The notes under the pieces are model-generated. The model did no database searches and was not told the DNA's origin. It was given only the letters and a program-made list of their open reading frames with translations. This document shows positions 1 through 64,000 of a DNA stretch of 64,000 bases, in pieces. This stretch comes from Pseudomonadota bacterium (GTDB taxonomy: Bacteria; Pseudomonadota; Gammaproteobacteria; Steroidobacterales; JBCBZW01). Within the stretch, counting starts at the first letter, position 1; each line of letters starts with the position of its first letter. Both the position numbers and the translations under genes were made by a program. The stretch covers positions 1-64,000 of the forward strand of contig JBCBZW010000015.1 in assembly GCA_039815145.1 (NCBI GenBank), in the 5' to 3' direction.

Positions 1-1
1 A

Positions 2-310
2 GACGGAACGCCCCTGCAGATCTACTCCGGCAACGACGTCTCCGTGCCCGTCGCACGCGGCTACAACAAGAATGGCTACGTGCGCCTACGCTTCGACGTG
101 GATGCGCGGGGGATCCCCGAGGACGTCACCATCGTCGATCAACAACCGGCCTCGGGGCTCTACGGCAAGGCGTCCACCACGACGATCAGCAGCGCGCGCT
201 ACCTGGCCGCCTGTCAGGGCGGTGAGCCTTACGCGGTGAGTGGGTACGAGGAGCAGATGAACTGGGGGCTTGGTCGGGCAGGGCCGCCGCAGGTGTTGGT
301 GTCGCCGTAG
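2..310 (+). CDS. TonB C-terminal domain protein, 3' part only
   Basis: The reading frame is open from the left edge and ends at TAG 308-310, so only the last 102 residues are visible. They contain the GYVRLRFDVDARG segment followed by a TIVDQQPASGLYGKA stretch. This is the usual beta-strand pattern of the periplasmic TonB C-terminal domain that contacts TBDR TonB boxes. Known role: coupling the proton-motive force of ExbBD to outer-membrane transport. The N-terminal anchor and proline-rich spacer lie outside the window. It could also be a TonB-like domain of another periplasmic protein. With several TBDRs downstream, a TonB energy transducer is the natural reading. It converges on the following minus-strand gene. 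Confidence 0.7.
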   Translation, partial: DGTPLQIYSGNDVSVPVARGYNKNGYVRLRFDVDARGIPEDVTIVDQQPASGLYGKASTTTISSARYLAACQGGEPYAVSGYEEQMNWGLGRAGPPQVLVSP

Positions 311-321
311 ATGTAGGCGCC

Positions 322-1350
322 CTAGCCGGCGATGCGATCTGCCTCCAGCCGTAAGGCCCCGCCGATGCCCGGCTCCGAGTCGGAGTGACCATTGCCATCG
401 ACGAACCACAGGCGGCTCGAGACCCCTTGCGCCAACAGCGCCTTGTGCAGACGCCACGCAGCCGTCGGCAGACACACGTGGTCTGCTCGCCCGTGCACCA
501 TCGACACCTCGATGTCGCGCAGACTCGCCAGGTGCTCAGGGTCGAGCAGTTGCCCCTCCGACATGAAACCGCCTGCCAGCATGTAGGCCACCTCCAAGCT
601 CGCGAAGGGAATCAGGGTGGCCGGCGTCGCAAGCGTACTGGTGATGCGCTCCTCATTGCGGATCGCCGACGATAGCGCCAGCTCGTAAGCGACAAACGCT
701 GATGCGGCTGCATCACGAGTGTCCGGGTTGGCCAGTAGAAGGCGGTAGCCCTCGAGGAGGTCGTCGGGAGGTTCAGGCAGCTTCGGGTGCTTCAGGATGA
801 AGTCGCGGTACGCCTCCCACACCTCCGGATAGTGCAAGGCCGTCGCGCCGTTGCGGAAGAGGTTATCCACCTCATCACGCAAGAAGGTGAAGATGCCGCG
901 TAGGAGCAGGTGCTTCATCCGATCCGGGTGAGTCTGGGCGTAGGCCAGGGCAAGGGTGGAGCCCCAGGAGCCGCCGAGCACCAGGTGCCAGACGGACACG
1001 CCCAGGTGCTCGCGCAGCACCTCGAGATCGGCGACGAGATGGCCGGTCGTGTTGTCCGAGAGGGCGGCGTCGAAGTTCTCGGAGACGTTCGGGCGGCTCT
1101 TGCCGGCCCCGCGCTGGTCGAGGAGGACGATGCGGTAACGCGAGGGGTCGAAGAACTGGCGCACGCCGGGGCGGGTGCCGCCGCCTGGGCCGCCGTGGAG
1201 GAAGAGCGCGGGTAAGCCGTTCGGGTTACCTGAGACCTCGTAGTAGAGCTCGTGCTTGGCCGTGTCGCCGACGGTGAGGAAGCCCGTCTCGTGGGGATCG
1301 ATCGGCGGGTGCAGGTCGGTGGTGGGGTGATCGGTTCGGGGGGCTTTCAT
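322..1350 (-). CDS. pip: Proline iminopeptidase (prolyl aminopeptidase)
   Basis: A 342-residue alpha/beta hydrolase of the S33 peptidase family, which releases N-terminal proline from peptides in the cytoplasm. Visible motifs are the oxyanion HGGPGGG, the DQRGAGKSRP loop, the nucleophile elbow GGSWGSTLAL, the acid in HGRADHVCLP and the histidine in GNGHSDSE. The length matches the family (about 320). I chose ATG 1350 because GGAGA sits 6 nt upstream; an in-frame start 60 nt further upstream adds residues without family character. It lies downstream of an Lrp-type regulator on the same strand with an 80-nt gap. Confidence 0.92.
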   Translation of the reverse strand: MKAPRTDHPTTDLHPPIDPHETGFLTVGDTAKHELYYEVSGNPNGLPALFLHGGPGGGTRPGVRQFFDPSRYRIVLLDQRGAGKSRPNVSENFDAALSDNTTGHLVADLEVLREHLGVSVWHLVLGGSWGSTLALAYAQTHPDRMKHLLLRGIFTFLRDEVDNLFRNGATALHYPEVWEAYRDFILKHPKLPEPPDDLLEGYRLLLANPDTRDAAASAFVAYELALSSAIRNEERITSTLATPATLIPFASLEVAYMLAGGFMSEGQLLDPEHLASLRDIEVSMVHGRADHVCLPTAAWRLHKALLAQGVSSRLWFVDGNGHSDSEPGIGGALRLEADRIAG

Positions 1351-1430
1351 CGTTTCTCCAGACGAAGTGCTCGCATCGCTTCGGATCATTGACGGCGCAC
1401 AGTACCGCAAGCTGTTAGCTGCAGAAGCGC

Positions 1431-1880
1431 CTATTCCTTAAGTGGCGGCAGGCGATCCGCAAAGATCGAAGACTTCACGATCGACGTCGTCGTCTCGGCC
1501 CGATCGTGCATGGGCAACAGGATCTCGTCCAGCTCAGCGATATCTGCCACCACCAGTCGCGCCACGTAGCAGTCCTCGCCCGTGACCCGATCGCAAGACA
1601 CGAACCTGCGCTCGCTGCTGATCATGCGTTCCACCGCCTGCAGTTGCCCACTACGTGGCTTTATCCTCACCAGGGCCTGCAGCGAATACCCGAGAGCCGC
1701 CAGGCTCACGCGCGCCGCATAGCCGTGCACCTGACCCGACTCGCGCATCCGGCGCAGCCGCTCGCCGACCGCAGGCCCCGTCAGCCCCACGGCCTTGCCG
1801 ATGTCCGCCAGGCTGGCGCGCGCATCTCGCTCGAGAATCTCGATGATGGACCGGTCCATTCTGTCCAGCAGCTTCGCCAT
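1431..1880 (-). CDS. Lrp/AsnC family transcriptional regulator
   Basis: 149 residues with an N-terminal winged helix-turn-helix (about residues 6-60, including the LADIGKAVGLTGPAVGERLRRM recognition region) and a C-terminal RAM-type alpha/beta domain ending near VKSSIF. Family members are DNA-binding octamers responding to amino acids. The gene is divergent from the PhzF-family gene starting at 2012 and directly upstream of pip, so it may control one or both. That is inference from position. No clear operator is visible in the 131-bp divergent spacer. Confidence 0.9.
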   Translation of the reverse strand: MAKLLDRMDRSIIEILERDARASLADIGKAVGLTGPAVGERLRRMRESGQVHGYAARVSLAALGYSLQALVRIKPRSGQLQAVERMISSERRFVSCDRVTGEDCYVARLVVADIAELDEILLPMHDRAETTTSIVKSSIFADRLPPLKE

Positions 1881-2011
1881 GAAAGCAAACTAGCATCGTC
1901 ACCCACGATTCGAAAACCAGCCCGTGGATTTTCCATCGCATTGCATGGGACTTCGACAAGCGCGGCATCTAGGCTTTACGCCATACCCTGTATCGAGAGA
2001 GGAGAAACGCG

Positions 2012-2863
2012 ATGGACGTGCAGAGAGTGGCCGCGTTCAGCCAAGGCACTGAGGGCGGCAATCCCGCCGGCGTGGTGCTCATGGAGCAGGCGGCAAGCGA
2101 GGCGGACATGGCGCGGGTGGCCGCAGACGTCGGCTACTCAGAGACCGCTTTCGCCTTCCCACTGGACGACGGCGGCAAGCGGTGGCGAGTGCGTTACTTC
2201 TCGCCGGAGTCGGAGGTGCCCTTCTGCGGGCATGCCACCATCGCCCTTGGCGCCGTGCTCGGCCGACGGGGAGGTGCCGGTGCGTACTCGCTGACGCTGA
2301 ACAACGCGACGATCACCGTGGAGGCTGAGGGGTCGTCGGAGGAGATGTTCGCCACCCTGACCTCACCTCCTACCAGTAGCGGCGAAGCCACTTCGCAAGA
2401 GTTGCAGGCGGCACTAGGGCTGTTCTCGTTGACGACAGCCGATCTCGATCCACGCCTTGCGCCCGCGAGAATCCACGGCGGAGCGGATCACCTGCTACTG
2501 CCACTGAAGTCGCGCGATACCCTTGCGCGCATGCACTACGAGCTTGCTGAGGGTCGCGAGCTGATGCGCGCGCACGGGTGGGTGACGGTGATGCTCGTCT
2601 TCATCGAAGACGAGCGGTCGTTCGTGGCGCGCAACGCCTTTGCCTCGGGTGGTGTTCTTGAGGATCCCGCCACTGGGGCGGCGGCGGCCGCCTTCGCCGG
2701 CTATCTGCGGGACCAGGGCTGGCCCCACGGTGGGTCGTTCACGATTCGCCAGGGGGAGGACATGGGGAGCCCCTCGGTCATTCGAGTCACGCTAAGCGAT
2801 GTGATAGGAAGCCCTGTAAGGGTCTCTGGTGGCGTGCGCAATATCGCCCGTCCCACCCGGTGA
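2012..2863 (+). CDS. PhzF family isomerase/epimerase-like protein
   Basis: 283 residues with PhzF fold signatures: an N-terminal GGNPAGVVL, the catalytic-glutamate segment GYSETAFAFP, PFCGHATIALGAVLG, and in the second half DPATGAAAAAFAGYL. The family isomerises or epimerises small amino-acid-like or aromatic substrates. This copy is isolated from any phenazine pathway, so the substrate is unknown. ATG 2012 has a GGAG-type ribosome site (GAGAGGAGAAACGCG) immediately upstream. Divergent from the Lrp-type regulator. Confidence 0.88.
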   Translation: MDVQRVAAFSQGTEGGNPAGVVLMEQAASEADMARVAADVGYSETAFAFPLDDGGKRWRVRYFSPESEVPFCGHATIALGAVLGRRGGAGAYSLTLNNATITVEAEGSSEEMFATLTSPPTSSGEATSQELQAALGLFSLTTADLDPRLAPARIHGGADHLLLPLKSRDTLARMHYELAEGRELMRAHGWVTVMLVFIEDERSFVARNAFASGGVLEDPATGAAAAAFAGYLRDQGWPHGGSFTIRQGEDMGSPSVIRVTLSDVIGSPVRVSGGVRNIARPTR

Positions 2864-2978
2864 TGCAGCGAGCAATCTTCTCAGAAGTCCGACCGCCGAG
2901 AGTATCGAGCGCAAGTAGGTAGGCATTGCGAGTTTCCCGCAAGCTGACCAGCGCGTCACTCGCAGGACCAGGAGAAAG

Positions 2979-3028
2979 TGGTGGGGCATCAGGGACTCGA
3001 ACCCCGAACCTACTGATTAAGAGTCAGC
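2979..3028 (-). tRNA. tRNA-Lys(CTT) 3' fragment (probable att scar)
   Basis: Read on the minus strand, this is the 3' half of a tRNA. It starts with an anticodon arm whose loop CTCTTAA carries anticodon CTT and whose 5-bp stem includes one G-T pair. A T-arm with loop TTCGAGT follows, then the 3' acceptor strand ATGCCCC, discriminator A and an encoded CCA at 2979-2981. The D-arm and 5' acceptor strand are absent from the adjacent sequence, so it cannot be a functional tRNA. Tyrosine-recombinase elements typically leave such 3' tRNA halves, starting at the anticodon arm, at one end of the insertion. By orientation, the associated element would extend rightwards from here. Confidence 0.75.
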
Positions 3029-3473
3029 AAGGCTCGTTCAATTTCCATCGCCCAATCAACAATTTGTATAGCAAGGCATGGGTGTGAGTTTACGAGATGC
3101 GGGAAAACGGAACAGCAACTTGCGGTTGTTGTGGGTGTGACTGCGGGGACCACCGCATGGGAGTCTCGCGCGCGCCGAGTCATTGCCGGGGCGGTCCGGA
3201 GGCAGAGTCGTCATAGGGCCGGCCGCGGGTGACCAGCTTTGCCAACTCGCATGCGAATGCTGCTGCGATGGAGCGCTTAGGAATCACTCATCACCCGCAC
3301 CATCCCCCGACCGGAAACGGAAGGGTTTCGCGGGTTAGGCAGGCGACTGAGGCGCGCGTATCGTTCGCGAAGGCACTGTCACGCTGCTAGACGTTGCTCA
3401 CGTCTGTGAGCGCCGCCCGATGAGAAGATTCGGTCGGTCGGGCGCGGTTCGAACTCACGACTCCCTCCCCCTC

Positions 3474-3514
3474 ATTACGGATAAAATCCAGCCGTAATCC
3501 AATGATTTTACGGC
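3474..3514. repeat. Alternating short inverted repeats (ATTACGG / CCGTAAT / TTACGGC)
   Basis: ATTACGG at 3474-3480 pairs with CCGTAAT at 3492-3498. The overlapping GCCGTAA (3491-3497) pairs perfectly with TTACGGC (3508-3514), giving two mutually exclusive 7-bp hairpins. It could be a terminator-like or recombinase-binding structure. No function can be assigned from the sequence. Confidence 0.45.
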
Positions 3515-3638
3515 ATTATCCTTCTTGACATGTGAAAGAACCCGGTCACTCACCGCGACCACAGACCAATTACTTGCTGACTGGATATCGACCAGACTCG
3601 GGCCGGCGCACGTCGGTCAGCGGAGCGGCGTCAGGACG

Positions 3639-3670
3639 ACTAGATTTACTACAGGGTGGTAATATCTAGT
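3639..3670. promoter_or_regulatory. Probable ParD/ParDE autoregulatory operator
   Basis: Imperfect inverted repeat with arms ACTAGAT (3639-3645) and ATCTAGT (3664-3670). Pairing continues inward (TTACTA against TGGTAA) around a short centre. It ends 15 nt before the antitoxin ATG and abuts its ribosome site. Type II antitoxins with ribbon-helix-helix domains usually bind such palindromes to repress their own operon. Confidence 0.6.
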
Positions 3671-3685
3671 AACGGAGGGACAGCA

Positions 3686-3940
3686 ATGCCGAAAACCACC
3701 AGTATCAATCTGGGCGATCACTTCACCGGGTTCGTTTCCGATCTGGTCGCCAAGGGCCGCTACGGCTCCGCCAGCGAGGTGGTCCGCGAAGGGCTGCGTC
3801 TCATCGAGGAGCAGGAACAGAAGCGCGAGGCGCTACGCCGCGCGCTCCTCGAAGGCGAGGAGAGCGGAACTAGCGAGCGTACGCCCAAGGAAGTCTTCCG
3901 CGGGGCACGCGAGCGGTTGAAAGCGGATGGCAAGATATAG
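3686..3940 (+). CDS. parD: ParD-family type II antitoxin
   Basis: 84 residues. The N-terminal half (TTSINLGDHFTGFVSDLV, then GRYGSASEVVREGLRL) matches the ribbon-helix-helix DNA-binding domain of ParD/CC2985-type antitoxins. The charged C-terminal tail would wrap the toxin. I chose ATG 3686 because CGGAGGGA lies 5-13 nt upstream; an upstream in-frame start lacks a ribosome site. The gene overlaps the toxin gene by 14 nt, the usual antitoxin-first arrangement, and is preceded by a palindromic operator at 3639-3670. Confidence 0.92.
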   Translation: MPKTTSINLGDHFTGFVSDLVAKGRYGSASEVVREGLRLIEEQEQKREALRRALLEGEESGTSERTPKEVFRGARERLKADGKI

Positions 3941-4223
3941 GCTCAGTGCCCGGGCCGATGACGACCTAGATCGCCTCTACGTCTACGGCGCACTCAACTT
4001 CGGCGTAGACCAGGCTGGTCGCTACGCCGAGGGCATGATCGATGCGATCGCTCGTATCGCGGAACAGCCCTTGCTTTGGCCCGAAATCCGCGACCTTCCC
4101 GGCAACTACCGGCGCTCCGTCTTCCGAGCCCATGCGATCTACTACCGCATTGAGTCCAACGGCGACGTTCTGATCGTGCGCGTGCTAGGCAACGAGGACC
4201 TCGCCACCGCCTTTGATGAGTAG
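3927..4223 (+). CDS. parE: ParE-family type II toxin
   Basis: 98 residues with a RelE/ParE fold pattern: an N-terminal YRLSARADDDLDRLYVYG helix region, a central LPGNYRRSVFRAHAIYYRI strand pair and a terminal VLIVRVLGNEDL strand. Most ParE toxins inhibit DNA gyrase; the exact target here is inference. ATG 3927 lies inside the end of parD, so translation is coupled to that of the antitoxin. Full length for the family, with no visible damage. Confidence 0.9.
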   Translation: MARYRLSARADDDLDRLYVYGALNFGVDQAGRYAEGMIDAIARIAEQPLLWPEIRDLPGNYRRSVFRAHAIYYRIESNGDVLIVRVLGNEDLATAFDE

Positions 4224-4289
4224 CGGCCCGGGTCACCGAAGACTGACAGGCGAAAGGCGTGCTGCTGCTAGGGCCACAGGTAGTGGTGC

Positions 4290-4715
4290 TCAATCGCTCC
4301 TCGGGATGTATCTCACTCCGCATCTTCGACAGATCCAGCTTTGGCGCCACTGTTCGTATTCGATACGGAAAGCCGTGCAGAGGTACCAGCCGTTCGCAAT
4401 GAGGCGAACGACAACAACCAAAAGCAGGCCCCCGAGTAACCACAGCGCGATCCTAAAACGCAGGGCACGTAGAACGACCATCAGTTCCTCACCCTCGAGG
4501 ATCGGCTGCGCAGCCGGATACAGCACGAAGAGCGAGACGAGCGCCAGAGCGAGCACCCACCAAGGGACAATTGGATTCGGCTCCGGCGGCGCGCACCGTC
4601 TCGACCATGCGCTGTAACTAACGCGATCTTCGATGACGCGCATGCCTTGCGCGTAGCCCACCGAGAGCTTCTGTGTGTCGTGCGACCCGCAGTTTGGACA
4701 GCTGCATGCAGTCAC
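4290..4715 (-). CDS. Unknown membrane protein with split zinc ribbon
   Basis: 141 residues, not recognised. It starts with CSCPNCGS and ends with CRRCGVRY, so two CxxC knuckles flank two predicted membrane helices (roughly residues 50-70 and 88-107). With a two-helix hairpin, both knuckles would face the same side and could form one zinc ribbon. GTG 4715 is the start: it overlaps the TGA of the upstream gene as GTGA, so the two genes are translationally coupled. Located in the putative island next to parDE. Confidence 0.6.
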   Translation of the reverse strand: MTACSCPNCGSHDTQKLSVGYAQGMRVIEDRVSYSAWSRRCAPPEPNPIVPWWVLALALVSLFVLYPAAQPILEGEELMVVLRALRFRIALWLLGGLLLVVVVRLIANGWYLCTAFRIEYEQWRQSWICRRCGVRYIPRSD

Positions 4716-5212
4716 GGGCGTCGACCCTCAGGCAGTCGGTCGCAGGAGGTGGTTTCGAAGCTCTGGACGGCACGACGCGCATGACTCAACTCGGGCGAGC
4801 ACAGAGTTCTTTGGAGCAACGCGTAGGCGACTACGTGGACGGGTACCGACTTCGGGTCCTCTGCTCGAGAGGTCGCAAGATAGTCATCAATCGTGGTGCG
4901 CAATGCGACTAGATCTAAGTCGACCGCCACATGAACCGGACCGTCGTAAACGAGGTAGGCGCAAATCTCGGCGCCACCGAAACGACTACGCCAGACCGTG
5001 CGGGCCACCGTAAGGGCTGTCAATTCGGCGACTAGGCGATCGAACTGCGCAACGTCGCGGGGATCGTCGCCAGTAGCGTTGACCTTGACGATCACACGGT
5101 TGCGGGATCGCCAAAGCAGTACTTCGTCGGGCCTTGCTCCCATGCGGCCGTAGTTGTAGACGCGGTTCGCACGACACAGCAGACGCGGATTGTCATCGAT
5201 TCTGTGAGCCAT
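4712..5212 (-). CDS. Hypothetical protein, coupled to the zinc-ribbon membrane protein
   Basis: 166 residues, not recognised. It is soluble, with no signal peptide or membrane segment. A mixed alpha/beta pattern is seen, with a basic N-terminus (RANRVYNYGRMG, LLWRSRNRVIVKVN) and a central strand-rich part (ICAYLVYDGPVHVAVDLDLV). ATG 5212 has GGAGAT 6 nt upstream. Its TGA overlaps the GTG of the next gene by 4 nt, so the two form an operon and may work together. Base composition looks more AT-rich than the neighbouring TBDR loci, in line with island origin. Confidence 0.55.
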   Translation of the reverse strand: MAHRIDDNPRLLCRANRVYNYGRMGARPDEVLLWRSRNRVIVKVNATGDDPRDVAQFDRLVAELTALTVARTVWRSRFGGAEICAYLVYDGPVHVAVDLDLVALRTTIDDYLATSRAEDPKSVPVHVVAYALLQRTLCSPELSHARRAVQSFETTSCDRLPEGRRP

Positions 5213-5330
5213 CGTTGATCTCCAAGCTTGAGCACCTGGTCTCACGATGACACCGATCAGCGCCCCGACAAGTCGCTGACCTAAGCATAATCCTTGCTAC
5301 TTCACCGACTCGGCCAAAATCAGCAAATGA

Positions 5331-6335
5331 GACCGCCTAAGTAAGTCATCGAGCGTACTTACACCGAGCGAGAACGCGTGCGAGCTTCGCCCAAGACCCG
5401 GGGTCGAGATCGATCTTGGCGAAGGGCGCATCGATGTCGCGGTTCCCGTTGCCGAGCCCGAGGTGAACTTCTCAGAGATCAACCGCGAGGAGGTTGAACA
5501 GATCACCGGTGGCTTGAGCTACGACTTGCGCTGGCAGGGAGTCGGTCAGCTCAACCTGGGGGTACAAGCCACCGACTACGAGCGCGTCCTGAACGACCCC
5601 GACGATGGTCCCGTCACCTCCGAAGCCGACCGGATGCTCTACAACGCCACCGGTGCCATCGAGCTACGCCCTTGGCTGGTGGCCTACGGAGGCGTGGTGA
5701 CCGGCTTCGAGGAAAGCCCCACAGCGCCAGCGATCGCCCTCAAGCGCAACGAGGCACCGCCCGCGATCGAGACACGCCAGGCCGATGCGGGGCTGCGCGC
5801 CCGGATAGGTCCGCTTACCGCCGTGGCTGGCGTCTTCTCCACCGAAAAGCCGTTCTTCGGCCTGAGTACCGAGCGACTGTTCATCGAACGAGGCACCGTG
5901 ACCAATCGAGGTGTGGAGCTGTCGCTCGCCGGTCTCGTGACGCCCGAACTGCAGATGGTCATCGGTACACTCCTGCTGGATGCCACGCTGACGGGCGATG
6001 CGGTGGACGAGGGGAAGCTCTCCTCCAACCCCATCGGCGTCGTGCGCCGCGTCACCACCGTTGATCTTGACTATCGACCCCGTTGGGCGACCGGATGGTC
6101 CTTCGACATGAACGTGTTCAGTCGCGGCCTCGAGGACGGCGACGAGCTAGACCAGCCGCGCATCCTCGAACGCACCTTCGTAAACCTTGGGTTTCGCCGG
6201 CAGTTCAACTTGGATGAACGCACGCTGGTGTTGCGCGGCCGCGTGAGTAACCTGTTCGATGTGTTCGGTTGGAGCGTCAGCGGGAACGGGGCGTTTGCCT
6301 TTGAGGGGCCGCGTGCTTTTTCACGCCTTCGCTGA
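5331..6335 (+). pseudogene. TonB-dependent receptor, C-terminal remnant
   Basis: The frame is open from just after TGA 5328 to the stop at 6335. From about 5343 it reads like the last 330 residues of a TBDR barrel: alternating amphipathic strands (GGLSYDLRWQGVGQLNLGV, VNRGVELSLAG-like turns) and the end motif LRGRVSNLFDVFGW. There is no signal peptide, TonB box or plug, and the chain ends ARG-rich (FSRLR) rather than with the usual terminal aromatic strand. The N-terminal half is missing upstream, where the island-like region begins. It is therefore a truncated, presumably non-functional gene. A GTG at 5463 could only start a plugless fragment. Confidence 0.75.
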
Positions 6336-6570
6336 GAGCAGACTTCTAGTAACCCACGCTTTCGTAAGCTCATCGGCGGCAGGACGGGGAAACGATGGGG
6401 CCGGGTAGGACCAACGCGGCTCTTGGCAAGTGCAGCGCATGCTGACCGCCAGAATACCGCGCGACTACCCAGTCCACGGCGAGCCTCTACAAGCCCGCCT
6501 GCGAGCAGCGCCGCGCCCGCCCCATCGCGTCTTGGGACGCCATCGGGCCCGCTCGGGTGCCGCGAAGTCC
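6336..6570. other. Gene-free spacer after the TBDR remnant
   Basis: 235 bp between the end of the TBDR fragment and the stop of the convergent PepSY gene. I see no supported gene, promoter motif or clear hairpin here. Confidence 0.5.
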
Positions 6571-8211
6571 TCAGTCAGCCTTCGAGCGTGCGGCGGTAAC
6601 GGGAATCGCAGGTTGGCTCGCCGACGGCGCCTGCGGTTCGCGCGCCTTGCTAGCGCGTCGCTCGCGCCGTTTAGGCCGTGTGCCAGGGAGCTTGATGGTG
6701 ATTGCGAGAAAGAGCGCCCCGAGGAGTAAGAAGGTCAAGTCCGTAGCATCCGTCACCGCATGACCGCTGTTCAACACCCCCGTGATACCGCCAGCGGTCA
6801 CCGCGTTGAGCAGCGGCAGGCCCATAAGCCCCGCAGCTCCGACACCCATCAGGTGGCGCGTGGAGGCGTAGGTGTTAGGGCGGGTAAACGCGTACCCGAT
6901 CGCCAGGAACCAGACGGCGAAGTAGGTCCAGCCGGTCGCCGACAGTCGGGCCGCTTCTGACCCCGTGTAGAGTTTGTCGAGATAGAAGACAGACACCGTG
7001 GCGACGGTAAGTCCCATGGTCACGCCCACGGTCAGCTTGCTCAACACCCCGTAGTACGCCGCCGAGCGCTTACCCTCGCGCCCGTGCAGGCGCCGCTCGA
7101 TCCACATGATGTTGCCGAGCGCCGTAATCACGCAGAGCGACAGCCCCATCGCCAGGTACAGGAACTTTAGCGAGATGCCACCGTAGGTGCCGTAGTGAAG
7201 GGGTGCCATCGCCGAGTAGGCGCGGAACGGGACGGAACGATCATCGGTCGCCACCGAGGGCACTCGCTCACCGGTCACCGCGCTCAGCAGCACGGGCTCG
7301 GTGATAAGCAGCTCCGTGTCCGCTGGGTATTGCAGCTGATAGGTGGCGTTGTCGTTGCCGTAATTCGCGACGATCACGGTTTCGGGACGCATCCCGTTCA
7401 CCGGGTCGATGCGATCGAACATGTCATCTACCGGCAGCATCTCGGCCGCCACGCCGCTCGGTGGGGTTTGCCCGAGGCCCATCACCTCGATGAGCGTCTC
7501 CGTATCGCCCTTCACCACCATGAAGGCGATAATCGGCCCGACCAAGGTGACGATGCCGAGCATGGCGCCGGTAAAGGCTATGGTCGCGTAGAAGGGAAGC
7601 CCCCACAGGCCCGCTACTTTGTGCGTGTCCTGCCAGATCAATCGCACCTGACGCTGGAAGCGCATGGCGAAGAACTCTTGCAGGATCTTGCTGTGGGTGA
7701 TGACGCCGCTCACGATCGACAGGAGCAGCATGATGCCCGCAAGCCCTACTAGAAAGCGGCCGATCTGTCGGCCACCGAGGGAGTCGGGCCACATCAAATC
7801 GCGGTGGAAGTCCAGCAGCCAGGTGGCCAAGCCCTCGCCCCGCTCGGGAAGTGCCTCGCCCGTCTCAGCATTCCAACGGCGTTCGACCTGCACCTGCTCC
7901 CCCTCGGCGTCCTGAGCCGTCAGGAAAGCGTGGTAGTAGGGCTCGTACTCGCTCGGATACCCGATGCTCGTGAATTGGACACGGCCCCCCTCCGGCGTGT
8001 TGGCCTCGAGGAACGCCTGGTACTGCTCACCGATGGCGATCGGGTCTGCCGGCACGTCCAGACGTTGGGCGGGGTCAGCCCAGGCGAGGATTTCATCTCG
8101 CGCGAAGAGGGCGACACAACCGGTGAACGACACAACGAACACGAATAGACCGAGCGTGATGCCGGTCCAGGAGTGTAGGTCAAAGACGCGAAGGTGACGG
8201 GCGCGATCCAT
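6571..8211 (-). CDS. PepSY-associated TM helix protein (iron-uptake associated)
   Basis: 546 residues with the PepSY_TM architecture. A first helix follows the HSWTGITLG motif, a periplasmic PepSY-like part follows, then helices near FLVGLAGIMLLLSIVSG, an APLHYGTYGG segment, helices near FLYLAMGLSLCVITALG, and further C-terminal membrane segments. Family members (PiuB-like) are inner-membrane proteins found beside siderophore receptors and are proposed to act in ferric-siderophore reduction or handling. It is the last of three same-strand genes (8932 to 6571), divergent from the TBDR at 9251. A Fur-like box lies in the divergent region. Confidence 0.88.
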   Translation of the reverse strand: MDRARHLRVFDLHSWTGITLGLFVFVVSFTGCVALFARDEILAWADPAQRLDVPADPIAIGEQYQAFLEANTPEGGRVQFTSIGYPSEYEPYYHAFLTAQDAEGEQVQVERRWNAETGEALPERGEGLATWLLDFHRDLMWPDSLGGRQIGRFLVGLAGIMLLLSIVSGVITHSKILQEFFAMRFQRQVRLIWQDTHKVAGLWGLPFYATIAFTGAMLGIVTLVGPIIAFMVVKGDTETLIEVMGLGQTPPSGVAAEMLPVDDMFDRIDPVNGMRPETVIVANYGNDNATYQLQYPADTELLITEPVLLSAVTGERVPSVATDDRSVPFRAYSAMAPLHYGTYGGISLKFLYLAMGLSLCVITALGNIMWIERRLHGREGKRSAAYYGVLSKLTVGVTMGLTVATVSVFYLDKLYTGSEAARLSATGWTYFAVWFLAIGYAFTRPNTYASTRHLMGVGAAGLMGLPLLNAVTAGGITGVLNSGHAVTDATDLTFLLLGALFLAITIKLPGTRPKRRERRASKAREPQAPSASQPAIPVTAARSKAD

Positions 8212-8249
8212 GGAAGTCTCCGCAGGTCAGCTGGTTGAGGACTGGGCGC

Positions 8250-8567
8250 TCACGCAGGCGCGCCAGTGAGAACCACCACACCGGCGCTCACCACGCTCAA
8301 GCCGATCACGGCGAGCGTGGGACGCCAGCGGCTTCGATCCCAGTAGAGCCAGAACTGCAGGCCCACCCACAGCACAGGCATCGTTAAAGCGAAGGAAAAG
8401 ACGCGGCCGCGGAACTCCCCAGGAAACACTTTCATTAGCGCAGCCGAGATCAGCATGGTGCCGACGAAGGTCCAGATCAACGCACTTGTCAGGCGAGGCG
8501 CTTTCCAGGTGGCGACGCCGAGCCCCAGGAGCACAGCCGCAAGGATGCCCAGTACTACTGGACTCAT
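8250..8567 (-). CDS. Small four-helix membrane protein of the PepSY operon
   Basis: 105 residues of almost entirely hydrophobic sequence with about four predicted membrane helices (near residues 3-20, 28-46, 57-75 and 86-102) and a WDRSRWRP cytoplasmic turn. Not confidently assigned; its operon position corresponds to that of small DUF3649-type proteins in similar loci. ATG 8567 overlaps the stop of the upstream DUF3325-like gene by 4 nt, so the genes are coupled. The PepSY protein gene follows 38 nt downstream. Confidence 0.7.
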   Translation of the reverse strand: MSPVVLGILAAVLLGLGVATWKAPRLTSALIWTFVGTMLISAALMKVFPGEFRGRVFSFALTMPVLWVGLQFWLYWDRSRWRPTLAVIGLSVVSAGVVVLTGAPA

Positions 8568-8932
8568 GAGGTGACTCCCGACGCGTCCAGCACCGACCAA
8601 GCCAGCAGGACGGCCACGATACCGGAGCTCGCAACGCCCGTGAGTATGTGTCGCCTGGGGGCCACGGCTGTCACGAGCAGACTGATGATGCCCGCGAGCG
8701 AAAGCAAGACTAGCCAGAGCGGGATCGCCCTCTCGAGCCCTGCGGTGGTGGACATCAGGGCGAGCGGGATGAGCAGCAACACTAAGCTCGCCCACCGCAT
8801 CGCCTGCTGCAGCGGCACGTTGCTCTTCAGCGGTGCCAACTGGCTGCGCTTGGGATTGGCGTGGAAAAGTCCTACGCAGGCGAGGTAGAGCAGGCAGGCG
8901 CTCAGGGCAACAACCATCGTCGATCGTCTCAA
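8564..8932 (-). CDS. DUF3325-like membrane protein
   Basis: 122 residues with about four membrane helices. The pattern of a short helix, a charged loop (HANPKRSQLAPLKS), two central helices and a VAPRRH loop resembles DUF3325 proteins, which accompany PepSY_TM proteins in iron-uptake loci. A second DUF3325-like protein is at 22195-22509 beside the other PepSY gene. First gene of the minus-strand operon that faces the TBDR at 9251. Biochemical role unknown. Confidence 0.65.
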   Translation of the reverse strand: MRRSTMVVALSACLLYLACVGLFHANPKRSQLAPLKSNVPLQQAMRWASLVLLLIPLALMSTTAGLERAIPLWLVLLSLAGIISLLVTAVAPRRHILTGVASSGIVAVLLAWSVLDASGVTS

Positions 8933-9250
8933 GTTCTGGGGCCGGCACCTAGGCGACGGCAGGTGGAAATAGCGGGCTGAGCCTAGAGCAAACCCCTATG
9001 TGCAACAACATATCAACCGGGCCAGCTCGGACTGCCGATCTCTTCCTGGTGCGAAGACTTCGCTAGCGCGACACGGTACTTGCGCAACAGCCTGCCAGCG
9101 TCCAGAAACCCGCCCACGGCGCACCGCAATTGTGTCATGTCAGTGCTGCAATGCAAACACGAATGATTTACACTCGCGCGCCGCTAGGGGTGTTGGACGG
9201 CGTCTAGCTCCCCGCCCAACCGTCTATGTCTACACTTCAAGGAACACCAG
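8933..9250. promoter_or_regulatory. Divergent promoter region, PepSY operon / TBDR
   Basis: A 318-bp gene-free spacer between two oppositely transcribed iron-uptake units. The Fur-like box at 9155-9173 is the only signal I recognise in it. It lies about 80 nt before the TBDR start, so it probably serves that gene and may also serve the leftward operon. Confidence 0.55.
9155..9173. promoter_or_regulatory. Fur-box-like sequence before TBDR 9251
   Basis: AAACACGAATGATTTACAC shares the GAATGAT core and A/T-rich flanks with the other boxes listed here (compare the canonical GATAATGATAATCATTATC). Placement in a divergent iron-gene spacer supports it; the match is partial. Confidence 0.5.
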
Positions 9251-11515
9251 ATGCGGCACCCCGTTCTCCGCGCCCCCCTGGCCGCAACCCTACTGGCCTG
9301 TGCGACCTACAGCTACGGACAAAGCCCGGACCTCGAGGAGGTCATCGTCACGGGCACGAAATCGGATAAGACGCTGCAGGAGACGTCGATCTCCGTAGAG
9401 CTTTACGACGAAACCCGAATCGACCGCAACGTAGCATTCAGCCTCGAAGACCTCTACGCACGCACGCCGAACGTCTCCTCCTTCGCTGGCGGCAGCGCCG
9501 GGGACATTTCCATCCGCGGCGTCGGCCGCAACGGCGTTGGTGGCGCGGGCACGGGCGTCACCTCCAACATCTATGTCGACGGCTCGCCCCTCAGCTTCGT
9601 TGGCACGGCCGGCATCAACAGCCTCTGGGACATCGCGTCGGTGGAGATCCTGCGCGGCCCGCAATCCACGCTGCAGGGGCGCAACTCCCTCGCTGGCGCC
9701 GTCGTCGTGAACACCAAGGACCCGACCTACGACTGGGAGTACGCCGCCCGCCTGCGCTACGGCAACCTGAACGAGCGCCAGTTCTCCGGTGCCATCTCCG
9801 GCCCCCTGATCGACAACCAGCTGGCCTTCCGCCTGACCGCGGACTTCCAAGGCATCGACGGCGAGCCGGACAATTTCTTCACCGGCGAGCCGGCCCAGAT
9901 TCGCGAGGGCCTAAGCTTGCGCGGCAAGCTGCTCATCGAGCCGAACGCGCTCTCCGGCCTGCGCGTCGAGCTGATCACCGACTACATCGAGACGGACAAC
10001 GGCGACTTCGCCAACTTCGGCATCCCCTTCCCCGCCGACGATCCCCAGTTCGATGACTTCGACTTCGCGGACGAAGACAGCTTCACCGCCCCGGATGTCT
10101 CCACCCGGGAGGCCCTACGCTTCGTCGGTGACATCCGCTACGAGATCAACAACACCTTCGACATCGTGGCGATCACCACCTACGAGGACTCGACCAGCGA
10201 GGGGACCTTTGGCGATCCCGCGGCACCTGGTCAGTTCCCCAACGGCACCGATAGCTCGAACATGCAGTCCAACGAGATCTTCTCCCAGGAGCTGCGCCTG
10301 AACTTCAGCGCCGGCAAGTTCTCAGGTTGGGTCGGCGCCTACTACTACGACGATACGCTCGAGTCTGAAACGCTCTCGAGCCTGCTGGTCGCGAACGCAG
10401 CGTTCCCGGCTCCGGTCGATCCCCCGGATTCGATCGGCATTCTGACCCTGACCAACAACTCCGCGACAACCAACTTCGCCGCCTTTGCTCAGCTCGCCTA
10501 CGACGCGAATGAGCGGTGGTCCTTCGAGGTCGGCGCGCGCTACGACGATGAGGACTTCGAGACCACGGGCTTCCTCGTGCGCGGCCGCGCCGAGCCCGAG
10601 ACCTGCACCGTCTTCATCCCGGACCCGATTCCCTGCGTGGCCCTGCTGCCGCCGCCCAACCTCGATCCGCTCCAGGAGGCTAGCTTCAGCGCCTTCTTGC
10701 CGCGCGTGGGGGTGACGTACAACATCGACGATTTGCGCTCCCTGTCCTTTGGCGTGCAGCGCGGCTACCGCGCGGGCGGCGCCTTCCTGCGCGTCGCCCC
10801 TGACGAAACAGAGCTCGGCAGCTTCGACGCCGAGTTTCTCACCAACTACGAGCTCGCCCTGCGCGCCGAGTGGTTCAACCGGCGCCTGACCACCAACGTC
10901 AACCTGTTCTACGCCGACTGGGAAGACCAGCAGCTCACCATACCGGGCCCGTCTAACACCCCGCTGGACACGCTCACGGTGAACGCCGGGAGGTCTGAGA
11001 TCTACGGCTTCGAGATCGCGGCCTTCGGCACGATCACCGACCGCATCGACGGGTTTGCCACCATCGGCTACCTGAACACCGAGTTCACAGACTTCCCCTT
11101 CGCCATCTCGCCCCCGGCCGCAGCGGGCAACCCCTTCGAGAACCTCGCCGGCAACGAATTCCCCCTCGCCCCGGACTGGCAGATCTCGGCAGGTTTGAGC
11201 GCGGACATCACCTCTCGCGTGTTCACGGACGTCAACGTCAACTACACCGCCGGCCAGTTCTCCGACCTCACCAATCTACCGCTCAACGAAGTGGACGGCA
11301 CGGTGCTGATGAACGCGCGCCTCGGCTATCGGGCGGATCGCATCGAGGTGTTCGGCTACGTCGACAACCTGCTCGATCAGCGCCGCATCACCAGCAACAA
11401 CAGCGCGAGCGTCGACACGGGCACGGGTAACGAGCAGCTGTTTTTCGTCGGCACATCGGTGGTGAACATCAATCGGCCGCGTCGCTTTGGCATCGCGGCC
11501 AGCTTCCGCTTCTAG
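9251..11515 (+). CDS. TonB-dependent outer-membrane receptor
   Basis: 754 residues. Signal peptide of about 23 residues, TonB box LEEVIVTGTK, a plug domain ending near the VEILRGPQSTLQGRNSLAG motif, then a 22-strand-type barrel closing with the C-terminal strand RRFGIAASFRF and a terminal phenylalanine. It lacks an STN domain. The plug (IDRNVAFSLEDLYARTPNV) differs from the four related TBDRs further right, so it belongs to another subfamily. Substrate unknown. ATG 9251 follows AAGGAACACCAG. A strong hairpin at 11531-11556 lies just after the stop. Confidence 0.93.
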   Translation: MRHPVLRAPLAATLLACATYSYGQSPDLEEVIVTGTKSDKTLQETSISVELYDETRIDRNVAFSLEDLYARTPNVSSFAGGSAGDISIRGVGRNGVGGAGTGVTSNIYVDGSPLSFVGTAGINSLWDIASVEILRGPQSTLQGRNSLAGAVVVNTKDPTYDWEYAARLRYGNLNERQFSGAISGPLIDNQLAFRLTADFQGIDGEPDNFFTGEPAQIREGLSLRGKLLIEPNALSGLRVELITDYIETDNGDFANFGIPFPADDPQFDDFDFADEDSFTAPDVSTREALRFVGDIRYEINNTFDIVAITTYEDSTSEGTFGDPAAPGQFPNGTDSSNMQSNEIFSQELRLNFSAGKFSGWVGAYYYDDTLESETLSSLLVANAAFPAPVDPPDSIGILTLTNNSATTNFAAFAQLAYDANERWSFEVGARYDDEDFETTGFLVRGRAEPETCTVFIPDPIPCVALLPPPNLDPLQEASFSAFLPRVGVTYNIDDLRSLSFGVQRGYRAGGAFLRVAPDETELGSFDAEFLTNYELALRAEWFNRRLTTNVNLFYADWEDQQLTIPGPSNTPLDTLTVNAGRSEIYGFEIAAFGTITDRIDGFATIGYLNTEFTDFPFAISPPAAAGNPFENLAGNEFPLAPDWQISAGLSADITSRVFTDVNVNYTAGQFSDLTNLPLNEVDGTVLMNARLGYRADRIEVFGYVDNLLDQRRITSNNSASVDTGTGNEQLFFVGTSVVNINRPRRFGIAASFRF

Positions 11516-11530
11516 CGCGGCTGGCATAGT

Positions 11531-11556
11531 TGGCGGGACCGTTGATGGTCCCGCCA
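11531..11556 (+). terminator. Hairpin after TBDR 9251
   Basis: Perfect 10-bp stem TGGCGGGACC / GGTCCCGCCA with a 6-nt loop, 15 nt after the TBDR stop. No clear U-tract follows, so it may be a weak terminator or a 3'-end stabiliser. Confidence 0.5.
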
Positions 11557-11634
11557 GCACCGCGCAACTCACCACGATAGCGGAGCGTGCGCGCCCTGCG
11601 ATAGGCTCGAAGTCCCCTTTCTCGAGGAACCATC

Positions 11635-12057
11635 ATGACGTGCGCAAGCTTGCCTAAGGGATCGATAGTACTACTGGCCCTAGCCCTGGCACTCGGCGCA
11701 TGCGTCGACGGAGGAGCCGGCGACGAGGCCTCGATCCCGCAGGTCGCCGCCAGCGACGTCACCCTCTCCACGCCCGACGTCGTCGTCCTCGACGTGCGCA
11801 CGGCCGCCGAATTCGCCGAGGGCCACGTGCCCGGCGCCATCAACATCGACGTGCAGGGCAAGGGCTTCGACAGCCTGGTAGGCAAACTCGACCGCTCCAA
11901 GACCTACGTGGTGCACTGTGCCGCCAACGTCGAGAACGGCCGCAGCGCAAAGGCCCTCGCCACAATGGCCGACCTTGGCTTCGACCACCTGCAGAGTCTT
12001 CGGGGCGGGTTCGTTGCGTGGACCGAATCTGGGAGTCCTGTCAGCACCACACCCTAA
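11635..12057 (+). CDS. Rhodanese-like domain lipoprotein
   Basis: 140 residues. An N-terminal hydrophobic stretch ends in the lipobox ALGAC, so the protein is probably a periplasm-facing lipoprotein. The rest is a single rhodanese domain: VVVLDVRTAAEFAEGHVPGAINI, then the active-site loop starting at cysteine in VVHCAANVENGRS, and the closing LRGGFVAWTESG. Sulfurtransferase or redox activity is plausible because the catalytic cysteine is present; the substrate is unknown. It follows the TBDR and its hairpin by 119 nt and converges with the next TBDR. Confidence 0.88.
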   Translation: MTCASLPKGSIVLLALALALGACVDGGAGDEASIPQVAASDVTLSTPDVVVLDVRTAAEFAEGHVPGAINIDVQGKGFDSLVGKLDRSKTYVVHCAANVENGRSAKALATMADLGFDHLQSLRGGFVAWTESGSPVSTTP

Positions 12058-12126
12058 GCCTGTGACTCAGCATGCCGGCGCGAGCCAACCGGCCGCAGGC
12101 GCTCCGGCGAATTCAGTTTCACGGCC

Positions 12127-14595
12127 TCATAACTGACCGTTGATGGTTACGAAGAGTGCTCTTGGCTGGGCGAACTGGAGCCCCCCGGAAGGTCCGGAAA
12201 ACCCGAGGTCGGACAGATACCTCTCATCGCTCAAATTCAAGCCGTTCAAGGTGATCGACAGCTTGTTATTGAAGGGGTAGGAGACCGTCGCATCAAACAG
12301 CGTGTAGCTGTCGACGGGCACGGGGAAGCGCTCGTTGATCAACCGCTCCCCCTCGAAGCGGATCCCGCCGCCGATGGTCAGCCCTCGAGCTGGTCCCTCC
12401 TGAAACGCGTAGCTCGCGAAAAGGTAGGCATTGTGCCGCGGCACACGTCCGAGCCGCTGGCCGATTGGCAGTTCATTGTCTTCGGTCACCTCTGCGTCGA
12501 CGTAGCCGTAATTGGCGGTTAGCGTGATCGCCGGCGTAGGCTTCGCCCGCGCACTGAGTTCGATGCCGCGGTTGCGCTGCTCGCCGACCGTCACCACGAA
12601 GAACTCGCCGGGGCCATTGTCAGGGTCCGCCGTAGCCACGTTTTGGCGGGTGATGCTGAACAGTGCAGCATCTATCGAGAGACGCCCACCGTAGAAGCTC
12701 GCCTTGGCCCCCACCTCGAAGTTCTCCGCCGTCTCCGGCGCCGCCGGGCCCTCACGGGTTTGGCTGAAGAGTTGCGGGATGAAGGACTGCGCATAGCTGA
12801 AGTACACGTTCGCGTCGTCGACGACCTCGTAGGAGACCCCACCGCGGAACGTTAGATCATCGTAATCCTGTTCGACCGCATTACCCTCCGCCAGCCCGTC
12901 CGCCGTGTCATACCGTAGACCTAAGGGTATCGTCAGTCTATCCGTCGGCCGCAAGATCGCCTCCGCGAACAGGGAGTAGATGTTGACGTCGAGATCATCC
13001 ATCAGACTGAAGGTGATATCGCTAAGGTCAACTTCAGGATACTCGATTGCTTCGGGATCATTGATGTCGACCCGCACCGGGTAGGCGTAGTAGTCGTAAA
13101 CGAAATCGTAAGCGGAAGTCTCATTGCGGAAGGCCGCGCCGATCACGAAATCGTGCTCACGCTGGAACAGGCGCATCGAGCCACTGAGCGTGGCCTCTGC
13201 ACTGAGCACATCCTGGTCGACTTCGAGACCTATTGGGGCGTATACGTACGCGTATGGGTAAGCGAAGGGTATCCCGCCCGTGTATCCGAACTCGCTGTAG
13301 CCGCCGTAGTTGTAGCCGCCCGCGTAGCTGCGCTCCTCGGACTCGTTGCTGCCGAAACCACCGCGCATCGTGAGCGTCAGACCATCGAGGAACTCGTGCT
13401 GTAGCTGGGCATCCGCCTGCAGGATCCGATTCACGCCCTCCGCTTCAGACCCGAGGTAGGTGCTGGGAGTGAGGGAGTCGGGGAGCGTCCCATCTTCGAA
13501 CAGGGGAAAACCGGCAAGTGGCACGCTGTCGGACTCGAGATAGCTCGCACTGGCGGTGATGTACGTGCGCCGACCGAGATCCGCTTCGATCACAGGACGC
13601 ACCACAAAGAACGCTCGTTCGGCCTCGTCCTGCGGAGCGTTGGAGTTCTCGTACGCAAAGGTGAGACGTCCGCGCACGTCATCGTTGCCGAACAGTGCGC
13701 CCTCGTTCAGGTCCACTTCGCCGCGGAACGTATCGAAGCTGCCACCTCGAAGCTTGAAGGCTACGCGGTCCTCCGCCAGGGGCTGCTTCAACACCTGATT
13801 GATCACCCCGCCCGGCCGCACGGGGCCGAGTTCGATCGACGTCGCGCCCTTGAGCACTTCGATCCGCTCAATGACCGAGTCATCCACATAGATCCCCACG
13901 TCAGGATCCTGGGACGGCCGGTTGTTGATGAGCAGGGTCGCGGGAAACCCCCGGGTGAAGAAGTTGGCGACGAAGACGTTCGGACGCGAACGTGACTGGG
14001 TGACGTTGGCAAGGGTGGTCACCTGCTGAATCGGATCGATGAAGCCGGTTCGGCTCAGGTCTTCGCGATCGAGAACATCGAGGGTGAAGGGGTACTCCCG
14101 CGGATCGACGCGCAAGCGGCTGATCAACGACTGCTGAAAGCGCGTCCCCACCACGACGAGTTCCTCCACCTCGCGCGGCGGTGGAGATACGCGCGTCTGC
14201 TCGCGCAGAGTATCGGGAGAGTCGGGACGCGGCGGCGATGCTACGGTGCCTGCCTCAACAAGAATCGAGCCGTCGTTGAGCTCGCGGGCGCTCAGCCCGG
14301 TGTCCATGAGAAGCTGGCTCACCGCCTGCAGGGCGCTGAGCTGCGCCGTCACGGCCGGTGCCCGCAACCCCGCGACCAAGTCCTGTCGGGCCACCACGCT
14401 GATGTCGTAGACCTCCCCGATCTGCACCAGCGCCCGGTCGAGGGACTGCGCGGGTAGTGTCAGCGGCCTTTGCGCGCCATCCGCCATGGTCAAGTTGGCG
14501 GTCATGGCGATGGCTAGCGCCACGGCTGTGGCGATCGAATCGCGCCTGATGTTCGACGGTATCGTCACACTGGTACCCCATGCAGAGAAATCCAT
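12127..14595 (-). CDS. TonB-dependent receptor with N-terminal STN signalling domain
   Basis: 822 residues. A signal peptide is followed by an STN domain (about residues 42-115, LTLPAQSLDRALVQIGEVY through DGSILVEAG), then the TonB box VEELVVVGTR, a plug with IERIEVLKGATSIELGP, and a barrel ending RALFVTINGQL. STN-bearing receptors signal substrate binding across the envelope to a FecR anti-sigma factor. The fecI- and fecR-type genes lie directly upstream on the same strand, with a 36-nt gap from fecR. The full triad suggests self-activated transcription on ligand binding. Likely a siderophore receptor; the ligand is unknown. Confidence 0.93.
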   Translation of the reverse strand: MDFSAWGTSVTIPSNIRRDSIATAVALAIAMTANLTMADGAQRPLTLPAQSLDRALVQIGEVYDISVVARQDLVAGLRAPAVTAQLSALQAVSQLLMDTGLSARELNDGSILVEAGTVASPPRPDSPDTLREQTRVSPPPREVEELVVVGTRFQQSLISRLRVDPREYPFTLDVLDREDLSRTGFIDPIQQVTTLANVTQSRSRPNVFVANFFTRGFPATLLINNRPSQDPDVGIYVDDSVIERIEVLKGATSIELGPVRPGGVINQVLKQPLAEDRVAFKLRGGSFDTFRGEVDLNEGALFGNDDVRGRLTFAYENSNAPQDEAERAFFVVRPVIEADLGRRTYITASASYLESDSVPLAGFPLFEDGTLPDSLTPSTYLGSEAEGVNRILQADAQLQHEFLDGLTLTMRGGFGSNESEERSYAGGYNYGGYSEFGYTGGIPFAYPYAYVYAPIGLEVDQDVLSAEATLSGSMRLFQREHDFVIGAAFRNETSAYDFVYDYYAYPVRVDINDPEAIEYPEVDLSDITFSLMDDLDVNIYSLFAEAILRPTDRLTIPLGLRYDTADGLAEGNAVEQDYDDLTFRGGVSYEVVDDANVYFSYAQSFIPQLFSQTREGPAAPETAENFEVGAKASFYGGRLSIDAALFSITRQNVATADPDNGPGEFFVVTVGEQRNRGIELSARAKPTPAITLTANYGYVDAEVTEDNELPIGQRLGRVPRHNAYLFASYAFQEGPARGLTIGGGIRFEGERLINERFPVPVDSYTLFDATVSYPFNNKLSITLNGLNLSDERYLSDLGFSGPSGGLQFAQPRALFVTINGQL

Positions 14596-14631
14596 TCAGG
14601 GGTAGACGCGCGAGCGAGGAATACTGGAACC

Positions 14632-15609
14632 CTAAAGGGGCACTAATTCGATGTTCCCGGTCGGTCCGCGCCGGACCTCGAGGTCAAAGCTCTCGCTGAG
14701 CAGCTGCAGATTCTGCTCCATCTCAGCCAGTCTGAGCGACGCGGTGACCGGCCGATCGGCCTTGCTCGTATCCGCGAGCCGGATGCTTCGGCTGTCGTAG
14801 CGATCGAGGGCACGCACTACCTCGCGCAGGGGCGCGCCTTCGAAAGACAAGCGGCCCGAGCGCCACGGGGCAATGCGTTTGGAATCGATCGGCCTTGGCG
14901 CCCCTACGCCACCGGCGGTCGACACTCGCACCGCCTGCTGCGCGTCGACCACGCGAGCATCCGAACCTCCCGCGCGGCGCTTTGCGGCTCGTATCGCTAC
15001 GGTGCCCGACGCCACCAGCACCGACGCACTCCCCTCACGTCGCTCGACCGCAAAGGCGGTGCCCAGCACTTCGATCTCTGCCGGCGCTGCGGCCACCACG
15101 AACGGCGTCTCGGGTATGTGGGCAACCTGGAAGAAGGCGTCCCCCTGCACCAAGAAGGCCTGCCGTCGACGCGCGGTCGCGGTGTACTTCAGCTGCGAGG
15201 CTCCCCCCAGGGTTACCTGTGATGTATCCGGCAAGGTCACGGTGCGTATCTCGCCAGGAGCAGTGGTGAAAGCAAAGGTTCGCTGAGGCGGCGCGAGGTC
15301 CTCGGGCGATCCGGTGAGGAAGATCACAAGGGTCAGCAGCACTGGGGCAGCAGCGGCTATGGCCAGCGAGACACGGCCCCATCGTCGTCCGAAGGGTGCG
15401 CCCTGGGCCGCCGCCGACTCGACCTCTTGCTCATCGGCGAGCAATCCCCAAACTGCCTCGGCCCGTTCGTAGGCACTGACGTGACGCGGGTCCTCGCCCA
15501 ACCAAGCCTCGAACGCCGACCGCTCGCGCGAGGTCGGCGAGTCGTCCATCACCGCGCGCCACAGATGGGCCTGCGTGCGGATCTGCTCATCGTCGCGGTC
15601 TGGCTCCAT
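14632..15609 (-). CDS. fecR: FecR-family anti-sigma / signal transducer
   Basis: 325 residues. An N-terminal cytoplasmic DUF4880-like part (AHLWRAVMDD... FEAWLGEDPRHVSAYERAEAVW) is followed by one membrane helix near residues 80-97, then a periplasmic FecR domain (TAPGEIRTVTLPDTSQVTLGGASQ) and an STN-like C-terminal segment. FecR proteins relay receptor occupancy to a FecI-type sigma factor. It sits 15 nt after the sigma gene and upstream of the STN receptor. Confidence 0.92.
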   Translation of the reverse strand: MEPDRDDEQIRTQAHLWRAVMDDSPTSRERSAFEAWLGEDPRHVSAYERAEAVWGLLADEQEVESAAAQGAPFGRRWGRVSLAIAAAAPVLLTLVIFLTGSPEDLAPPQRTFAFTTAPGEIRTVTLPDTSQVTLGGASQLKYTATARRRQAFLVQGDAFFQVAHIPETPFVVAAAPAEIEVLGTAFAVERREGSASVLVASGTVAIRAAKRRAGGSDARVVDAQQAVRVSTAGGVGAPRPIDSKRIAPWRSGRLSFEGAPLREVVRALDRYDSRSIRLADTSKADRPVTASLRLAEMEQNLQLLSESFDLEVRRGPTGNIELVPL

Positions 15610-15624
15610 AGCCCATCGTGACGC

Positions 15625-16197
15625 TCAAAGCGGGCAGTCGGCAAGCATCTTGTCGACCGCGGCAGTCGCTCGGGCCAGATGCTTGCGTACGGCAGCCCGG
15701 CTAATGCCCTCGCGGCGTGCGATCTCCGAAATGCTCAGATCCTCGAAGCGGCGCTGCCGGAAGATGCGTCGGGGCTTCGCCGGTAGCCCCTCTATCACCT
15801 GCATGGCTCGAGCGAGCAACTGACGACTGCTGACGAGCTGATCGGGTAGCGCCCCCGGTCGCTCGGGAGACTGCACCTGGTGCTGCTGACGTACTTGACC
15901 GGCGTGATGTGCCCGCACGCTGATCGCACGCAGCTCTGAGAGCGCCGCATTGGTCGCTGCTCGAAACAGGTAGGCCTTCGGGTCGCGGATCGAAGCGTAG
16001 TCGCCGCGCCTGATCAACTGGATGAACGCACGTTGCGCCATGTCCTCGGGCTCCGGCGGGCCGCTACCGAAGCGGGCACGCAGCTGCGCGATCAGCGTCT
16101 CCAGATAGCTGGCGTACAGGGCTTCGATACGCAGCGGAGCGAAGGCCGCGTGGCCACGTAGCGCCTCGCCGACGGGGTCATCTGTTCTACTCGCCAC
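15625..16197 (-). CDS. fecI: FecI-family ECF sigma factor
   Basis: 190 residues with sigma region 2 (ALYASYLETLIAQLRARF... PEDMAQRAFIQLI, DPKAYLFRAATNAALSELR) and region 4 (IEGLPAKPRRIFRQRRFEDLSISEIARREGISRAAVRKHL). This is the layout of iron-starvation ECF sigma factors. GTG 16197 is chosen because it is 8 nt after the stop of the sulfotransferase gene and preceded by AGGGTG; frames upstream read as antisense of the sulfotransferase domain. Likely drives the STN receptor operon. Confidence 0.9.
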   Translation of the reverse strand: MASRTDDPVGEALRGHAAFAPLRIEALYASYLETLIAQLRARFGSGPPEPEDMAQRAFIQLIRRGDYASIRDPKAYLFRAATNAALSELRAISVRAHHAGQVRQQHQVQSPERPGALPDQLVSSRQLLARAMQVIEGLPAKPRRIFRQRRFEDLSISEIARREGISRAAVRKHLARATAAVDKMLADCPL

Positions 16198-16205
16198 CGC
16201 GCACC

Positions 16206-17717
16206 CTAGCCTTCGGCCTGCCCTTCCGCCTCCCGTGCCGCAGCGATCAGCGGCGCTAAGTGCGCCTCGTAGTGCTGCCAGCGCGCCTTCGAGGAGGTGT
16301 AGATGGGCTGGCGCACCTGCCAGCGACTCGGCGTCTGCACGGCCCGCGAGCTCTCGTGGAAGGCGAGCACGCTCGGATCCCAAGGCAACCCCAAGAAGTC
16401 CAGCAGCTGGCGCGCCTGGCCCTCGGGGTCTTGCACCATCGTCTCGTAGGGCGCCTCGATGATCTGCAGCCGCGTAGCCGCCTCCCAATGCGCCATCAGT
16501 CGCCGATAGCCGCGCCAGTAGGTCGCGATATCCTCGAGATCCGTCGACCAGCGCTGGTGTACGTTGAAGTTCTGCGAGTAGATCGAAAAGCCGTTGTCGC
16601 GGATGTCCCGCGTGCAGTGGATGATCTTCGCGTGCGGCAAGGCGATCGCCACCAACCCGAGCTGCCAGAAGTTGAGGGGCTGCTTGTCGATGATGCGCAC
16701 AGCGCCCGGCGGCGCCAAACGCGTCACCTGCGCGGCGTAGTCGTTGCCCAGGGCCCGGGCCTGCGCGTCGGAGAGGTTCGGCGCGTTCTCGGGCCAGGAC
16801 GGCTCCGGGCGGCCGAGGCGATCTGGTGTGCCCGTCGCGAGGTCCGCAAGCACGCCCAGCTCGCCCGCGCCGAAGCAGGCGGGGTGAGCCCCCAGGATCT
16901 GCTCGGTGAGCGTGGTACCCGAGCGCGGCAGGCCGACGATGAACACGGGTGCGGTTGCCGCGTCGCCCCATCCCGCGCGCTCATGGAAGAAGTCGGCGGA
17001 GAAGATCTCCGTTAAGCGTTGTACGCGCGCCTCGAAGGCGTCCGGGACGAAGGGCCCCGCAAGGCTGCGGCGGGCCGCGTTCGCGGCGGCGAGAACGGTG
17101 AAGGCTTCGTCGTAGCGCTGCAGGCGGTCGAGCGCCTTGCCCAGCCCAAAACCGATAAGCGCTCGGTCGCGGTCCTCGGCAACCGCCATGCGCTGCTCAG
17201 CGAGGGCGATCTCATCACTGACATCTACGCTGCGCCCGAGGCCCAACAGATTCGCTAGCGCTTCTGCATGGTCCGGATAGCGTGACAAAACGTCGCGATA
17301 GGCGGCGGCGGCCGCCTCGGGATCCCCCTGATCTTCACACAGCTCCCCGAGTCCGAGCCGAGCCGACCGTGAGGAAGGATCGAGGGCCAGCGCCTGATCG
17401 TAAGCGCGTCGTGCATCCTCGACCATGCCGAGGCCCTGAAGCGCGCGCGCGAGCCTGGTAAGGGCCACAGCGCTCTGGGGTTCCGCGGCCACCCCCCGCT
17501 TGTAGCACTCGAGGCCATCGCGCGGCTGCTGGTTGGCGTCGAGCACTTCGCCGAGGCCGATCCAGGCCGCGGCGGCGTGGGGGTTGAGCTTCAGGGACTG
17601 ACGAAACGCATCGAGCGCACCGGCGAGGTCACCCGCACGCTGCTTCTCCTTGCCCGCCTCGTACCACCCTCGGCCGGTGGTCGGTGCGGGCGCGGCGGAC
17701 GCATCAGAATCGCTCAA
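16206..17717 (-). CDS. TPR-sulfotransferase
   Basis: About 503 residues. The N-terminal half has tandem tetratricopeptide repeats (for example GRGWYEAGKEKQRAGDLAGALDAF, then AAWIGLGEVLDANQQP). The C-terminal half is a sulfotransferase with the 5' PAPS-binding loop VFIVGLPRSGTTLTEQIL, the 3' phosphate-binding CTRDIRDNGFSIY segment and a conserved YETMVQDPEGQ helix. Family members transfer sulfate from PAPS to proteins or small molecules. The start is TTG 17717, whose TTGA overlaps the TGA of the upstream TBDR, with GGTGG just upstream; GTG 17726 is an alternative. It is embedded between a TBDR and the fecI/fecR pair. Confidence 0.88.
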   Translation of the reverse strand: MSDSDASAAPAPTTGRGWYEAGKEKQRAGDLAGALDAFRQSLKLNPHAAAAWIGLGEVLDANQQPRDGLECYKRGVAAEPQSAVALTRLARALQGLGMVEDARRAYDQALALDPSSRSARLGLGELCEDQGDPEAAAAAYRDVLSRYPDHAEALANLLGLGRSVDVSDEIALAEQRMAVAEDRDRALIGFGLGKALDRLQRYDEAFTVLAAANAARRSLAGPFVPDAFEARVQRLTEIFSADFFHERAGWGDAATAPVFIVGLPRSGTTLTEQILGAHPACFGAGELGVLADLATGTPDRLGRPEPSWPENAPNLSDAQARALGNDYAAQVTRLAPPGAVRIIDKQPLNFWQLGLVAIALPHAKIIHCTRDIRDNGFSIYSQNFNVHQRWSTDLEDIATYWRGYRRLMAHWEAATRLQIIEAPYETMVQDPEGQARQLLDFLGLPWDPSVLAFHESSRAVQTPSRWQVRQPIYTSSKARWQHYEAHLAPLIAAAREAEGQAEG

Positions 17718-19897
17718 TAAGTCCACCGCACCTGCAACTGGGCGTTCAGGGGCTGGCCAAAGGTGAAGCCACCGCCAGCCCCGAAGCCAAAGCCAAACGC
17801 CTGCAGGTACTCGTTGTCCAGGGCGTTGAACACGTTCAGTTGTACATCCCAAGAATCGTTGAATCGGTAGCCTAGCATCAGATCGGCGATGGCATAGCCG
17901 TCGACGAAGCCGAGATCGCGGTCCGGATCGAACACCGTCGGCGAGCGCAGGGGCACATCGCCCGTGAAGCGCACGCCGATGGAGCCGCGAAAGCCTGTGC
18001 TGAGCGAGTTGTAGTTGATGTACGCGCTGCCGTTGTACTCGGGGATCAGCGACACCTGACCGATGTTGCCGAAGATCTCCTCGGTGATCTCCACGTCGTT
18101 GTAGCCGAAGTTCACGCTGAGCGAGATCGTGTCGGTCACGTTGCCGCTGGCGCTGACCTCAAAGCCCGTGCTCTGCTGCTCGCCGGCGGCGACGAAGAAG
18201 CCCTCGCCCGGCTCGTTGGTGGGATCGAAGACGGCCAGGTCCTCGCGCGTGATCTCGAACACGGAGGCATCGACAGACAGGCCGCGCGGGCCGCGGTACT
18301 TCACGCCTACCTCGTGCGCCCGACCGCGCTCGGGGTTGAGGAAACCCGTGCGCGAGAGTTGAGCCTGGGGCACGAAGGACTCAGCGTAGCTGTAGAAGAC
18401 GCGCACGGAGTCGGTGATGCTGGCGTTGATGCCCGTTTTGATTGTGGTGTCGCTCTCCGTGCGTACCTCCGGTGTGGCGAGGCGAGAAGTGGCACGCGAC
18501 TCCTCCACCTCATCCCAACGGAAGCCGAAGGGTACGGTGATGCGCTCGTGGGGCCTCAAGTACACCTCGGCGTAGACGGAGGTCAGCTCGTCCTGATTGT
18601 TGAACCCATCGGCGTCTTCGGGCAGCTCGAGGGTGATCGCCGGGCCGATGAAGGTGGAGGGGTCGGTGAGGTCGACGATGCCCAGATCTTCCGTGAGGAA
18701 GTTGGTGTTGAAGGATTCACGGTCCGAATAGGTGAAGCCGAGGAGCGCATCGTGCTTCTGGCCAAACAGATCGAAGGAGCCGGCAAGCTGCACGTCCAGG
18801 TACACCTGCTCCTCCTCGTTGGCGCGGACGAACCCGTAGCGATTGCCGGTGCGATCGTCGAAGGGGATGCCGTTGAACTGGTAGTCCGGGTTGTAATCGT
18901 CGTAGTAGCTATAGCGGTAGAAACCGTTGCCGTAGGCCTGATCGCCCTGGGTATCGAGGTAGCTACCGCGCACCGTGAGCTTGAGGTTGTCGAGGAAGTC
19001 GTGCACCACCTGCGCCTCGGCGTACACGTACTCGTTGTTGAGGGTGTTAGTCGCCGAGCCGATGAAGGTGCCGGTGGTGATCTCTTCGGGAACGGTAAGA
19101 TCGACGTTGAGGGGGAAGTACGGCTCGAAGCCTCCCTCGAGGTCCCGGTAGTACACGGCGGCCTGAACGCTCGTGGCGCTGCCAATGTCCGCCTCGATCA
19201 CCGGACGGATCGTCCAGGCCTCGCGGCTCACATCGCCGGAGGGGTGGTCCTCGTCCGAGTACGCCGCAGTCAAACGCCCGCGCAACCAGTCCTGGCCAAA
19301 CAGCGCACCTTCGTTCAAGTCCAGCTCTACGCGGAAGGAGCCGAAGGTGTTGCCGATCATGTCGACCGAGTAGTCATCCTCCAGCTTCGGCGTCTTCAGG
19401 ACCTGGTTGACGATACCCCCGGGCCCTACGGGGCCGAACACGATGGACGTGGGGCCCTTCAGGACCTCGATCGTCTCCACCGCCGAGCGGTCCAGGCCCG
19501 AGCCGCGGAAGATCTGCACCGGGCGGTTGTTGATCAGGTAGTCGGCGAAGAAGCCGCGCACGTTGATGAAGAAGTTGCCGCCGGCGAAGTTGGTGCCGTT
19601 GGTCACCACGTTCGGCAGGGTGAGGAAGGTCTCTTCCAAGCGCAGGAAGTTGAGATCCTCGAGGGTCTGCTCGTTCAGCTCATCGAGCGTGGACGCCAGC
19701 TCCTCCTCGGGCACGTCCAGGCGGGTGACGAGGGAGTTCTGGAAGCGGGTGCCGATCACCGTAAGCTCTTCGGTAGGTTCCTGTGGGGCCTGGGCGGTGG
19801 CCATTTGGGCGGCTAGGGCCGTGGCCACGGCCAGGGACAGGGCGGTTTTGCCCGCCGCTGGACTCGGCGCACTGCGCGGGCTATCAGAGCTGGGCAT
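17714..19897 (-). CDS. TonB-dependent siderophore-type receptor
   Basis: 727 residues. I chose ATG 19897, which leads into a signal-like segment (ALSLAVATALAAQMATAQA); the frame is open further upstream but would run through the Fur-like box. TonB box EELTVIGTRF, plug with ETIEVLKGPTSIVFGPVGPGG, and a barrel ending LNAQLQVRWTY. No STN domain. It is clearly related to the receptors at 12127, 26426 and 29013. First gene of a five-gene minus-strand unit. A near-canonical Fur-like box lies 31 nt upstream of the start. Confidence 0.93.
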   Translation of the reverse strand: MPSSDSPRSAPSPAAGKTALSLAVATALAAQMATAQAPQEPTEELTVIGTRFQNSLVTRLDVPEEELASTLDELNEQTLEDLNFLRLEETFLTLPNVVTNGTNFAGGNFFINVRGFFADYLINNRPVQIFRGSGLDRSAVETIEVLKGPTSIVFGPVGPGGIVNQVLKTPKLEDDYSVDMIGNTFGSFRVELDLNEGALFGQDWLRGRLTAAYSDEDHPSGDVSREAWTIRPVIEADIGSATSVQAAVYYRDLEGGFEPYFPLNVDLTVPEEITTGTFIGSATNTLNNEYVYAEAQVVHDFLDNLKLTVRGSYLDTQGDQAYGNGFYRYSYYDDYNPDYQFNGIPFDDRTGNRYGFVRANEEEQVYLDVQLAGSFDLFGQKHDALLGFTYSDRESFNTNFLTEDLGIVDLTDPSTFIGPAITLELPEDADGFNNQDELTSVYAEVYLRPHERITVPFGFRWDEVEESRATSRLATPEVRTESDTTIKTGINASITDSVRVFYSYAESFVPQAQLSRTGFLNPERGRAHEVGVKYRGPRGLSVDASVFEITREDLAVFDPTNEPGEGFFVAAGEQQSTGFEVSASGNVTDTISLSVNFGYNDVEITEEIFGNIGQVSLIPEYNGSAYINYNSLSTGFRGSIGVRFTGDVPLRSPTVFDPDRDLGFVDGYAIADLMLGYRFNDSWDVQLNVFNALDNEYLQAFGFGFGAGGGFTFGQPLNAQLQVRWTY

Positions 19898-19927
19898 CGT
19901 TCGCCTCAATGCTAAACTCGAATCGAA

Positions 19928-19945
19928 GTCATTATCATTTACAAC
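19928..19945. promoter_or_regulatory. Fur-box-like sequence before TBDR 17714-19897
   Basis: GTCATTATCATTTACAAC contains CATTATCATT, close to half of the canonical GATAATGATAATCATTATC. It is 31 nt upstream of the chosen ATG, in promoter position for the five-gene operon. Confidence 0.65.
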
Positions 19946-20088
19946 TTTTCGACTGGTTGCAAATTGGCGAATGGGAAGCGCCCCCAGCGCGGTGCCTGTG
20001 CTGAGCAGTCCCCACAAATGCGAGGGAATCCTCATGACGTCAGGGGGTTGGCTGCAGCTCCTAAGGGCAGGCCAAAGCGTATCTCCTG

Positions 20089-20109
20089 CGCAAACGCGAA
20101 TCATTTGCG
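20089..20109. promoter_or_regulatory. Fur-box-like sequence before DUF3649/PepSY operon
   Basis: A 21-bp site with perfect outer arms CGCAAA (20089-20094) and TTTGCG (20104-20109) around CGCGAATCA. It is 45 nt upstream of the DUF3649 start and divergent from the TBDR operon. It shares the GCGAAT core with the other boxes. Confidence 0.6.
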
Positions 20110-20153
20110 ACCGAGGGCGATTGCCACCAAGATGACGGCAGTGCAGTGCGGTA

Positions 20154-20498
20154 ATGCCGATGGCAAGTAGCGTGAACAGCGAAACGGACACAGAGCGAGA
20201 GGGACTTCGCGCCGCCGTGGCGATGGCCACCCGGGTGGTCCTGATCGTCGCGGGCGGCTATGCCCTGACCGGCGGCCTCTCAGCCCTCGGTGGGATCGCC
20301 ATGCACGCCCTAGGCACGCCCCTGGACGATGCCATGCTGCTCGCATCCATGGTCGGCTTCCTCGTGTACGTCGGCATCGTGATCTGGGGCTTCAGCGCCC
20401 CACCGCACTGGCGCCCGTCCCTCGTCATCCTGACCCTCGCAGTGATCACCATGGTCGCTGCCTCAACGCTAGCCCCAAGCGAGGTACTCCCACCGTGA
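20154..20498 (+). CDS. DUF3649 family small membrane protein
   Basis: About 114 residues with three hydrophobic segments. The GGYALTGGLSALGGIAMHAL and VGFLVYVGIVIWGFSA segments match the DUF3649 pattern seen beside PepSY-type iron-uptake proteins. ATG 20154 or ATG 20160 could start it; the ribosome site is weak. Its TGA overlaps the GTG of the PepSY gene (GTGA). Molecular role unknown. Confidence 0.75.
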   Translation: MPMASSVNSETDTEREGLRAAVAMATRVVLIVAGGYALTGGLSALGGIAMHALGTPLDDAMLLASMVGFLVYVGIVIWGFSAPPHWRPSLVILTLAVITMVAASTLAPSEVLPP

Positions 20499-22183
20499 GC
20501 AAGCGCCAGCCCGGCTTTCGAGACTCCATGGAGTGGCTCCACACCTGGACCGGTGTGGTGGTCGGCGCCCTGCTGTTCACGATCTTCTGGATGGGCACGC
20601 TCTCCGTGTTCGACAAGGAAATCGACCGCTGGATGATGCCACAGATGCGCGGCTCAGCCGCGCCTGTGCCCGCGCCGAGCGCCATCGATGTGGACGGTGC
20701 CCTCGAGGCCCTGGCCGCCGTGCCCTCGGAGTTGCCGATCGAGGGCATTTACCTCGCCCTGCCCACAGCACGCACGCCAGTGATGACCGGATACGTCAGC
20801 TACGCTGCGGTTCAGGAGGGCGCGGCCGCACAGAGCGACGAGGAAAGCGAGGACGAGGAGCAGTACATCGCCCGCATCATCGAACCGAGCACCGGTGAGT
20901 TCCTCGGCGAGCCAGACTCCCACGCGGGCACCGGCTTCTTCTTCCCCTTCCACTTCCGCCTGCACATCCCCGGCAATCTGGGCTATTGGCTGGTCGGCTT
21001 CGCCGCCCTCAGCATGCTGACCATGCTGATCTCCGGCGTCATCATCCATCGCAAGATCTTCGTCGACTTCTTCACCTTCCGCCCGCGCAAGCACGTGCGT
21101 CGCTCAACGCTCGACCTGCACAACGTCACGGGCGTGCTCCTGCTGCCGTTCACCTTCATGTTCGCCCTCTCAGGACTGATCATCTTCGCCGGCTGGTACG
21201 CCTCCTTGCCGTGGCAGTTCGCACGTGACCTTGCCGGCGACGACACGGTCGCCCTGTACGATCACGCCGACCACTACGCCCACTACGAGCAGAAGGCGCT
21301 CGGCGAGCCGGGGGAGCTCACCGCGATTGCGCCGCTGATCGCCCAGGCCGAGGCGATTTGGACCGAGCGGTACGGGACATCCGCCCGCGCCGACGGCCTC
21401 AACATTCAACACGCGGGCGATGCCAACGCCCTAGTGGCCGTGCGTCGCACCTTCCCCGAAAGGCGTGTGGAGATGGGGCAGGACATCGTCTACTTTCAAG
21501 GCGTCACCGGCGAGCAGCTCGCCGACTTCACCCCATCACCTGTCTTCCACGCCAGGCAATGGCTCGAGGGTCTGCACTTCGTGCAATTCCGCCACGTCGC
21601 CCTGCGCTGGTTTTACTTCGCCGCCGGGCTCGGCGCCTGCGTGATGATCGGCACCGGCTTTCTGTTCTGGTCGGCATCGCGGCGGGCAACACGCGCCGGC
21701 AAGGCCGACCCGGTCAAGGTGCGCGTGGTAGATTCGCTGAGCGTGGGCACCGTAGCCGGGATCATCCTGGCGAGCGCTGCCTATCTGGTCTTCAACCGGC
21801 TGCTCGCGATCTTCGGGGGCCCCGAAGGCCACGCCCGCGCCGATTTGGAAGCCCTCGTCTTCTTCATCGTGTGGATAGGCACCTTCGTGCACGCCGCCGT
21901 TCGCGGCCGCCCCGCGTGGGGCGAGCAGGCGTGGGTGATCGGCGCCCTCGCCGTTGCTGCGCCCGTGCTGAACTGGCTGACCACCGCAGACAATCCGGTG
22001 TCCGCCGCGTTGACCGGCCACTGGGCGATCCTCGCCATGGATCTCGTGCTCATCGCCTTCGGGGCCACCGCCATCGCCACCGCGCGACGCCTCACGCGCC
22101 CAGCGGTCTCGACAGGCTCCTCGCGACAGGCACCCGACGCCATACCGGTGCCCGGGGACTCGCCCGGGCTCGCGGCCAAGTAG
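20495..22183 (+). CDS. PepSY-associated TM helix protein
   Basis: 562 residues with a start (GTG 20495) coupled to the previous gene. It has an N-terminal helix after MEWLHTWTGVVVGALL, a periplasmic PepSY-like part with an acidic insert (about residues 110-122, rich in E and D), the HIPGNLGYWLVGFAALSML helix, an LDLHNVTGVLLLPFTFMFALSGL helix, an EGLHFVQFRHVALRWFYFAAGLG helix and four C-terminal membrane segments. It is a paralogue of the protein at 6571-8211, with the same proposed role in ferric-siderophore processing. Confidence 0.88.
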   Translation: MSKRQPGFRDSMEWLHTWTGVVVGALLFTIFWMGTLSVFDKEIDRWMMPQMRGSAAPVPAPSAIDVDGALEALAAVPSELPIEGIYLALPTARTPVMTGYVSYAAVQEGAAAQSDEESEDEEQYIARIIEPSTGEFLGEPDSHAGTGFFFPFHFRLHIPGNLGYWLVGFAALSMLTMLISGVIIHRKIFVDFFTFRPRKHVRRSTLDLHNVTGVLLLPFTFMFALSGLIIFAGWYASLPWQFARDLAGDDTVALYDHADHYAHYEQKALGEPGELTAIAPLIAQAEAIWTERYGTSARADGLNIQHAGDANALVAVRRTFPERRVEMGQDIVYFQGVTGEQLADFTPSPVFHARQWLEGLHFVQFRHVALRWFYFAAGLGACVMIGTGFLFWSASRRATRAGKADPVKVRVVDSLSVGTVAGIILASAAYLVFNRLLAIFGGPEGHARADLEALVFFIVWIGTFVHAAVRGRPAWGEQAWVIGALAVAAPVLNWLTTADNPVSAALTGHWAILAMDLVLIAFGATAIATARRLTRPAVSTGSSRQAPDAIPVPGDSPGLAAK

Positions 22184-22194
22184 CGAGACACGCG

Positions 22195-22509
22195 GTGGAA
22201 ACCTTGCTGCTAGCGTTAGCCAGCGGGAGCTGCCTGCTGTCGGCGTCCCTGCTCGCCCTCAGTCAGCAGCGCAACTGGCGTGCGGTGACCGCGGCGCCGT
22301 ACCCGAGCGCGATTCGCTCCACCGCCCGGCCCCTGGCGTATGGGCTGATGGGGCTCGCCCTGATGCTGTGCGTGGCTCGCGACGGCGGCAGTTTCGCCGC
22401 CCTGCTGTGGCCCCTACTGCTCGGCGCTGCCGGCCTCGCCGTCACACTGGTCATCGCCTATCGTCCACGTTGGCTGCGTCCGCTGACGTGCCCTTTCGCG
22501 CAGCGCTGA
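22195..22509 (+). CDS. DUF3325-like membrane protein
   Basis: 104 residues. A hydrophobic N-terminus (LLLALASGSCLLSASLLALS), a QQRNWRAV loop, two central helices (GLMGLALMLC; LLWPLLLGAAGLAVTLVIAY) and a final RPRWLRPL tail fit DUF3325. GTG 22195 lies 11 nt after the PepSY stop. With DUF3649 and PepSY it forms the common three-gene iron-uptake accessory set. Confidence 0.7.
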   Translation: METLLLALASGSCLLSASLLALSQQRNWRAVTAAPYPSAIRSTARPLAYGLMGLALMLCVARDGGSFAALLWPLLLGAAGLAVTLVIAYRPRWLRPLTCPFAQR

Positions 22510-22537
22510 CATCCCGCGCACGACACCCGTGGCGCAC

Positions 22538-23902
22538 TCACCGCGAGGGCGTATCACTCGCCTCGCGGCGCGGCGCCAGCTCCGCGCCCTCGTAGGCTGC
22601 CTCGAAACGGCGATACCTGATCCAGTCGCTCACTAACGGCAGGTATCCAGGCGCATACCCGATCGTTTGGCGCTCACCCTCCTCGTCCTCGGTGAACTCG
22701 ACGATCCCGTGGTCCGTGTCAGGAAAGAAGGCGACGTCGATCGGGCGGCCCTCGCCCTGCAGCTCCGTGAGGATCACGCGCGTTTGCGCGGACGGTGCCG
22801 ACCGGTCTTTCCCTGCCAACACCCAGAGCATGGGGGCATCAATCGAGCGCAGCGCGGGCACGGGCTCGTACTCCCAGCTCGTGTCCTTGCTGAGAAAGAA
22901 GTAGCCGATGCGAAACTGCCACAGAGGTCGGATCACCATATCCCATGAGACCCCACCCTCGATGTAGGCAAACCAGTCCTCGTCCTCGTAGGCGTTGCGC
23001 ACGCGCACGAGATCCTCCTTGCCATCCTGGAAGTCCGAGGCCAGGAGGCGACCGGTGATGTCCGTCACCTCTCGCGCCTTCGCCAGCGCCTCTTCACCGT
23101 AACCCGCCTCACGCAGGCGAAGCTGCACTTCGTCTCGGTCCTCCGCCAGGGGTCCTTCCGCCATGCCGTAGCTGGCGATCACGAAATCCCCCTCACTCAG
23201 CGTGGCCGCCAGCGGCGCCACCCAACCGCCCTGGCTTCCACCGAAGTAGCCGCTCGACGCCACCCGATCACCTGCCATTTCAAGAGCCGTGCGGTGCGCG
23301 GCGGCGGCATCGCCGGCAAGGAGATAAAAGTCCTGGGTGTACTCACCGGTGGATCCCCCGGTGCCACGCTTGTCGTAGACGAACACACCGATGCCCTGGG
23401 CGGGCAGCATGCGCTGGTGGAAGTAGTAGTCGAGGGCACTGTAGTCCTCGGAGCCGTGCACCAGGACGACCACAGGTACGCGTCCATCACCTTTCGGAAG
23501 TACTAGGCGGCCGGCAAGCTCTTCGCCAGCGCCCTGGAAGCGGATGTCCACGGCGTCGACCGCCACTCGCTCACCCTGACCATCGATTCCGGAGATGCCC
23601 TCGACACGGATCAGCGCGTCGCTGCACTCACCGAGGTGGATGCGGGCCGGGTGAGGCTGCGTCGTCCATCCTGCCGTGCCCGTCCACACGCCCGCCTCGT
23701 CCGCCAAGGCAACGCGACCGACACGGCCGTCGAGGGTGCGCCAACGCAGGTGATCGGCGCTGGACAGACCGATATCGATGAGCGCACCGGACGCCATTCG
23801 ATACGTGCCCAACTGACAGCGAAGATTCTCGCTGATCGGCTCAGGCTGATCAGCGCAGGCAGCGAGTAAGAGGAAGCTGAGTAGTACGGCGGGTGAGCGC
23901 AC
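22538..23902 (-). CDS. Alpha/beta hydrolase lipoprotein
   Basis: 454 residues. A signal peptide ends in the lipobox LLAAC. A beta-rich N-terminal part of about 130 residues precedes the hydrolase domain, which shows VVVLVHGSEDYSAL, the nucleophile GGSQGGWVAP, the acid in LAGKDRSAP and the histidine in FPDTDHGIVEF. It is probably a periplasm- or surface-facing esterase or peptidase-like enzyme of the dienelactone-hydrolase/S9 type. GTG 23902 follows AAAGGA. It lies downstream of the S9 peptidase gene on the same strand, so the pair may act on related substrates. Confidence 0.82.
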   Translation of the reverse strand: MRSPAVLLSFLLLAACADQPEPISENLRCQLGTYRMASGALIDIGLSSADHLRWRTLDGRVGRVALADEAGVWTGTAGWTTQPHPARIHLGECSDALIRVEGISGIDGQGERVAVDAVDIRFQGAGEELAGRLVLPKGDGRVPVVVLVHGSEDYSALDYYFHQRMLPAQGIGVFVYDKRGTGGSTGEYTQDFYLLAGDAAAAHRTALEMAGDRVASSGYFGGSQGGWVAPLAATLSEGDFVIASYGMAEGPLAEDRDEVQLRLREAGYGEEALAKAREVTDITGRLLASDFQDGKEDLVRVRNAYEDEDWFAYIEGGVSWDMVIRPLWQFRIGYFFLSKDTSWEYEPVPALRSIDAPMLWVLAGKDRSAPSAQTRVILTELQGEGRPIDVAFFPDTDHGIVEFTEDEEGERQTIGYAPGYLPLVSDWIRYRRFEAAYEGAELAPRREASDTPSR

Positions 23903-24175
23903 GGCGGGTCCTTTGCACAGTGTTGCGACTGGATTCTCTCACCCAGCGCTCGAACGTTCGACAACAAGCCTGCTCTGCGCCGCGCAGCACGCAAGGGCCG
24001 GTGGCGCCGTTTCTTCCCGCAACTCGGCAATCCACGCGTTACATAGCACTCCTCGGGGGTCGGGGTCACGCTCAACGTAACGGACGCGCCCGTCTGCAGC
24101 TCGATGCGGTCGGTGAGCACCTGGATGTTGACCACCAGACGTACGCGGGCCGAGCACGAATCCGCTGGGTAACCA
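23903..24175. other. Spacer between hydrolase and S9 peptidase genes
   Basis: 273 bp. The minus strand contains a short coding-like run (about 24155-24010; QVLTDRIELQTGASVTLSV style) without a start or a recognisable family. It may be the remnant of a lost gene. Otherwise I see nothing. Confidence 0.4.
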
Positions 24176-26353
24176 CTACGGTCGATCTTGCACGCCGCCC
24201 AACTCCCGTTGGAAGAACCGCACCATCGAGGCAATCGCGTAGGCGTAGCGGTCGCCGCGCCCCTCGTGCGCATGGTTGGTGCCCGGGAACAACACCAGAT
24301 CGTAGGGCTTCCCCTGCTCGGCTAGCGCATCCAGCAATCGAAGCGTATTGCTGATCGGCACATTGACATCACTCGTACCGGCGATGAGCTGCAGTGACGA
24401 CTGCCACCCGTCCATGCGCTCGCTGAGTTCCCCCCGCGCGTAGGCTTGCGGGTTCTCCGCTGGCGCTCCGAGCACAAACTCGATGAAGGCAGTGTGGTCC
24501 GTGAAGCTTGTCTGCGGCACGCTGGCCGAGACGGCGTGATAGGCGTTCGGCGCCTCGATGCCGGCGAGCAGCGCCGAGAAGCCACCCCAGGAGTTGCCAG
24601 CGATGCCGAGGCGTGACAGGTCCATCCACGGGCGCTCCACCGCCAGTGCTTGCAAGGTCGATAGGTGCTCCGGCACCTGCCCCTCGGGCCAGCGCCCGTA
24701 GGTGGCTTGGCGGATCGCCCTGCCTCGCCCAGGCGTGCCGGCGCCGTCGATGGTCACCACGACGAAGCCTGCGCGCACGAGCATGCCGATGACGCTCGTG
24801 TAGTCAGACCCACTCCCGTGTTCGCCGAATCCGTAGTAGCCGAGCGGCGTCGCCAGCAGGGAAGGCGCGCCGTAGACACGCTCGATCACCGGGTAGCGAC
24901 GCTCGGGATCGAAGTCCGGGGGGCGGAAGATCATCCCGGTCACGCTGTGCGGCCCCAGTGAGCCGGCGATGGTGAACGGCTCCGGTGAGGGCCAAGTACT
25001 GCGTGCCGCGGGGACGGCCGCCTTGAAGGGAGTGCTCAGCACCGCCCCGTCCCGCAAGCGTCGTAGGCGCAGGGTGGGCGGTTCGTCGAAGGCAGAATGC
25101 AGATCGAGGAAGCGATCCTGGTCGATCTCCACTTTGATGGAATGCACGCCATGTCGGCTCGTGAGGAAGCGTTGCTCATGCGCCCCCTCGGCTCGCTGCG
25201 TCACTCGCAGCAGCTGTCGATCGAGGGGCCGTGCCGCCGTGCCGGCGGTGAAGTAGAAGCGATCCGTCGCTTCATCGTGGGCGATGAAATCACCCACGTC
25301 GAACGCTCCCGTCGTCAGCCGTGTGGGCGCTCCACCCTCGCGGTCGATCAGGTAGTAGTGGAAGTAACCCGTGTGATCAGAGCGCCAAAGCACCTCATCG
25401 CCGCCGTTGAGGTAGCGCGTCGTTCGCGGGCCACCGGGCCACTTCACGGCGCGCGCGCTGCGCTGTATGTGCAGGATGGACACGCCGCCGTCGGCCACCG
25501 TGATCTCACTGAGCACGTACTCGCGCAGATCGCGTGCCACATCGACGACGAGGAAGCGCTCGCCGTCGGCGGCCCACTCGATAAAAAAGCGGTAGCGATC
25601 GCCTGGCGGTGGCGGCACCGTGAGCGCTACATCGGCCTTGTCGGCGTCCACCACCACGAGCGTGGTGCGTGGCAGGGGTTGATCGACGCGCCCCCAGTAG
25701 CGGAACTCGGTGAGCTCGTGCGCGAAGGGATCCAGCGCGCGCATCGGGACTATCCCGGTGCTGTCGTGGCGACGGCCGACGAAGTAACGGCCCGTAGGCG
25801 AGAAGATGCTCGCGGAAGCCTCCCAGATGTCGCTGCCCAAGAAATAAGGGGCAGGCGAAGTGCCGTCGTCGGTGATAGCGGTAGCGTTGGCGTCCCCCAC
25901 CTTGCGCAGGGCGAGGTCCGGGCCGAGCAGCGAGGCGAAGTAGCGACCGTTCGGCGCCAGTCGCTCTCGACGATCCCACCCCCACATGGGGAACATCTTG
26001 CGCACCGTCCTGGGCGACGCAGGCCGCGTCGACGCCAGCTCGACGAGGGTGCCGTCGCGCACTCGCCACTGACGCCCACCGGGCTTCGCGCCGTAGAACT
26101 CGCAGGGACGATCCCCCGCCACGAGGGCTTGCGGATCTGCGTGCGTCGATGGCGCGCCGTCCTCACTGCGAAAGACACGGAACCCGACGCACACGCGGGT
26201 GCCGTCTGCACTGAATCCCCAGCCTGGCGCGGGGACGGCGAGGCCCTCGTGGAGGGCCTCGATTTGCTCACGCACGTCGACGAGATCGTAGGCACGCTCG
26301 GCTGCCGCCGCCAATCCGTGCAGAGCGATCCCCGTGATCGCCGTGACGATCAT
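24176..26353 (-). CDS. S9 family peptidase (DPP4-like prolyl oligopeptidase)
   Basis: About 725 residues from ATG 26353, which gives a plausible signal peptide (MIVTAITGIALHGLAAAA); the frame is also open to 26401. An N-terminal DPPIV-type beta-propeller (many PNGRYFAS / PTGRYFVG-like blades) precedes the catalytic domain, with nucleophile GIAGNSWGGFSALL, acid in AGTSDVNVPISNT and histidine in FPGTNHAHEG. Dipeptidyl peptidases of this family cleave after proline near peptide N-termini. It starts 72 nt after the end of the TBDR at 26426-28666, so both are probably co-transcribed. Confidence 0.88.
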   Translation of the reverse strand: MIVTAITGIALHGLAAAAERAYDLVDVREQIEALHEGLAVPAPGWGFSADGTRVCVGFRVFRSEDGAPSTHADPQALVAGDRPCEFYGAKPGGRQWRVRDGTLVELASTRPASPRTVRKMFPMWGWDRRERLAPNGRYFASLLGPDLALRKVGDANATAITDDGTSPAPYFLGSDIWEASASIFSPTGRYFVGRRHDSTGIVPMRALDPFAHELTEFRYWGRVDQPLPRTTLVVVDADKADVALTVPPPPGDRYRFFIEWAADGERFLVVDVARDLREYVLSEITVADGGVSILHIQRSARAVKWPGGPRTTRYLNGGDEVLWRSDHTGYFHYYLIDREGGAPTRLTTGAFDVGDFIAHDEATDRFYFTAGTAARPLDRQLLRVTQRAEGAHEQRFLTSRHGVHSIKVEIDQDRFLDLHSAFDEPPTLRLRRLRDGAVLSTPFKAAVPAARSTWPSPEPFTIAGSLGPHSVTGMIFRPPDFDPERRYPVIERVYGAPSLLATPLGYYGFGEHGSGSDYTSVIGMLVRAGFVVVTIDGAGTPGRGRAIRQATYGRWPEGQVPEHLSTLQALAVERPWMDLSRLGIAGNSWGGFSALLAGIEAPNAYHAVSASVPQTSFTDHTAFIEFVLGAPAENPQAYARGELSERMDGWQSSLQLIAGTSDVNVPISNTLRLLDALAEQGKPYDLVLFPGTNHAHEGRGDRYAYAIASMVRFFQRELGGVQDRP

Positions 26354-26425
26354 TTTCGCTCGGTTACACAACATCGCACCCTGGGCACAGGAGCACCGCA
26401 CCGCACCCGTGACCTGCGACCTTGC

Positions 26426-28666
26426 CTAGCGCCCGCCGAAGGTCATGTTGAGGGTACCGAGCACCACCAGCGGCTCGCCGAAGTTGAAGCCGCCGTTGGG
26501 CCGGCCGCTGTTGCCCACGGACTCGAGGTACGACTCGTCCAGCAGGTTGTTCACGTTCACCTGCAGCCGGTAACGCTCGTTGAAGCGATAGGAGGCGAAG
26601 AAGTCGACCAAGGTGTAGCCGTCGTAGGTCAGGCCGCTGCCGGTGGAGCCCGGGCGATCATCCAGGAAGCGCACGCCGCCGCCGATCTGCAGTCCGCTGA
26701 GGTTCGGCTGCTGGAACCGGTACGACGTATACGCGCTGAAGGTGTTGTCCGGCGCCACGCTGGGGCGAAGGCCCTCCAGCCCGTCGAGATTCTCGGTGAA
26801 CTCCGCATCCAGGTAGCCGTAGCTCAGATCGATGTCCCAGCCGGGCGCGATCTGGCCATTCAGCGCGAGTTCGAAGCCCCGATGACGCTGCTCGCCCACG
26901 GCCACCACGAAGAAATCGCCGACGCCGTTGTTCGGATCGCTGTTGGCGACGTCCTGGCGCACGGTGTTGAAGGCGGCGGCGCGCAGGCGCAGACGCCCGT
27001 TCAGGAAGCTCGTCTTGGTGCCGACCTCGTAGCTGACGGCCGTCTCCGGCCCTACCGGGTTACCCGAGCGCAAGACCCCGCTCTGGGGGATGAAGGACTG
27101 GGCGAAGCTCGCGTAGACGTTGGCGTTCTCCGTCACCGAGTAGGTGGCGCCGATGCGGAACGAGACGTCGTCGTCTTCCTCGACCGTCTCTTGGACGAAG
27201 TCGTCCTCAGCCAGATCGTCGCCGCCGGACGTCGGGTCGCGCAGGGTGTTCTCGAGGTCGTCGAAGCGCACGCCTACAGGGATCGTCAGGCGTGGCGTGG
27301 GACGGAAGATCACTTCCGCGTACAAGGACGCCAGCTCCGTGGTGAAGTCGAAGAACGGCGTCGGCTCTACCGTGTTCACCGGCACGGGCACGGTGTCGAA
27401 GTCGGGGTCGGTGATGTCGACGACGGCGTTGAAGCCGTCAAAGCCGAAGGTGGAGAGTCCGTTGGTCTCCTGCAGCGTGCCGCCGAACACGAAGTCGATC
27501 TCGGCGCTGCCGATCGATGTGGACCAGGCGAGCTGTGCATCGAAGTAGGTGACTTCCTCATCGAAGGAGCCGGTCGAGGAGTAGAAGTTGCCAACCGGGT
27601 TGCTCGGGGCTATGCCGGGCAGCCCTTCGTCGAAGTTGTAGTTGTAGAGGCCCTGGGAGTTCTGATAATCGGGATTCGTGTCCTGGTAACTACCGCGCAC
27701 GGTGAGCTTCAAGTTGTCCAGGAACTCGTGCTGCACCTCACCGTCGACCAGGATGTCTTCGCCCTGCCCGCCCACGTTGTCCGGCGGACCGAAGAACACG
27801 TCGTTCTCGAAGGCCTCGGGTATCGAGCCGTCCTGGAAGATGGGGAAGTCCAGATCCGGCACCGTGTCCAGATCGCGGTAGGCCACGCTGAAGTTGGAGC
27901 GCGTGCGCGGCGAGAAGTCGATCTCCACCACCGGGCGCACGGCGAAGGTCTCACGGGCGGCGTTGTCGGCGGCGAACTGCGCATCTTCGTAGGCCATGGT
28001 GAGGCGCCCACGCACGGCGTCCGAGCCGAACAGCGCGCCCCCGTTCGCATCGATCATCCCGCGGATCGTGCCGAAGCTGCCGCCGCGCAGCTCGACGTCG
28101 ACGAAAGGATCGAGTTCGGGCAGCTTGGTCACCGTGTTGATGATGCCGCCGGGCAGCACCGGTCCGAGGCTGATCGACGCGGGCCCCTTCAACACTTCGT
28201 AGCGCTCGACGAAGGCGTTGTCGCGGCGACCGAAGCCACGGCTGCTCGTCTCAGGACGGTTGTTCACGAGGATCGAGGCATCGAAGCCGCGGACCAGGAA
28301 GTTCAGGCCACCCGAGCTGAACTGGTCGCCGCTGATCACCACGTTGGGGATCGTCTGCAGGGCCTCCAGAGGACGCACGAAGCCTCGCTCGTCGAGGAAG
28401 CTGCGATCGATCACGTCCAGCGAATACGGCAGCTCCTCGATGGTGATCGGCAAGCGGTTGACCAGGGAGTTCTGGAAGCGCCCGGTGACGATGATCTCCT
28501 CATCGACCGAGCCGTCCTCGCTTTCCTGAGCGACCACCATCAGGGTGGAACTGGCGTACGCGGCAATCGCAAGGGCCGTGCATCGGCCGAGGGAGTAGCG
28601 CGCTTGCGGGCGGCGTCTGGTCGTGGCAGCGGATTCGGAGGGGCGCGCGGAGGTCGTCAGGTCCAT
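26426..28666 (-). CDS. TonB-dependent receptor
   Basis: 746 residues. ATG 28666 is chosen because GAGAG is 9 nt upstream; GTG 28675 is an alternative. The signal segment includes ALAIAAYASSTLMVVAQ, then TonB box EEIIVTGRFQ, plug with VERYEVLKGPASISLGP and a barrel ending VVLGTLNMTFGG. It is closely related to the divergent receptor at 29013 (shared VNRLPI/VNRIPI and VERYEVLKGPASIS). A palindromic Fur-like box lies immediately upstream and an S9 peptidase gene follows. Substrate unknown; a peptide-containing siderophore is one possibility. Confidence 0.92.
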   Translation of the reverse strand: MDLTTSARPSESAATTRRRPQARYSLGRCTALAIAAYASSTLMVVAQESEDGSVDEEIIVTGRFQNSLVNRLPITIEELPYSLDVIDRSFLDERGFVRPLEALQTIPNVVISGDQFSSGGLNFLVRGFDASILVNNRPETSSRGFGRRDNAFVERYEVLKGPASISLGPVLPGGIINTVTKLPELDPFVDVELRGGSFGTIRGMIDANGGALFGSDAVRGRLTMAYEDAQFAADNAARETFAVRPVVEIDFSPRTRSNFSVAYRDLDTVPDLDFPIFQDGSIPEAFENDVFFGPPDNVGGQGEDILVDGEVQHEFLDNLKLTVRGSYQDTNPDYQNSQGLYNYNFDEGLPGIAPSNPVGNFYSSTGSFDEEVTYFDAQLAWSTSIGSAEIDFVFGGTLQETNGLSTFGFDGFNAVVDITDPDFDTVPVPVNTVEPTPFFDFTTELASLYAEVIFRPTPRLTIPVGVRFDDLENTLRDPTSGGDDLAEDDFVQETVEEDDDVSFRIGATYSVTENANVYASFAQSFIPQSGVLRSGNPVGPETAVSYEVGTKTSFLNGRLRLRAAAFNTVRQDVANSDPNNGVGDFFVVAVGEQRHRGFELALNGQIAPGWDIDLSYGYLDAEFTENLDGLEGLRPSVAPDNTFSAYTSYRFQQPNLSGLQIGGGVRFLDDRPGSTGSGLTYDGYTLVDFFASYRFNERYRLQVNVNNLLDESYLESVGNSGRPNGGFNFGEPLVVLGTLNMTFGGR

Positions 28667-28693
28667 CAAGGTCACTCTCAGTGCGATTACGAA

Positions 28694-28714
28694 TGCGAAT
28701 GATGTGCATTCGCA
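28694..28714. promoter_or_regulatory. Fur-box-like palindrome before TBDR 26426-28666
   Basis: Perfect 7-7-7 inverted repeat: TGCGAAT (28694-28700), spacer GATGTGC, ATTCGCA (28708-28714). It is 28 nt upstream of the ATG. The GCGAATGAT core matches the other boxes. Confidence 0.7.
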
Positions 28715-28907
28715 AAACTTCTGTTGAATATGGCCAAAGCGCCTTCCGAGATATCTCAGTGGCTTAGCGGCACGCGCTTACCTCGGAGTGGATGCCCAGG
28801 CCGCGGCCGCTAAGCCCATGTCCCTATCGCGCGTGCCATCACCGAACCGCCCAAACCCATTCCCGCTGACCGCAGTCGGTCGCTCGGCACCCGCGGCCAG
28901 CACCATT

Positions 28908-28926
28908 GATAATGCGTCGCATTTAC
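28908..28926. promoter_or_regulatory. Fur-box-like palindrome before TBDR 29013
   Basis: GATAATGCGTCGCATTTAC contains the perfect 6-1-6 repeat AATGCG-T-CGCATT, the arrangement described for Fur-bound sites. The 12-bp core GCGTCGCATTTA recurs exactly at 54311-54322. Confidence 0.7.
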
Positions 28927-29012
28927 ATTACCGTCGCGACCTACTGCGAACGCGATTACCCGAGTGGCGGCGCGTTCTTCGATCCCCTGAACCCTAGCGG
29001 TGCCTCTGACCT

Positions 29013-31163
29013 ATGAAAGAATTCGACCCCCTCTGGCGCAAAACCACCCTTGCCCTGGCCGTTTCCGCTGCCCTGCAGGCAAACGCCCAAGAGGGCGCTG
29101 CGGCGCCAGCGCCAGCATCCGCTACGGAAGACGCTGAACTGGAGGAGGTAGTCGTCGTTGGTGAGTTCCAGCAGTCGCTGGTCAACCGCATTCCGATCGC
29201 GCCGAGCGAGCTTCCCTTCACCTTGAACATCGTCGATCGCGAATTCCTCGATGCGCGCAACTTGACCCGCCCCATCGAAGCGCTCACCACCCTGCCCAAC
29301 ATCACGCGCACGGAGGATCGCCTCGGCACAGGCACCGCCAACTTCCTCTCCCGCGGCTTCGAGGCACCTATCCTGGTGGATAACCGGGTACAGAATAACT
29401 TCCGCGGCTCCGGCGCTCGCGACGACGCCTTCGTCGAGCGCTACGAAGTGCTGAAGGGCCCTGCGTCTATCTCCTTCGGGCCGATCGGCGCGGGCGGCGT
29501 GATCAACACGGTCACCAAATCGCCGGAGCAGGAGCGCTTCTACGACATGGAGCTGCGCGCCGATCACTTCGGCAGCGTCGGTGTCGAGTTCGATGCGAAC
29601 TTCGGCCAGACCTTCAGCGAGAGCCTCATGGTGCGTGTGAGCGGCGCCTACCGTGACTTCGAGTTCGACGCCAACGAGACCGAGCGTGAGACCCTCGCGA
29701 TACGCCCGGTGGTCATCGTGAACCTGGGAGAGGCCACCTCCGCCAAAGCGAGTGTGTCCTACACCGAGAGCACGGTGAACCCGAACTTCGGCTTCCCCCT
29801 GCTCTCCACTGGCGAGATCCCAGCGCAGATCGACACGGACACCTTCACCAGCTTTGCCAACGGCGAAGGCGTGGCGCGCGATGTCTACTACGACGCCGAA
29901 TTTACCCACGCGTTTCTCGACCGCGTGAAGCTCACGCTGCGCGGCTCGCGCCAGGAGACGGACTTCGACTACAGCAACACGCTCGGCCTGTACAACTACA
30001 ACTACGCCGACGGCGGGCCCGGCATCGGCCTCGACGATCCTTACGTCTACTCCTACACCGGCGGCGGCATCACCGATTCCGATGCCACCTTCGCCGACGC
30101 CCAGCTCGCGTACCGCGCGCAGCTCTGGGGCCAGAGCCAAGACTTCGTCATCGGCTTTGCCTACGACGAGCGCTCCTTCCAGCGCTTCTTCAGCGGCTTC
30201 CCCGGCGTCGGGCCCTTCCGCCTGGACGAACTGGACGTCCCTCGCTTCGGCCCTGACGACATCGGGCCCCTCTCGCCCTTCACACTCTTCGATCAGGAGC
30301 TGCACTCGGTATTTGCCGAGGCGGCCATCCGGCCCAACGGCTACCTGACGTTCATCGGCGGTGTGCGCTACGACGACCTGGACCAGATGACCGTGAACTT
30401 CCGCCGCGGCGCAGCCATCGAATCGCCCTTCGATGACAGCGAGATCACAGCGCGCCTGGGCGCCACCGCGGGCGTCACCGACAACCTCAACCTCTACGCG
30501 AGCTTCGCCCAAGCCTTCGAGCCGCAGTTCGGCGTGCGGCGCGACTCGGGCACCGTTGGCCCCGAACTCTCGAACGGTTTCGAGGTGGGCGCGAAGGGCG
30601 CGCTCTTCGACCGGCGCTTCACCTTTGACGCGGGGCTGTTCTACACGCTGCGCGAAGACGTAGCGGTCACCGACCCGAACAACGATGTGGGTGAGTTCTT
30701 CGTCGTCACCGTGGGCGAGCTGCGGGTACAAGGGATGGAATTCACGGGCAACGTGAGCCTCGCCCGGGGCTTGAGTCTGAATCTCAACTTCGGCTACACG
30801 GACATCGACATCACCGAGCCGGGCGCCGATGAGGTGCAGGCGGCCGTGTTCCCCGAAGTGACCGGGAGCGCCTATCTGCGCTACGAGGTGCCAACGGGCG
30901 CCCTGGCAGGCCTGGCATTCGGCGGCGGCCTTCGCTACGTCGGGGAGCGTGAGGGCCCGGTGGTCGACTTCGAGAGTTACACGGTGACGGACGTGAACCT
31001 CTCCTATGCGATAGGTGAGAACCTCATCCTCGCCTTCGATGTGCTCAACGTGACCGACGAACGCTACCTTGAGAACACCGCGAGCTTCGCCCAGAACCTG
31101 ACGGCGGGCTCGGTACTCGGCCCGCCGCGCACGGCGGTACTGACCCTTCGTTCGTCGTTCTAG
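29013..31163 (+). CDS. TonB-dependent receptor
   Basis: 716 residues. Signal peptide of about 25 residues ending at QANAQ, TonB box LEEVVVVGEF, plug with VERYEVLKGPASISFGPIGAGG, and a barrel ending TAVLTLRSSF with a terminal phenylalanine. It pairs head-to-head with its paralogue at 26426-28666. Followed by fagA-like and fumC genes in the same direction, which suggests an iron-starvation transcription unit. Ligand unknown. Confidence 0.93.
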   Translation: MKEFDPLWRKTTLALAVSAALQANAQEGAAAPAPASATEDAELEEVVVVGEFQQSLVNRIPIAPSELPFTLNIVDREFLDARNLTRPIEALTTLPNITRTEDRLGTGTANFLSRGFEAPILVDNRVQNNFRGSGARDDAFVERYEVLKGPASISFGPIGAGGVINTVTKSPEQERFYDMELRADHFGSVGVEFDANFGQTFSESLMVRVSGAYRDFEFDANETERETLAIRPVVIVNLGEATSAKASVSYTESTVNPNFGFPLLSTGEIPAQIDTDTFTSFANGEGVARDVYYDAEFTHAFLDRVKLTLRGSRQETDFDYSNTLGLYNYNYADGGPGIGLDDPYVYSYTGGGITDSDATFADAQLAYRAQLWGQSQDFVIGFAYDERSFQRFFSGFPGVGPFRLDELDVPRFGPDDIGPLSPFTLFDQELHSVFAEAAIRPNGYLTFIGGVRYDDLDQMTVNFRRGAAIESPFDDSEITARLGATAGVTDNLNLYASFAQAFEPQFGVRRDSGTVGPELSNGFEVGAKGALFDRRFTFDAGLFYTLREDVAVTDPNNDVGEFFVVTVGELRVQGMEFTGNVSLARGLSLNLNFGYTDIDITEPGADEVQAAVFPEVTGSAYLRYEVPTGALAGLAFGGGLRYVGEREGPVVDFESYTVTDVNLSYAIGENLILAFDVLNVTDERYLENTASFAQNLTAGSVLGPPRTAVLTLRSSF

Positions 31164-31230
31164 ACGGTTGGCGTGGCGGCTGCATCTGGACGATCACGCA
31201 ACCGACGCTAAGGAAACGCGACACAACACC

Positions 31231-31584
31231 ATGAGAGCCTCACCGCCAGCGCCATTTTCCCTCGAAGCCGCCGTTCGCTTCGGCTCGCATCCGGACGATC
31301 CGCAGCTGTTGTACGCCTATTTGAGCCTGTGCGACGAAATTGGCGCGTGGCAGGTGTACCTGCGCGCCCACCGGATCATGCTCGCCATCATCGTGGATCC
31401 CAAGGTGCCTCGACACTGGCGCTGGCTCTGCCTTGACCACGCCTACCGCCCCCTCTCCGGCCTGTACCGCCTGGCCCGCAGCGAAGAAGAACGCGAAACC
31501 CTGCGTCAGTGCAATCACGAACTCAGCCTGTCCAGCCACCTCGGTCTGGCCGCGGATCCCGCACACTCGAGGAACCAACCATGA
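31231..31584 (+). CDS. fagA: FagA-like small protein (Fur-associated)
   Basis: 117 residues. The central segment RHWRWLCLDHAYRPLSGLYRLA resembles what I recall of FagA, encoded in Pseudomonas directly before fumC in a Fur-repressed operon; the function of FagA is not established. The same gene order here supports the call. ATG 31231 is preceded by AAGGAAACG at a longish distance; a TTG at 31168 is less likely. Its TGA overlaps the fumC ATG (ATGA), so the two are coupled. Confidence 0.65.
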   Translation: MRASPPAPFSLEAAVRFGSHPDDPQLLYAYLSLCDEIGAWQVYLRAHRIMLAIIVDPKVPRHWRWLCLDHAYRPLSGLYRLARSEEERETLRQCNHELSLSSHLGLAADPAHSRNQP

Positions 31585-32966
31585 CCCGCACCACCCGTAC
31601 CGTCAGCGATAGCATGGGCGAACTGCAAATCGATGCCGAGGCGCTCTACGGCGCCCAAACCCAGCGCGCCATCGATAACTTCCCCATCAGCCGGCAGCGC
31701 ATGCCGCGAGGCTTCATCGAGGCCCTGCTGCTGGTCAACGAGGTCGCCGCAAAGACCAACGGCTCGCTCGGCTGTATCGATGCTGACATGGCGCAGACGA
31801 TCGCTGAGGTGAGCGCCTCCTCACGCACCCGCGAGGACCTCATGACCCACTTCCCCGTCGATGTGTTCCAGACGGGGTCGGGCACGAGTTCGAACATGAA
31901 CGCCAACGAGGTGCTCGCCACCCTCGCCACCCAAGCCCTTGGCCGACCGGTTGATGCGAACGACCATGTTAACTTCGGCCAAAGCAGCAATGATGTGGTG
32001 CCGACCTCCATCCACGTCAGCGCGGCACTCGCGGTGGAGAGGGATTTGCGCCCGGCCGTCACACATCTGATCGCCGCGATCGAGACCAAAGCTGCCCACG
32101 TACAGCACCACTACAAAACCGGCCGCACGCACCTGATGGATGCGATGCCGGTGAGCCTGGGGCAGAGTCTCTCGAGCTGGGCCGCTCAGCTGCGCAACGG
32201 CATGGCCTTGCTCGATGGCGTACTGCCCGGCATCCACAGGCTCGCCCTCGGCGGTACCGCGGTGGGCACGGGCATCAACACGCACCCCGACTTCTCCGCA
32301 GCGTTTGCCCATGGCCTGGCGGAACAAACGGGGATCCCCTTTCGCCGTGCGGACAGTTTCTTCGCGCTGATCGGCTCTCAGGATGCCGCCGTTGCCCTGT
32401 CCGGCCAGCTCAAGGCAATCGCCGTCTCGGTGATGAAGGTCGCCAACGATCTGCGTTGGATGAACTCGGGCCCCCTGGCCGGTCTCGGCGAGATCAGCCT
32501 CCAGGCCCTGCAACCGGGCTCCTCCATCATGCCGGGCAAGGTCAACCCGGTCATCCCCGAGGCCGCCGCCATGGTGGCTGCCCAGGTCATCGGTAACGAT
32601 GCGGCTATCACCGTCGGCGGCCAATCCGGGAACTTCGAACTCAACGTGATGCTGCCGATGATCGCGAACAACCTGCTCTCGAGCGTCGGTATCCTGAGCA
32701 CGACAACGCGGCTGTTGGCGGATAAGGCGATCGCCAGCTTCGAGGTCAATGAAGAGAAGATCGCCGGCCCGCTGCACCGAAACCCGATCCTCGTGACGTC
32801 GCTCAATCCGGTGATCGGTTACGCGGCCGCCGCAGAGATCGCCAAGACCGCCTATCGTGAAGGTCGTCCGGTGCTGGAGGTGGCCGTGGAGAAGACCGAT
32901 CTCTCGCGCGAGGAACTGACCAAGCTTCTTGACCCTGTAGCGCTCACCAAGGGCGGCCTTTTCTAG
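31581..32966 (+). CDS. fumC: Class II fumarate hydratase
   Basis: 461 residues. It hydrates fumarate to malate in the TCA cycle. Motifs are GSGTSSNMNANEV, GRTHLMDAMPVSLGQ and the fumarase/aspartase signature GSSIMPGKVNP. Class II fumarase has no iron-sulfur cluster, unlike FumA/B, and in several bacteria replaces them when iron is scarce. ATG 31581 has GAGGAACC upstream and overlaps the FagA-like gene by 4 nt. Placement after a TBDR and fagA implies iron-regulated expression. Confidence 0.96.
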   Translation: MTRTTRTVSDSMGELQIDAEALYGAQTQRAIDNFPISRQRMPRGFIEALLLVNEVAAKTNGSLGCIDADMAQTIAEVSASSRTREDLMTHFPVDVFQTGSGTSSNMNANEVLATLATQALGRPVDANDHVNFGQSSNDVVPTSIHVSAALAVERDLRPAVTHLIAAIETKAAHVQHHYKTGRTHLMDAMPVSLGQSLSSWAAQLRNGMALLDGVLPGIHRLALGGTAVGTGINTHPDFSAAFAHGLAEQTGIPFRRADSFFALIGSQDAAVALSGQLKAIAVSVMKVANDLRWMNSGPLAGLGEISLQALQPGSSIMPGKVNPVIPEAAAMVAAQVIGNDAAITVGGQSGNFELNVMLPMIANNLLSSVGILSTTTRLLADKAIASFEVNEEKIAGPLHRNPILVTSLNPVIGYAAAAEIAKTAYREGRPVLEVAVEKTDLSREELTKLLDPVALTKGGLF

Positions 32967-32985
32967 GCAGCGGGGACCGCTTCGA

Positions 32986-34104
32986 CTAGACGGTACCACC
33001 AGCGCCGACGACGGCGCTTAGGTGGTTATCCCACCGCAGTGCCCGATGGGCTGCGCCGGCACGACGCGCCTGCACAGGCCGCACCTCGCCCTCCCCGGTG
33101 CTCACGATCATGCGATCGTGGCTGGCGGCGACGCCGCATACGTCCGTCAGCGCAGTGGCATCGAGCAGGCGCCCGGTCGCGGCGTCGTAGGTGTGCGCGT
33201 GGTTCCCGCGGGGGCTGGTCACCGTCACGATTGGGCGTCCGCGGTGCGCGGCGACGGACCCCACGTAGCCCGCGAGTGCGCGGGTCTGCTCCGAGTTGCC
33301 GATCACCTGGAGCCCTGTATCTTCCCGCACGTGCCGGAGCACCAATGGCGCATCGACGCCGGCGCCTTCGTCCTGTCCCCCGATCCATAGGCTCCCGTCA
33401 CTCGCTTGGGCCAAGTGCCGAAGCGACACCTGGTGCCATCGCGCAGGCAGCGACACCTGCTCGAGTAGCGCGCCGTCAGCCGCACGGAGGTACGCCAGGG
33501 AGGGACGCATCTCGGCCAAGTTCAGCTTGTGCCGCGGATAGTCGGGGTGGGTCTCGATACCGCCGTTGGCGACGGCGATCGTGGCACCGTCGGCGAGGAG
33601 AACGGCCTCGTGGGCGCCGATGCCGGCGGTGCTCATCTCGCCGAGGCGCCGAAACCCAGCGCTGACATCGTAGACGCCGAGCACGCTGTCAGGCCCCTCG
33701 AAGTCGTTCTCCGTGGCGTAGAACAGCTCGCCGTCAGGACTGAAAAATCCGTGTCCGAAGAGGTGCCGCTGAGCTGGGGTCTCAACGCTCAGCAGCGGTT
33801 GCAGGCGCTGCAGATCGATCACCGTCGCCGTCCGGCTCGGGCGCCGACCCAACACCACCGCCAGCTGCCCGTGCGGTGCCACCGCGATACCGTGCCCCCG
33901 CGCGGGCAAGGGAATCGTCGCTATCGGTTGCCACGTCCCATCGAGCACCACCGCGGCGAAGCCGCCCGCACGCAGCGCGCAGCAGCCGATCAGGCTCGGG
34001 GAGCGGTCTGGCCCAGCGCGACGGCACGCGCTCGGGACGGCGCTGAGCGAGAGGAGTGCTCCCAGTCCCATCAGCGACTGGCGCCGCTGCCTATTAATCG
34101 CCAT
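32986..34104 (-). CDS. DUF1513 family protein
   Basis: About 372 residues, from ATG 34104 with a twin-arginine-like or Sec N-terminus (NRQRRQSLMGLGALLSLSAVPSAC). The body is repeating beta-sheet (propeller-like): GHGIAVAPHGQLAVVLGRR, GHGFFSPDGELFYATEND, GAHEAVLLADGATIAVANGGIETHPD. DUF1513 proteins are usually periplasmic and encoded with imelysin and di-heme oxidoreductase genes; their activity is unknown. It overlaps the preceding imelysin gene by 11 nt and is last in the six-gene minus-strand operon. Confidence 0.82.
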   Translation of the reverse strand: MAINRQRRQSLMGLGALLSLSAVPSACRRAGPDRSPSLIGCCALRAGGFAAVVLDGTWQPIATIPLPARGHGIAVAPHGQLAVVLGRRPSRTATVIDLQRLQPLLSVETPAQRHLFGHGFFSPDGELFYATENDFEGPDSVLGVYDVSAGFRRLGEMSTAGIGAHEAVLLADGATIAVANGGIETHPDYPRHKLNLAEMRPSLAYLRAADGALLEQVSLPARWHQVSLRHLAQASDGSLWIGGQDEGAGVDAPLVLRHVREDTGLQVIGNSEQTRALAGYVGSVAAHRGRPIVTVTSPRGNHAHTYDAATGRLLDATALTDVCGVAASHDRMIVSTGEGEVRPVQARRAGAAHRALRWDNHLSAVVGAGGTV

Positions 34105-35188
34105 CGGTGGAATTGAAGCCCGCGCTGAGGCCGAGGGCGCCGGTGAGGCCCGTGCTGAGCCCGTTGTGTGCACTCAGCAGGGGCTGGCGCAGGTACTGCA
34201 AGCGCTTGCGATGCTGCTCATCGCGCACCACGGTCTCCCAGCTGCCCGCCTCGGCCAGCACGCCCAGGTGGAATTGGATGTCCTCCAGCTCGCGCAGCAA
34301 TCCCGCGCCCGCGTAGCGGCTGTCCTCGGGCAGTAGCCGTTGGAATTCCCCGTCGAACAACTGGCGCAGGCCACCAACCATGGCGTCGATCGACGGCGCC
34401 GTGAGGCTCGAGCGCGAGAACGGTGCGAGGGCGGGACGTGCCGCCGCCGCCTGCGTCCCCATGGCTTGGCCGATCTTGCCGTCGGCGGCGAGGGTGAGCG
34501 CGCTGGCGGCCTCCTGCATGGTCTTCGCCAAGGCGCGATCTTCGCTCAGCGGTTCCCCGGTGCGGGTCAAGGCGTTGGTGAGCGCCCCCTTAGAACGCCA
34601 TTCCTCCGCCAGCGAGGCCGTCACCTCGCTCATGAGCTCGGCGATCGGGCGGGCCGCCACGCACTGGGCGCTCTGCGCATGGATCCCCGACGGCTCCGTG
34701 TAGAGCACGTACTCGAGCGCAGGCAAGCCCTGCAGCGCGACGCTCTTTTCCGCCAGGCTCTCACGGTCGAGATCGCCCGGCGCGAGTTCGGCGATGAACG
34801 CCGCTAGCTGCCGTCGGCCGCGAAGGCCGCGATCGGGCCAGTAGAACAGCCGTTCGTAGCGATGCTCGGTGGCGACCGGGCCGAGACGCAGCCATTCCAC
34901 CCGGGACCAGGCCGCCACCAGCGCTTCGAAGGCCACGTGCGCCTCATCCAGCGCGCTGGCCTGATCAGCGCCGGGTTGGCATAGCTGGTCAACGGCATCT
35001 CGTTGTCCTCGAGCGCGCTCGGCCAAGGCCTCGTAGTCGGCTGCGACATGTTCGAAAGCCTGGCCGAGAAACGCGGCGTATGGGGTCTCCTCATGCCGTC
35101 GTTCAGCGCCGCAGGCCGCCAGCAGCGCGAGCACTACGAGGCAGGCCATGCGCCTTACGCAGCCGGCGTCGAAGGGTCTACCGATCAT
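34094..35188 (-). CDS. Imelysin family lipoprotein
   Basis: 364 residues. N-terminal hydrophobic segment ending in lipobox LLAAC, then an all-alpha imelysin domain. The characteristic GxHxxE site reads GLPALE here, so the histidine is replaced, unlike the imelysin encoded two genes upstream. This split (one intact, one variant) is common in paired imelysins. Imelysins are iron-regulated periplasmic or surface proteins linked to iron uptake. ATG 35188 overlaps the stop of the di-heme oxidoreductase gene by 4 nt. Confidence 0.82.
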   Translation of the reverse strand: MIGRPFDAGCVRRMACLVVLALLAACGAERRHEETPYAAFLGQAFEHVAADYEALAERARGQRDAVDQLCQPGADQASALDEAHVAFEALVAAWSRVEWLRLGPVATEHRYERLFYWPDRGLRGRRQLAAFIAELAPGDLDRESLAEKSVALQGLPALEYVLYTEPSGIHAQSAQCVAARPIAELMSEVTASLAEEWRSKGALTNALTRTGEPLSEDRALAKTMQEAASALTLAADGKIGQAMGTQAAAARPALAPFSRSSLTAPSIDAMVGGLRQLFDGEFQRLLPEDSRYAGAGLLRELEDIQFHLGVLAEAGSWETVVRDEQHRKRLQYLRQPLLSAHNGLSTGLTGALGLSAGFNSTDGD

Positions 35189-36747
35189 AGGGATCTCAAG
35201 AAGGTGAGCAGCGCGCCGCGCTGATCCGGTGTCATGGCAATCACTTTATCGCGCGCCGCGCGCGCCTCACCGCCGTGCCAGAGGATGGCCTCGAGCAGCC
35301 CGCGGGCGCGTCCGTCGTGGAGGAGTTGCGTGTGGCCGCTGACCGCTTCGGTCAGGCCGATACCCCACAGGGGCGGCGTCCGCCACTCTTGACCCGAGGC
35401 CTGACCCACCGGAGTGACGCTGCTGAGCCCTTCGCCCAGGTCGTGAAGCAAGAGGTCGGTGTAGGGCCAGATCATCTGGAACTGGTGCGCGGGCTGCGCG
35501 GCATCGCGCCGAGTGACGTAGTTAGGCCGATGGCAGCCTGCGCAGCCGACCTCGTGAAACAGGCCCTTGCCGGCCAGCACCTGTGAATCGTCCACGTCGC
35601 GCCGGGCCGGCACCGCGAGATTGGCGGAGTAGAACACCACGAGATCGAGCATCTCGTCGGTGGCCTCGAAGGGCCCCTGCGCTTCCTGTACGCCCGTCGG
35701 CGCAGCGAGGCAAGCCGCCTGCTGCGCGGTGCACTCGCCGGCCGCGCGCGGCTGCACGGCGGAGGAGATGCCCATGTCGTTCAAGAAGGCACCGCCGGTT
35801 TGGGCCCGCAGCGAAGGCGCAGCGGCCTTCCATCCAAAGCGGCCTACGCGCCATTCGCCGCTCTCGGGATCGCGCACCCGCTGGGCGCGACCGGAGACGC
35901 CGTCGCCATCGGCATCGTCCGGATCCTCCTGGGCGAGCAAATCGCCTTCGTGGATCGCCTCCAACAAGCCCAGGCCGATCATCGGCTGCGCCACCCGCGC
36001 GGAGAGCACGGCGCTCGGATGCAGAGGTCCGTAGGCGGGGTTGGCCAGGGTGAAGCGCGGCTTGCGCAGGCGCACGCGCTCCCCGCCGTTCAGCACCACC
36101 TCGTGTTCGTCGTAGGTAAGCCCAACTCTGCCCTCTGCGCGCACCCCGGCCACGGCCACGTCTTGGATCTGGCCGCCGTACGCAGGATCGGGCATGCTCA
36201 GCCGCTCGCCGTCCTGGCGCGCGCGCACGTCCTCGGCGGTCTCTTCGGTGAGCGCCACGCGCAACAGGAGCGAGGTGCGATCGTCCTGATCGTCCACCGG
36301 CGGATGTCCCCGGCCATCCTTCAGATGGCAGCGCTGGCAGGAGCGCGCGTTGTAGATCGGCCCGAGGCCGTCGGAGGCCTGGGTCGAGGACGGTGAGGAC
36401 ACCCAGAGCTTGCGGAAGATCGCGTTGCCCAGCGCGAACTGCTGCAGGCCCTCGAGTGACAGGTTGCTCGAGGGGTTGGAGAAGGCGTTGCGCGACACGC
36501 TGCCCGTGAAGGTGGCCGCCCCGGCGCTGTTGACCTCGAAGGCTTGTGCGCTGGCGGGCACGTCGGGCAAGACCGTGAGCGAGTGCACGCGCTCACGCTC
36601 TTGCGGCGTCAGATCCAACCGCCACGGGAGCGGACCCGCTGCCGCCGTCTCCGGTGCGGGTGCGGATCCAGGTCGCAGGGCGACCAACGCCAGCGCGGCC
36701 GCGACGCCGATCGCACCGGCGATCAGGAAGCGGCCGTTCACGCTCAC
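35185..36747 (-). CDS. Di-heme oxidoreductase (thiol oxidoreductase, DUF1111 type)
   Basis: 520 residues with one N-terminal signal anchor and two heme c attachment motifs, CQRCH at residues 137-141 and CAGCH at 402-406. Other family landmarks include LDLTPQERERV, the GLGPIYNARSC lead-in and the C-terminal TPPLWGIGLTE. Periplasmic cytochrome-like protein co-encoded with imelysins. A role in redox steps of iron import is proposed from context, not shown. GTG 36747 overlaps the previous stop (GTGA). Confidence 0.88.
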   Translation of the reverse strand: MSVNGRFLIAGAIGVAAALALVALRPGSAPAPETAAAGPLPWRLDLTPQERERVHSLTVLPDVPASAQAFEVNSAGAATFTGSVSRNAFSNPSSNLSLEGLQQFALGNAIFRKLWVSSPSSTQASDGLGPIYNARSCQRCHLKDGRGHPPVDDQDDRTSLLLRVALTEETAEDVRARQDGERLSMPDPAYGGQIQDVAVAGVRAEGRVGLTYDEHEVVLNGGERVRLRKPRFTLANPAYGPLHPSAVLSARVAQPMIGLGLLEAIHEGDLLAQEDPDDADGDGVSGRAQRVRDPESGEWRVGRFGWKAAAPSLRAQTGGAFLNDMGISSAVQPRAAGECTAQQAACLAAPTGVQEAQGPFEATDEMLDLVVFYSANLAVPARRDVDDSQVLAGKGLFHEVGCAGCHRPNYVTRRDAAQPAHQFQMIWPYTDLLLHDLGEGLSSVTPVGQASGQEWRTPPLWGIGLTEAVSGHTQLLHDGRARGLLEAILWHGGEARAARDKVIAMTPDQRGALLTFLRSL

Positions 36748-38063
36748 TGGAAGACGGCGGCGGGGTCGTCCAGGGCAGCGGAGCCTTCGATGTACACGCT
36801 GCCGAGGCCGAGCGCCGTGACCAGCTGCTCGTGGGGACGGGTCTGGGCGATCAGGGCGTCGACGCCCTGCTCTATCGCTTGCTGCCCCGCTGCGTTCCCT
36901 TCGGCGATCATCTGATCGAAGGCTTCGATCTCATCGCCCCGTGCCTTCAAGGCGCTGAGCGCCTGGGTGGCGGCAAGCACCGCGCTCTCCAACCGCGATG
37001 CCAGGGCCGGGTCCGTCTCCCTCGCCAAGTCAGCCATCGACGGCCCGCTCACCACGCTGCCGTCGACCCGCTCGTAGCGGCCCCGATAAACGTTCTCGAT
37101 GCCGATCTGGTTGTAGTAGTGCGAGTTGTGGGTGTTGTCCGAGAAGCAGTCGTGCTCCTCTTCCGGGTCGTGCAGCACCAGACCCAGGCGCATGCGCTCG
37201 CCGGCTAACTCGCCGTAGGACAGCGAGCCCATGCCGCTGATCATCGCGTTAACGCCCGTCACGGGGTCGTCGGTGAGGTTGCTGCGGGCGGCGCCGCCGT
37301 CCTCCCACAGGGCCACCATGGTCTCCAAATCGTCGATGAGCAGCTGCGCCGCCGTGCGCAGGTAGGCGACGCGGCGGTCGCAGTGGCCGCCCGTGCAGTC
37401 GCCCTCTGCCTGAGCGAAATCGCTCGCAGGACGTTGGCCGGCGCCCGGGCCCGTGCCATTCAGGTCCTGTCCCCAGAGCAGAAACTCGATCGCGTGGTAC
37501 CCAGTGGCCACATTAGCTTCCACGGCACCCGCCTCGTGAAGTACGTCGCGCAACAGTTCGCCGGTGATGGCGCTCGCATCCACCGGCTGGCCGTTCACTG
37601 AGGGTTGGGCGTTGGCGATGACGTTTACCGCGTAGGCGGGATTCGCATCGGACTGCTGACCGTAGCTCGCGTCGACGTAGTCGATGAGCCCTTCGTCGAG
37701 GGGCCAGGCGTTGACCCGACCCTCCCAGTCGTCCACCAGGGGGTTGCCGAAGCGGAAGGTCTCCGTTTGTTGGTAAGGCACGCGGGCGGCTAGCCAGGCG
37801 GCGCGCGCGGCGTCGAGGCTGGCCTGCGTCGGCGCCGCGATCAGCGCCTCGATCGCCTTGTTGAGCGCCTGCGCCGTGAGCAAACTGTCTTCGTAGGTAG
37901 CGTGGGCAAGGTCAGCGTAGGTGTTCACGACGGGGGCGGCGCGCTCCGCACTCAGGCTGAGCACTTCGGGTGCTGGGGTTGGCGCCGGCGGCGCCGACGC
38001 ATCCTCCCCGGCGCAACCGGCGAGGAGCACGGCCGTGGCGGCCGCGAGGCTTAAGGTGCGCAC
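36744..38063 (-). CDS. Imelysin family lipoprotein (IrpA-like)
   Basis: 439 residues. GTG 38063 lies 4 nt after the stop of the Fe-binding protein gene and leads to a signal peptide with lipobox LLAGC. It has an imelysin domain with the intact GxHxxE site in GYHAIEFLLWGQDLNGTG and a late SDNTHNSHYYNQIGIENVYRG segment. IrpA-type proteins are induced by iron starvation. Two conserved cysteines (GDCTGGHCDRR) may form a disulfide. Third gene of the operon. Confidence 0.85.
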   Translation of the reverse strand: MRTLSLAAATAVLLAGCAGEDASAPPAPTPAPEVLSLSAERAAPVVNTYADLAHATYEDSLLTAQALNKAIEALIAAPTQASLDAARAAWLAARVPYQQTETFRFGNPLVDDWEGRVNAWPLDEGLIDYVDASYGQQSDANPAYAVNVIANAQPSVNGQPVDASAITGELLRDVLHEAGAVEANVATGYHAIEFLLWGQDLNGTGPGAGQRPASDFAQAEGDCTGGHCDRRVAYLRTAAQLLIDDLETMVALWEDGGAARSNLTDDPVTGVNAMISGMGSLSYGELAGERMRLGLVLHDPEEEHDCFSDNTHNSHYYNQIGIENVYRGRYERVDGSVVSGPSMADLARETDPALASRLESAVLAATQALSALKARGDEIEAFDQMIAEGNAAGQQAIEQGVDALIAQTRPHEQLVTALGLGSVYIEGSAALDDPAAVFQ

Positions 38064-38067
38064 GGGG

Positions 38068-39129
38068 CTATTTCCAGCCGGCGCGATCGAAGGCCATGAT
38101 GGCTTGCGCTTGATGCTCTCCGAGTAATGCAGCATTGAGTTCATCCTCTTTAAAGGTCCCCAGAGACTCCACGGTGGAGGACGCATCCAGCCCGGCCACG
38201 GCTGGATACTCGTTGTTGCCGTTGGCGAAGTACTGCTGCGCCTCGGGCGATGTCAGGTATTCCAGAAATTGAATGGCGTGGTCGCGGTTCGGGGCGCCCT
38301 TCACGACACCCGCGCCGCTGATGTTGATGTGCGCGCCATGACCCGCTTGCTCGGGGAACACCACGGCAACGGAGTCGGCGATCGCGCGATCGGCGGGATC
38401 GTCGGAGGCGGCCAGGCGCGCGAGGTAGTAGGTGTTGACCACAGCGATGGCACACTCGCCTGTTGCCACCGCGCGGATCTGACCGGTGTCGTTGCTCTGG
38501 GGCGGTCGCGCGAAATTGGCCACGACGCCGCGCCCCCAGGCCTCGGCGCCGTCGACGCCCTGGCGAGCGACGATGCTCGCCATCAGCGAGACGTTGTAGA
38601 TACTGGACGAGGAACGTATGCACACCTTCCCGCGATGGGCGGGGTCGGCGAGGTCCGCGTAGGTGGCCAGCGGCTCGGGCTTACCGCCTTCGCGGCGGTA
38701 AATGATGACCCGTGCGCGCTTAGAGAGGCCGAACCACAGGCCGTCAGGATGGCGCAGGTTGCTCGGCAGGCGCTCGTTCAGCACGGCTGACTCCACCGGC
38801 TGCAGGATGCCCGCCTGCTCGGCCCGCCACAGACGCCCCGCATCCACAGTGACCAGCAGATCGGCGCGGGTGAACTCCCCCTCCGCCCGAATCCGTTCGA
38901 TCAGCTGGTCCGCGTCCGCCTCGATCAGGTTGACGCGAATGCCGGTCTTTGCAGTGAACCCGTCGTAGAGCGCCAAGTCCGTGTCGTAATGGCGCGAAGA
39001 GTAGAGATTGACCTCACCCTGCGTCGCCGGAGCTGAACGCGCCGCGGTGGCGTCGGGCGCGCCTGAGTCGGCACAGCCGAGAAGAGATGAAAGGGCGCAG
39101 AGCAGAAGACCGACGGAAAGGACGCGCAT
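38068..39129 (-). CDS. fbpA: Fe(III) ABC transporter substrate-binding lipoprotein
   Basis: 353 residues. ATG 39129 starts a signal peptide with lipobox SLLGC. The FutA/FbpA pattern follows: VNLYSSRHYDTDLALYDGFTAKTGI, ARVIIYRR, IYNVSLMAS and the tyrosine pair in AVVNTYYLARL that typically binds ferric iron. The C-terminus has the SGAGVVKGAPN and EYLTSPEAQQYFAN segments. It lies between the ATPase gene (61 nt upstream) and the imelysin gene. The protein is lipid-anchored although the organism is Gram-negative. Confidence 0.9.
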   Translation of the reverse strand: MRVLSVGLLLCALSSLLGCADSGAPDATAARSAPATQGEVNLYSSRHYDTDLALYDGFTAKTGIRVNLIEADADQLIERIRAEGEFTRADLLVTVDAGRLWRAEQAGILQPVESAVLNERLPSNLRHPDGLWFGLSKRARVIIYRREGGKPEPLATYADLADPAHRGKVCIRSSSSIYNVSLMASIVARQGVDGAEAWGRGVVANFARPPQSNDTGQIRAVATGECAIAVVNTYYLARLAASDDPADRAIADSVAVVFPEQAGHGAHINISGAGVVKGAPNRDHAIQFLEYLTSPEAQQYFANGNNEYPAVAGLDASSTVESLGTFKEDELNAALLGEHQAQAIMAFDRAGWK

Positions 39130-39190
39130 TCGGGGACGAGCCTCGCGAGAGCATGACGGGCGCTGATGGTAGAGCCCTGGACACGTCAGT

Positions 39191-40237
39191 TCAATTCGTC
39201 GGGGCAGGGGTGGACAGGGGCTTGGGGGCGGCGAACACGCAGCGGTCGATGGGGGTGACGGACACGCAATCCCCCGGCGCCAGCGGCCGCGCATCGCGCA
39301 TCCGTAACACTTCGATGCGGTCCGCGGCGTTAGGCGCTTCCAAGTGCACGACCAGGGCGTCGTCGGAGCGCCGAATCTCCACCACCACCGGTCCGGTCTG
39401 CGCAGCGGACAGGCGCAAATCCTGTGCGCGCACGACGACGTCCATCGGCCCCTCCTGGAGCCCCTCGTCGACCAGGCACTCGCGTGGCCAGCGACCGAAC
39501 GGCGTGCTTAGCGCATCGTCCTGCATCGTGCCTCGCAGGCGCTGAGCCCTACCGAACATGGCGGCCACCTGCAGCGTCGCCGGACGGTCGTAGAGTTCCC
39601 CCGGCGCGCCCTGCTGACTGACGCGCCCACCCTCGAGCACCACCACCTTGTCCGCTATCGCCATCACCTCCTCCGGGTCGTGGGTGACGAACAGGCCGAC
39701 GGTGTCGCGCTCGCGTATCGCACGCCGCGCATCGTCGCGCAGGCGGCGGCGAAGGGCGACATCCAGGTTGGCGTAAGGCTCATCGAACAGGAGTGCCCGC
39801 GGCGTGCGGGCGAGGGCACGTGCCAGCCCCACCCGCTGGCGCTGCCCGCCCGACAGGGCGTGGGGCAGGCGATCCCCGAGGTCGTCGAGGTGAACCTGAG
39901 CGAGCAGCGCGGACACTGCCTCGCCCCGATCCGCTCGAGGGAGCCCGAAGCCAACGTTTTGGGCCACGTTCAGATGGGGAAACAGCGCGCCCTCCTGGAA
40001 CACCAGGCCGATCGGCCGTCGCTCCGGCGGCAGTTCGGCCGGCAGCGCTTGCCCGTCCAAGGCGATCGAGCCCGCCTGTAGGCGCAGCAGGCCCGCCGTG
40101 ATCCGCAGCAGGGTAGTCTTACCGCACCCGGACGTCCCGACCAGGCACGTGACTTCACCCGCCGCGGCGCTGAAGCTGACGTCGCTCAGGGCCGCGACGT
40201 CATCGAAGTGATGAGAGACTTGATCGAAGGTGAGCAC
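39191..40237 (-). CDS. fbpC: Fe(III) ABC transporter ATP-binding protein
   Basis: 348 residues. Walker A GTSGCGKTT, Q-loop LVFQEGALFPHLNV, signature LSGGQRQRVGLARAL, Walker B ALLFDEPYANLD and H-loop FVTHDPEE. A C-terminal regulatory (TOBE-like) extension follows. First gene of the minus-strand operon; GTG 40237 is the start. Only 9 nt separate the start from the MITE-like element at 40246-40410, so its promoter must lie within that element. Confidence 0.9.
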   Translation of the reverse strand: MLTFDQVSHHFDDVAALSDVSFSAAAGEVTCLVGTSGCGKTTLLRITAGLLRLQAGSIALDGQALPAELPPERRPIGLVFQEGALFPHLNVAQNVGFGLPRADRGEAVSALLAQVHLDDLGDRLPHALSGGQRQRVGLARALARTPRALLFDEPYANLDVALRRRLRDDARRAIRERDTVGLFVTHDPEEVMAIADKVVVLEGGRVSQQGAPGELYDRPATLQVAAMFGRAQRLRGTMQDDALSTPFGRWPRECLVDEGLQEGPMDVVVRAQDLRLSAAQTGPVVVEIRRSDDALVVHLEAPNAADRIEVLRMRDARPLAPGDCVSVTPIDRCVFAAPKPLSTPAPTN

Positions 40238-40245
40238 AGCCGCCG

Positions 40246-40410
40246 CTAGCGTCCTGTCAGGTTAGTTCGTTGAAGAATACGCACGAGGCTGTTGTGTCGC
40301 GAGTGCGGCGCGAGGACGGGCGTGGCAGCACCCACGGGAGGAGGAGCAACGTGCTCAGGGGCAAAAAGCCACCGCGTGTTGTTCAACGAACTAACGTGAC
40401 AGGACACTAG
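40246..40410. mobile_element. MITE-like element with ~28-bp terminal inverted repeats
   Basis: 165 bp from CTAG (40246-40249) to CTAG (40407-40410). The left arm at 40250-40277 contains GTTAGTTCGTTGAA; the right arm at 40379-40406 contains TTCAACGAACTAAC. Over about 28 bp the arms differ at only three positions. The CTAG flanks could be a 4-bp target duplication, though CTAG is itself palindromic. The interior encodes nothing and has short internal inverted repeats. Structure and size fit a non-autonomous IS derivative; no transposase is in the window. Confidence 0.75.
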
Positions 40411-40428
40411 GGAACCTCGAGGGAACGA

Positions 40429-42063
40429 ATGACGATCCAGCCTACACGCAGCCCCAAGCGCGGATCCAGCGCTCTCTGGAGCATACCGCCGCTGTTCGCC
40501 GCCCTGGCGATTGCCGTGCCGCTGCTGATCGTGCTCAGCGTGCTCGCGGTGCCCGCGGGCGAGGCCTGGCGACACCTGCGCGAGACTCTGCTCCTCGAGT
40601 ATCTGGGACGCTCGCTGCAGCTCATGCTACTAACCGGATCGTTCGCTCTCGCCTTCGCCGTGCCCTGCGCCTGGTTCACAGGCGCGTGCCGCTTCCCGGG
40701 CAGCAGCACCCTGGGATGGTTGCTCGTGTTACCGCTCGCCGCGCCCGCCTACGTGGTGGCCTACGCGTACACGGACTTGCTGGACGTTTCCGGGCCGATA
40801 CAAACGGCCCTGCGCCAAGCGCTGCAGCTGTCGCCCCAAGCCTTCGTGCTACCGCCCGTGCGCAGCCTGCCGGGGGCCGCGCTGCTGCTCGCGCTCGTGC
40901 TCTATCCATACATCTACGTCTTGGCACGCAACAGCTTCGCGGCCCGCTCGGGGCTGCACTTCGAGGCGGCCCGCGTACTCGGCGTGGGAACGGTGCAGGC
41001 ATTTTGGCGCGTGGCCCTGCCCGCGGCACGCCCGGCCATTGCGGGGGGCCTGGCCCTTGTGCTCATGGAAACCCTGGCGGACTTTGGCGTCGTCGAGTAC
41101 TTCTCGGTGCCCACGCTGAGCACGGGCATCTACCGCACCTGGATCGGTCTCGGCGAGAAGACCGCGGCGCTCAAGCTCGCCGCGCTCATGCTGCTGTTCG
41201 TGCTGGTACTGGTGGGTTTGGAAGCGGCTGGACGACGCGGGCGCGCAGACCGCAGCGACCACTCCCGAGCGGCACCTCTGGAATTACACGGCTGGCAGCG
41301 GTGGGTCGCGTTCACCTGGTGCGCGGTGCCCGTGGTGCTCGGCTTCGCGGTGCCGGTGGCGCTGCTCGCGGTCTACGCGAGCGGCACGGGCGATGCCATC
41401 CTGGGCCGCGGCTTCACCCGCTACCTGTGGAACAGCGTCTCGATGGCGGGCGGCGGCGCCGTGCTGGCCACCGCCCTCGCCTTACTCCTCGCCTATACGA
41501 TGCGCCTCGAGGGCCATCGCACCAACCGCGTCCTGATTCGCATCTCGACGCTTGGCTACGCGCTCCCTGGCGTGCTGCTCGCCGTCGCCCTACTGGGCCC
41601 CGTGAGCACCGTCGATCGCTGGCTGATCAGCTGGTGGCCGTGGGGCGGTAGCGGCACCGTCCTGAGTGGCAGCGTCGTGGTGCTCCTCTACGCGTACGTT
41701 TGCCGCTTTCTCACGGTCGCCTATCAATCGGTGGATGCCGGTTTAGCGGCTGTGTCCTCGGAACTCGACGCCGCCGCCCGCACCCTGGGCGCGAGCCCCG
41801 GCGGCGTACTCAGGCGGGTCCACCTGCCGCTGCTCGCCCGCCCGCTCGCCGCGGGCGTCCTGCTGGTGTTCGTCGACGTGATGCGCGAACTCCCGGCCAC
41901 GCTCCTGCTGCGCCCCTTCAACTTCGAGACCCTGGCCACCCGCGTCTACCGGCTCGCCAGTGACGAGCGTCTCGCCGAGGCGTCAACCGCAGCGCTGTGC
42001 ATCGTCCTCATCGGTATCGTGCCGGTGCTGCTCATCAATCGGGCTTCCCGCAGCGGCCCGTGA
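40429..42063 (+). CDS. fbpB: Fe(III) ABC transporter permease (two-domain)
   Basis: 544 residues with about twelve membrane helices in two homologous halves, as in FbpB/ThiP-type permeases. Each half has an EAA loop: EAARVLGVGTVQAFWRVALPAARPAI in the first and DAAARTLGASPGGVLRRVHLPLL in the second. It completes the transporter with the divergent fbpC and fbpA genes. ATG 40429 has GAGGGAACGA upstream. It begins 18 nt after the MITE-like element. Confidence 0.92.
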   Translation: MTIQPTRSPKRGSSALWSIPPLFAALAIAVPLLIVLSVLAVPAGEAWRHLRETLLLEYLGRSLQLMLLTGSFALAFAVPCAWFTGACRFPGSSTLGWLLVLPLAAPAYVVAYAYTDLLDVSGPIQTALRQALQLSPQAFVLPPVRSLPGAALLLALVLYPYIYVLARNSFAARSGLHFEAARVLGVGTVQAFWRVALPAARPAIAGGLALVLMETLADFGVVEYFSVPTLSTGIYRTWIGLGEKTAALKLAALMLLFVLVLVGLEAAGRRGRADRSDHSRAAPLELHGWQRWVAFTWCAVPVVLGFAVPVALLAVYASGTGDAILGRGFTRYLWNSVSMAGGGAVLATALALLLAYTMRLEGHRTNRVLIRISTLGYALPGVLLAVALLGPVSTVDRWLISWWPWGGSGTVLSGSVVVLLYAYVCRFLTVAYQSVDAGLAAVSSELDAAARTLGASPGGVLRRVHLPLLARPLAAGVLLVFVDVMRELPATLLLRPFNFETLATRVYRLASDERLAEASTAALCIVLIGIVPVLLINRASRSGP

Positions 42064-42128
42064 GCGTAGAGGGGCGCCGACGCCCAGGTCCGCGAGGCTT
42101 GCATAGGCGCTACCCCACGACTATATTT

Positions 42129-42148
42129 GCGAATGGTTCTCATTTCGC
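42129..42148. promoter_or_regulatory. Fur-box-like sequence before the LVIVD protein gene
   Basis: GCGAATGGTTCTCATTTCGC has outer arms GCGAA/TTCGC and an inner ATG/CAT pairing. The GGTTCTCATTT segment recurs in the box at 43902-43920. It lies 61 nt before the start at 42210. Confidence 0.65.
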
Positions 42149-42209
42149 CGAGGCGAGGGGCGCGTGCCCCCGTCGTCCTCAGCAGCTCACCAGATCGAGG
42201 TAACGCCTG

Positions 42210-43889
42210 ATGTCACAGGGATCTGCCCACCTGCTGTCCGCCCACCAGCGGCTAGGCGCCGCATTGCTCTCGCTCGCCCTTTGCACGATGGTCACCCCGA
42301 GCGCCTTCGGCCACGGCGATTCAGTGCCACGCTTCGTCGCCCCGCAAGGCCTCGACGCAGGTGATTGCGCAGACGCTGCCGCCCCGTGTCGCTCGATCAT
42401 GTACGCGATCGAGCATGCACAGAAAGGCGACAACGTGCTGCTGGCCAAGGGTAGCTACGCCTTCGACCCCAAGGAGGCCGTGCTGCTGGTGAGCGATGTG
42501 ATCCCCGTGACCGGCGGCTACAGCACGCTGGACGGGTATCTCAACCGCGACGCAAGCGACTCCCAGACCTTCGTGATCGGCTTGCCCGCCCAGTATCGCG
42601 AACGCTTGGCCAAGCGCGGACTGACGCTCATTCAGGATCGCAAGGGCTTAGCGATCGGCCATGACCGCTATGCGGCGCAGATCAACGCGGTCGCCACGGC
42701 GCCGGCGACCATCTTCTGTGTGGGCGGCCTGGTGGGACCCTACCCCTGCGAGAACGTCAATCTGCTCGGCCTCCGCCCCCTCGCTACCTTCAGCACCTTG
42801 CCGAGCGCCGCCAATGATATCTGGGGCTTCGTTGATTTGAACAACGGTCGCGAGTACGCGCTACTCGGACTCAACAACGCCACCGCCGTCGTCGACCTCG
42901 CCCGCCCCCGCCGGTCGCGCGAAGTCGGCAGCATCCCTGGAGAGAGCACGGTCTGGCGCGACATCAAGGTGCTACAGTTCTTCGACCGGGACGAAGGCCG
43001 CTGGAAGGGCTACGCCTACGTGGTCTCCGATTCGACCAACGACGGCCTGCAAATCATCGATCTGACTAACCTGCCCTTTAGCGTCTCCCTAGCGAACACC
43101 TACACGGAGTTCGCAAGCGCCCACAACATCTACATCAGCAACGTGGACTACGCGACCGGTCGCGCGATCCCGGGCCGTACGCCCTACGCCTACATTCTCG
43201 GCTCCAATCGCGAGGGCGGCGCATTTCGCATCCTCGACTTGAGCGACCCCCTGAACCCGGTAGAAGTCACGGCACCGCCGACGGACGCGCAGTATGTGCA
43301 TGACGCGTCGAGCATTACCCTCGAGGGTGCCGAGGCGGAGCGCTGCGGCGAGAAGCGTACGCTCTGTGAGGTGTTCATCGACTACAACGAAACCACCGTC
43401 GACCTGTGGGACACCACCGATAAGGACAACCCGGTGTTGATGAGCGAGACGCCCTACGAACTCAGTGCCTACACGCACTCCGGGTGGTGGTCCGAAGATG
43501 GCAACTACGTATTCATCCAGGATGAGATCGACGAATTGGTCTCGGGCATCAACACCACGGTGCGCGTGTTGGACATCACCGATCCCTTCGCGCCGACGCT
43601 CGCCGCCGAGTGGGTGGGGCCCACGCCCGCGATCGACCACAACGGCTTCGTCAAGGGCGATCGCTACTACATGTCCAACTACCGCCGGGGCCTGACGATC
43701 CTCGACATCAGCAAGCCTACCGAGCCCACGCAGATCGGCTTCTTCGATACCTATCCGGACAGCGACAGCGCCACCTTCAGCGGCGCATGGGGCGTTTATC
43801 CGTTCTTCCCGAGCGGGCGTATCGTCGTGAGTGACATCGAGACGGGCCTGTTTATCCTCCAGGAGGCGAACCAGCAGCAGACCGAGTAA
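42210..43889 (+). CDS. Secreted choice-of-anchor B / LVIVD-repeat protein
   Basis: 559 residues with a signal peptide (cleavage near residue 35). The body shows LVIVD-type beta-propeller repeats: LGLNNATAVVDLARPRR, VSDSTNDGLQIIDLTN, GAFRILDLSDPLNPVEV, TTVRVLDITDPFAPTLAAEW and GLTILDISKPTEPTQIG. This matches the 'choice-of-anchor B' family of surface or exported proteins of unknown role. No C-terminal anchor is obvious. A Fur-like box precedes it, implying iron-regulated expression. It precedes the PNPOx-type gene that has its own similar box. Confidence 0.82.
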   Translation: MSQGSAHLLSAHQRLGAALLSLALCTMVTPSAFGHGDSVPRFVAPQGLDAGDCADAAAPCRSIMYAIEHAQKGDNVLLAKGSYAFDPKEAVLLVSDVIPVTGGYSTLDGYLNRDASDSQTFVIGLPAQYRERLAKRGLTLIQDRKGLAIGHDRYAAQINAVATAPATIFCVGGLVGPYPCENVNLLGLRPLATFSTLPSAANDIWGFVDLNNGREYALLGLNNATAVVDLARPRRSREVGSIPGESTVWRDIKVLQFFDRDEGRWKGYAYVVSDSTNDGLQIIDLTNLPFSVSLANTYTEFASAHNIYISNVDYATGRAIPGRTPYAYILGSNREGGAFRILDLSDPLNPVEVTAPPTDAQYVHDASSITLEGAEAERCGEKRTLCEVFIDYNETTVDLWDTTDKDNPVLMSETPYELSAYTHSGWWSEDGNYVFIQDEIDELVSGINTTVRVLDITDPFAPTLAAEWVGPTPAIDHNGFVKGDRYYMSNYRRGLTILDISKPTEPTQIGFFDTYPDSDSATFSGAWGVYPFFPSGRIVVSDIETGLFILQEANQQQTE

Positions 43890-43901
43890 GGCTGAATCGC
43901 C

Positions 43902-43920
43902 TGTGGTTCTCATTTGCGAC
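43902..43920. promoter_or_regulatory. Fur-box-like sequence before the split-barrel protein gene
   Basis: TGTGGTTCTCATTTGCGAC shares GGTTCTCATTT with the box at 42129-42148. It lies 35 nt before the start at 43956. Confidence 0.55.
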
Positions 43921-43955
43921 ATCGCCATGGGAGCCTCCGCTGACGGAGCCCGCGG

Positions 43956-44975
43956 ATGAGCGAATCACAACTGACCGAACTCGAAGCCGTCCAGCGACTC
44001 ATCGGCAGCCCGGCCGGCGCACGTGACCTGAAGGTGCTGGACCACCTCGACTCGCACGCCCGCCGCTGGCTGGGGTTCTCCACAGTGGCGTTCATGGCCT
44101 TCAGCCACCATGGCAGGCCAGCGATCACCGCCGCCGGCGGCGCGCCCGGTTTTCTCGCCGACGAGGGAGATCAGGCGCTGAGCGTCCCCTTGGATATGCT
44201 CGACTATCGGCAATTTGCTCAGGTCGGCAGTCCCTTCGGTGCACTTTGCCTCGTCCCTGGCATGGGCGAGACCCTGCGCGTAAACGGTCGCATCCACGCA
44301 ATCGAGAACAATCGCCTCCTCCTCCAGGTAGACGAGTGCTTCCTGCATTGCGCGAAGGCACTGCTGCGCGCCGAGTACTGGCAGTTTCACAGCGAGGAGA
44401 CCCCGCCGCTCGCCAAGCCCGCCCCCTTGGCCGTCGATCGGTGTCGACTACTCGCCCTGGCCACGAGCAGCGCCGACGGACAGATGGACATCAGCCCGAA
44501 GGGCGATCCAGCCGGCGCCTTACTGACCTTCGATGGTGAGGGGGATCTGTCCTACCCGGACCGACCGGGCAATCGCCGCATCGATAGTCTTCGCAACATC
44601 CTCGAGCAACCCGAAGTGGCGCTGCTCGCCTTGGCACCCGGCACCACTTCCCTAATAGGCGTCATTGGTCAGGCTCGCATCACCCACCACGAGGCTCTGC
44701 AGAGGGCCTTCGCCGTGCAGGGCAAGGTACCCAAGCTCATCACCAGGGTGCGGGTGACGAAGATGGAGCACCGGGAGAGCCCTGCGCTGGCGCGGGCGCG
44801 GCCGTGGGTGACACGAGAAGCCCCGCCGGAGCTCGATGCCGCTGAGATCTTCAGAGATCACGTCAGGCGCAGCCGGGAGCGTGGCCTAAGCGCCAGCCTG
44901 GGCCGCGCGATGGTGGGCGTGCCAGGGCTCATGCGACACGGCCTGGCGTCTGACTACAAAAAGAACATGTACTAG
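43956..44975 (+). CDS. Pyridoxamine 5'-phosphate oxidase-like split-barrel protein
   Basis: 339 residues with two split-barrel-like halves. The C-terminal one carries the family landmarks ATSSADGQMDISPKGDPAG, YPDRPGNRRIDSLRNIL and LIGVIGQARI. Such proteins bind flavin, heme or F420; the ligand here is not evident. A preceding Fur-like box and its location in an iron region make a heme- or flavin-dependent role plausible, but that is inference. ATG 43956 has CGGAG 7 nt upstream. It converges with and overlaps the next gene by 4 nt. Confidence 0.78.
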   Translation: MSESQLTELEAVQRLIGSPAGARDLKVLDHLDSHARRWLGFSTVAFMAFSHHGRPAITAAGGAPGFLADEGDQALSVPLDMLDYRQFAQVGSPFGALCLVPGMGETLRVNGRIHAIENNRLLLQVDECFLHCAKALLRAEYWQFHSEETPPLAKPAPLAVDRCRLLALATSSADGQMDISPKGDPAGALLTFDGEGDLSYPDRPGNRRIDSLRNILEQPEVALLALAPGTTSLIGVIGQARITHHEALQRAFAVQGKVPKLITRVRVTKMEHRESPALARARPWVTREAPPELDAAEIFRDHVRRSRERGLSASLGRAMVGVPGLMRHGLASDYKKNMY

Positions 44976-45757
44976 CCGGGCTCGCTCGAAAGCCGACCCT
45001 GCTCCGAACTGTCAGGAAGAGACACGTCGAACGCCACCCAGGCGCCAACATCTGGTGTCGCAGCGATCTTTCGCTCCCACGCCCCCTGTCGCGAGCGCTG
45101 CGCGAAGCTATCAATTACGAAAGGTAGCACGGCCGCCTCGAAGGGGTCGTCCATCTGATCAAAGAGGTTGAAGTGCAGGTGAGGGGCCGTGGTGTTGCCA
45201 GACAAGCCGACACGACCAACCGGTGCGCCGAGCGCCACCCGATCCCCGGGCACGACACACGGGCTTCCCTCGCGCAAGTGGGCGAGGAAGGCGATCACGC
45301 CATCGTGGCCCCGAATCATCACGTAGTTGCCCGCATTCGGCCGGATATCGATGAAGCCCTCGGTCCGCACGGGCTTGAAGCGAAAGGTCGCCTCGTACCA
45401 ACGCTGGACAGTGGCCCAAGCGCTCGTCCCAGCGTGATCTGGCCAGTCGCCTGCACTGTGCAGCACTTCGCCGGCGAACGGCGCGAACACGGGCTGGTCC
45501 CAGCAGTGGTAGCGCGCGGCATCTATCGAGCGAAGCCCTGGCACCCCACGCACGGGATCGTGCATTCGGCCCCGGTGATCCGTGCGCACGAAGTCCATGG
45601 CGAACGGATGGTGGCCCGGCGGTCGCAACACGTGCCACTCCCCCGCGAGCGGCGCACTGATCTGCACCGGTGCCGAACTCGGCGAGCTACCCACGCTGGC
45701 GCTGGCTTCGCATCCTCGCCACGTCCGAGGATGCGCCCTCGACGCCCCCCAAGGCAT
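44972..45757 (-). CDS. M23-type peptidase-like protein
   Basis: 261 residues. Its C-terminal half resembles LytM/M23 domains: HPFAMDF (H-x(3)-D), AGNYVMIRGHDGVIAFLAHL, PVGRVGLSGNTTAPHLHF with the HxH metal motif. No signal peptide is evident, so an upstream start or a cytoplasmic relative is possible. Members cleave glycine-rich or peptidoglycan cross-links, but divergent copies also occur in other roles. It lies 18 nt downstream of the small membrane protein gene. Confidence 0.75.
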   Translation of the reverse strand: MPWGASRAHPRTWRGCEASASVGSSPSSAPVQISAPLAGEWHVLRPPGHHPFAMDFVRTDHRGRMHDPVRGVPGLRSIDAARYHCWDQPVFAPFAGEVLHSAGDWPDHAGTSAWATVQRWYEATFRFKPVRTEGFIDIRPNAGNYVMIRGHDGVIAFLAHLREGSPCVVPGDRVALGAPVGRVGLSGNTTAPHLHFNLFDQMDDPFEAAVLPFVIDSFAQRSRQGAWERKIAATPDVGAWVAFDVSLPDSSEQGRLSSEPG

Positions 45758-45775
45758 CGAGCGGCGAGGCGCCCA

Positions 45776-46141
45776 CTACGCGGCCGCGCGCTGCAGCTTG
45801 CGTGCCTCGATGAAGGAGCACACGCACAGCACGAGGAACACGATCAGGCTCACGCCCATGACCAACTGCACGACGGTCGCCAAGCGCAGCGGGTCACTCA
45901 GGTCCAGCCCTGGGAGGGCGCGTCCCAGCGACCCGAACGCACCGAGCAGCGCGATGGCCGCCGCCGAGTGCATGGCGTGCTTACGCCAGCCTTCGCGCAA
46001 CGCCAACATGCCGGCCACGCCGAGCGGCAGGCCGAAGAACGCCGGGATCATCGCCGTGATACTGCTCTGACCTGCAGCGAACCAGGCGCCCACGCCAAGA
46101 ACGACGAGGGCAACGGAAAAGGCCAGCGTGATCTGCGGCAT
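45776..46141 (-). CDS. Four-helix membrane protein, function unknown
   Basis: 121 residues with four predicted membrane segments (near residues 4-22, 30-47, 60-76 and 87-110) and a short basic tail (EARKLQRAAA). Not assigned to a characterised family. It is co-directional with the M23-like gene downstream and the secreted protein gene upstream. Confidence 0.7.
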   Translation of the reverse strand: MPQITLAFSVALVVLGVGAWFAAGQSSITAMIPAFFGLPLGVAGMLALREGWRKHAMHSAAAIALLGAFGSLGRALPGLDLSDPLRLATVVQLVMGVSLIVFLVLCVCSFIEARKLQRAAA

Positions 46142-46237
46142 GCGGACGTCTCCAACGGGTGAGTGATGGCGCTGATGATGACGATGAGCACGTGGCTCAT
46201 CAAGGCACCTGCGCGACCGATGCCTCGCAGGCGCGGG

Positions 46238-47005
46238 TCAGTCACCGAAGCGACAGCGCAAGCGGTCCCGCAAGTCGAGGGCGCTACGTTCGGCAGGGCG
46301 GACACGCACGCGGCTGCCGCTGTCATCGAGGTCGGTGGCGAGATTGTTCACGCCCGCCTCCGCGTCGAAGTACGCCTCGCCAACGCGGCCGTCATCTACG
46401 CGGTTCTGCGTGGTGCGGAACGGGAACGCCACGTCTTCATGGCTGCTGAAGCCCAGCGGGAAGCCAAACTCGCCGGCGCCCGGCACGTCGGCGGACAAAT
46501 CCCAGTCGTCGACGTGGATGTGAGGGGTGGAATCGTCCTTGGGCCGGGACCAGAAAGCCAACCCGATCTGGCTGCCGGGTTCGCTGCGAAGATCCGGATT
46601 GCCGACCCCCATCATGAACCCGTTGAACGCGCGGCGGCCATTGTCGTCCACGTCCCATGTCCCGTCCTGCAGCAGTTGCTTGGTCAGGGTATCGAAGGCG
46701 AAGTTCACGGTGGGATATAGCACCGGATCCTGATTGTCCTCGTAGGTGCGTAACAAGACGCCCTGGGGATCGTAGAACGACACATCCAGCGCAATCAGGT
46801 CCTGTTCGCGGACGATGCCGTTGGCGGGCGTCGTCGACGCGTCGTAGCTGAAGCGTCCGGTCACCGTGAAACCGGCGATCTGGCCGCGCCAGGCGAACTC
46901 GTAGGCCTCCACCGCGCAAGCTGGATTCTCCGCAAGCGCAGGCGATGCCGCAGCCGCCAGCGCGAGGGCGGCGAGCGGAAGGGAACGTGGGGTCAGGAGG
47001 GACAT
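46238..47005 (-). CDS. Secreted hypothetical protein, iron-box associated
   Basis: 255 residues with a clear signal peptide (LPLAALALAAAASPALA). The mature part (FTVTGRFSYDASTTPANGIV, DLIALDVSFYDPQGVLL, NFAFDTLTKQLLQDG) has the beta-sandwich-like style common in PEP-CTERM exported proteins, but no PEP-CTERM tail is present. ATG 47005 has GAGGT upstream. A Fur-like box lies midway between this start and the divergent formate dehydrogenase start. Confidence 0.7.
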   Translation of the reverse strand: MSLLTPRSLPLAALALAAAASPALAENPACAVEAYEFAWRGQIAGFTVTGRFSYDASTTPANGIVREQDLIALDVSFYDPQGVLLRTYEDNQDPVLYPTVNFAFDTLTKQLLQDGTWDVDDNGRRAFNGFMMGVGNPDLRSEPGSQIGLAFWSRPKDDSTPHIHVDDWDLSADVPGAGEFGFPLGFSSHEDVAFPFRTTQNRVDDGRVGEAYFDAEAGVNNLATDLDDSGSRVRVRPAERSALDLRDRLRCRFGD

Positions 47006-47053
47006 AGCGGACTACCTCGATTTGCTGGCAAGCTGGGCTATAGTGAATCGAAA

Positions 47054-47073
47054 CACGAATCGTTCGCATTACG
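47054..47073. promoter_or_regulatory. Fur-box-like sequence in divergent spacer
   Basis: CACGAATCGTTCGCATTACG combines a near-palindrome CGAATCGTTCG with the GCATTA half site. It is 49 nt from the start at 47005 and 49 nt from the start at 47122, so it could serve either gene or both. Confidence 0.5.
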
Positions 47074-47121
47074 TTATAGTACGTCCGCCCAAGGGGTCAA
47101 CAACTTGAAGGAGTCACACCG

Positions 47122-48336
47122 ATGGCAGCAGAACCGATGAAAATCCTATGCGTTCTCTACGACGACCCGGTCAGCGGGTTCCCCAAGACCTACAGCCGAC
47201 CGGACGTTCCCAAGCTCGGGGCCTACCCAGACGGCACCACCCTTCCCACGCCTCAGGGCATCGACTTCACGCCCGGTGAACTGCTCGGCAGTGTCTCCGG
47301 CGAGCTCGGCCTGCGCCCCTTCCTCGAGCGCCACGGTCACACCCTGGTGGTGACCTCGGACAAGGACGGTCCAGACTCCGCGTTTGAACGCGAGCTGGTC
47401 GACGCGGACATCGTCATCTCCCAGCCCTTCTGGCCTGCCTACCTCACCGCCGAGCGCATCGAGAAGGCCAAGCGCCTCAAGATGGCGGTCACCGCCGGCA
47501 TCGGCTCGGACCACGTGGATCTGCAGGCCGCTGCCAAGCGCAACATCACCGTGGCCGAGGTCACCTACTGCAACAGCATCAGCGTGGCCGAACACGTAGT
47601 GATGCAGATCCTCGCCCTCGTGAGGAACTTCGTCCCGTCCTACCAGTGGGTGGTCGACGGGGGCTGGAACATCGCGGACTGCGTGTCCCGCGCCTACGAC
47701 GTGGAAGGCATGCACGTGGGGTCGATCGGCGGCAGTGGTCGCATCGGCCGTGCGGTGCTGGAGCGAATGAAACCCTTCGGTGTGCACCTCCACTACCAGG
47801 ATCGTCACCGCATGGCTCCGGAGAAGGAAGCCGCCCTCGGTGCGACTTATCACGAAAGCGTGAAGGAGATGGTCAAGGCCTGCGACGTCGTGAGCATCAA
47901 CTGCCCGCTCCACCCGGAGACGGAGCACCTGTTCGACGACGAGATGTTCTCGATCATGAAGCCTGGGGCTTACCTCGTGAACACCGCCCGCGGAAAGATC
48001 TGCGATCGCGACGCCGTCAAGCGCGCCATCGACACCGGCAAGCTCGCCGGTTACGCGGGTGATGTGTGGTTCCCGCAGCCGCCGCCGAAGGATCATCCGT
48101 GGCGCGCCGTGGACCACCACGCCATGACCCCGCACACCTCGGGCACGACGCTTTCCGCCCAGGCGCGCTACGCTGCCGGCACCCGTGAGATCCTCGAATG
48201 CTTCTTCGACGGCAAGCCGATCCGCGATGACTACCTCATCGTGCAGGGTGGGCAGCTCGCGGGCACGGGGGCGCACTCCTACAGCCAGGGCAACGCCACC
48301 AGCGGTTCCGAAGAAGCAGCCGCCTTCTCGAAGTAG
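47122..48336 (+). CDS. fdh: NAD-dependent formate dehydrogenase (metal-free)
   Basis: 404 residues, matching the D-2-hydroxyacid dehydrogenase-type formate dehydrogenase of methylotrophs. Substrate-binding features are SQPFWPAYLTAERI and YCNSISVAEHVVMQ. The dinucleotide loop reads GSIGGSGRIGRAVL, the catalytic arginine lies in NTARGKICDRDAV and the histidine in MTPHTSGTTLSAQ. It oxidises formate to CO2 with NAD+ and needs no iron, molybdenum or selenium. ATG 47122 is preceded by GAAGGAG. Confidence 0.95.
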   Translation: MAAEPMKILCVLYDDPVSGFPKTYSRPDVPKLGAYPDGTTLPTPQGIDFTPGELLGSVSGELGLRPFLERHGHTLVVTSDKDGPDSAFERELVDADIVISQPFWPAYLTAERIEKAKRLKMAVTAGIGSDHVDLQAAAKRNITVAEVTYCNSISVAEHVVMQILALVRNFVPSYQWVVDGGWNIADCVSRAYDVEGMHVGSIGGSGRIGRAVLERMKPFGVHLHYQDRHRMAPEKEAALGATYHESVKEMVKACDVVSINCPLHPETEHLFDDEMFSIMKPGAYLVNTARGKICDRDAVKRAIDTGKLAGYAGDVWFPQPPPKDHPWRAVDHHAMTPHTSGTTLSAQARYAAGTREILECFFDGKPIRDDYLIVQGGQLAGTGAHSYSQGNATSGSEEAAAFSK

Positions 48337-48444
48337 CCGATAGGATGCCGGCGCGGAGCACACTTCGCGCCGGCCTTCGCCTCGCCCTACAGATCCGCAA
48401 CAGGGACCTCTTGCCCAGACCACTCGATCGTTCGGAGGAACTCC

Positions 48445-49098
48445 ATGCCACTCGTCCTGAAACTGCTCGGCGGTATCGTCGCGTGCGCCGCTATCGGTGC
48501 GGTGCTCTTGCGTTGGCAAGTCAACGGCTGGGGGTCTCTCGTCTGGCTACTCTGCGCGGTGCTAGTCACCGTCGTTCGACAGCCCTACGCCAAGCGCACC
48601 GCGGACAACACGATCACCGAGACGCGCGCCGCCTCCACCGAGAAGGTGTTGCTGGGCCTGGTCATGATCGGAGGCACGTTCCTGCCCCTCCTCCACCTCG
48701 CCACCGGCGTGCTCAGCGGTGCCAACTACACGCTACCCGCTTGGGCGCCGCTCATCGGTGTTGCAGCGCTGGTGCCAGGGCTGTGGCTGTTCTGGCGCAG
48801 CCATGATGATCTCGGACGCAATTGGAGCGTCACCACGCAGATCCGAGAAGACCACAGCCTCACGAGCCAGGGCGTGTACGAGCGCGTACGCCATCCCATG
48901 TACACGGCCATCTGGATCCTCTGCGCGGCGCAGCCGCTGTTCGTGCACAACTGGGTCGCCGGCTTCAGTGGCCTCGCGGCCTTCGGACTCCTTTACTTCG
49001 TGCGCGTGCCCTATGAAGAGGCGATGATGCGAGAGCGTTTCGGCTCCGCCTACGAGGCGTACTGTGCGCGCACGGGACGTCTGTTTCCAAAGCTGTAG
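48445..49098 (+). CDS. Isoprenylcysteine carboxyl methyltransferase-like membrane protein
   Basis: 217 residues with about five membrane helices and the conserved C-terminal ICMT/PEMT signature: LGRNWSVTTQIREDHSLTSQGVYERVRHPMYTAIW, then RVPYEEAMMRERFGSAYEAY. It probably methylates a carboxyl or other group using S-adenosylmethionine at the membrane; the bacterial substrate is unknown. ATG 48445 is preceded by CGGAGGAACTCC. Confidence 0.88.
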   Translation: MPLVLKLLGGIVACAAIGAVLLRWQVNGWGSLVWLLCAVLVTVVRQPYAKRTADNTITETRAASTEKVLLGLVMIGGTFLPLLHLATGVLSGANYTLPAWAPLIGVAALVPGLWLFWRSHDDLGRNWSVTTQIREDHSLTSQGVYERVRHPMYTAIWILCAAQPLFVHNWVAGFSGLAAFGLLYFVRVPYEEAMMRERFGSAYEAYCARTGRLFPKL

Positions 49099-49289
49099 GG
49101 CCAGTAGCTGCTGCCCCGGGGCGTACGCACGCGACGGGCGCGAAGCGCGCGGGACGTCCTCATTTGCATTCTTTGGATGATCAAGCGGCCCGGGGGCGAG
49201 TTTGATGAGTATCCTCCCCCCAAAACTGCGCCAGCATTGCCAATCAGGGCAGTAGGTGGCGACAACTCCCGACCGGCTGCTCCGAGGAG

Positions 49290-50885
49290 CTACTGCCCCG
49301 TCATCATCGGAAACACCACCGCCAGAGCCCAGGCGAACGCCATCGCGCTCGACATCGCCGCCACCAGGGGGTGTCCGGTCGCACGATTGATCCACGCGTT
49401 CATCAAGCCGTGGACCAGGAAGTAGAAGGCGACCAGCACGGCGATGATGATAAGAAAGAACAGCTCGTTCAGGGAGAGTGCGACGGCGATGGCGAGCGAC
49501 AGGAGGAAGCTCAATCGAGTCACCAGGCGCATCCCCTTGGGCACAGCGTAGTGTCCGCATAGCCACTCGTCTGCGAAGAAGTAGCTGGCCGTCGCGATCA
49601 CCATGGCCGCCAATAGCGCCATGCGGGGCGCGGTGGGTATGAACGCCGTAAACCAGCTATCGAGCGCCCAGGCGAAGGCACCGGTGGTCCAGAGAATGGT
49701 GGCCCCAACGGCGACCACCGTGCGGCCCGGCAAGAGTTTACCGAGCGCCCGCTTCGGCGCCGGTGGCCAACGGTGCATGCACGCCCAGGTGATCAGCCCG
49801 TACACCGCGAAATGCAACACGAGATAGCCGCCCACCAGCACGCCTAAGAAATTTGCTGGCACCCAGAACAGCAGCAGCGGTGTAGCGATGGCGGGGATCC
49901 ACACGCTGGGGGCGACAGCCCGCCACCGCCCTCGTGGCCGTGGACCCGCAGGGTCGGGGCCTACCACGCGCGGCAGGCACGCCGCGAGGGGCCAGGTGAG
50001 CAAGATCATGCCTAAGAACAAGCGCCCGATGGCGCCGCCCCGCGGGGCAACCGTCTTACCAACATCACCCGCGGACGCCGGGGCTCCCGCCCAACGCTCG
50101 CGGAACCAGTCGACCGCGGCCCGGTGGGCGTACGCGCTGTAGAGGACGCTGATGTGCTCCACCCCGGGCGCCACCTCGAGTCGTCGCGCGTCGCCCGCGC
50201 GCAGGCTGCCGTAGGTCACGCCCGCCTCGGGCGCCTGCGGATCGCTCATCAAGCCGAGCACCCGTTCGCCCTCCTGCACCAGAAAGGACTCCCACTCGCC
50301 GTCGATGATGAGCAGATTGCCGGGCGATGCCGCCGTCACAGCGGGTGAGAACATGGAGACGGCCACGGTAGCATCGACGGCGGAATCTTGCTGCGCGTAG
50401 CGCACTACTACGTCACTGGCCATGGAGTGACCGAGCAGGCCAAGGCGAACGTCGGCGTCATCGAGCCCGTCGGCGTCGGGCGGCAACGTTCGCGCGAATG
50501 CCGCGAGCGTGGCCATTTGCGACAGCAGCTGTTGGGTGGAGCCCTCGACCTTGGTCACATCGCCGCCGAGGGGCCTCGGGTGCTGCCCGTGACCGAGGAA
50601 GTCGAAGGTCACGGCCAGATAGCCTTGGCGCGCGAGGCTAAGGGCGAAGGGCTCCATGAGCTGCTGTGAACCGGCGAACCCGTGAGCGATCAGCACCCGG
50701 GGTGGCGTAGACTCGGCGCTCGCCAGAGGGTCCTCTCGGAACACCCGCGCGGGCGTGTCGCCGACGGTCATTCGGGTGATCGACAGGCCGGCCCTCCCCT
50801 GGGTCAACGACACCAGCGACGAGAGAATCAGCGCGAGTGCGATGAGCGCCGCAACCAGCCTCCACGCAAGACCGTGTCCCGTCAT
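49290..50885 (-). CDS. Alpha/beta hydrolase with membrane domain
   Basis: 531 residues. An N-terminal membrane anchor (LVAALIALALILSSLVSL) precedes a serine hydrolase domain with VLIAHGFAGSQQLM, FDFLGHGQHPRP and the nucleophile LGLLGHSMASDVV. A C-terminal half with about six membrane helices follows. The N-terminal part resembles a lipase/esterase; the fused membrane part is uncharacterised. It lies 25 nt downstream of the pseudoazurin-like gene, so both are probably one transcript. Confidence 0.8.
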   Translation of the reverse strand: MTGHGLAWRLVAALIALALILSSLVSLTQGRAGLSITRMTVGDTPARVFREDPLASAESTPPRVLIAHGFAGSQQLMEPFALSLARQGYLAVTFDFLGHGQHPRPLGGDVTKVEGSTQQLLSQMATLAAFARTLPPDADGLDDADVRLGLLGHSMASDVVVRYAQQDSAVDATVAVSMFSPAVTAASPGNLLIIDGEWESFLVQEGERVLGLMSDPQAPEAGVTYGSLRAGDARRLEVAPGVEHISVLYSAYAHRAAVDWFRERWAGAPASAGDVGKTVAPRGGAIGRLFLGMILLTWPLAACLPRVVGPDPAGPRPRGRWRAVAPSVWIPAIATPLLLFWVPANFLGVLVGGYLVLHFAVYGLITWACMHRWPPAPKRALGKLLPGRTVVAVGATILWTTGAFAWALDSWFTAFIPTAPRMALLAAMVIATASYFFADEWLCGHYAVPKGMRLVTRLSFLLSLAIAVALSLNELFFLIIIAVLVAFYFLVHGLMNAWINRATGHPLVAAMSSAMAFAWALAVVFPMMTGQ

Positions 50886-50910
50886 CTCTCGGGTCAGCGG
50901 CGGTCTTCCC

Positions 50911-51591
50911 CTACAGCAGGTTCCGCGCCTCCATGTCGCGCATCAGCTTCTTGAGCAACCCCTTCGCTGGCAGCGCCGATGGATCTGATGCGATCGCCGC
51001 CAGGTACTTCTCAACGATGGCCGCCGGGTCGTCGGGCTTGCCGACCACCACCATGCCGCCCATCCGGGTGCTCCAGTGGGGCGTGCACTTGTAGACGACC
51101 ACGCCCTCCTTGTCGAAAGTCACCGCCACCTCGCTGCCCATATCGCTGAGCACCTTCTCCTGGCCCTCCGGCACCATCGCATCGAGGGTCTCGATGTTGT
51201 GCGCGGCCATGTTGGTCCACTGCACCGTGTCGCCCGGTTCGATGTACACGAACATCGGCTCGAACTTGACGCCCTGAGCCATCACCGTGTGCACCGTACC
51301 GCCGCCGCTCGCATCGCTCGCTGCCGGCGCTTGCGCGGCTGGCTCAGGGGCCTCGGCGACCTGGAGCGGAGCCTCCTGCTCCTCCTTCGGTGCGGGTGCC
51401 GCGGCGTCGCTCGACGCTTCCGCGTCCGCGTCTCCCCCAGCCGCGTTCAGCGTGTCCGCCTCCCCCTCGACGTCACCGGTCGGTGCCGAGGCCGGAGAGA
51501 CCGCCGGTTGCGAACAACCGCCGGCGGTGAGTGCGAAGACAGCGAGGAGTGCGAGTAGGGAATGGCCACTACGAAATCTCGACGAACGCAC
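50911..51591 (-). CDS. Pseudoazurin/plastocyanin-like copper lipoprotein
   Basis: 226 residues. GTG 51591 (GAGGAGA 6 nt upstream) starts a signal peptide with lipobox TAGGC. A linker of about 75 residues rich in Ala, Glu, Pro and Asp follows, then a cupredoxin domain: HTVMAQGVKFEPMFVYIEPGDTVQW, with probable copper ligands His (MAAHNIE), Cys and His (YKCTPHWS) and Met (TRMGGMVV). It is probably a membrane-tethered periplasmic electron carrier. The Fur-like box at 51653-51671 is upstream. Confidence 0.9.
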   Translation of the reverse strand: MRSSRFRSGHSLLALLAVFALTAGGCSQPAVSPASAPTGDVEGEADTLNAAGGDADAEASSDAAAPAPKEEQEAPLQVAEAPEPAAQAPAASDASGGGTVHTVMAQGVKFEPMFVYIEPGDTVQWTNMAAHNIETLDAMVPEGQEKVLSDMGSEVAVTFDKEGVVVYKCTPHWSTRMGGMVVVGKPDDPAAIVEKYLAAIASDPSALPAKGLLKKLMRDMEARNLL

Positions 51592-51652
51592 GGAAGTCTC
51601 CTCGGGCGTTAGCGGGTTGGGTCAACGCCAGGTGAAGGGAGCTCAACTGGCG

Positions 51653-51671
51653 AATGCGAATAATTCCGATT
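51653..51671. promoter_or_regulatory. Fur-box-like sequence before the pseudoazurin-like gene
   Basis: AATGCGAATAATTCCGATT resembles the other boxes, with the GCGAATAAT core. It lies in the divergent spacer, 62 nt from the pseudoazurin start and 144 nt from the next gene. Confidence 0.5.
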
Positions 51672-51814
51672 TATACTGTAGGGATTCCAAGGAATCGCCG
51701 CAAGCGCGCCTCCTGCCAACGGTAAAGCGGGGCGAATCTGCACGTCCGTCCCTCGCGCCATGGCGTCCGCCGCGGTGACTCGAAGACCCTGTCCATCAAG
51801 GAGTGATGCTACCC

Positions 51815-54256
51815 ATGGCGACCCCCCGTTTGTCCACGGCAACTCCCCTGCTCGCGGCGTTCGTCGACCTCACGATGACCGCATGTGGAGGCGGCGGAGG
51901 CGGTGCAGGCGCACCGCCCGCGCCACCGGCAGGCAACACGGGCCCCACCATCGCCGGCCAACCGCCGACCCAGACCGAGGAGGCCGTGTTCTTCAGCTTT
52001 ACCCCCACCGCCACCGATGCCGACGGTGATGCGCTGACGTTTACCGTCGAGAACGCGCCGCCTTGGGCCCAGTTCGACACCAGCGACGGCACGCTTTCGG
52101 GCGCCCCATCGCTCGACGATCAGGGCACCTACGCCTCGATCACGATCAGCGTGAGCGACGGCGAAGACGACGCCACCCTGCCCGCCTTCACGGTGCAGGT
52201 GATCGATACGCTGGTCGTCACGCTCGCGGGCGTGGCCACCGATGATCCCCTCGCGGGCGCCACCGTCACCGCCACGGTCGGCAACGCGACGTTCACCGCC
52301 ACCAGCGACGCCAGTGGCGCCTACTCACTCCCCATTCGTGCGCCGGCTGAAGGGCCCACCGCCCTGATCCCCATCACCCTGACGGCGCGCGGGGCCGGGG
52401 CGCAGTCTCAGGTGGAACTCATCGCGCAGCTCGCCAGCGTGGCGCAGCTGAAGCTGCTCGCCGACGCGAGTGAAGGCTCGGTCACGCTCTCCCAAGCGCC
52501 TCGGTTGGCCGTGTCTCACCTGAGCACCGCGCGCTTCCTGCTCGCCGAGGACGCCCTGGCGGATGGCGATGCGAGCGACTTTGACAACATCGAAGCGGCC
52601 GAGCAGAGCATCCCCACCCAACGATTGCTCGAGGTGGCCGGACTCATTCAACTCATCAACGACGAAGGCCTCCTACCCATCGCAGGAGACCAAACGTCCC
52701 TCTCGCTCCTGCGATCGACCGACGTCGCCACGGAGCGCAACGGGGCCCGCCTGTATCGTCTCCTGCAGGAGAATGCCCTCGCGGATGCCGACGGTGAGTT
52801 GATCGACGACCTGCGCACCCGAGTGGACGCGGCGATCACCAGTACGCTTGCCGACCCGCTCCTCGCGATCTCCGTCGCGGCAGATGAGTGGGTGGGCGAG
52901 AGCCTCTGGGTGAACGCGACGCGCGTGAGCAGCGTCGGCGCTCGCGGCGAGCACTACGAGCTGGCGCAGGACGGCACGGGCCGCTGGCACGAGGACCTGG
53001 ACTCCCTGTTCGCCGTGCTTCCCGAAGGTGATCTCGCGCCCTTGCGCCAACGCCGACTGACCTGGCGTGTTGAAGCAAATGGGTCGCTGCGCACCGAGTA
53101 TCCGGACGCGGATCTCGAAGTAGCGTTCTCCGAGGACATCGGCAACGTCGCCGAATTCGGCTTCCCGCAAGACGTCGTCGAGTTCCTCTCCGGCGACTTC
53201 GACCCGCCGCTGCCGACACGCATCACCTTCTTCGCGCGTATCAACGCTGAGACCGTGGAGGTCGTGTCGCGCACGGGCAATCGCCTCGCGGTGAGGCGTA
53301 CGCAGGAGTTCAGCTACGAGATCGATGAGTTCCTCACGGAGATCGGCTTCCCGGGCCCCTTACCCCGCGCGCCCATCACGGTGGTCGAAACGCTCCAAGT
53401 GCTGCTGCCAGGCGCTGCGACCATCGAACCCTTTCCCGCCCTTGCTGGCGAGAGCTGGGTGCTGCCGCTGATCTATACCCCAGTCGTGCCCAGGCTCAAT
53501 CAGGCCGACCCGGCCCTGGCGGTGGATCTGATCGCCCTGGAAGAGGATGGCACTACCGCCGTGGGGCTGTACGGCGCCCCTAGCCATAGTTGGCAGGTGA
53601 ACGCGGCGGGCGCCCTGGAGCTGAGCCTGGACGAACGTACCTATCAATACCGCTTGGTGAAGCGCGGCCGCTACTTCGACCTCGTGGTGCTGAGCATCTT
53701 CGACGGCGCCGAGCTCAGCCGTCGCGTGGTGGTCAGGGCAGCCCGTGCCGAGTCGATCCGCACATGGCCACCGGAAGAGCTGGTGGCGACCCAGCCAGCC
53801 TATTGGCAGGACGGCCTGCAGCTGCTGAACGCCGACCAGTACGGTCTGGACGGCCTGCTTTTGGCCGATCAGGTGGACGGGTTCCTGCTTGGCTCGGCTG
53901 CCGCCGGTCGCTTTGGCCTCGTCGCCAGTGCTGTCCCCGAGTGCTTCGAGTTCGCCTTCCCCTGCTTCACCCTCGACGACGGCTGGCTTTACGGCGTGGC
54001 GGAGGGCCGCCTGGCTTTCGTCGATACCACCGCGTTCAGCATTCGAGAGAACGCCTGGGAACTGGTGCGCTACGACGCGCAAAACGATGTGGCCACGGTG
54101 ATCGAGTACGCGGTGACCGACTTCGATGGCGAGGGACCGGTGGAGTTCAGCAGCTACCCCCGCCTGAACACGCTGGAGCGTGGTGATTTGTCCACCTTCG
54201 CTGAGGCCTACGATCGCACCATCGCCCTCGGCGGGCTGAACTTCGACGGCGGCTGA
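51815..54256 (+). CDS. Putative exported protein with Ig-like domain
   Basis: About 813 residues. A short hydrophobic N-terminus with a poor lipobox (TMTACGGGG) is followed by a glycine/proline linker, an Ig/cadherin-like domain (TPTATDADGDALTFTVENAPPW to SVSDGEDD), and a carboxypeptidase-regulatory-like unit (VTLAGVATDDPLAGATVTATVG). The remaining roughly 600 residues are unassigned. ATG 51815 is chosen over GTG 51803 and ATG 51806, which lie too close to AAGGAG. It is probably cell-envelope attached. It precedes the PEP-CTERM cluster. Confidence 0.7.
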   Translation: MATPRLSTATPLLAAFVDLTMTACGGGGGGAGAPPAPPAGNTGPTIAGQPPTQTEEAVFFSFTPTATDADGDALTFTVENAPPWAQFDTSDGTLSGAPSLDDQGTYASITISVSDGEDDATLPAFTVQVIDTLVVTLAGVATDDPLAGATVTATVGNATFTATSDASGAYSLPIRAPAEGPTALIPITLTARGAGAQSQVELIAQLASVAQLKLLADASEGSVTLSQAPRLAVSHLSTARFLLAEDALADGDASDFDNIEAAEQSIPTQRLLEVAGLIQLINDEGLLPIAGDQTSLSLLRSTDVATERNGARLYRLLQENALADADGELIDDLRTRVDAAITSTLADPLLAISVAADEWVGESLWVNATRVSSVGARGEHYELAQDGTGRWHEDLDSLFAVLPEGDLAPLRQRRLTWRVEANGSLRTEYPDADLEVAFSEDIGNVAEFGFPQDVVEFLSGDFDPPLPTRITFFARINAETVEVVSRTGNRLAVRRTQEFSYEIDEFLTEIGFPGPLPRAPITVVETLQVLLPGAATIEPFPALAGESWVLPLIYTPVVPRLNQADPALAVDLIALEEDGTTAVGLYGAPSHSWQVNAAGALELSLDERTYQYRLVKRGRYFDLVVLSIFDGAELSRRVVVRAARAESIRTWPPEELVATQPAYWQDGLQLLNADQYGLDGLLLADQVDGFLLGSAAAGRFGLVASAVPECFEFAFPCFTLDDGWLYGVAEGRLAFVDTTAFSIRENAWELVRYDAQNDVATVIEYAVTDFDGEGPVEFSSYPRLNTLERGDLSTFAEAYDRTIALGGLNFDGG

Positions 54257-54306
54257 CAGAGCCCGGTCTGGTAGGTCGGCAGGTACACGAATCTGTCTCT
54301 ACATGC

Positions 54307-54325
54307 GATCGCGTCGCATTTAGAT
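54307..54325. promoter_or_regulatory. Fur-box-like sequence before the PEP-CTERM cluster
   Basis: GATCGCGTCGCATTTAGAT. Its core GCGTCGCATTTA (54311-54322) is identical to that of the box before TBDR 29013. It lies about 200 nt before the first PEP-CTERM gene. Confidence 0.6.
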
Positions 54326-54397
54326 TTGTGTTTCTGACACGCTTACTGTCTACTACTCGCATCCGGGGCGGCTTTTCTTAATCAGCCGCACACCGGC

Positions 54398-54427
54398 GGC
54401 GTTGTGTGACGGTCCGCACACAACGCC
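54398..54427. repeat. Perfect 11-bp inverted repeat upstream of 54523
   Basis: GGCGTTGTGTG (54398-54408) and CACACAACGCC (54417-54427) flank an 8-nt spacer. It lies between the Fur-like box and the start of the PEP-CTERM gene, so it could be a 5'-leader hairpin or a regulator site. No U-tract follows. Confidence 0.6.
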
Positions 54428-54522
54428 GAGACCGCGCTCGCTGCCGCTTTACGGGAGCGCCCGTCAGCTATTGGAAAGCCCCGCGTGGGCTGCTGGGAAC
54501 TACATAAGGGAGTTCAGAGATC

Positions 54523-55248
54523 ATGAAGAATCTATCCGCCGCTATTGCCGCCACCCTGCTGGTGGTCTCCGTGCCCGCACTCGCGGACTTCCGCAACGGC
54601 CCCAACCCCTACGAAGACGGCTTCGGGTTCGACGAGCCTGATGAGGCGGGCGCTGCTACCTGGGGCGGCTGGAGCCGCGGCGATGCCGGCACGATCCACG
54701 TGGAGTTCGACAGCTTCGCGGAAACCGAATTCGGCAGCCGCACATCCAACCCCGACGTGGCGGAGTCCGGCGCAGATGCATCCATCTCCTGGAACCAGAA
54801 CACCTTCGTGACCGGTTCCCAGAACCTGTACTCATTCAGTGTCGCACCGGATTTCGACCTCACCCTGACGCCGGACATGGCCCTCACCGATCCCGTCAGC
54901 GTGGCCCTGCAGATCGAGACCTGGGGCGTCCAGCTCGACCCCAACAGCGTGGTGCTGAACGGGATAGCCCCTGAGCTGAGCGCCGTGACCTACCAGGATC
55001 CCGCGTACGACAGCCCCTTCGGCATAGTGTTGCTGGAGCATCTGCTGTTCACCTGGACCTTCGATTCGCTGAGCGACATCGTCTTCGACTTCACCGCTAT
55101 CGGCAGCAGCCTGTCCCTAACGCAGGTCGCCATCGACATCGGTCCTGGCTCCCCCGCCGTGGTGCCTGTGCCGGCGGCCGCCTGGCTCCTCGGCTCCGGC
55201 TTGCTTGGCCTCGGCGCAGTTCGCCGTCGCCGCCGCGCAGCCGCCTAA
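54523..55248 (+). CDS. PEP-CTERM-type surface protein
   Basis: 241 residues. A signal peptide (LSAAIAATLLVVSVPALA) leads a beta-rich domain of about 180 residues, then the sorting tail VPVPAAAWLLGSGLLGLGAVRRRRR: the VP-x-PA motif, a membrane helix and an arginine cluster. Proteins with this tail are processed by exosortase and attached to the cell surface or exopolysaccharide. It is a paralogue of 56302-57075 (shared FVTxSxNLYSF, LQIxTW, SVxLNG patterns). Function unknown; the position suggests heme or iron capture. AGGGAG precedes ATG 54523. Confidence 0.85.
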   Translation: MKNLSAAIAATLLVVSVPALADFRNGPNPYEDGFGFDEPDEAGAATWGGWSRGDAGTIHVEFDSFAETEFGSRTSNPDVAESGADASISWNQNTFVTGSQNLYSFSVAPDFDLTLTPDMALTDPVSVALQIETWGVQLDPNSVVLNGIAPELSAVTYQDPAYDSPFGIVLLEHLLFTWTFDSLSDIVFDFTAIGSSLSLTQVAIDIGPGSPAVVPVPAAAWLLGSGLLGLGAVRRRRRAAA

Positions 55249-55325
55249 GCCACCCCTCGACGGGCGCGTCCGCAACGGGCGCGTCCGCCGTTCCGCTCTG
55301 CCTATCGCCCGCTCCCACCGAGTGA

Positions 55326-56297
55326 ATGTTTGCTGTGGCCAATCGACGACATCCGCTCCTTCGCTACCTAGCCATCTCGTTCGCCTGCGCGAGCGCGGTG
55401 AGCGTGCAGCGCGCCGACGCGATCTCAATCGTCTTCGACTACGCCTACGATACGCGCGGCTTCTTCACCGACGAGGTGTCCGGCGAGCCGATCGAAGAAC
55501 GCCGTGCCGTGCTCGACCAGGCCGCCAGCTTCTACGCCGGATTCCTGGATCAGCTCGCACTCATCGCGCCCCAGAGCGGCGACAGCTGGTCCGTCTCCTT
55601 CGGTCACCCCAGCCTCGACGGCGGCTCCATCACCATCACCGATGAGACCATCGCCGCGGATTCCCTCCGCGTCTTCGTGGGCGGCTCGCCGTCCGCACCA
55701 GGCGTGCTGGGCTTTGCGGATAATGGCTTCAACCTGATGGCGACGGGCTCTGATGACTTCGTCTCGAGCGTGGAGAATCGCGGCCAGGACCCGGTTGTCG
55801 ACTTCGCGCCCTGGGGCGGTCGGATCTGGTTCAACGCCTCCGCCAACTGGTACTTCGGCGCGGATGAGGCGGGACTGCAGGAAGGGCAGAACGACTTCCT
55901 GACCACGGCCATCCACGAGCTCGCGCACATCCTCGGCTTCGGCTCCGCGCCCACCTGGAACGACAACGTGGACGCGGACGGATTCTTCGTGGGCCTCGCC
56001 TCTCTCGACGCCTTCGGCGCACCGGTGCCTCTCGACCAGTTCGAGGCGCATTGGGCTGAGGGTGTGATGAGCGATGTGCGCGGCGTGCCGCAGGAAACCC
56101 TGATGGATCCGAGCACACCGGCCGGCACGCGCCAGCTCCTGACCACCCTCGACTACGCGGGACTCGCGGACATCGGCTGGCAACCCGCCGCCGTACCGCT
56201 TCCCTCACCCCTGATTCTCTTGGCAAGCGCCCTAGGTGTCGCGCTCACGACGCGTCGCCGCCACCCCCTGCCGATACCCCATGCTTCTGGAGTCTGA
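55326..56297 (+). CDS. VPLP-CTERM zinc metalloprotease
   Basis: 323 residues. A signal peptide is followed by a protease domain with the zinc site AIHELAHILGFGSAP (HExxHxxGF, metzincin-like) and a later DPSTPAG segment. The C-terminus is a VPLP-CTERM-like sorting tail: VPLPSPLILLASALGVALTTRRRH. Predicted surface-anchored zinc endopeptidase. It lies between two paralogous PEP-CTERM protein genes, within a heme/iron locus. Digestion of heme-containing proteins is a hypothesis. ATG 55326; the ribosome site is not strong. Confidence 0.85.
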   Translation: MFAVANRRHPLLRYLAISFACASAVSVQRADAISIVFDYAYDTRGFFTDEVSGEPIEERRAVLDQAASFYAGFLDQLALIAPQSGDSWSVSFGHPSLDGGSITITDETIAADSLRVFVGGSPSAPGVLGFADNGFNLMATGSDDFVSSVENRGQDPVVDFAPWGGRIWFNASANWYFGADEAGLQEGQNDFLTTAIHELAHILGFGSAPTWNDNVDADGFFVGLASLDAFGAPVPLDQFEAHWAEGVMSDVRGVPQETLMDPSTPAGTRQLLTTLDYAGLADIGWQPAAVPLPSPLILLASALGVALTTRRRHPLPIPHASGV

Positions 56298-56301
56298 GAT
56301 C

Positions 56302-57075
56302 ATGACGTACCGCCACCTGCTGATCGGCTCACTGCTCACCACCCTCGCCCTCTCCACCGCCCACGGCGCGAGCGTCGCCCCCACCGCGTGGGATCGCGGC
56401 CAGGAGAATAGCGCGTACTTGTCGTGGGACGCCTTCGACGGCTCGCTCAACACCACGCCCAGCGAGGGTGCTACGAACGTCAATTCTGCGGCACTAACGG
56501 AACAGCTAGGCCAGGCCTTCGTGACCTCGAGCGGCAACCTCTACAGCTTCTCCTCGCCTCAGTCCTACACCCTGACGGTCACGACGACGTCCGAAGGCCC
56601 CTCGCCGATCGCCCAGGACCTGCAGGTTCAGTTGCAGATCGGTACCTGGAGCTTCCAGGCCGACCACGACAGCGTCACCTTGAACGGCCGTGGTGCGGAT
56701 ATGATCACCGAGCTCTCCGCGGGCCAGCAGACGCACCCAGTCTTCGGCACCTTCACCCAGTACGAGTACCTCTACACCTGGACCACCTCGGCCAGCAGCC
56801 TGTACGTGTTCGACTGGGACCTGCCCTCGACCAGCACATCCCTCGACCTGGTCGTGCTCGATATGTTCGCCGCCGGTGAACTGGACGGCCTGCTCGCCCT
56901 GCCGTTCCTGCCGATTCTTCCGAGCCTGCCCGGCAGCGACGTCTTCGACGGCTCCCAGCGCTACCCGGGTGACTTCCCCGCCGCCGTGCCCGTGCCGGCC
57001 GCCGTGTGGCTGTTCGGTGCCGCGCTCCTCTCGCTCGCTGGCGTGCGGCGTCGGTCCGTCGCGCTCGCCGCTTAA
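56302..57075 (+). CDS. PEP-CTERM-type surface protein
   Basis: 257 residues from ATG 56302 (GGAG upstream); the open frame extends further upstream but overlaps the protease gene. Signal peptide LLIGSLLTTLALSTAHG, a beta-rich domain related to that of 54523-55248, and a sorting tail VPVPAAVWLFGAALLSLAGVRRRS. It lies 25 nt before the TBDR gene at 57100, so both are probably co-transcribed. Predicted exosortase substrate on the cell surface. Confidence 0.83.
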   Translation: MTYRHLLIGSLLTTLALSTAHGASVAPTAWDRGQENSAYLSWDAFDGSLNTTPSEGATNVNSAALTEQLGQAFVTSSGNLYSFSSPQSYTLTVTTTSEGPSPIAQDLQVQLQIGTWSFQADHDSVTLNGRGADMITELSAGQQTHPVFGTFTQYEYLYTWTTSASSLYVFDWDLPSTSTSLDLVVLDMFAAGELDGLLALPFLPILPSLPGSDVFDGSQRYPGDFPAAVPVPAAVWLFGAALLSLAGVRRRSVALAA

Positions 57076-57099
57076 TGCCCTTGCGAAGGAGGCGTGCGC

Positions 57100-59766
57100 G
57101 TGACCGATCGGCTGTATCGCCTGGGGCTCGGCCTGTTGGCGCTCGTGTGTGCCAACTGGGTGGCTCCCGCATCGGCGCAGGCGTCGGCTGAGGCTTCCCA
57201 AGCCTCCGGCGATGGTGCCCAGGGCGGCGTCGTCGAGGAAGTGCTGGTCACCGGCCAGCAACTCGCGGGCCCCCGCGTCGACCTCAAGAGCACCACCACC
57301 ACCTTCGATCTGGAGGCCATTCGCGTCCTCCAACCAGGCTCCATCTACGACATCCTCGAGACGGTGCCTGGCGTCGAGCTCTCGGGCGGCCCACGCGCCA
57401 ACGGCATCTCCGTCAACATCCGCGGTTTCTCGGACAACGAAGACGTGCTCACCATCGTCGACGGCGCCGTCAAGAACTTTGAGAAGTACCGCTTCGGCGC
57501 CGTCTCCCTCGAACCCGAGATGCTGCGCGAACTCACCGTCTCCCGCGGCCCGGCCAGCGCCATCCAGGGCAGCGGCGCGATCGGGGGTGTCATCGAGATG
57601 GAAACCAAGGACGCGCGCGACTTCCTCGACGACGGTCAGCGCATCGGCGGCTTCGCTAAGCTCGGCTACGCAGACAACAACGATGAGCTGCTCACGATCG
57701 GCAGCATCTACGGCCGCCCCACGGACAGCCTCGATCTGCTGCTGAGCTACACCCGGCGCGACGCTAGCGACCTGGAACTCTCGACCGGCGACACCCTGCC
57801 CTTCTCGGCCTCGAGCCCGGAAGCGCTGCTCGCCAAGACTGAGTGGACCGGCCAGATCGCCTCCGTCGGCCTCTCCTACACGCGCACCTCCACCGAGGGG
57901 CGCGAGCTCTTCGACACGGCGGCCTTCAACAACGGCGTGAACGGTCAGGTGCTGCGCGAGACCGTGGACGACACGCTCGCCACCTACATCGACATCGACC
58001 CGGCCAGCGCCCTGATCAACACGACGATCTCCGTGGCCTACACGGACACGCGGGTGAACGAACAGGGTATCGATGCGAGCGACAGTCTCACCAACCGCAT
58101 CTGGGACTACGAGTACGACATCTGGTCCACGCGCCTGCACAACACGGCGGACTTCGCCCTCCCCGGCACGGCCGGCCTCACCGTGCAGACGGGCATCCAG
58201 GCGATCCAGGAAGAGCGCACCACGGACATCACGGGCATCGACGGCGAACCCACCGATTCGGTGTTGAGCCAACCCTCAGGTCGCACCCTCAACTGGGGCG
58301 CCTACCTGCAGGGCGAACTCACCTACGGCGGCTTTACGGCGACGGCCGGCCATCGCTGGGACAACAACTCGACGGAAGTGCTCGAGCAAGAGGCGATCGA
58401 ACTGCTCGCCGTGAGCGGCACAGCGCCGAAGATCGATCAGGACGCGGGCCTGTTCAACTACCGCCTGGAGTACGCCTTCGATCGCGTCCCCGTACGCCTG
58501 TTTCACAGCTACGTCGAAGCGGCTCGCTACCCGAAGATCGACGAGTACTTCACACAAGGTACCTTCAGTCTGTGCGTGAGGGACTCCAGCGACGCCGAAC
58601 GCCTGGCCACCTCCCTAGCGGCTGACCAGCGCTCCACCCAGGAAACCATCGACGCGGCCACCGCCCTCTCCCTCGCGGAAGTCGAGTCCTTCGCCGCGGA
58701 GCAGATTGCCGAACGCGATTCACTCATCCAGGCGGCCGAAGCCCAGCTGGCGCTGTTCATCGAACAAGCCAATGCCCTGAACGAAGCCGATCCCGTCGGC
58801 TACCCCGAGGCGCAGCGCGATGCGGATATCGCCACGGCTCGGGGGCAGACCGACTCGTTCATCAACGCCGCTACGCTCACGGCGGAACAGAACATCACCT
58901 TCTTCACCGATCAGATCAACGCCGGCCTGGAGACCGACATCGCTTCCTCCCAGGCGCGCCTGGCCGGGATCTTCGCCGACGTCGGCCTCGAGGACCCGAA
59001 CGTCGACCTCGACGCCCTCGACATCCCCACCCGCACGACCCTGCCCGAGCCCTTCCAAACGCTCCAGGTGTGCGGGGAGCTATTCCAGCCGGAGCTCGCC
59101 ACGAACCGCGAGTGGGGCATCGCCTACGACAAATCCGGCCTCTTGCGCGCCGACGACACCCTGCGCCTGAAGTTCACCTATTTCCGCACGGAGGTCGACC
59201 AGGTGCTGGAGTCGCTGAACAGCAACCCCCTGGACCCAACCAGCCAACCCGGTGAGGAAGACACCTGGGGCTACGAAGTGGAGAGCACCTACGTCTTCGG
59301 TGGCTACCGCTTCGACCTGACCTACAACCACAGCGAAGGCGAGACCCGGCGCTTCCGCATCGTCAACAATCCCGAGGGCACCAACGCGCTGAACGACACG
59401 CAGTACGCCTTCATCACCGACGATCGTCTCGACCTGCCGGCTGATCAGCTCGCGCTCACGGCGCGCTGGATCAGCAAGTCGCTGCGCTGGGAACTCGGCT
59501 TCCGCGCGACCCTCCAGTTCAGCCGTGAGGCGCTGCAGCTGGTGGACGATCAGGCTGTGCGCACCACACAGCCGTCCGTGAGCGAGCTGGACATCTACGC
59601 CACTTGGCGTCCGCGCGAGCGTACGGATATTCGCTTCACGGCCAACAACGTCACTAACGCTGAATTTCTAGTGGTGGGGGGGATCACCGACGATCGTGAT
59701 CTGGTGCTCGGCAACTTCAATGTCGGGCGTCTGATGCGGTTGTCGATAACTCAGTACTTCCAATAG
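57100..59766 (+). CDS. TonB-dependent receptor (heme-type locus) with helical insertion
   Basis: 888 residues. GTG 57100 is chosen because AAGGAGG ends 7 nt upstream; GTG 57094 is too close. Signal peptide ending near SAQA, TonB box VEEVLVTGQQ, a plug with ISVNIRGFSDNEDVLTIVDG and LRELTVSRGPASAIQG, and a barrel ending RLMRLSITQYFQ. About residues 492-658 form an extra, Ala/Glu/Gln-rich, strongly helical block bracketed by cysteines (SLCVRD and LQVCGEL). It sits between a YPKIDEYF segment and a PELATNREWGIAYD segment, the place of a long extracellular loop. Opposite the hmuTUV genes, so heme is the likely ligand. Confidence 0.9.
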   Translation: MTDRLYRLGLGLLALVCANWVAPASAQASAEASQASGDGAQGGVVEEVLVTGQQLAGPRVDLKSTTTTFDLEAIRVLQPGSIYDILETVPGVELSGGPRANGISVNIRGFSDNEDVLTIVDGAVKNFEKYRFGAVSLEPEMLRELTVSRGPASAIQGSGAIGGVIEMETKDARDFLDDGQRIGGFAKLGYADNNDELLTIGSIYGRPTDSLDLLLSYTRRDASDLELSTGDTLPFSASSPEALLAKTEWTGQIASVGLSYTRTSTEGRELFDTAAFNNGVNGQVLRETVDDTLATYIDIDPASALINTTISVAYTDTRVNEQGIDASDSLTNRIWDYEYDIWSTRLHNTADFALPGTAGLTVQTGIQAIQEERTTDITGIDGEPTDSVLSQPSGRTLNWGAYLQGELTYGGFTATAGHRWDNNSTEVLEQEAIELLAVSGTAPKIDQDAGLFNYRLEYAFDRVPVRLFHSYVEAARYPKIDEYFTQGTFSLCVRDSSDAERLATSLAADQRSTQETIDAATALSLAEVESFAAEQIAERDSLIQAAEAQLALFIEQANALNEADPVGYPEAQRDADIATARGQTDSFINAATLTAEQNITFFTDQINAGLETDIASSQARLAGIFADVGLEDPNVDLDALDIPTRTTLPEPFQTLQVCGELFQPELATNREWGIAYDKSGLLRADDTLRLKFTYFRTEVDQVLESLNSNPLDPTSQPGEEDTWGYEVESTYVFGGYRFDLTYNHSEGETRRFRIVNNPEGTNALNDTQYAFITDDRLDLPADQLALTARWISKSLRWELGFRATLQFSREALQLVDDQAVRTTQPSVSELDIYATWRPRERTDIRFTANNVTNAEFLVVGGITDDRDLVLGNFNVGRLMRLSITQYFQ

Positions 59767-59835
59767 GGCGGTGCTGAACCCTGTGCGCGGTCGCCTGCGG
59801 GGGCGGCGGCGTGCGATAACGACAAGGACTGCAGG

Positions 59836-60591
59836 ATGCAAATCAATAGAGAACGAATGGGCGTACTAGCCGCCGTATGCCTGTCCTCGCTGGTGGGAAC
59901 CGGCGCTCACGCCGCCACCTCCACCTTCGCGCCCGACGAAGACGTCATGACCTCAGCGTTCTTCTTCGGACCGAACTACGTCCGCGGCTACGTCGGCGAC
60001 GTGCGACCCGCCTTCCGCGTGGGCACGGACAACGCCTTCGGCGCGGGACCTGAGACCATCTACCTCGATTTCAGCAGCGTGGACCTCGCGTCCTTCGACA
60101 GCTCAGCGGTGCGCGCCACCCTGACCCTACGCAGCGTGGATGGCGGCTTCGGCGCCAACGCCGGGCCCGGCAACCCCTTCACGGTCTCCGCCCACGGGGT
60201 CGACGCCGATCCCTTCGCACGGATCGAAGACGACACCAACCCGGGCGGGGACATCTTCTGGTTGGACTTCTTCAACGACAACATCCTGCCGGCCGACGCG
60301 GCGGCCCTGAGCGTGGTGGATTGCATCGACTGCGACATCACCTTCGACGTCACCGCGCTGATCTCCTCGTGGATCGATGCCGGCGACGCACTGCAGTTCA
60401 TCGCCCTCACGGGGACCAACGACACGTCCGGCAACGACTTCCTTCACGGCTTCCGCAACAACTCGGACACCCTGTCGGATGAGGGCTTCACCTTCCTGAC
60501 CGTGAGCGCCGTGCCCGTGCCGGCCGCGGTGTGGCTGATGCTATGCGCCCTGGGGATCATGGTGCCCGCCGGTCGCCGCCAGCGCAGCTAG
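59836..60591 (+). CDS. PEP-CTERM-type surface protein
   Basis: 251 residues. Signal peptide (VLAAVCLSSLVGTGAHA), then a beta-rich domain (ETIYLDFSSVDLASFDSSAVRATLTL, CDITFDVTALISSWID) resembling carbohydrate-binding or DNRLRE-like modules, and a tail VPVPAAVWLMLCALGIMVPAGRRQRS typical of PEP-CTERM sorting. Two cysteines (VDCIDCD) are adjacent mid-domain. It follows the TBDR by 69 nt and is closed by the strong hairpin at 60630-60672. Confidence 0.82.
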   Translation: MQINRERMGVLAAVCLSSLVGTGAHAATSTFAPDEDVMTSAFFFGPNYVRGYVGDVRPAFRVGTDNAFGAGPETIYLDFSSVDLASFDSSAVRATLTLRSVDGGFGANAGPGNPFTVSAHGVDADPFARIEDDTNPGGDIFWLDFFNDNILPADAAALSVVDCIDCDITFDVTALISSWIDAGDALQFIALTGTNDTSGNDFLHGFRNNSDTLSDEGFTFLTVSAVPVPAAVWLMLCALGIMVPAGRRQRS

Positions 60592-60608
60592 GGTCGACGA
60601 CGACTCGA

Positions 60609-60627
60609 CACAGCGCTGATCGCTGTG
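60609..60627. repeat. Small hairpin before the main terminator
   Basis: CACAGCG (60609-60615) pairs perfectly with CGCTGTG (60621-60627) around a 5-nt loop, just after the stop of 59836-60591 and 3 nt before the larger hairpin. Confidence 0.5.
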
Positions 60628-60629
60628 CT

Positions 60630-60672
60630 ACCTGAGCGGCTCGCAAGCCTCGCGCTTGCGGGCCGCTCAGGT
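60630..60672. terminator. Strong hairpin terminator after the PEP-CTERM locus
   Basis: 19-bp stem (60630-60648 with 60654-60672, one G-T wobble) and a 5-nt loop CTCGC, followed by TTTGC. As the stem is nearly perfect it can act in both directions, for the rightward PEP-CTERM unit and for the leftward hmu-type unit. Confidence 0.7.
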
Positions 60673-60940
60673 TTGCAACGTGCATGTTGCCCCGCTTGCT
60701 CACCTGCCAGCACACCCTGCTCGGTACCCGGTGTGCGATGATGGCAACGACATCCGGAGGGGCCCGCGTCCAATGTCAGGGACGATCGTGGGTTGCGTCT
60801 CACGGAGAATCTCCACTCGCGCTGTAACCCAGAAGTTGAACGCCCCCCGAGACCGTTTGGTGAAGCTGGAGCTCCATCGACACAGACGCTGGACGTCTGG
60901 CCTGCGAGGGACCGCGCGCGCACCCGAAGGGGGTCGGGAC
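60673..60940. other. Gene-free stretch between the hairpin and a minus-strand ORF
   Basis: I see no supported gene here. Open frames on both strands read as low-complexity Arg/Pro/Ser sequence, which is typical of GC-rich non-coding DNA. Confidence 0.5.
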
Positions 60941-61282
60941 TCAGAGCCGCTGCCACTCAGGTGGTCGGCAGGACGCGGACGTCGTTGACGTACTCATGCA
61001 CCCGCTCGGCATGTCGGGCACAGAGAGAGGGCGTTCGCGCACCTTGTGTCGCGCGGGCGTGGCACCTTGTGGCATCAGCGCCTTTGCCACCGCCAGCATC
61101 CGCTCTCGTAGCAGATCCGGCGCCGCCGCATCCGTAACCACCGCCGAGCATCGGATGAGCTGGTGCCGCAAGAGACTGGAGTCGAGGACACTTAACGCAA
61201 GGCCTTCCACGTCTATGGGGGCACCGCCGTTGGCGTCCGCCATCAGGTCTGGCAGCACTGCTAGGTCAACGCCCGGCAGCAT
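60941..61282 (-). CDS. Hypothetical protein downstream of the heme monooxygenase gene
   Basis: Up to 113 residues from ATG 61282. The first 75 residues look like a real helical protein (LPGVDLAVLPDLMADANGG, VEGLALSVLDSSLLRHQLIRC), while the rest is Ser/Pro-rich and less convincing, so a frameshift or truncation is possible. No ribosome site is clear. It follows the monooxygenase gene by 18 nt and might be part of that transcript. I do not recognise it. Confidence 0.35.
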   Translation of the reverse strand: MLPGVDLAVLPDLMADANGGAPIDVEGLALSVLDSSLLRHQLIRCSAVVTDAAAPDLLRERMLAVAKALMPQGATPARHKVRERPLSVPDMPSGCMSTSTTSASCRPPEWQRL

Positions 61283-61300
61283 CGTGGTGGCGTCACGTCC

Positions 61301-61603
61301 TCAGAGCACCGCTTCGAAGGTCTCGAGATCAGGATGGGCGAGGTAAGTACCTTTCGGCGCAGACTGCTGAGCATGCGCCTTGCGGAAAGCCTCCGACTCC
61401 GTCCAGGCCAGGAACGCTTCCTTCGATTCCCATACGGAGTGCGAGGCGTAGAGCACATGGTCCTCGTGCTGCGGCCCCTTGAGCAGGGAGAAGGCCTTGA
61501 ATCCCGGCACTTCGGAGAGGTAAGAGTCTCGCTCGCGCCACACCTGTTCGAAGCCCTCCTCGAAGCCCGGTGCGATCTTGAATCGGTTCATCGCGATAAA
61601 CAT
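61301..61603 (-). CDS. Heme-degrading monooxygenase (ABM/IsdG-like)
   Basis: 100 residues of the antibiotic-biosynthesis-monooxygenase fold. MFIAMNRFKIAPGFEEGFEQVW, VPGFKAFSLLKGP, HVLYASHSVWESKEAFLAWTESEAFRKAH and YLAHPDLETFEAV match the small heme-degrading group (HmoA/IsdG-type). The residues usual for heme-oxygenase activity (early Asn, later Trp and His) are present. Likely releases iron from imported heme in the cytoplasm. It lies 29 nt downstream of the HmuV-like ATPase gene on the same strand. Confidence 0.85.
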   Translation of the reverse strand: MFIAMNRFKIAPGFEEGFEQVWRERDSYLSEVPGFKAFSLLKGPQHEDHVLYASHSVWESKEAFLAWTESEAFRKAHAQQSAPKGTYLAHPDLETFEAVL

Positions 61604-61632
61604 CGTTGTTCAACCCCCAATGGCAGTAAAAA

Positions 61633-62430
61633 TCAGGTAGTCACCAGGAGGCGTTCGTCGGCCTCCAAACGAGTGACATGAACGGGCACCTCGTAGACGC
61701 GGCTCAGCAGGGCAGGCTCCAGCACCTGCGCCGGCGTCCCCACACGCTGCAGGCGGCCCGCCGCCAACAGCGCGATGCGATCCGCAAAGCGGGCCGCAAG
61801 ATTCAAATCGTGCACCACGGCGACCACGCCCAGACGATGCTCCCGGCAGAGGCGAGCGACGGTGCTCATCAGCAGGAGTTCGTGAGCCAGATCCAAGCTG
61901 GCGGTAGGTTCATCCAACAGCAGGTACCGCGCGTCTCGGGCATCGTCGCCAGCACCGATACTCGGCCAGACCTGCATGAGCGCCCTGGCGAACTGCACAC
62001 GTTGCTGCTCACCGCCCGACAGGCTGTTGAACAGGCGGCCCAGCAGGACACTCAGATCGCACTGCTCGATCACCCACGCCTGGGCCTTTGCCTGCACCTC
62101 ATCGCCCAACCAGCGATTCGGTGCCCACCCCATGCGCAGCACCTCCTCCACCGTGAAGTCGAAGAGTATTCCCGACGCCTGGGTCATGACCGCGCGTCGG
62201 CTCGCCTGGCGGTCGAGGGGCATGCCGGCGAGGGTCTCGCCGTCGAGACACACCGTGCCGGTCCCGGGCGTGAGCTCCCCCGCCAGCAGACGCAGAAAGG
62301 TGGACTTGCCCGCCCCGTTTGGCCCCAGAAGCGCCACCAACTCCCCCGGCGATACGGCCAGGGAGACGTCGCAGAGCAATGCCCGCTCCCGAACCGCGTA
62401 GCTCACGCCTTGGGCTTCGAGCAGGCTCAT
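61633..62430 (-). CDS. hmuV: Heme ABC transporter ATP-binding protein
   Basis: 265 residues. Walker A LLGPNGAGKSTFLRLL, signature LSGGEQQRVQFARAL, Walker B YLLLDEPTASLD and switch histidine VVAVVHDLNLAARFAD. This fits the BtuD/FhuC/HmuV group; the heme assignment comes from the hmuT/hmuU-like and heme monooxygenase neighbours. ATG 62430 overlaps the permease stop by 4 nt, so translation is coupled. Confidence 0.9.
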   Translation of the reverse strand: MSLLEAQGVSYAVRERALLCDVSLAVSPGELVALLGPNGAGKSTFLRLLAGELTPGTGTVCLDGETLAGMPLDRQASRRAVMTQASGILFDFTVEEVLRMGWAPNRWLGDEVQAKAQAWVIEQCDLSVLLGRLFNSLSGGEQQRVQFARALMQVWPSIGAGDDARDARYLLLDEPTASLDLAHELLLMSTVARLCREHRLGVVAVVHDLNLAARFADRIALLAAGRLQRVGTPAQVLEPALLSRVYEVPVHVTRLEADERLLVTT

Positions 62431-63503
62431 CGCATCCTCACGCGGGCGATCAACCAGAGAAAGAACGGGCCGCCGATCGCACTGGTCACCAACCCCACGG
62501 GAAGCTCCGCCGGCACCACGAGGGTGCGCGCGAGGAGGTCCGCCATCACCATCATCAACGCCCCTAGCAGCGCCGACGCGGGCAGGACGTACCGATGGGA
62601 GGGCCCGCCGAGCAAGCGCACCAGGTGCGGCACGACCAACCCCAGAAAGCTGATGATTCCCGAGACAGCAACGCCGGCGCCGACCACAGCGGCGCTGGCG
62701 AGGATAGCGATGCGCGTGAGGTGCCGGGTGTCCACGCCCAGATGACGAGCACCCTCCTCGCCGAGCTGCAGCAGATCGAAGCGATCACCGAGGCGCAGCA
62801 GTACCGCCGCGCCCAGCGAGATCACCAGGAGCGACGGGATGATCGTGGGCCAGGTCGCCCGACCGAAGCTCCCCATCATCCAGAACACGAGCGTGCGCAG
62901 CTGGGTGTCATCGCTCAAGTATTCGAAGGCACCGACGCCTACCACCGCCAGCGCGTTGATAGCGATACCCACCAGGATCATGGTGACGGTGTTGAAGTTG
63001 CCGAAATAGCGCGAGAACAGGTAGAGAAAGGCGGTGACCAGCACGCCGCCGGTGATCGCCGAGGCGGGAACGGCGTAGTGGGCGAACCACAGCGGCCAGG
63101 CGATGGCCTCCCCGAGCACGATCATCGCCACCGCGCCGAGGGCGGCACCGCTGGACACGCCGATCAGTTGGGGGTCCGCCAAGGGATTACGGAACAGCCC
63201 CTGAAGCACGGCGCCAGCGAGCCCCAAGGCGGCACCGACGAACGCGGCAAGCAAGACGCGGGGGCTGCGAATCTCGATGAACACTGTGCGCTCGAGCAAC
63301 GCCTTCGCATCGCCCTCGGCGCCAAGCAGGGCACTCCAGGTGATCGGTACGGCACCGGTTTTCAACGCCACGACGACGCCGATCAGGAGTCCCGTGAGCA
63401 GCAGGCCCAGCACCCGACGCTGGCGCCCGCGGCGGCGACGCTCGTCATCCATCGGGAGCGTCGGTGTCGACTCACCCGCTAGGGCATCGGTAGCACTCAC
63501 CAC
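62427..63503 (-). CDS. hmuU: Heme/iron ABC transporter permease (FecCD family)
   Basis: 358 residues with about nine to ten membrane helices and FecCD landmarks: RSPRVLLAAFVGAALGLAGAVLQGLFRNPLADPQLIGVSSGAALGA, DRFDLLQLGEEGARHLGVD, and VSGIISFLGLVVPHLVRLLGG. Inner-membrane channel for heme or a similar iron chelate. It lies 12 nt after the end of the binding-protein gene and overlaps hmuV. Confidence 0.92.
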   Translation of the reverse strand: MVSATDALAGESTPTLPMDDERRRRGRQRRVLGLLLTGLLIGVVVALKTGAVPITWSALLGAEGDAKALLERTVFIEIRSPRVLLAAFVGAALGLAGAVLQGLFRNPLADPQLIGVSSGAALGAVAMIVLGEAIAWPLWFAHYAVPASAITGGVLVTAFLYLFSRYFGNFNTVTMILVGIAINALAVVGVGAFEYLSDDTQLRTLVFWMMGSFGRATWPTIIPSLLVISLGAAVLLRLGDRFDLLQLGEEGARHLGVDTRHLTRIAILASAAVVGAGVAVSGIISFLGLVVPHLVRLLGGPSHRYVLPASALLGALMMVMADLLARTLVVPAELPVGLVTSAIGGPFFLWLIARVRMR

Positions 63504-63515
63504 GATGGCGCGGCG

Positions 63516-64000
63516 TCAGGGCGCGCGGGCGGCGTCAGCACTCGCCACGGCATCGAGGGAGATCGCGAGTTCGCGTGCCGCCTCCAACGTGCGTGGGCCG
63601 AAGCCGAGCATCGCCATACCGTCCATATCGATCACCCGGCGGTGGCGTCCCGCGTCGGTGAGTCGCAGGGCGGGATGGGCGAGCAGTGCGTCGAGGCCGC
63701 CGGCATCGTTCACCCCGCGCGTGGGCACGACGAATATCGATGGGTTGATAGACACCATCATCTCCATCGAGACCGGTCGCCACCCTCGCATATCGGCGAG
63801 CGCGTTGGTTGCCCCGGCCATCGCCAGCAGACCATCGCCGGAGGTCTCAGCCCCCGCTCCCAGCGGTGCGCCATCGCGCAGCCCCAACAGGACCGCCACC
63901 TTTGGCGGCGTATCGCGATCGGGTAGATCAGCGAGCGCGTTGATCAGGGGCTGGATGCGCTCGGAGAGCAAGCGATCGCCCGCCTCAGGCACCCCCAACA
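63516..64000 (-). CDS. hmuT: Heme ABC transporter substrate-binding protein, C-terminal part
   Basis: The last 160 or so residues; the frame runs off the right edge. Contents fit HmuT/BtuF-type helical-backbone binding proteins: an AVLLGLRDGAPLGAGAETSGDGLLAMAGATNALADMRGW segment, NPSIFVVPTRGVNDAGGLDALLAHPALRLTDAGRHRRV and IDMDGMAMLGFGPRTLEAAREL. Periplasmic delivery of heme to HmuUV. First in the visible minus-strand hmuTUV-monooxygenase unit; its promoter lies beyond the window. Confidence 0.85.
   Translation of the reverse strand, partial: LGVPEAGDRLLSERIQPLINALADLPDRDTPPKVAVLLGLRDGAPLGAGAETSGDGLLAMAGATNALADMRGWRPVSMEMMVSINPSIFVVPTRGVNDAGGLDALLAHPALRLTDAGRHRRVIDMDGMAMLGFGPRTLEAARELAISLDAVASADAARAP

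Follow-up and report, generated by a model that had tools for sequence, protein, structure and literature searches.

What do PEP-CTERM proteins do beside a heme-type TonB-dependent receptor (TBDR), and does a long cysteine-bracketed block inside the receptor belong to the answer? Environmental bacteria encode PEP-CTERM proteins in large numbers, yet a job is known for few of them. The window (the whole stretch of gammaproteobacterial DNA analysed here, 64,000 nucleotides in length) holds such an arrangement, as listed in Table 1. The receptor gene more likely starts with the GTG at position 57100, found 7 nt 3′ of an AAGGAGG sequence and 24 nt beyond the end of the second partner gene.

Table 1. 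Features of the receptor locus and its neighbours, in window coordinates.
Feature	Coordinates	Strand	Basis or remark
Partner protein 1, VPLPA/PEP-CTERM, partner family A6	54523..55248	+	TIGR03370 35.6 bits, above cut-off; A4 and A6 profile searches
PEP-CTERM-type metalloprotease (HELAH motif), between both partners	55326..56297	+	NF038122 1.9e-12, below cut-off
Partner protein 2, PEP-CTERM paralogue of partner 1	56302..57075	+	TIGR03370 25.4 bits, at cut-off; profile searches
Heme-type TBDR, 890 aa	57094..59766	+	Pfam Plug 6.1e-19; TIGR01785 275.6 bits; Foldseek
Plug domain, subfamily motif IRGFSDNEDV..NFEKYR	57280..57591	+	N115 at the position of the ChuA plug His
Extracellular loop 7 insertion (predicted position), C494 to C660	58573..59073	+	165 residues between the cysteines
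Predicted arm helix 1, residues 498-565	58585..58788	+	AF2 DSSP
Predicted arm helix 2, residues 572-629	58807..58980	+	AF2 DSSP
Further VPVPAA-CTERM protein, outside partner family A6	59836..60591	+	TIGR03370 17.9 bits, below cut-off
HmuQ heme-degrading protein	61301..61603	-	NF053649 147.2 bits, above cut-off
HmuV-type heme ABC transporter ATPase	61633..62430	-	NF010068 283 bits, above cut-off
HmuU-type permease	62427..63503	-	FecCD 5.7e-88
HmuT-type periplasmic binding protein, runs past the window end	63516..63998	-	Peripla_BP_2 2.6e-11; full 308 aa in L024

The initial annotation had reported a block rich in Ala, Glu, Gln and Asp between two cysteines of the receptor, and this was found to be exact: the codons of C494 (58573-58575) and C660 (59071-59073) stand at its two ends, and the residues 492 and 658 given there are the same cysteines counted from the GTG at 57100. 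The mature receptor contains no other cysteine, as the remaining one, C19, sits in the signal peptide. The block consists of 19% Ala (against 7.5% in the rest of the mature receptor), 10% Asp, 8.5% Glu and 8% Gln, is rich in Thr, and has a net charge of -22, while His, Lys, Met, Trp and inner Cys are all absent. Is it a real part of the protein? The sister species G001 (locus L010) has a 165-residue block with 96% identity to that of the window, and the dN/dS of the block between the two is 0.046, near the 0.035 and 0.032 of the flanking barrel parts (dS of about 0.42). Thus, the block is a genuine and constrained part of the receptor, under purifying selection like the barrel, and an assembly or frame artefact is ruled out. 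No known domain was found for it in Pfam or PHROGs and no convincing match in PDB; the best PDB match, ATP synthase subunit b (E 0.27), was put down to composition. In an insertion-specific search of 369 class-level genomes, the window's own genome was the sole match.

An AlphaFold2 model of the receptor, made from a seven-row alignment (mean pLDDT 71.6, pTM 0.69), has a plug and a 22-strand-type TBDR barrel, in agreement with the Pfam Plug match and with Foldseek, where ChuA, HasR, ShuA and PhuR were among the best matches. By strand count in the model, the block is predicted to lie between barrel strands 13 and 14, that is, in extracellular loop 7; on the TIGR01785 profile, its place is between positions 451 and 467. 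This agrees with its earlier placement between FRAP-like and NPxL-like segments. The outward-pointing helical block proposed at that time was likewise borne out in the model of the receptor alone, which predicts two long helices joined at ADPVGYP. The ten-residue mean pLDDT is mostly 65-83 in the central helical region, and residues 629-657 are of low confidence. The alignment is extremely shallow across the insertion (essentially one sequence), so the predicted pair of helices carries moderate weight. The helical periodicity of large hydrophobic residues is marginal, with 3.64-3.67 residues per turn and p of about 0.05 for each helix; a regular heptad coiled coil is not supported in the window block. 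The signal is stronger in the insertions of L016 and L018, and the L016 insertion was modelled as a single 52-residue helix behind a proline-rich stretch. An origin of the arm from duplication of one helix was also considered, and the evidence was weak (self-similarity of the two helices, p 0.04).

Is the cysteine pair common among related receptors? Relatives were gathered by scanning genomes with an alignment of three rows and by whole-genome searches, giving about 20 distinct receptors, several of which are metagenome-assembled. They have a common plug signature, typically IRGF[SG]DNEDV..NFEKYR, which shows greater variation among the G1000-family copies. In all 20 subfamily receptors whose loop is complete, the pair is retained in the form C-xn-C[GAD]xx[YF], with n being 5, 6, 8, 13, 14, 15, 47, 53, 74, 99 or 165; the cysteine bracket noticed in the single receptor is therefore conserved throughout the subfamily. 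TBDRs scoring no more than 412 bits with the subfamily profile lack the C-xn-C pair, a clean separation that is partly built in because the profile was made from Cys-bearing members. L039 and L040 have another cysteine pair, differently placed in the same loop. The presence of two cysteines in the mature protein, together with the conservation of the pair, strongly suggests a C494-C660 disulfide.

In a tree calculated with the insertion left out, the subfamily is set apart (SH-aLRT 99), the receptors with short loops of 5-15 residues group in a single clade, and long loops are found in gammaproteobacterial branches. Since the pair is kept at spacings that range from 5 to 165, the cysteine-bracketed loop is ancestral, and the helical block is a gammaproteobacterial expansion inside it. 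The insertions of L016, L018 and L019 are alike, and that of the window resembles them only weakly; the residual likeness between the window and L016 insertions (p 0.002) points to a common origin within the Gammaproteobacteria. Two tandem subfamily receptors occur in several G1000-family genomes (L027, L043, L046, L051-L055), with a cysteine spacing of 8 in one and 6 in the other, and partner genes lie around both.

It was also proposed at the outset that the receptor is tied to the co-encoded PEP-CTERM proteins. The comparison of loci upheld this: the partner family adjoins the receptor in 24 of 24 subfamily loci fetched (including same-region duplicates, e.g., L001/window, L010/L023, L014/L018 and L021/L045) and in none of 28 control TBDR loci (eight of which are other TBDRs of the window's genome; the flanks of all controls are about 1.5 kb, and most control genomes lack the partner family). 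Among 398 phylum-level genomes, the partner family is present in two, and these are also the two with subfamily receptors (A2 score of at least 585), with a chance probability of 1.3e-5. In the window's own 6-Mb genome, the partner domain, and not merely the sorting tail, matches only the two proteins beginning at 54523 and 56302. By this linkage of partner gene and receptor gene, the pair has the layout of a two-part receptor. In contrast, the suggested tie between the insertion as such and the PEP-CTERM partners was not supported. L017, L021, L027, L043 and L045-L055, which have only 5-15 residues between the cysteines, carry the same partner family next door; thus, the link belongs to the receptor subfamily and not to the arm, the arm is dispensable for the partnership, and the insertion is ruled out as a marker of PEP-CTERM linkage.

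The partner tails that were inspected have V-P-x-P or a variant of it, a hydrophobic stretch, and mostly basic residues, and the window's genome has two EpsH exosortase genes, so that both the sorting tail and the exosortase expected for PEP-CTERM substrates are present. The partner family has no NCBIfam match and no convincing Pfam match. Its invariant residues include a Tyr (in GN[IL]YS) and a Trp, and no invariant His. Fold searches with the partner domain gave weak matches only, to titin and Ig-like chains, and detected no similarity to a solved hemophore. Among the papers searched, none linked PEP-CTERM proteins to heme TBDRs or hemophores, which is not proof of novelty. In G001, the metalloprotease gene is reduced to a C-terminal remnant (L023:6540-6650), which still reads VPLTAPLVLFANALGVAGATRRR, a PEP-CTERM-like tail. 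The VPVPAA-CTERM protein downstream of the receptor has a weak DNRLRE match and is conserved at the same place in G001 (L023:10188-10940).

The neighbours found across the subfamily suggest a two-part uptake system so far undescribed. I would give an even chance to a heme-type system made of the receptor and an exosortase-sorted partner, with the loop-7 arm docking a protein. The receptor would be the outer-membrane channel, and the PEP-CTERM partners, held at the surface or in the matrix, would capture or retain the ligand and pass it on to the receptor. Loop 7, its base probably closed by a disulfide throughout the subfamily, would act as a contact platform. In the gammaproteobacterial branch, this loop has grown a helical arm, which in the window lineage became the 165-residue block with two predicted helices of about 60 residues and a short turn. 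This arm most likely reaches over the barrel mouth and docks either a PEP-CTERM partner or a heme-bearing ligand protein, and the disulfide would keep it from disturbing the barrel strands. I hold somewhat short of even the wider proposal that this is a new class, in which PEP-CTERM proteins serve a heme-type TonB receptor lacking the usual His ligands, and in which a disulfide-closed loop 7, in some lineages a helical arm of about 90 Å (a length taken from the helix residues), takes the ligand over from the partner. Surface or exported partners encoded with a heme TBDR are known from HpuA-HpuB (PMC4703857) and HphA-HphR (PMC8560813); those partners are a lipoprotein or Slam-secreted, whereas the window partners have a signal peptide and a PEP-CTERM sorting tail.

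May the arm work without the partners? It may directly capture an outside protein ligand, such as a hemoprotein or the heme carrier of another microbe. Helical arms on TBDR loops are proven for protein ligands in TbpA with transferrin and TdfJ with S100A7 (PMC9426574), the length of the insertion differs among lineages while the partner family is constant, and the block is strongly acidic. However, any such ligand is hypothetical, and the inserted sequences are just weakly alike; I regard direct capture as rather unlikely. The helix finger of TbpA and TdfJ/ZnuD, which also sits on an extracellular TBDR loop and touches the protein ligand (PMC9426574), belongs to loop 3 and is short (15 residues were deleted in the TdfJ study), in contrast to the two predicted helices of about 60 residues and the cysteine bracket in the window receptor. 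Since the insertion is in loop 7 by strand count, a loop-3 helix of the TbpA/TdfJ type was rejected.

Is heme the ligand? The HmuQ, HmuV, HmuU and HmuT genes adjoin the operon on the opposite strand, and L016, L019 and the Methylovorus locus L021 are flanked by heme-type ABC genes along with genes for HemS/ChuX or DUF2470. Four loci of different genera thus have genes for a heme ABC transporter or for heme handling beside them, and a bacterioferritin gene stands beside L017. As in HemR, ChuA, ShuA and HmuR (TIGR01785), there are a plug and a barrel, a loop 7 between boxes that resemble FRAP and NPxL in degenerate form, and, at four loci, heme ABC genes nearby. The window receptor differs from these in its sub-cut-off score (275.6 against 316.85 bits), a plug Asn in place of His, the missing loop-7 His, the cysteine-closed inserted loop and the PEP-CTERM neighbours. 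The initial annotation described this loop as the one that contacts heme or hemophore in HasR-type receptors; heme contact holds for the HemR and ChuA type, where the heme ligands are His128/His461 and His-86/His-420, respectively (PMC6449446, PMC12241658). In the window receptor, the residue aligned with the ChuA plug His is N115; it is invariant in A2 and varies in other members, with no His there in any plug motif listed. No His was found in loop 7 of the window receptor or in 16 of the 20 subfamily loops. Because the plug and loop-7 His are both missing, heme contact via the canonical residues is unexpected. The FRAP/NPNL boxes are degenerate, reading ARYP and QPEL in the window and FRPP or FRAP and xPE/xPQ in most relatives.

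These observations allow a further reading, in which the receptor imports another metal complex or cofactor and the nearby heme genes are incidental. Besides the loss of both canonical His residues, with DNED at the plug apex instead, and the sub-cut-off score, another receptor of the same genome, C214, passes the TIGR01785 cut-off, and no heme ABC genes were found within the 8 kb read downstream in G001. A PEP-CTERM metal carrier also exists for zinc, ZepA, whose authors suspect a receptor and whose gene neighbourhoods contain TBDT genes, an example of a PEP-CTERM exoprotein that works in metal uptake (PMC10957091). However, ZepA belongs to a zinc/Zur context and has predicted His zinc ligands, and partner family A6 has no invariant His. 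The heme genes at four loci of different genera and the fact that the nearest relatives in sequence and fold are heme receptors speak against a non-heme ligand, which I consider unlikely. Given N115, the missing loop-7 His, the score, C214 and the G001 locus, the receptor is best described as a divergent relative of heme receptors that may work like one, its membership in that family being unproven. With the textbook heme ligands absent, such a receptor would reveal another way of passing heme, or another ligand altogether.

The arm may also be a spacer, lid or shield, which raises ligand entry through an exosortase-associated polysaccharide layer or blocks phages or bacteriocins that use the receptor. 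The high content of Ala, Glu, Gln and Asp without a conserved motif, the lineage-variable length and the exosortase genes in the genome fit this idea; yet a simple spacer should be freer to change than a dN/dS of 0.046 indicates, and the idea seems distinctly improbable. A neutral expansion of this lineage with no function in its own right, as the Ala richness of the block and the weak self-similarity between the helices (p 0.04) might suggest, is scarcely credible with a dN/dS near that of the barrel at a dS of 0.42.

With one unnamed PEP-CTERM family strictly paired with one receptor subfamily, nutrient handover at the cell surface becomes a function that can be tested directly, and deleting the loop-7 arm would be an obvious way of separating docking from transport. 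Around the operon, a gene for an 817-aa protein with a He_PIG Ig-like domain lies upstream (51803-54256, + strand) and is conserved in G001 (L023:2930-5383). A GC-rich inverted repeat, CCTGAGCGGC...GCCGCTCAGG, which could end the operon, follows position 60591 at 60626-60675; a terminator scan did not report it. Several other large TBDR-like ORFs are found in the window from 9251 to 31163, with TIGR01785 profile matches at 9332, 10340, 12193, 17792, 26507, 28118 and 30291.
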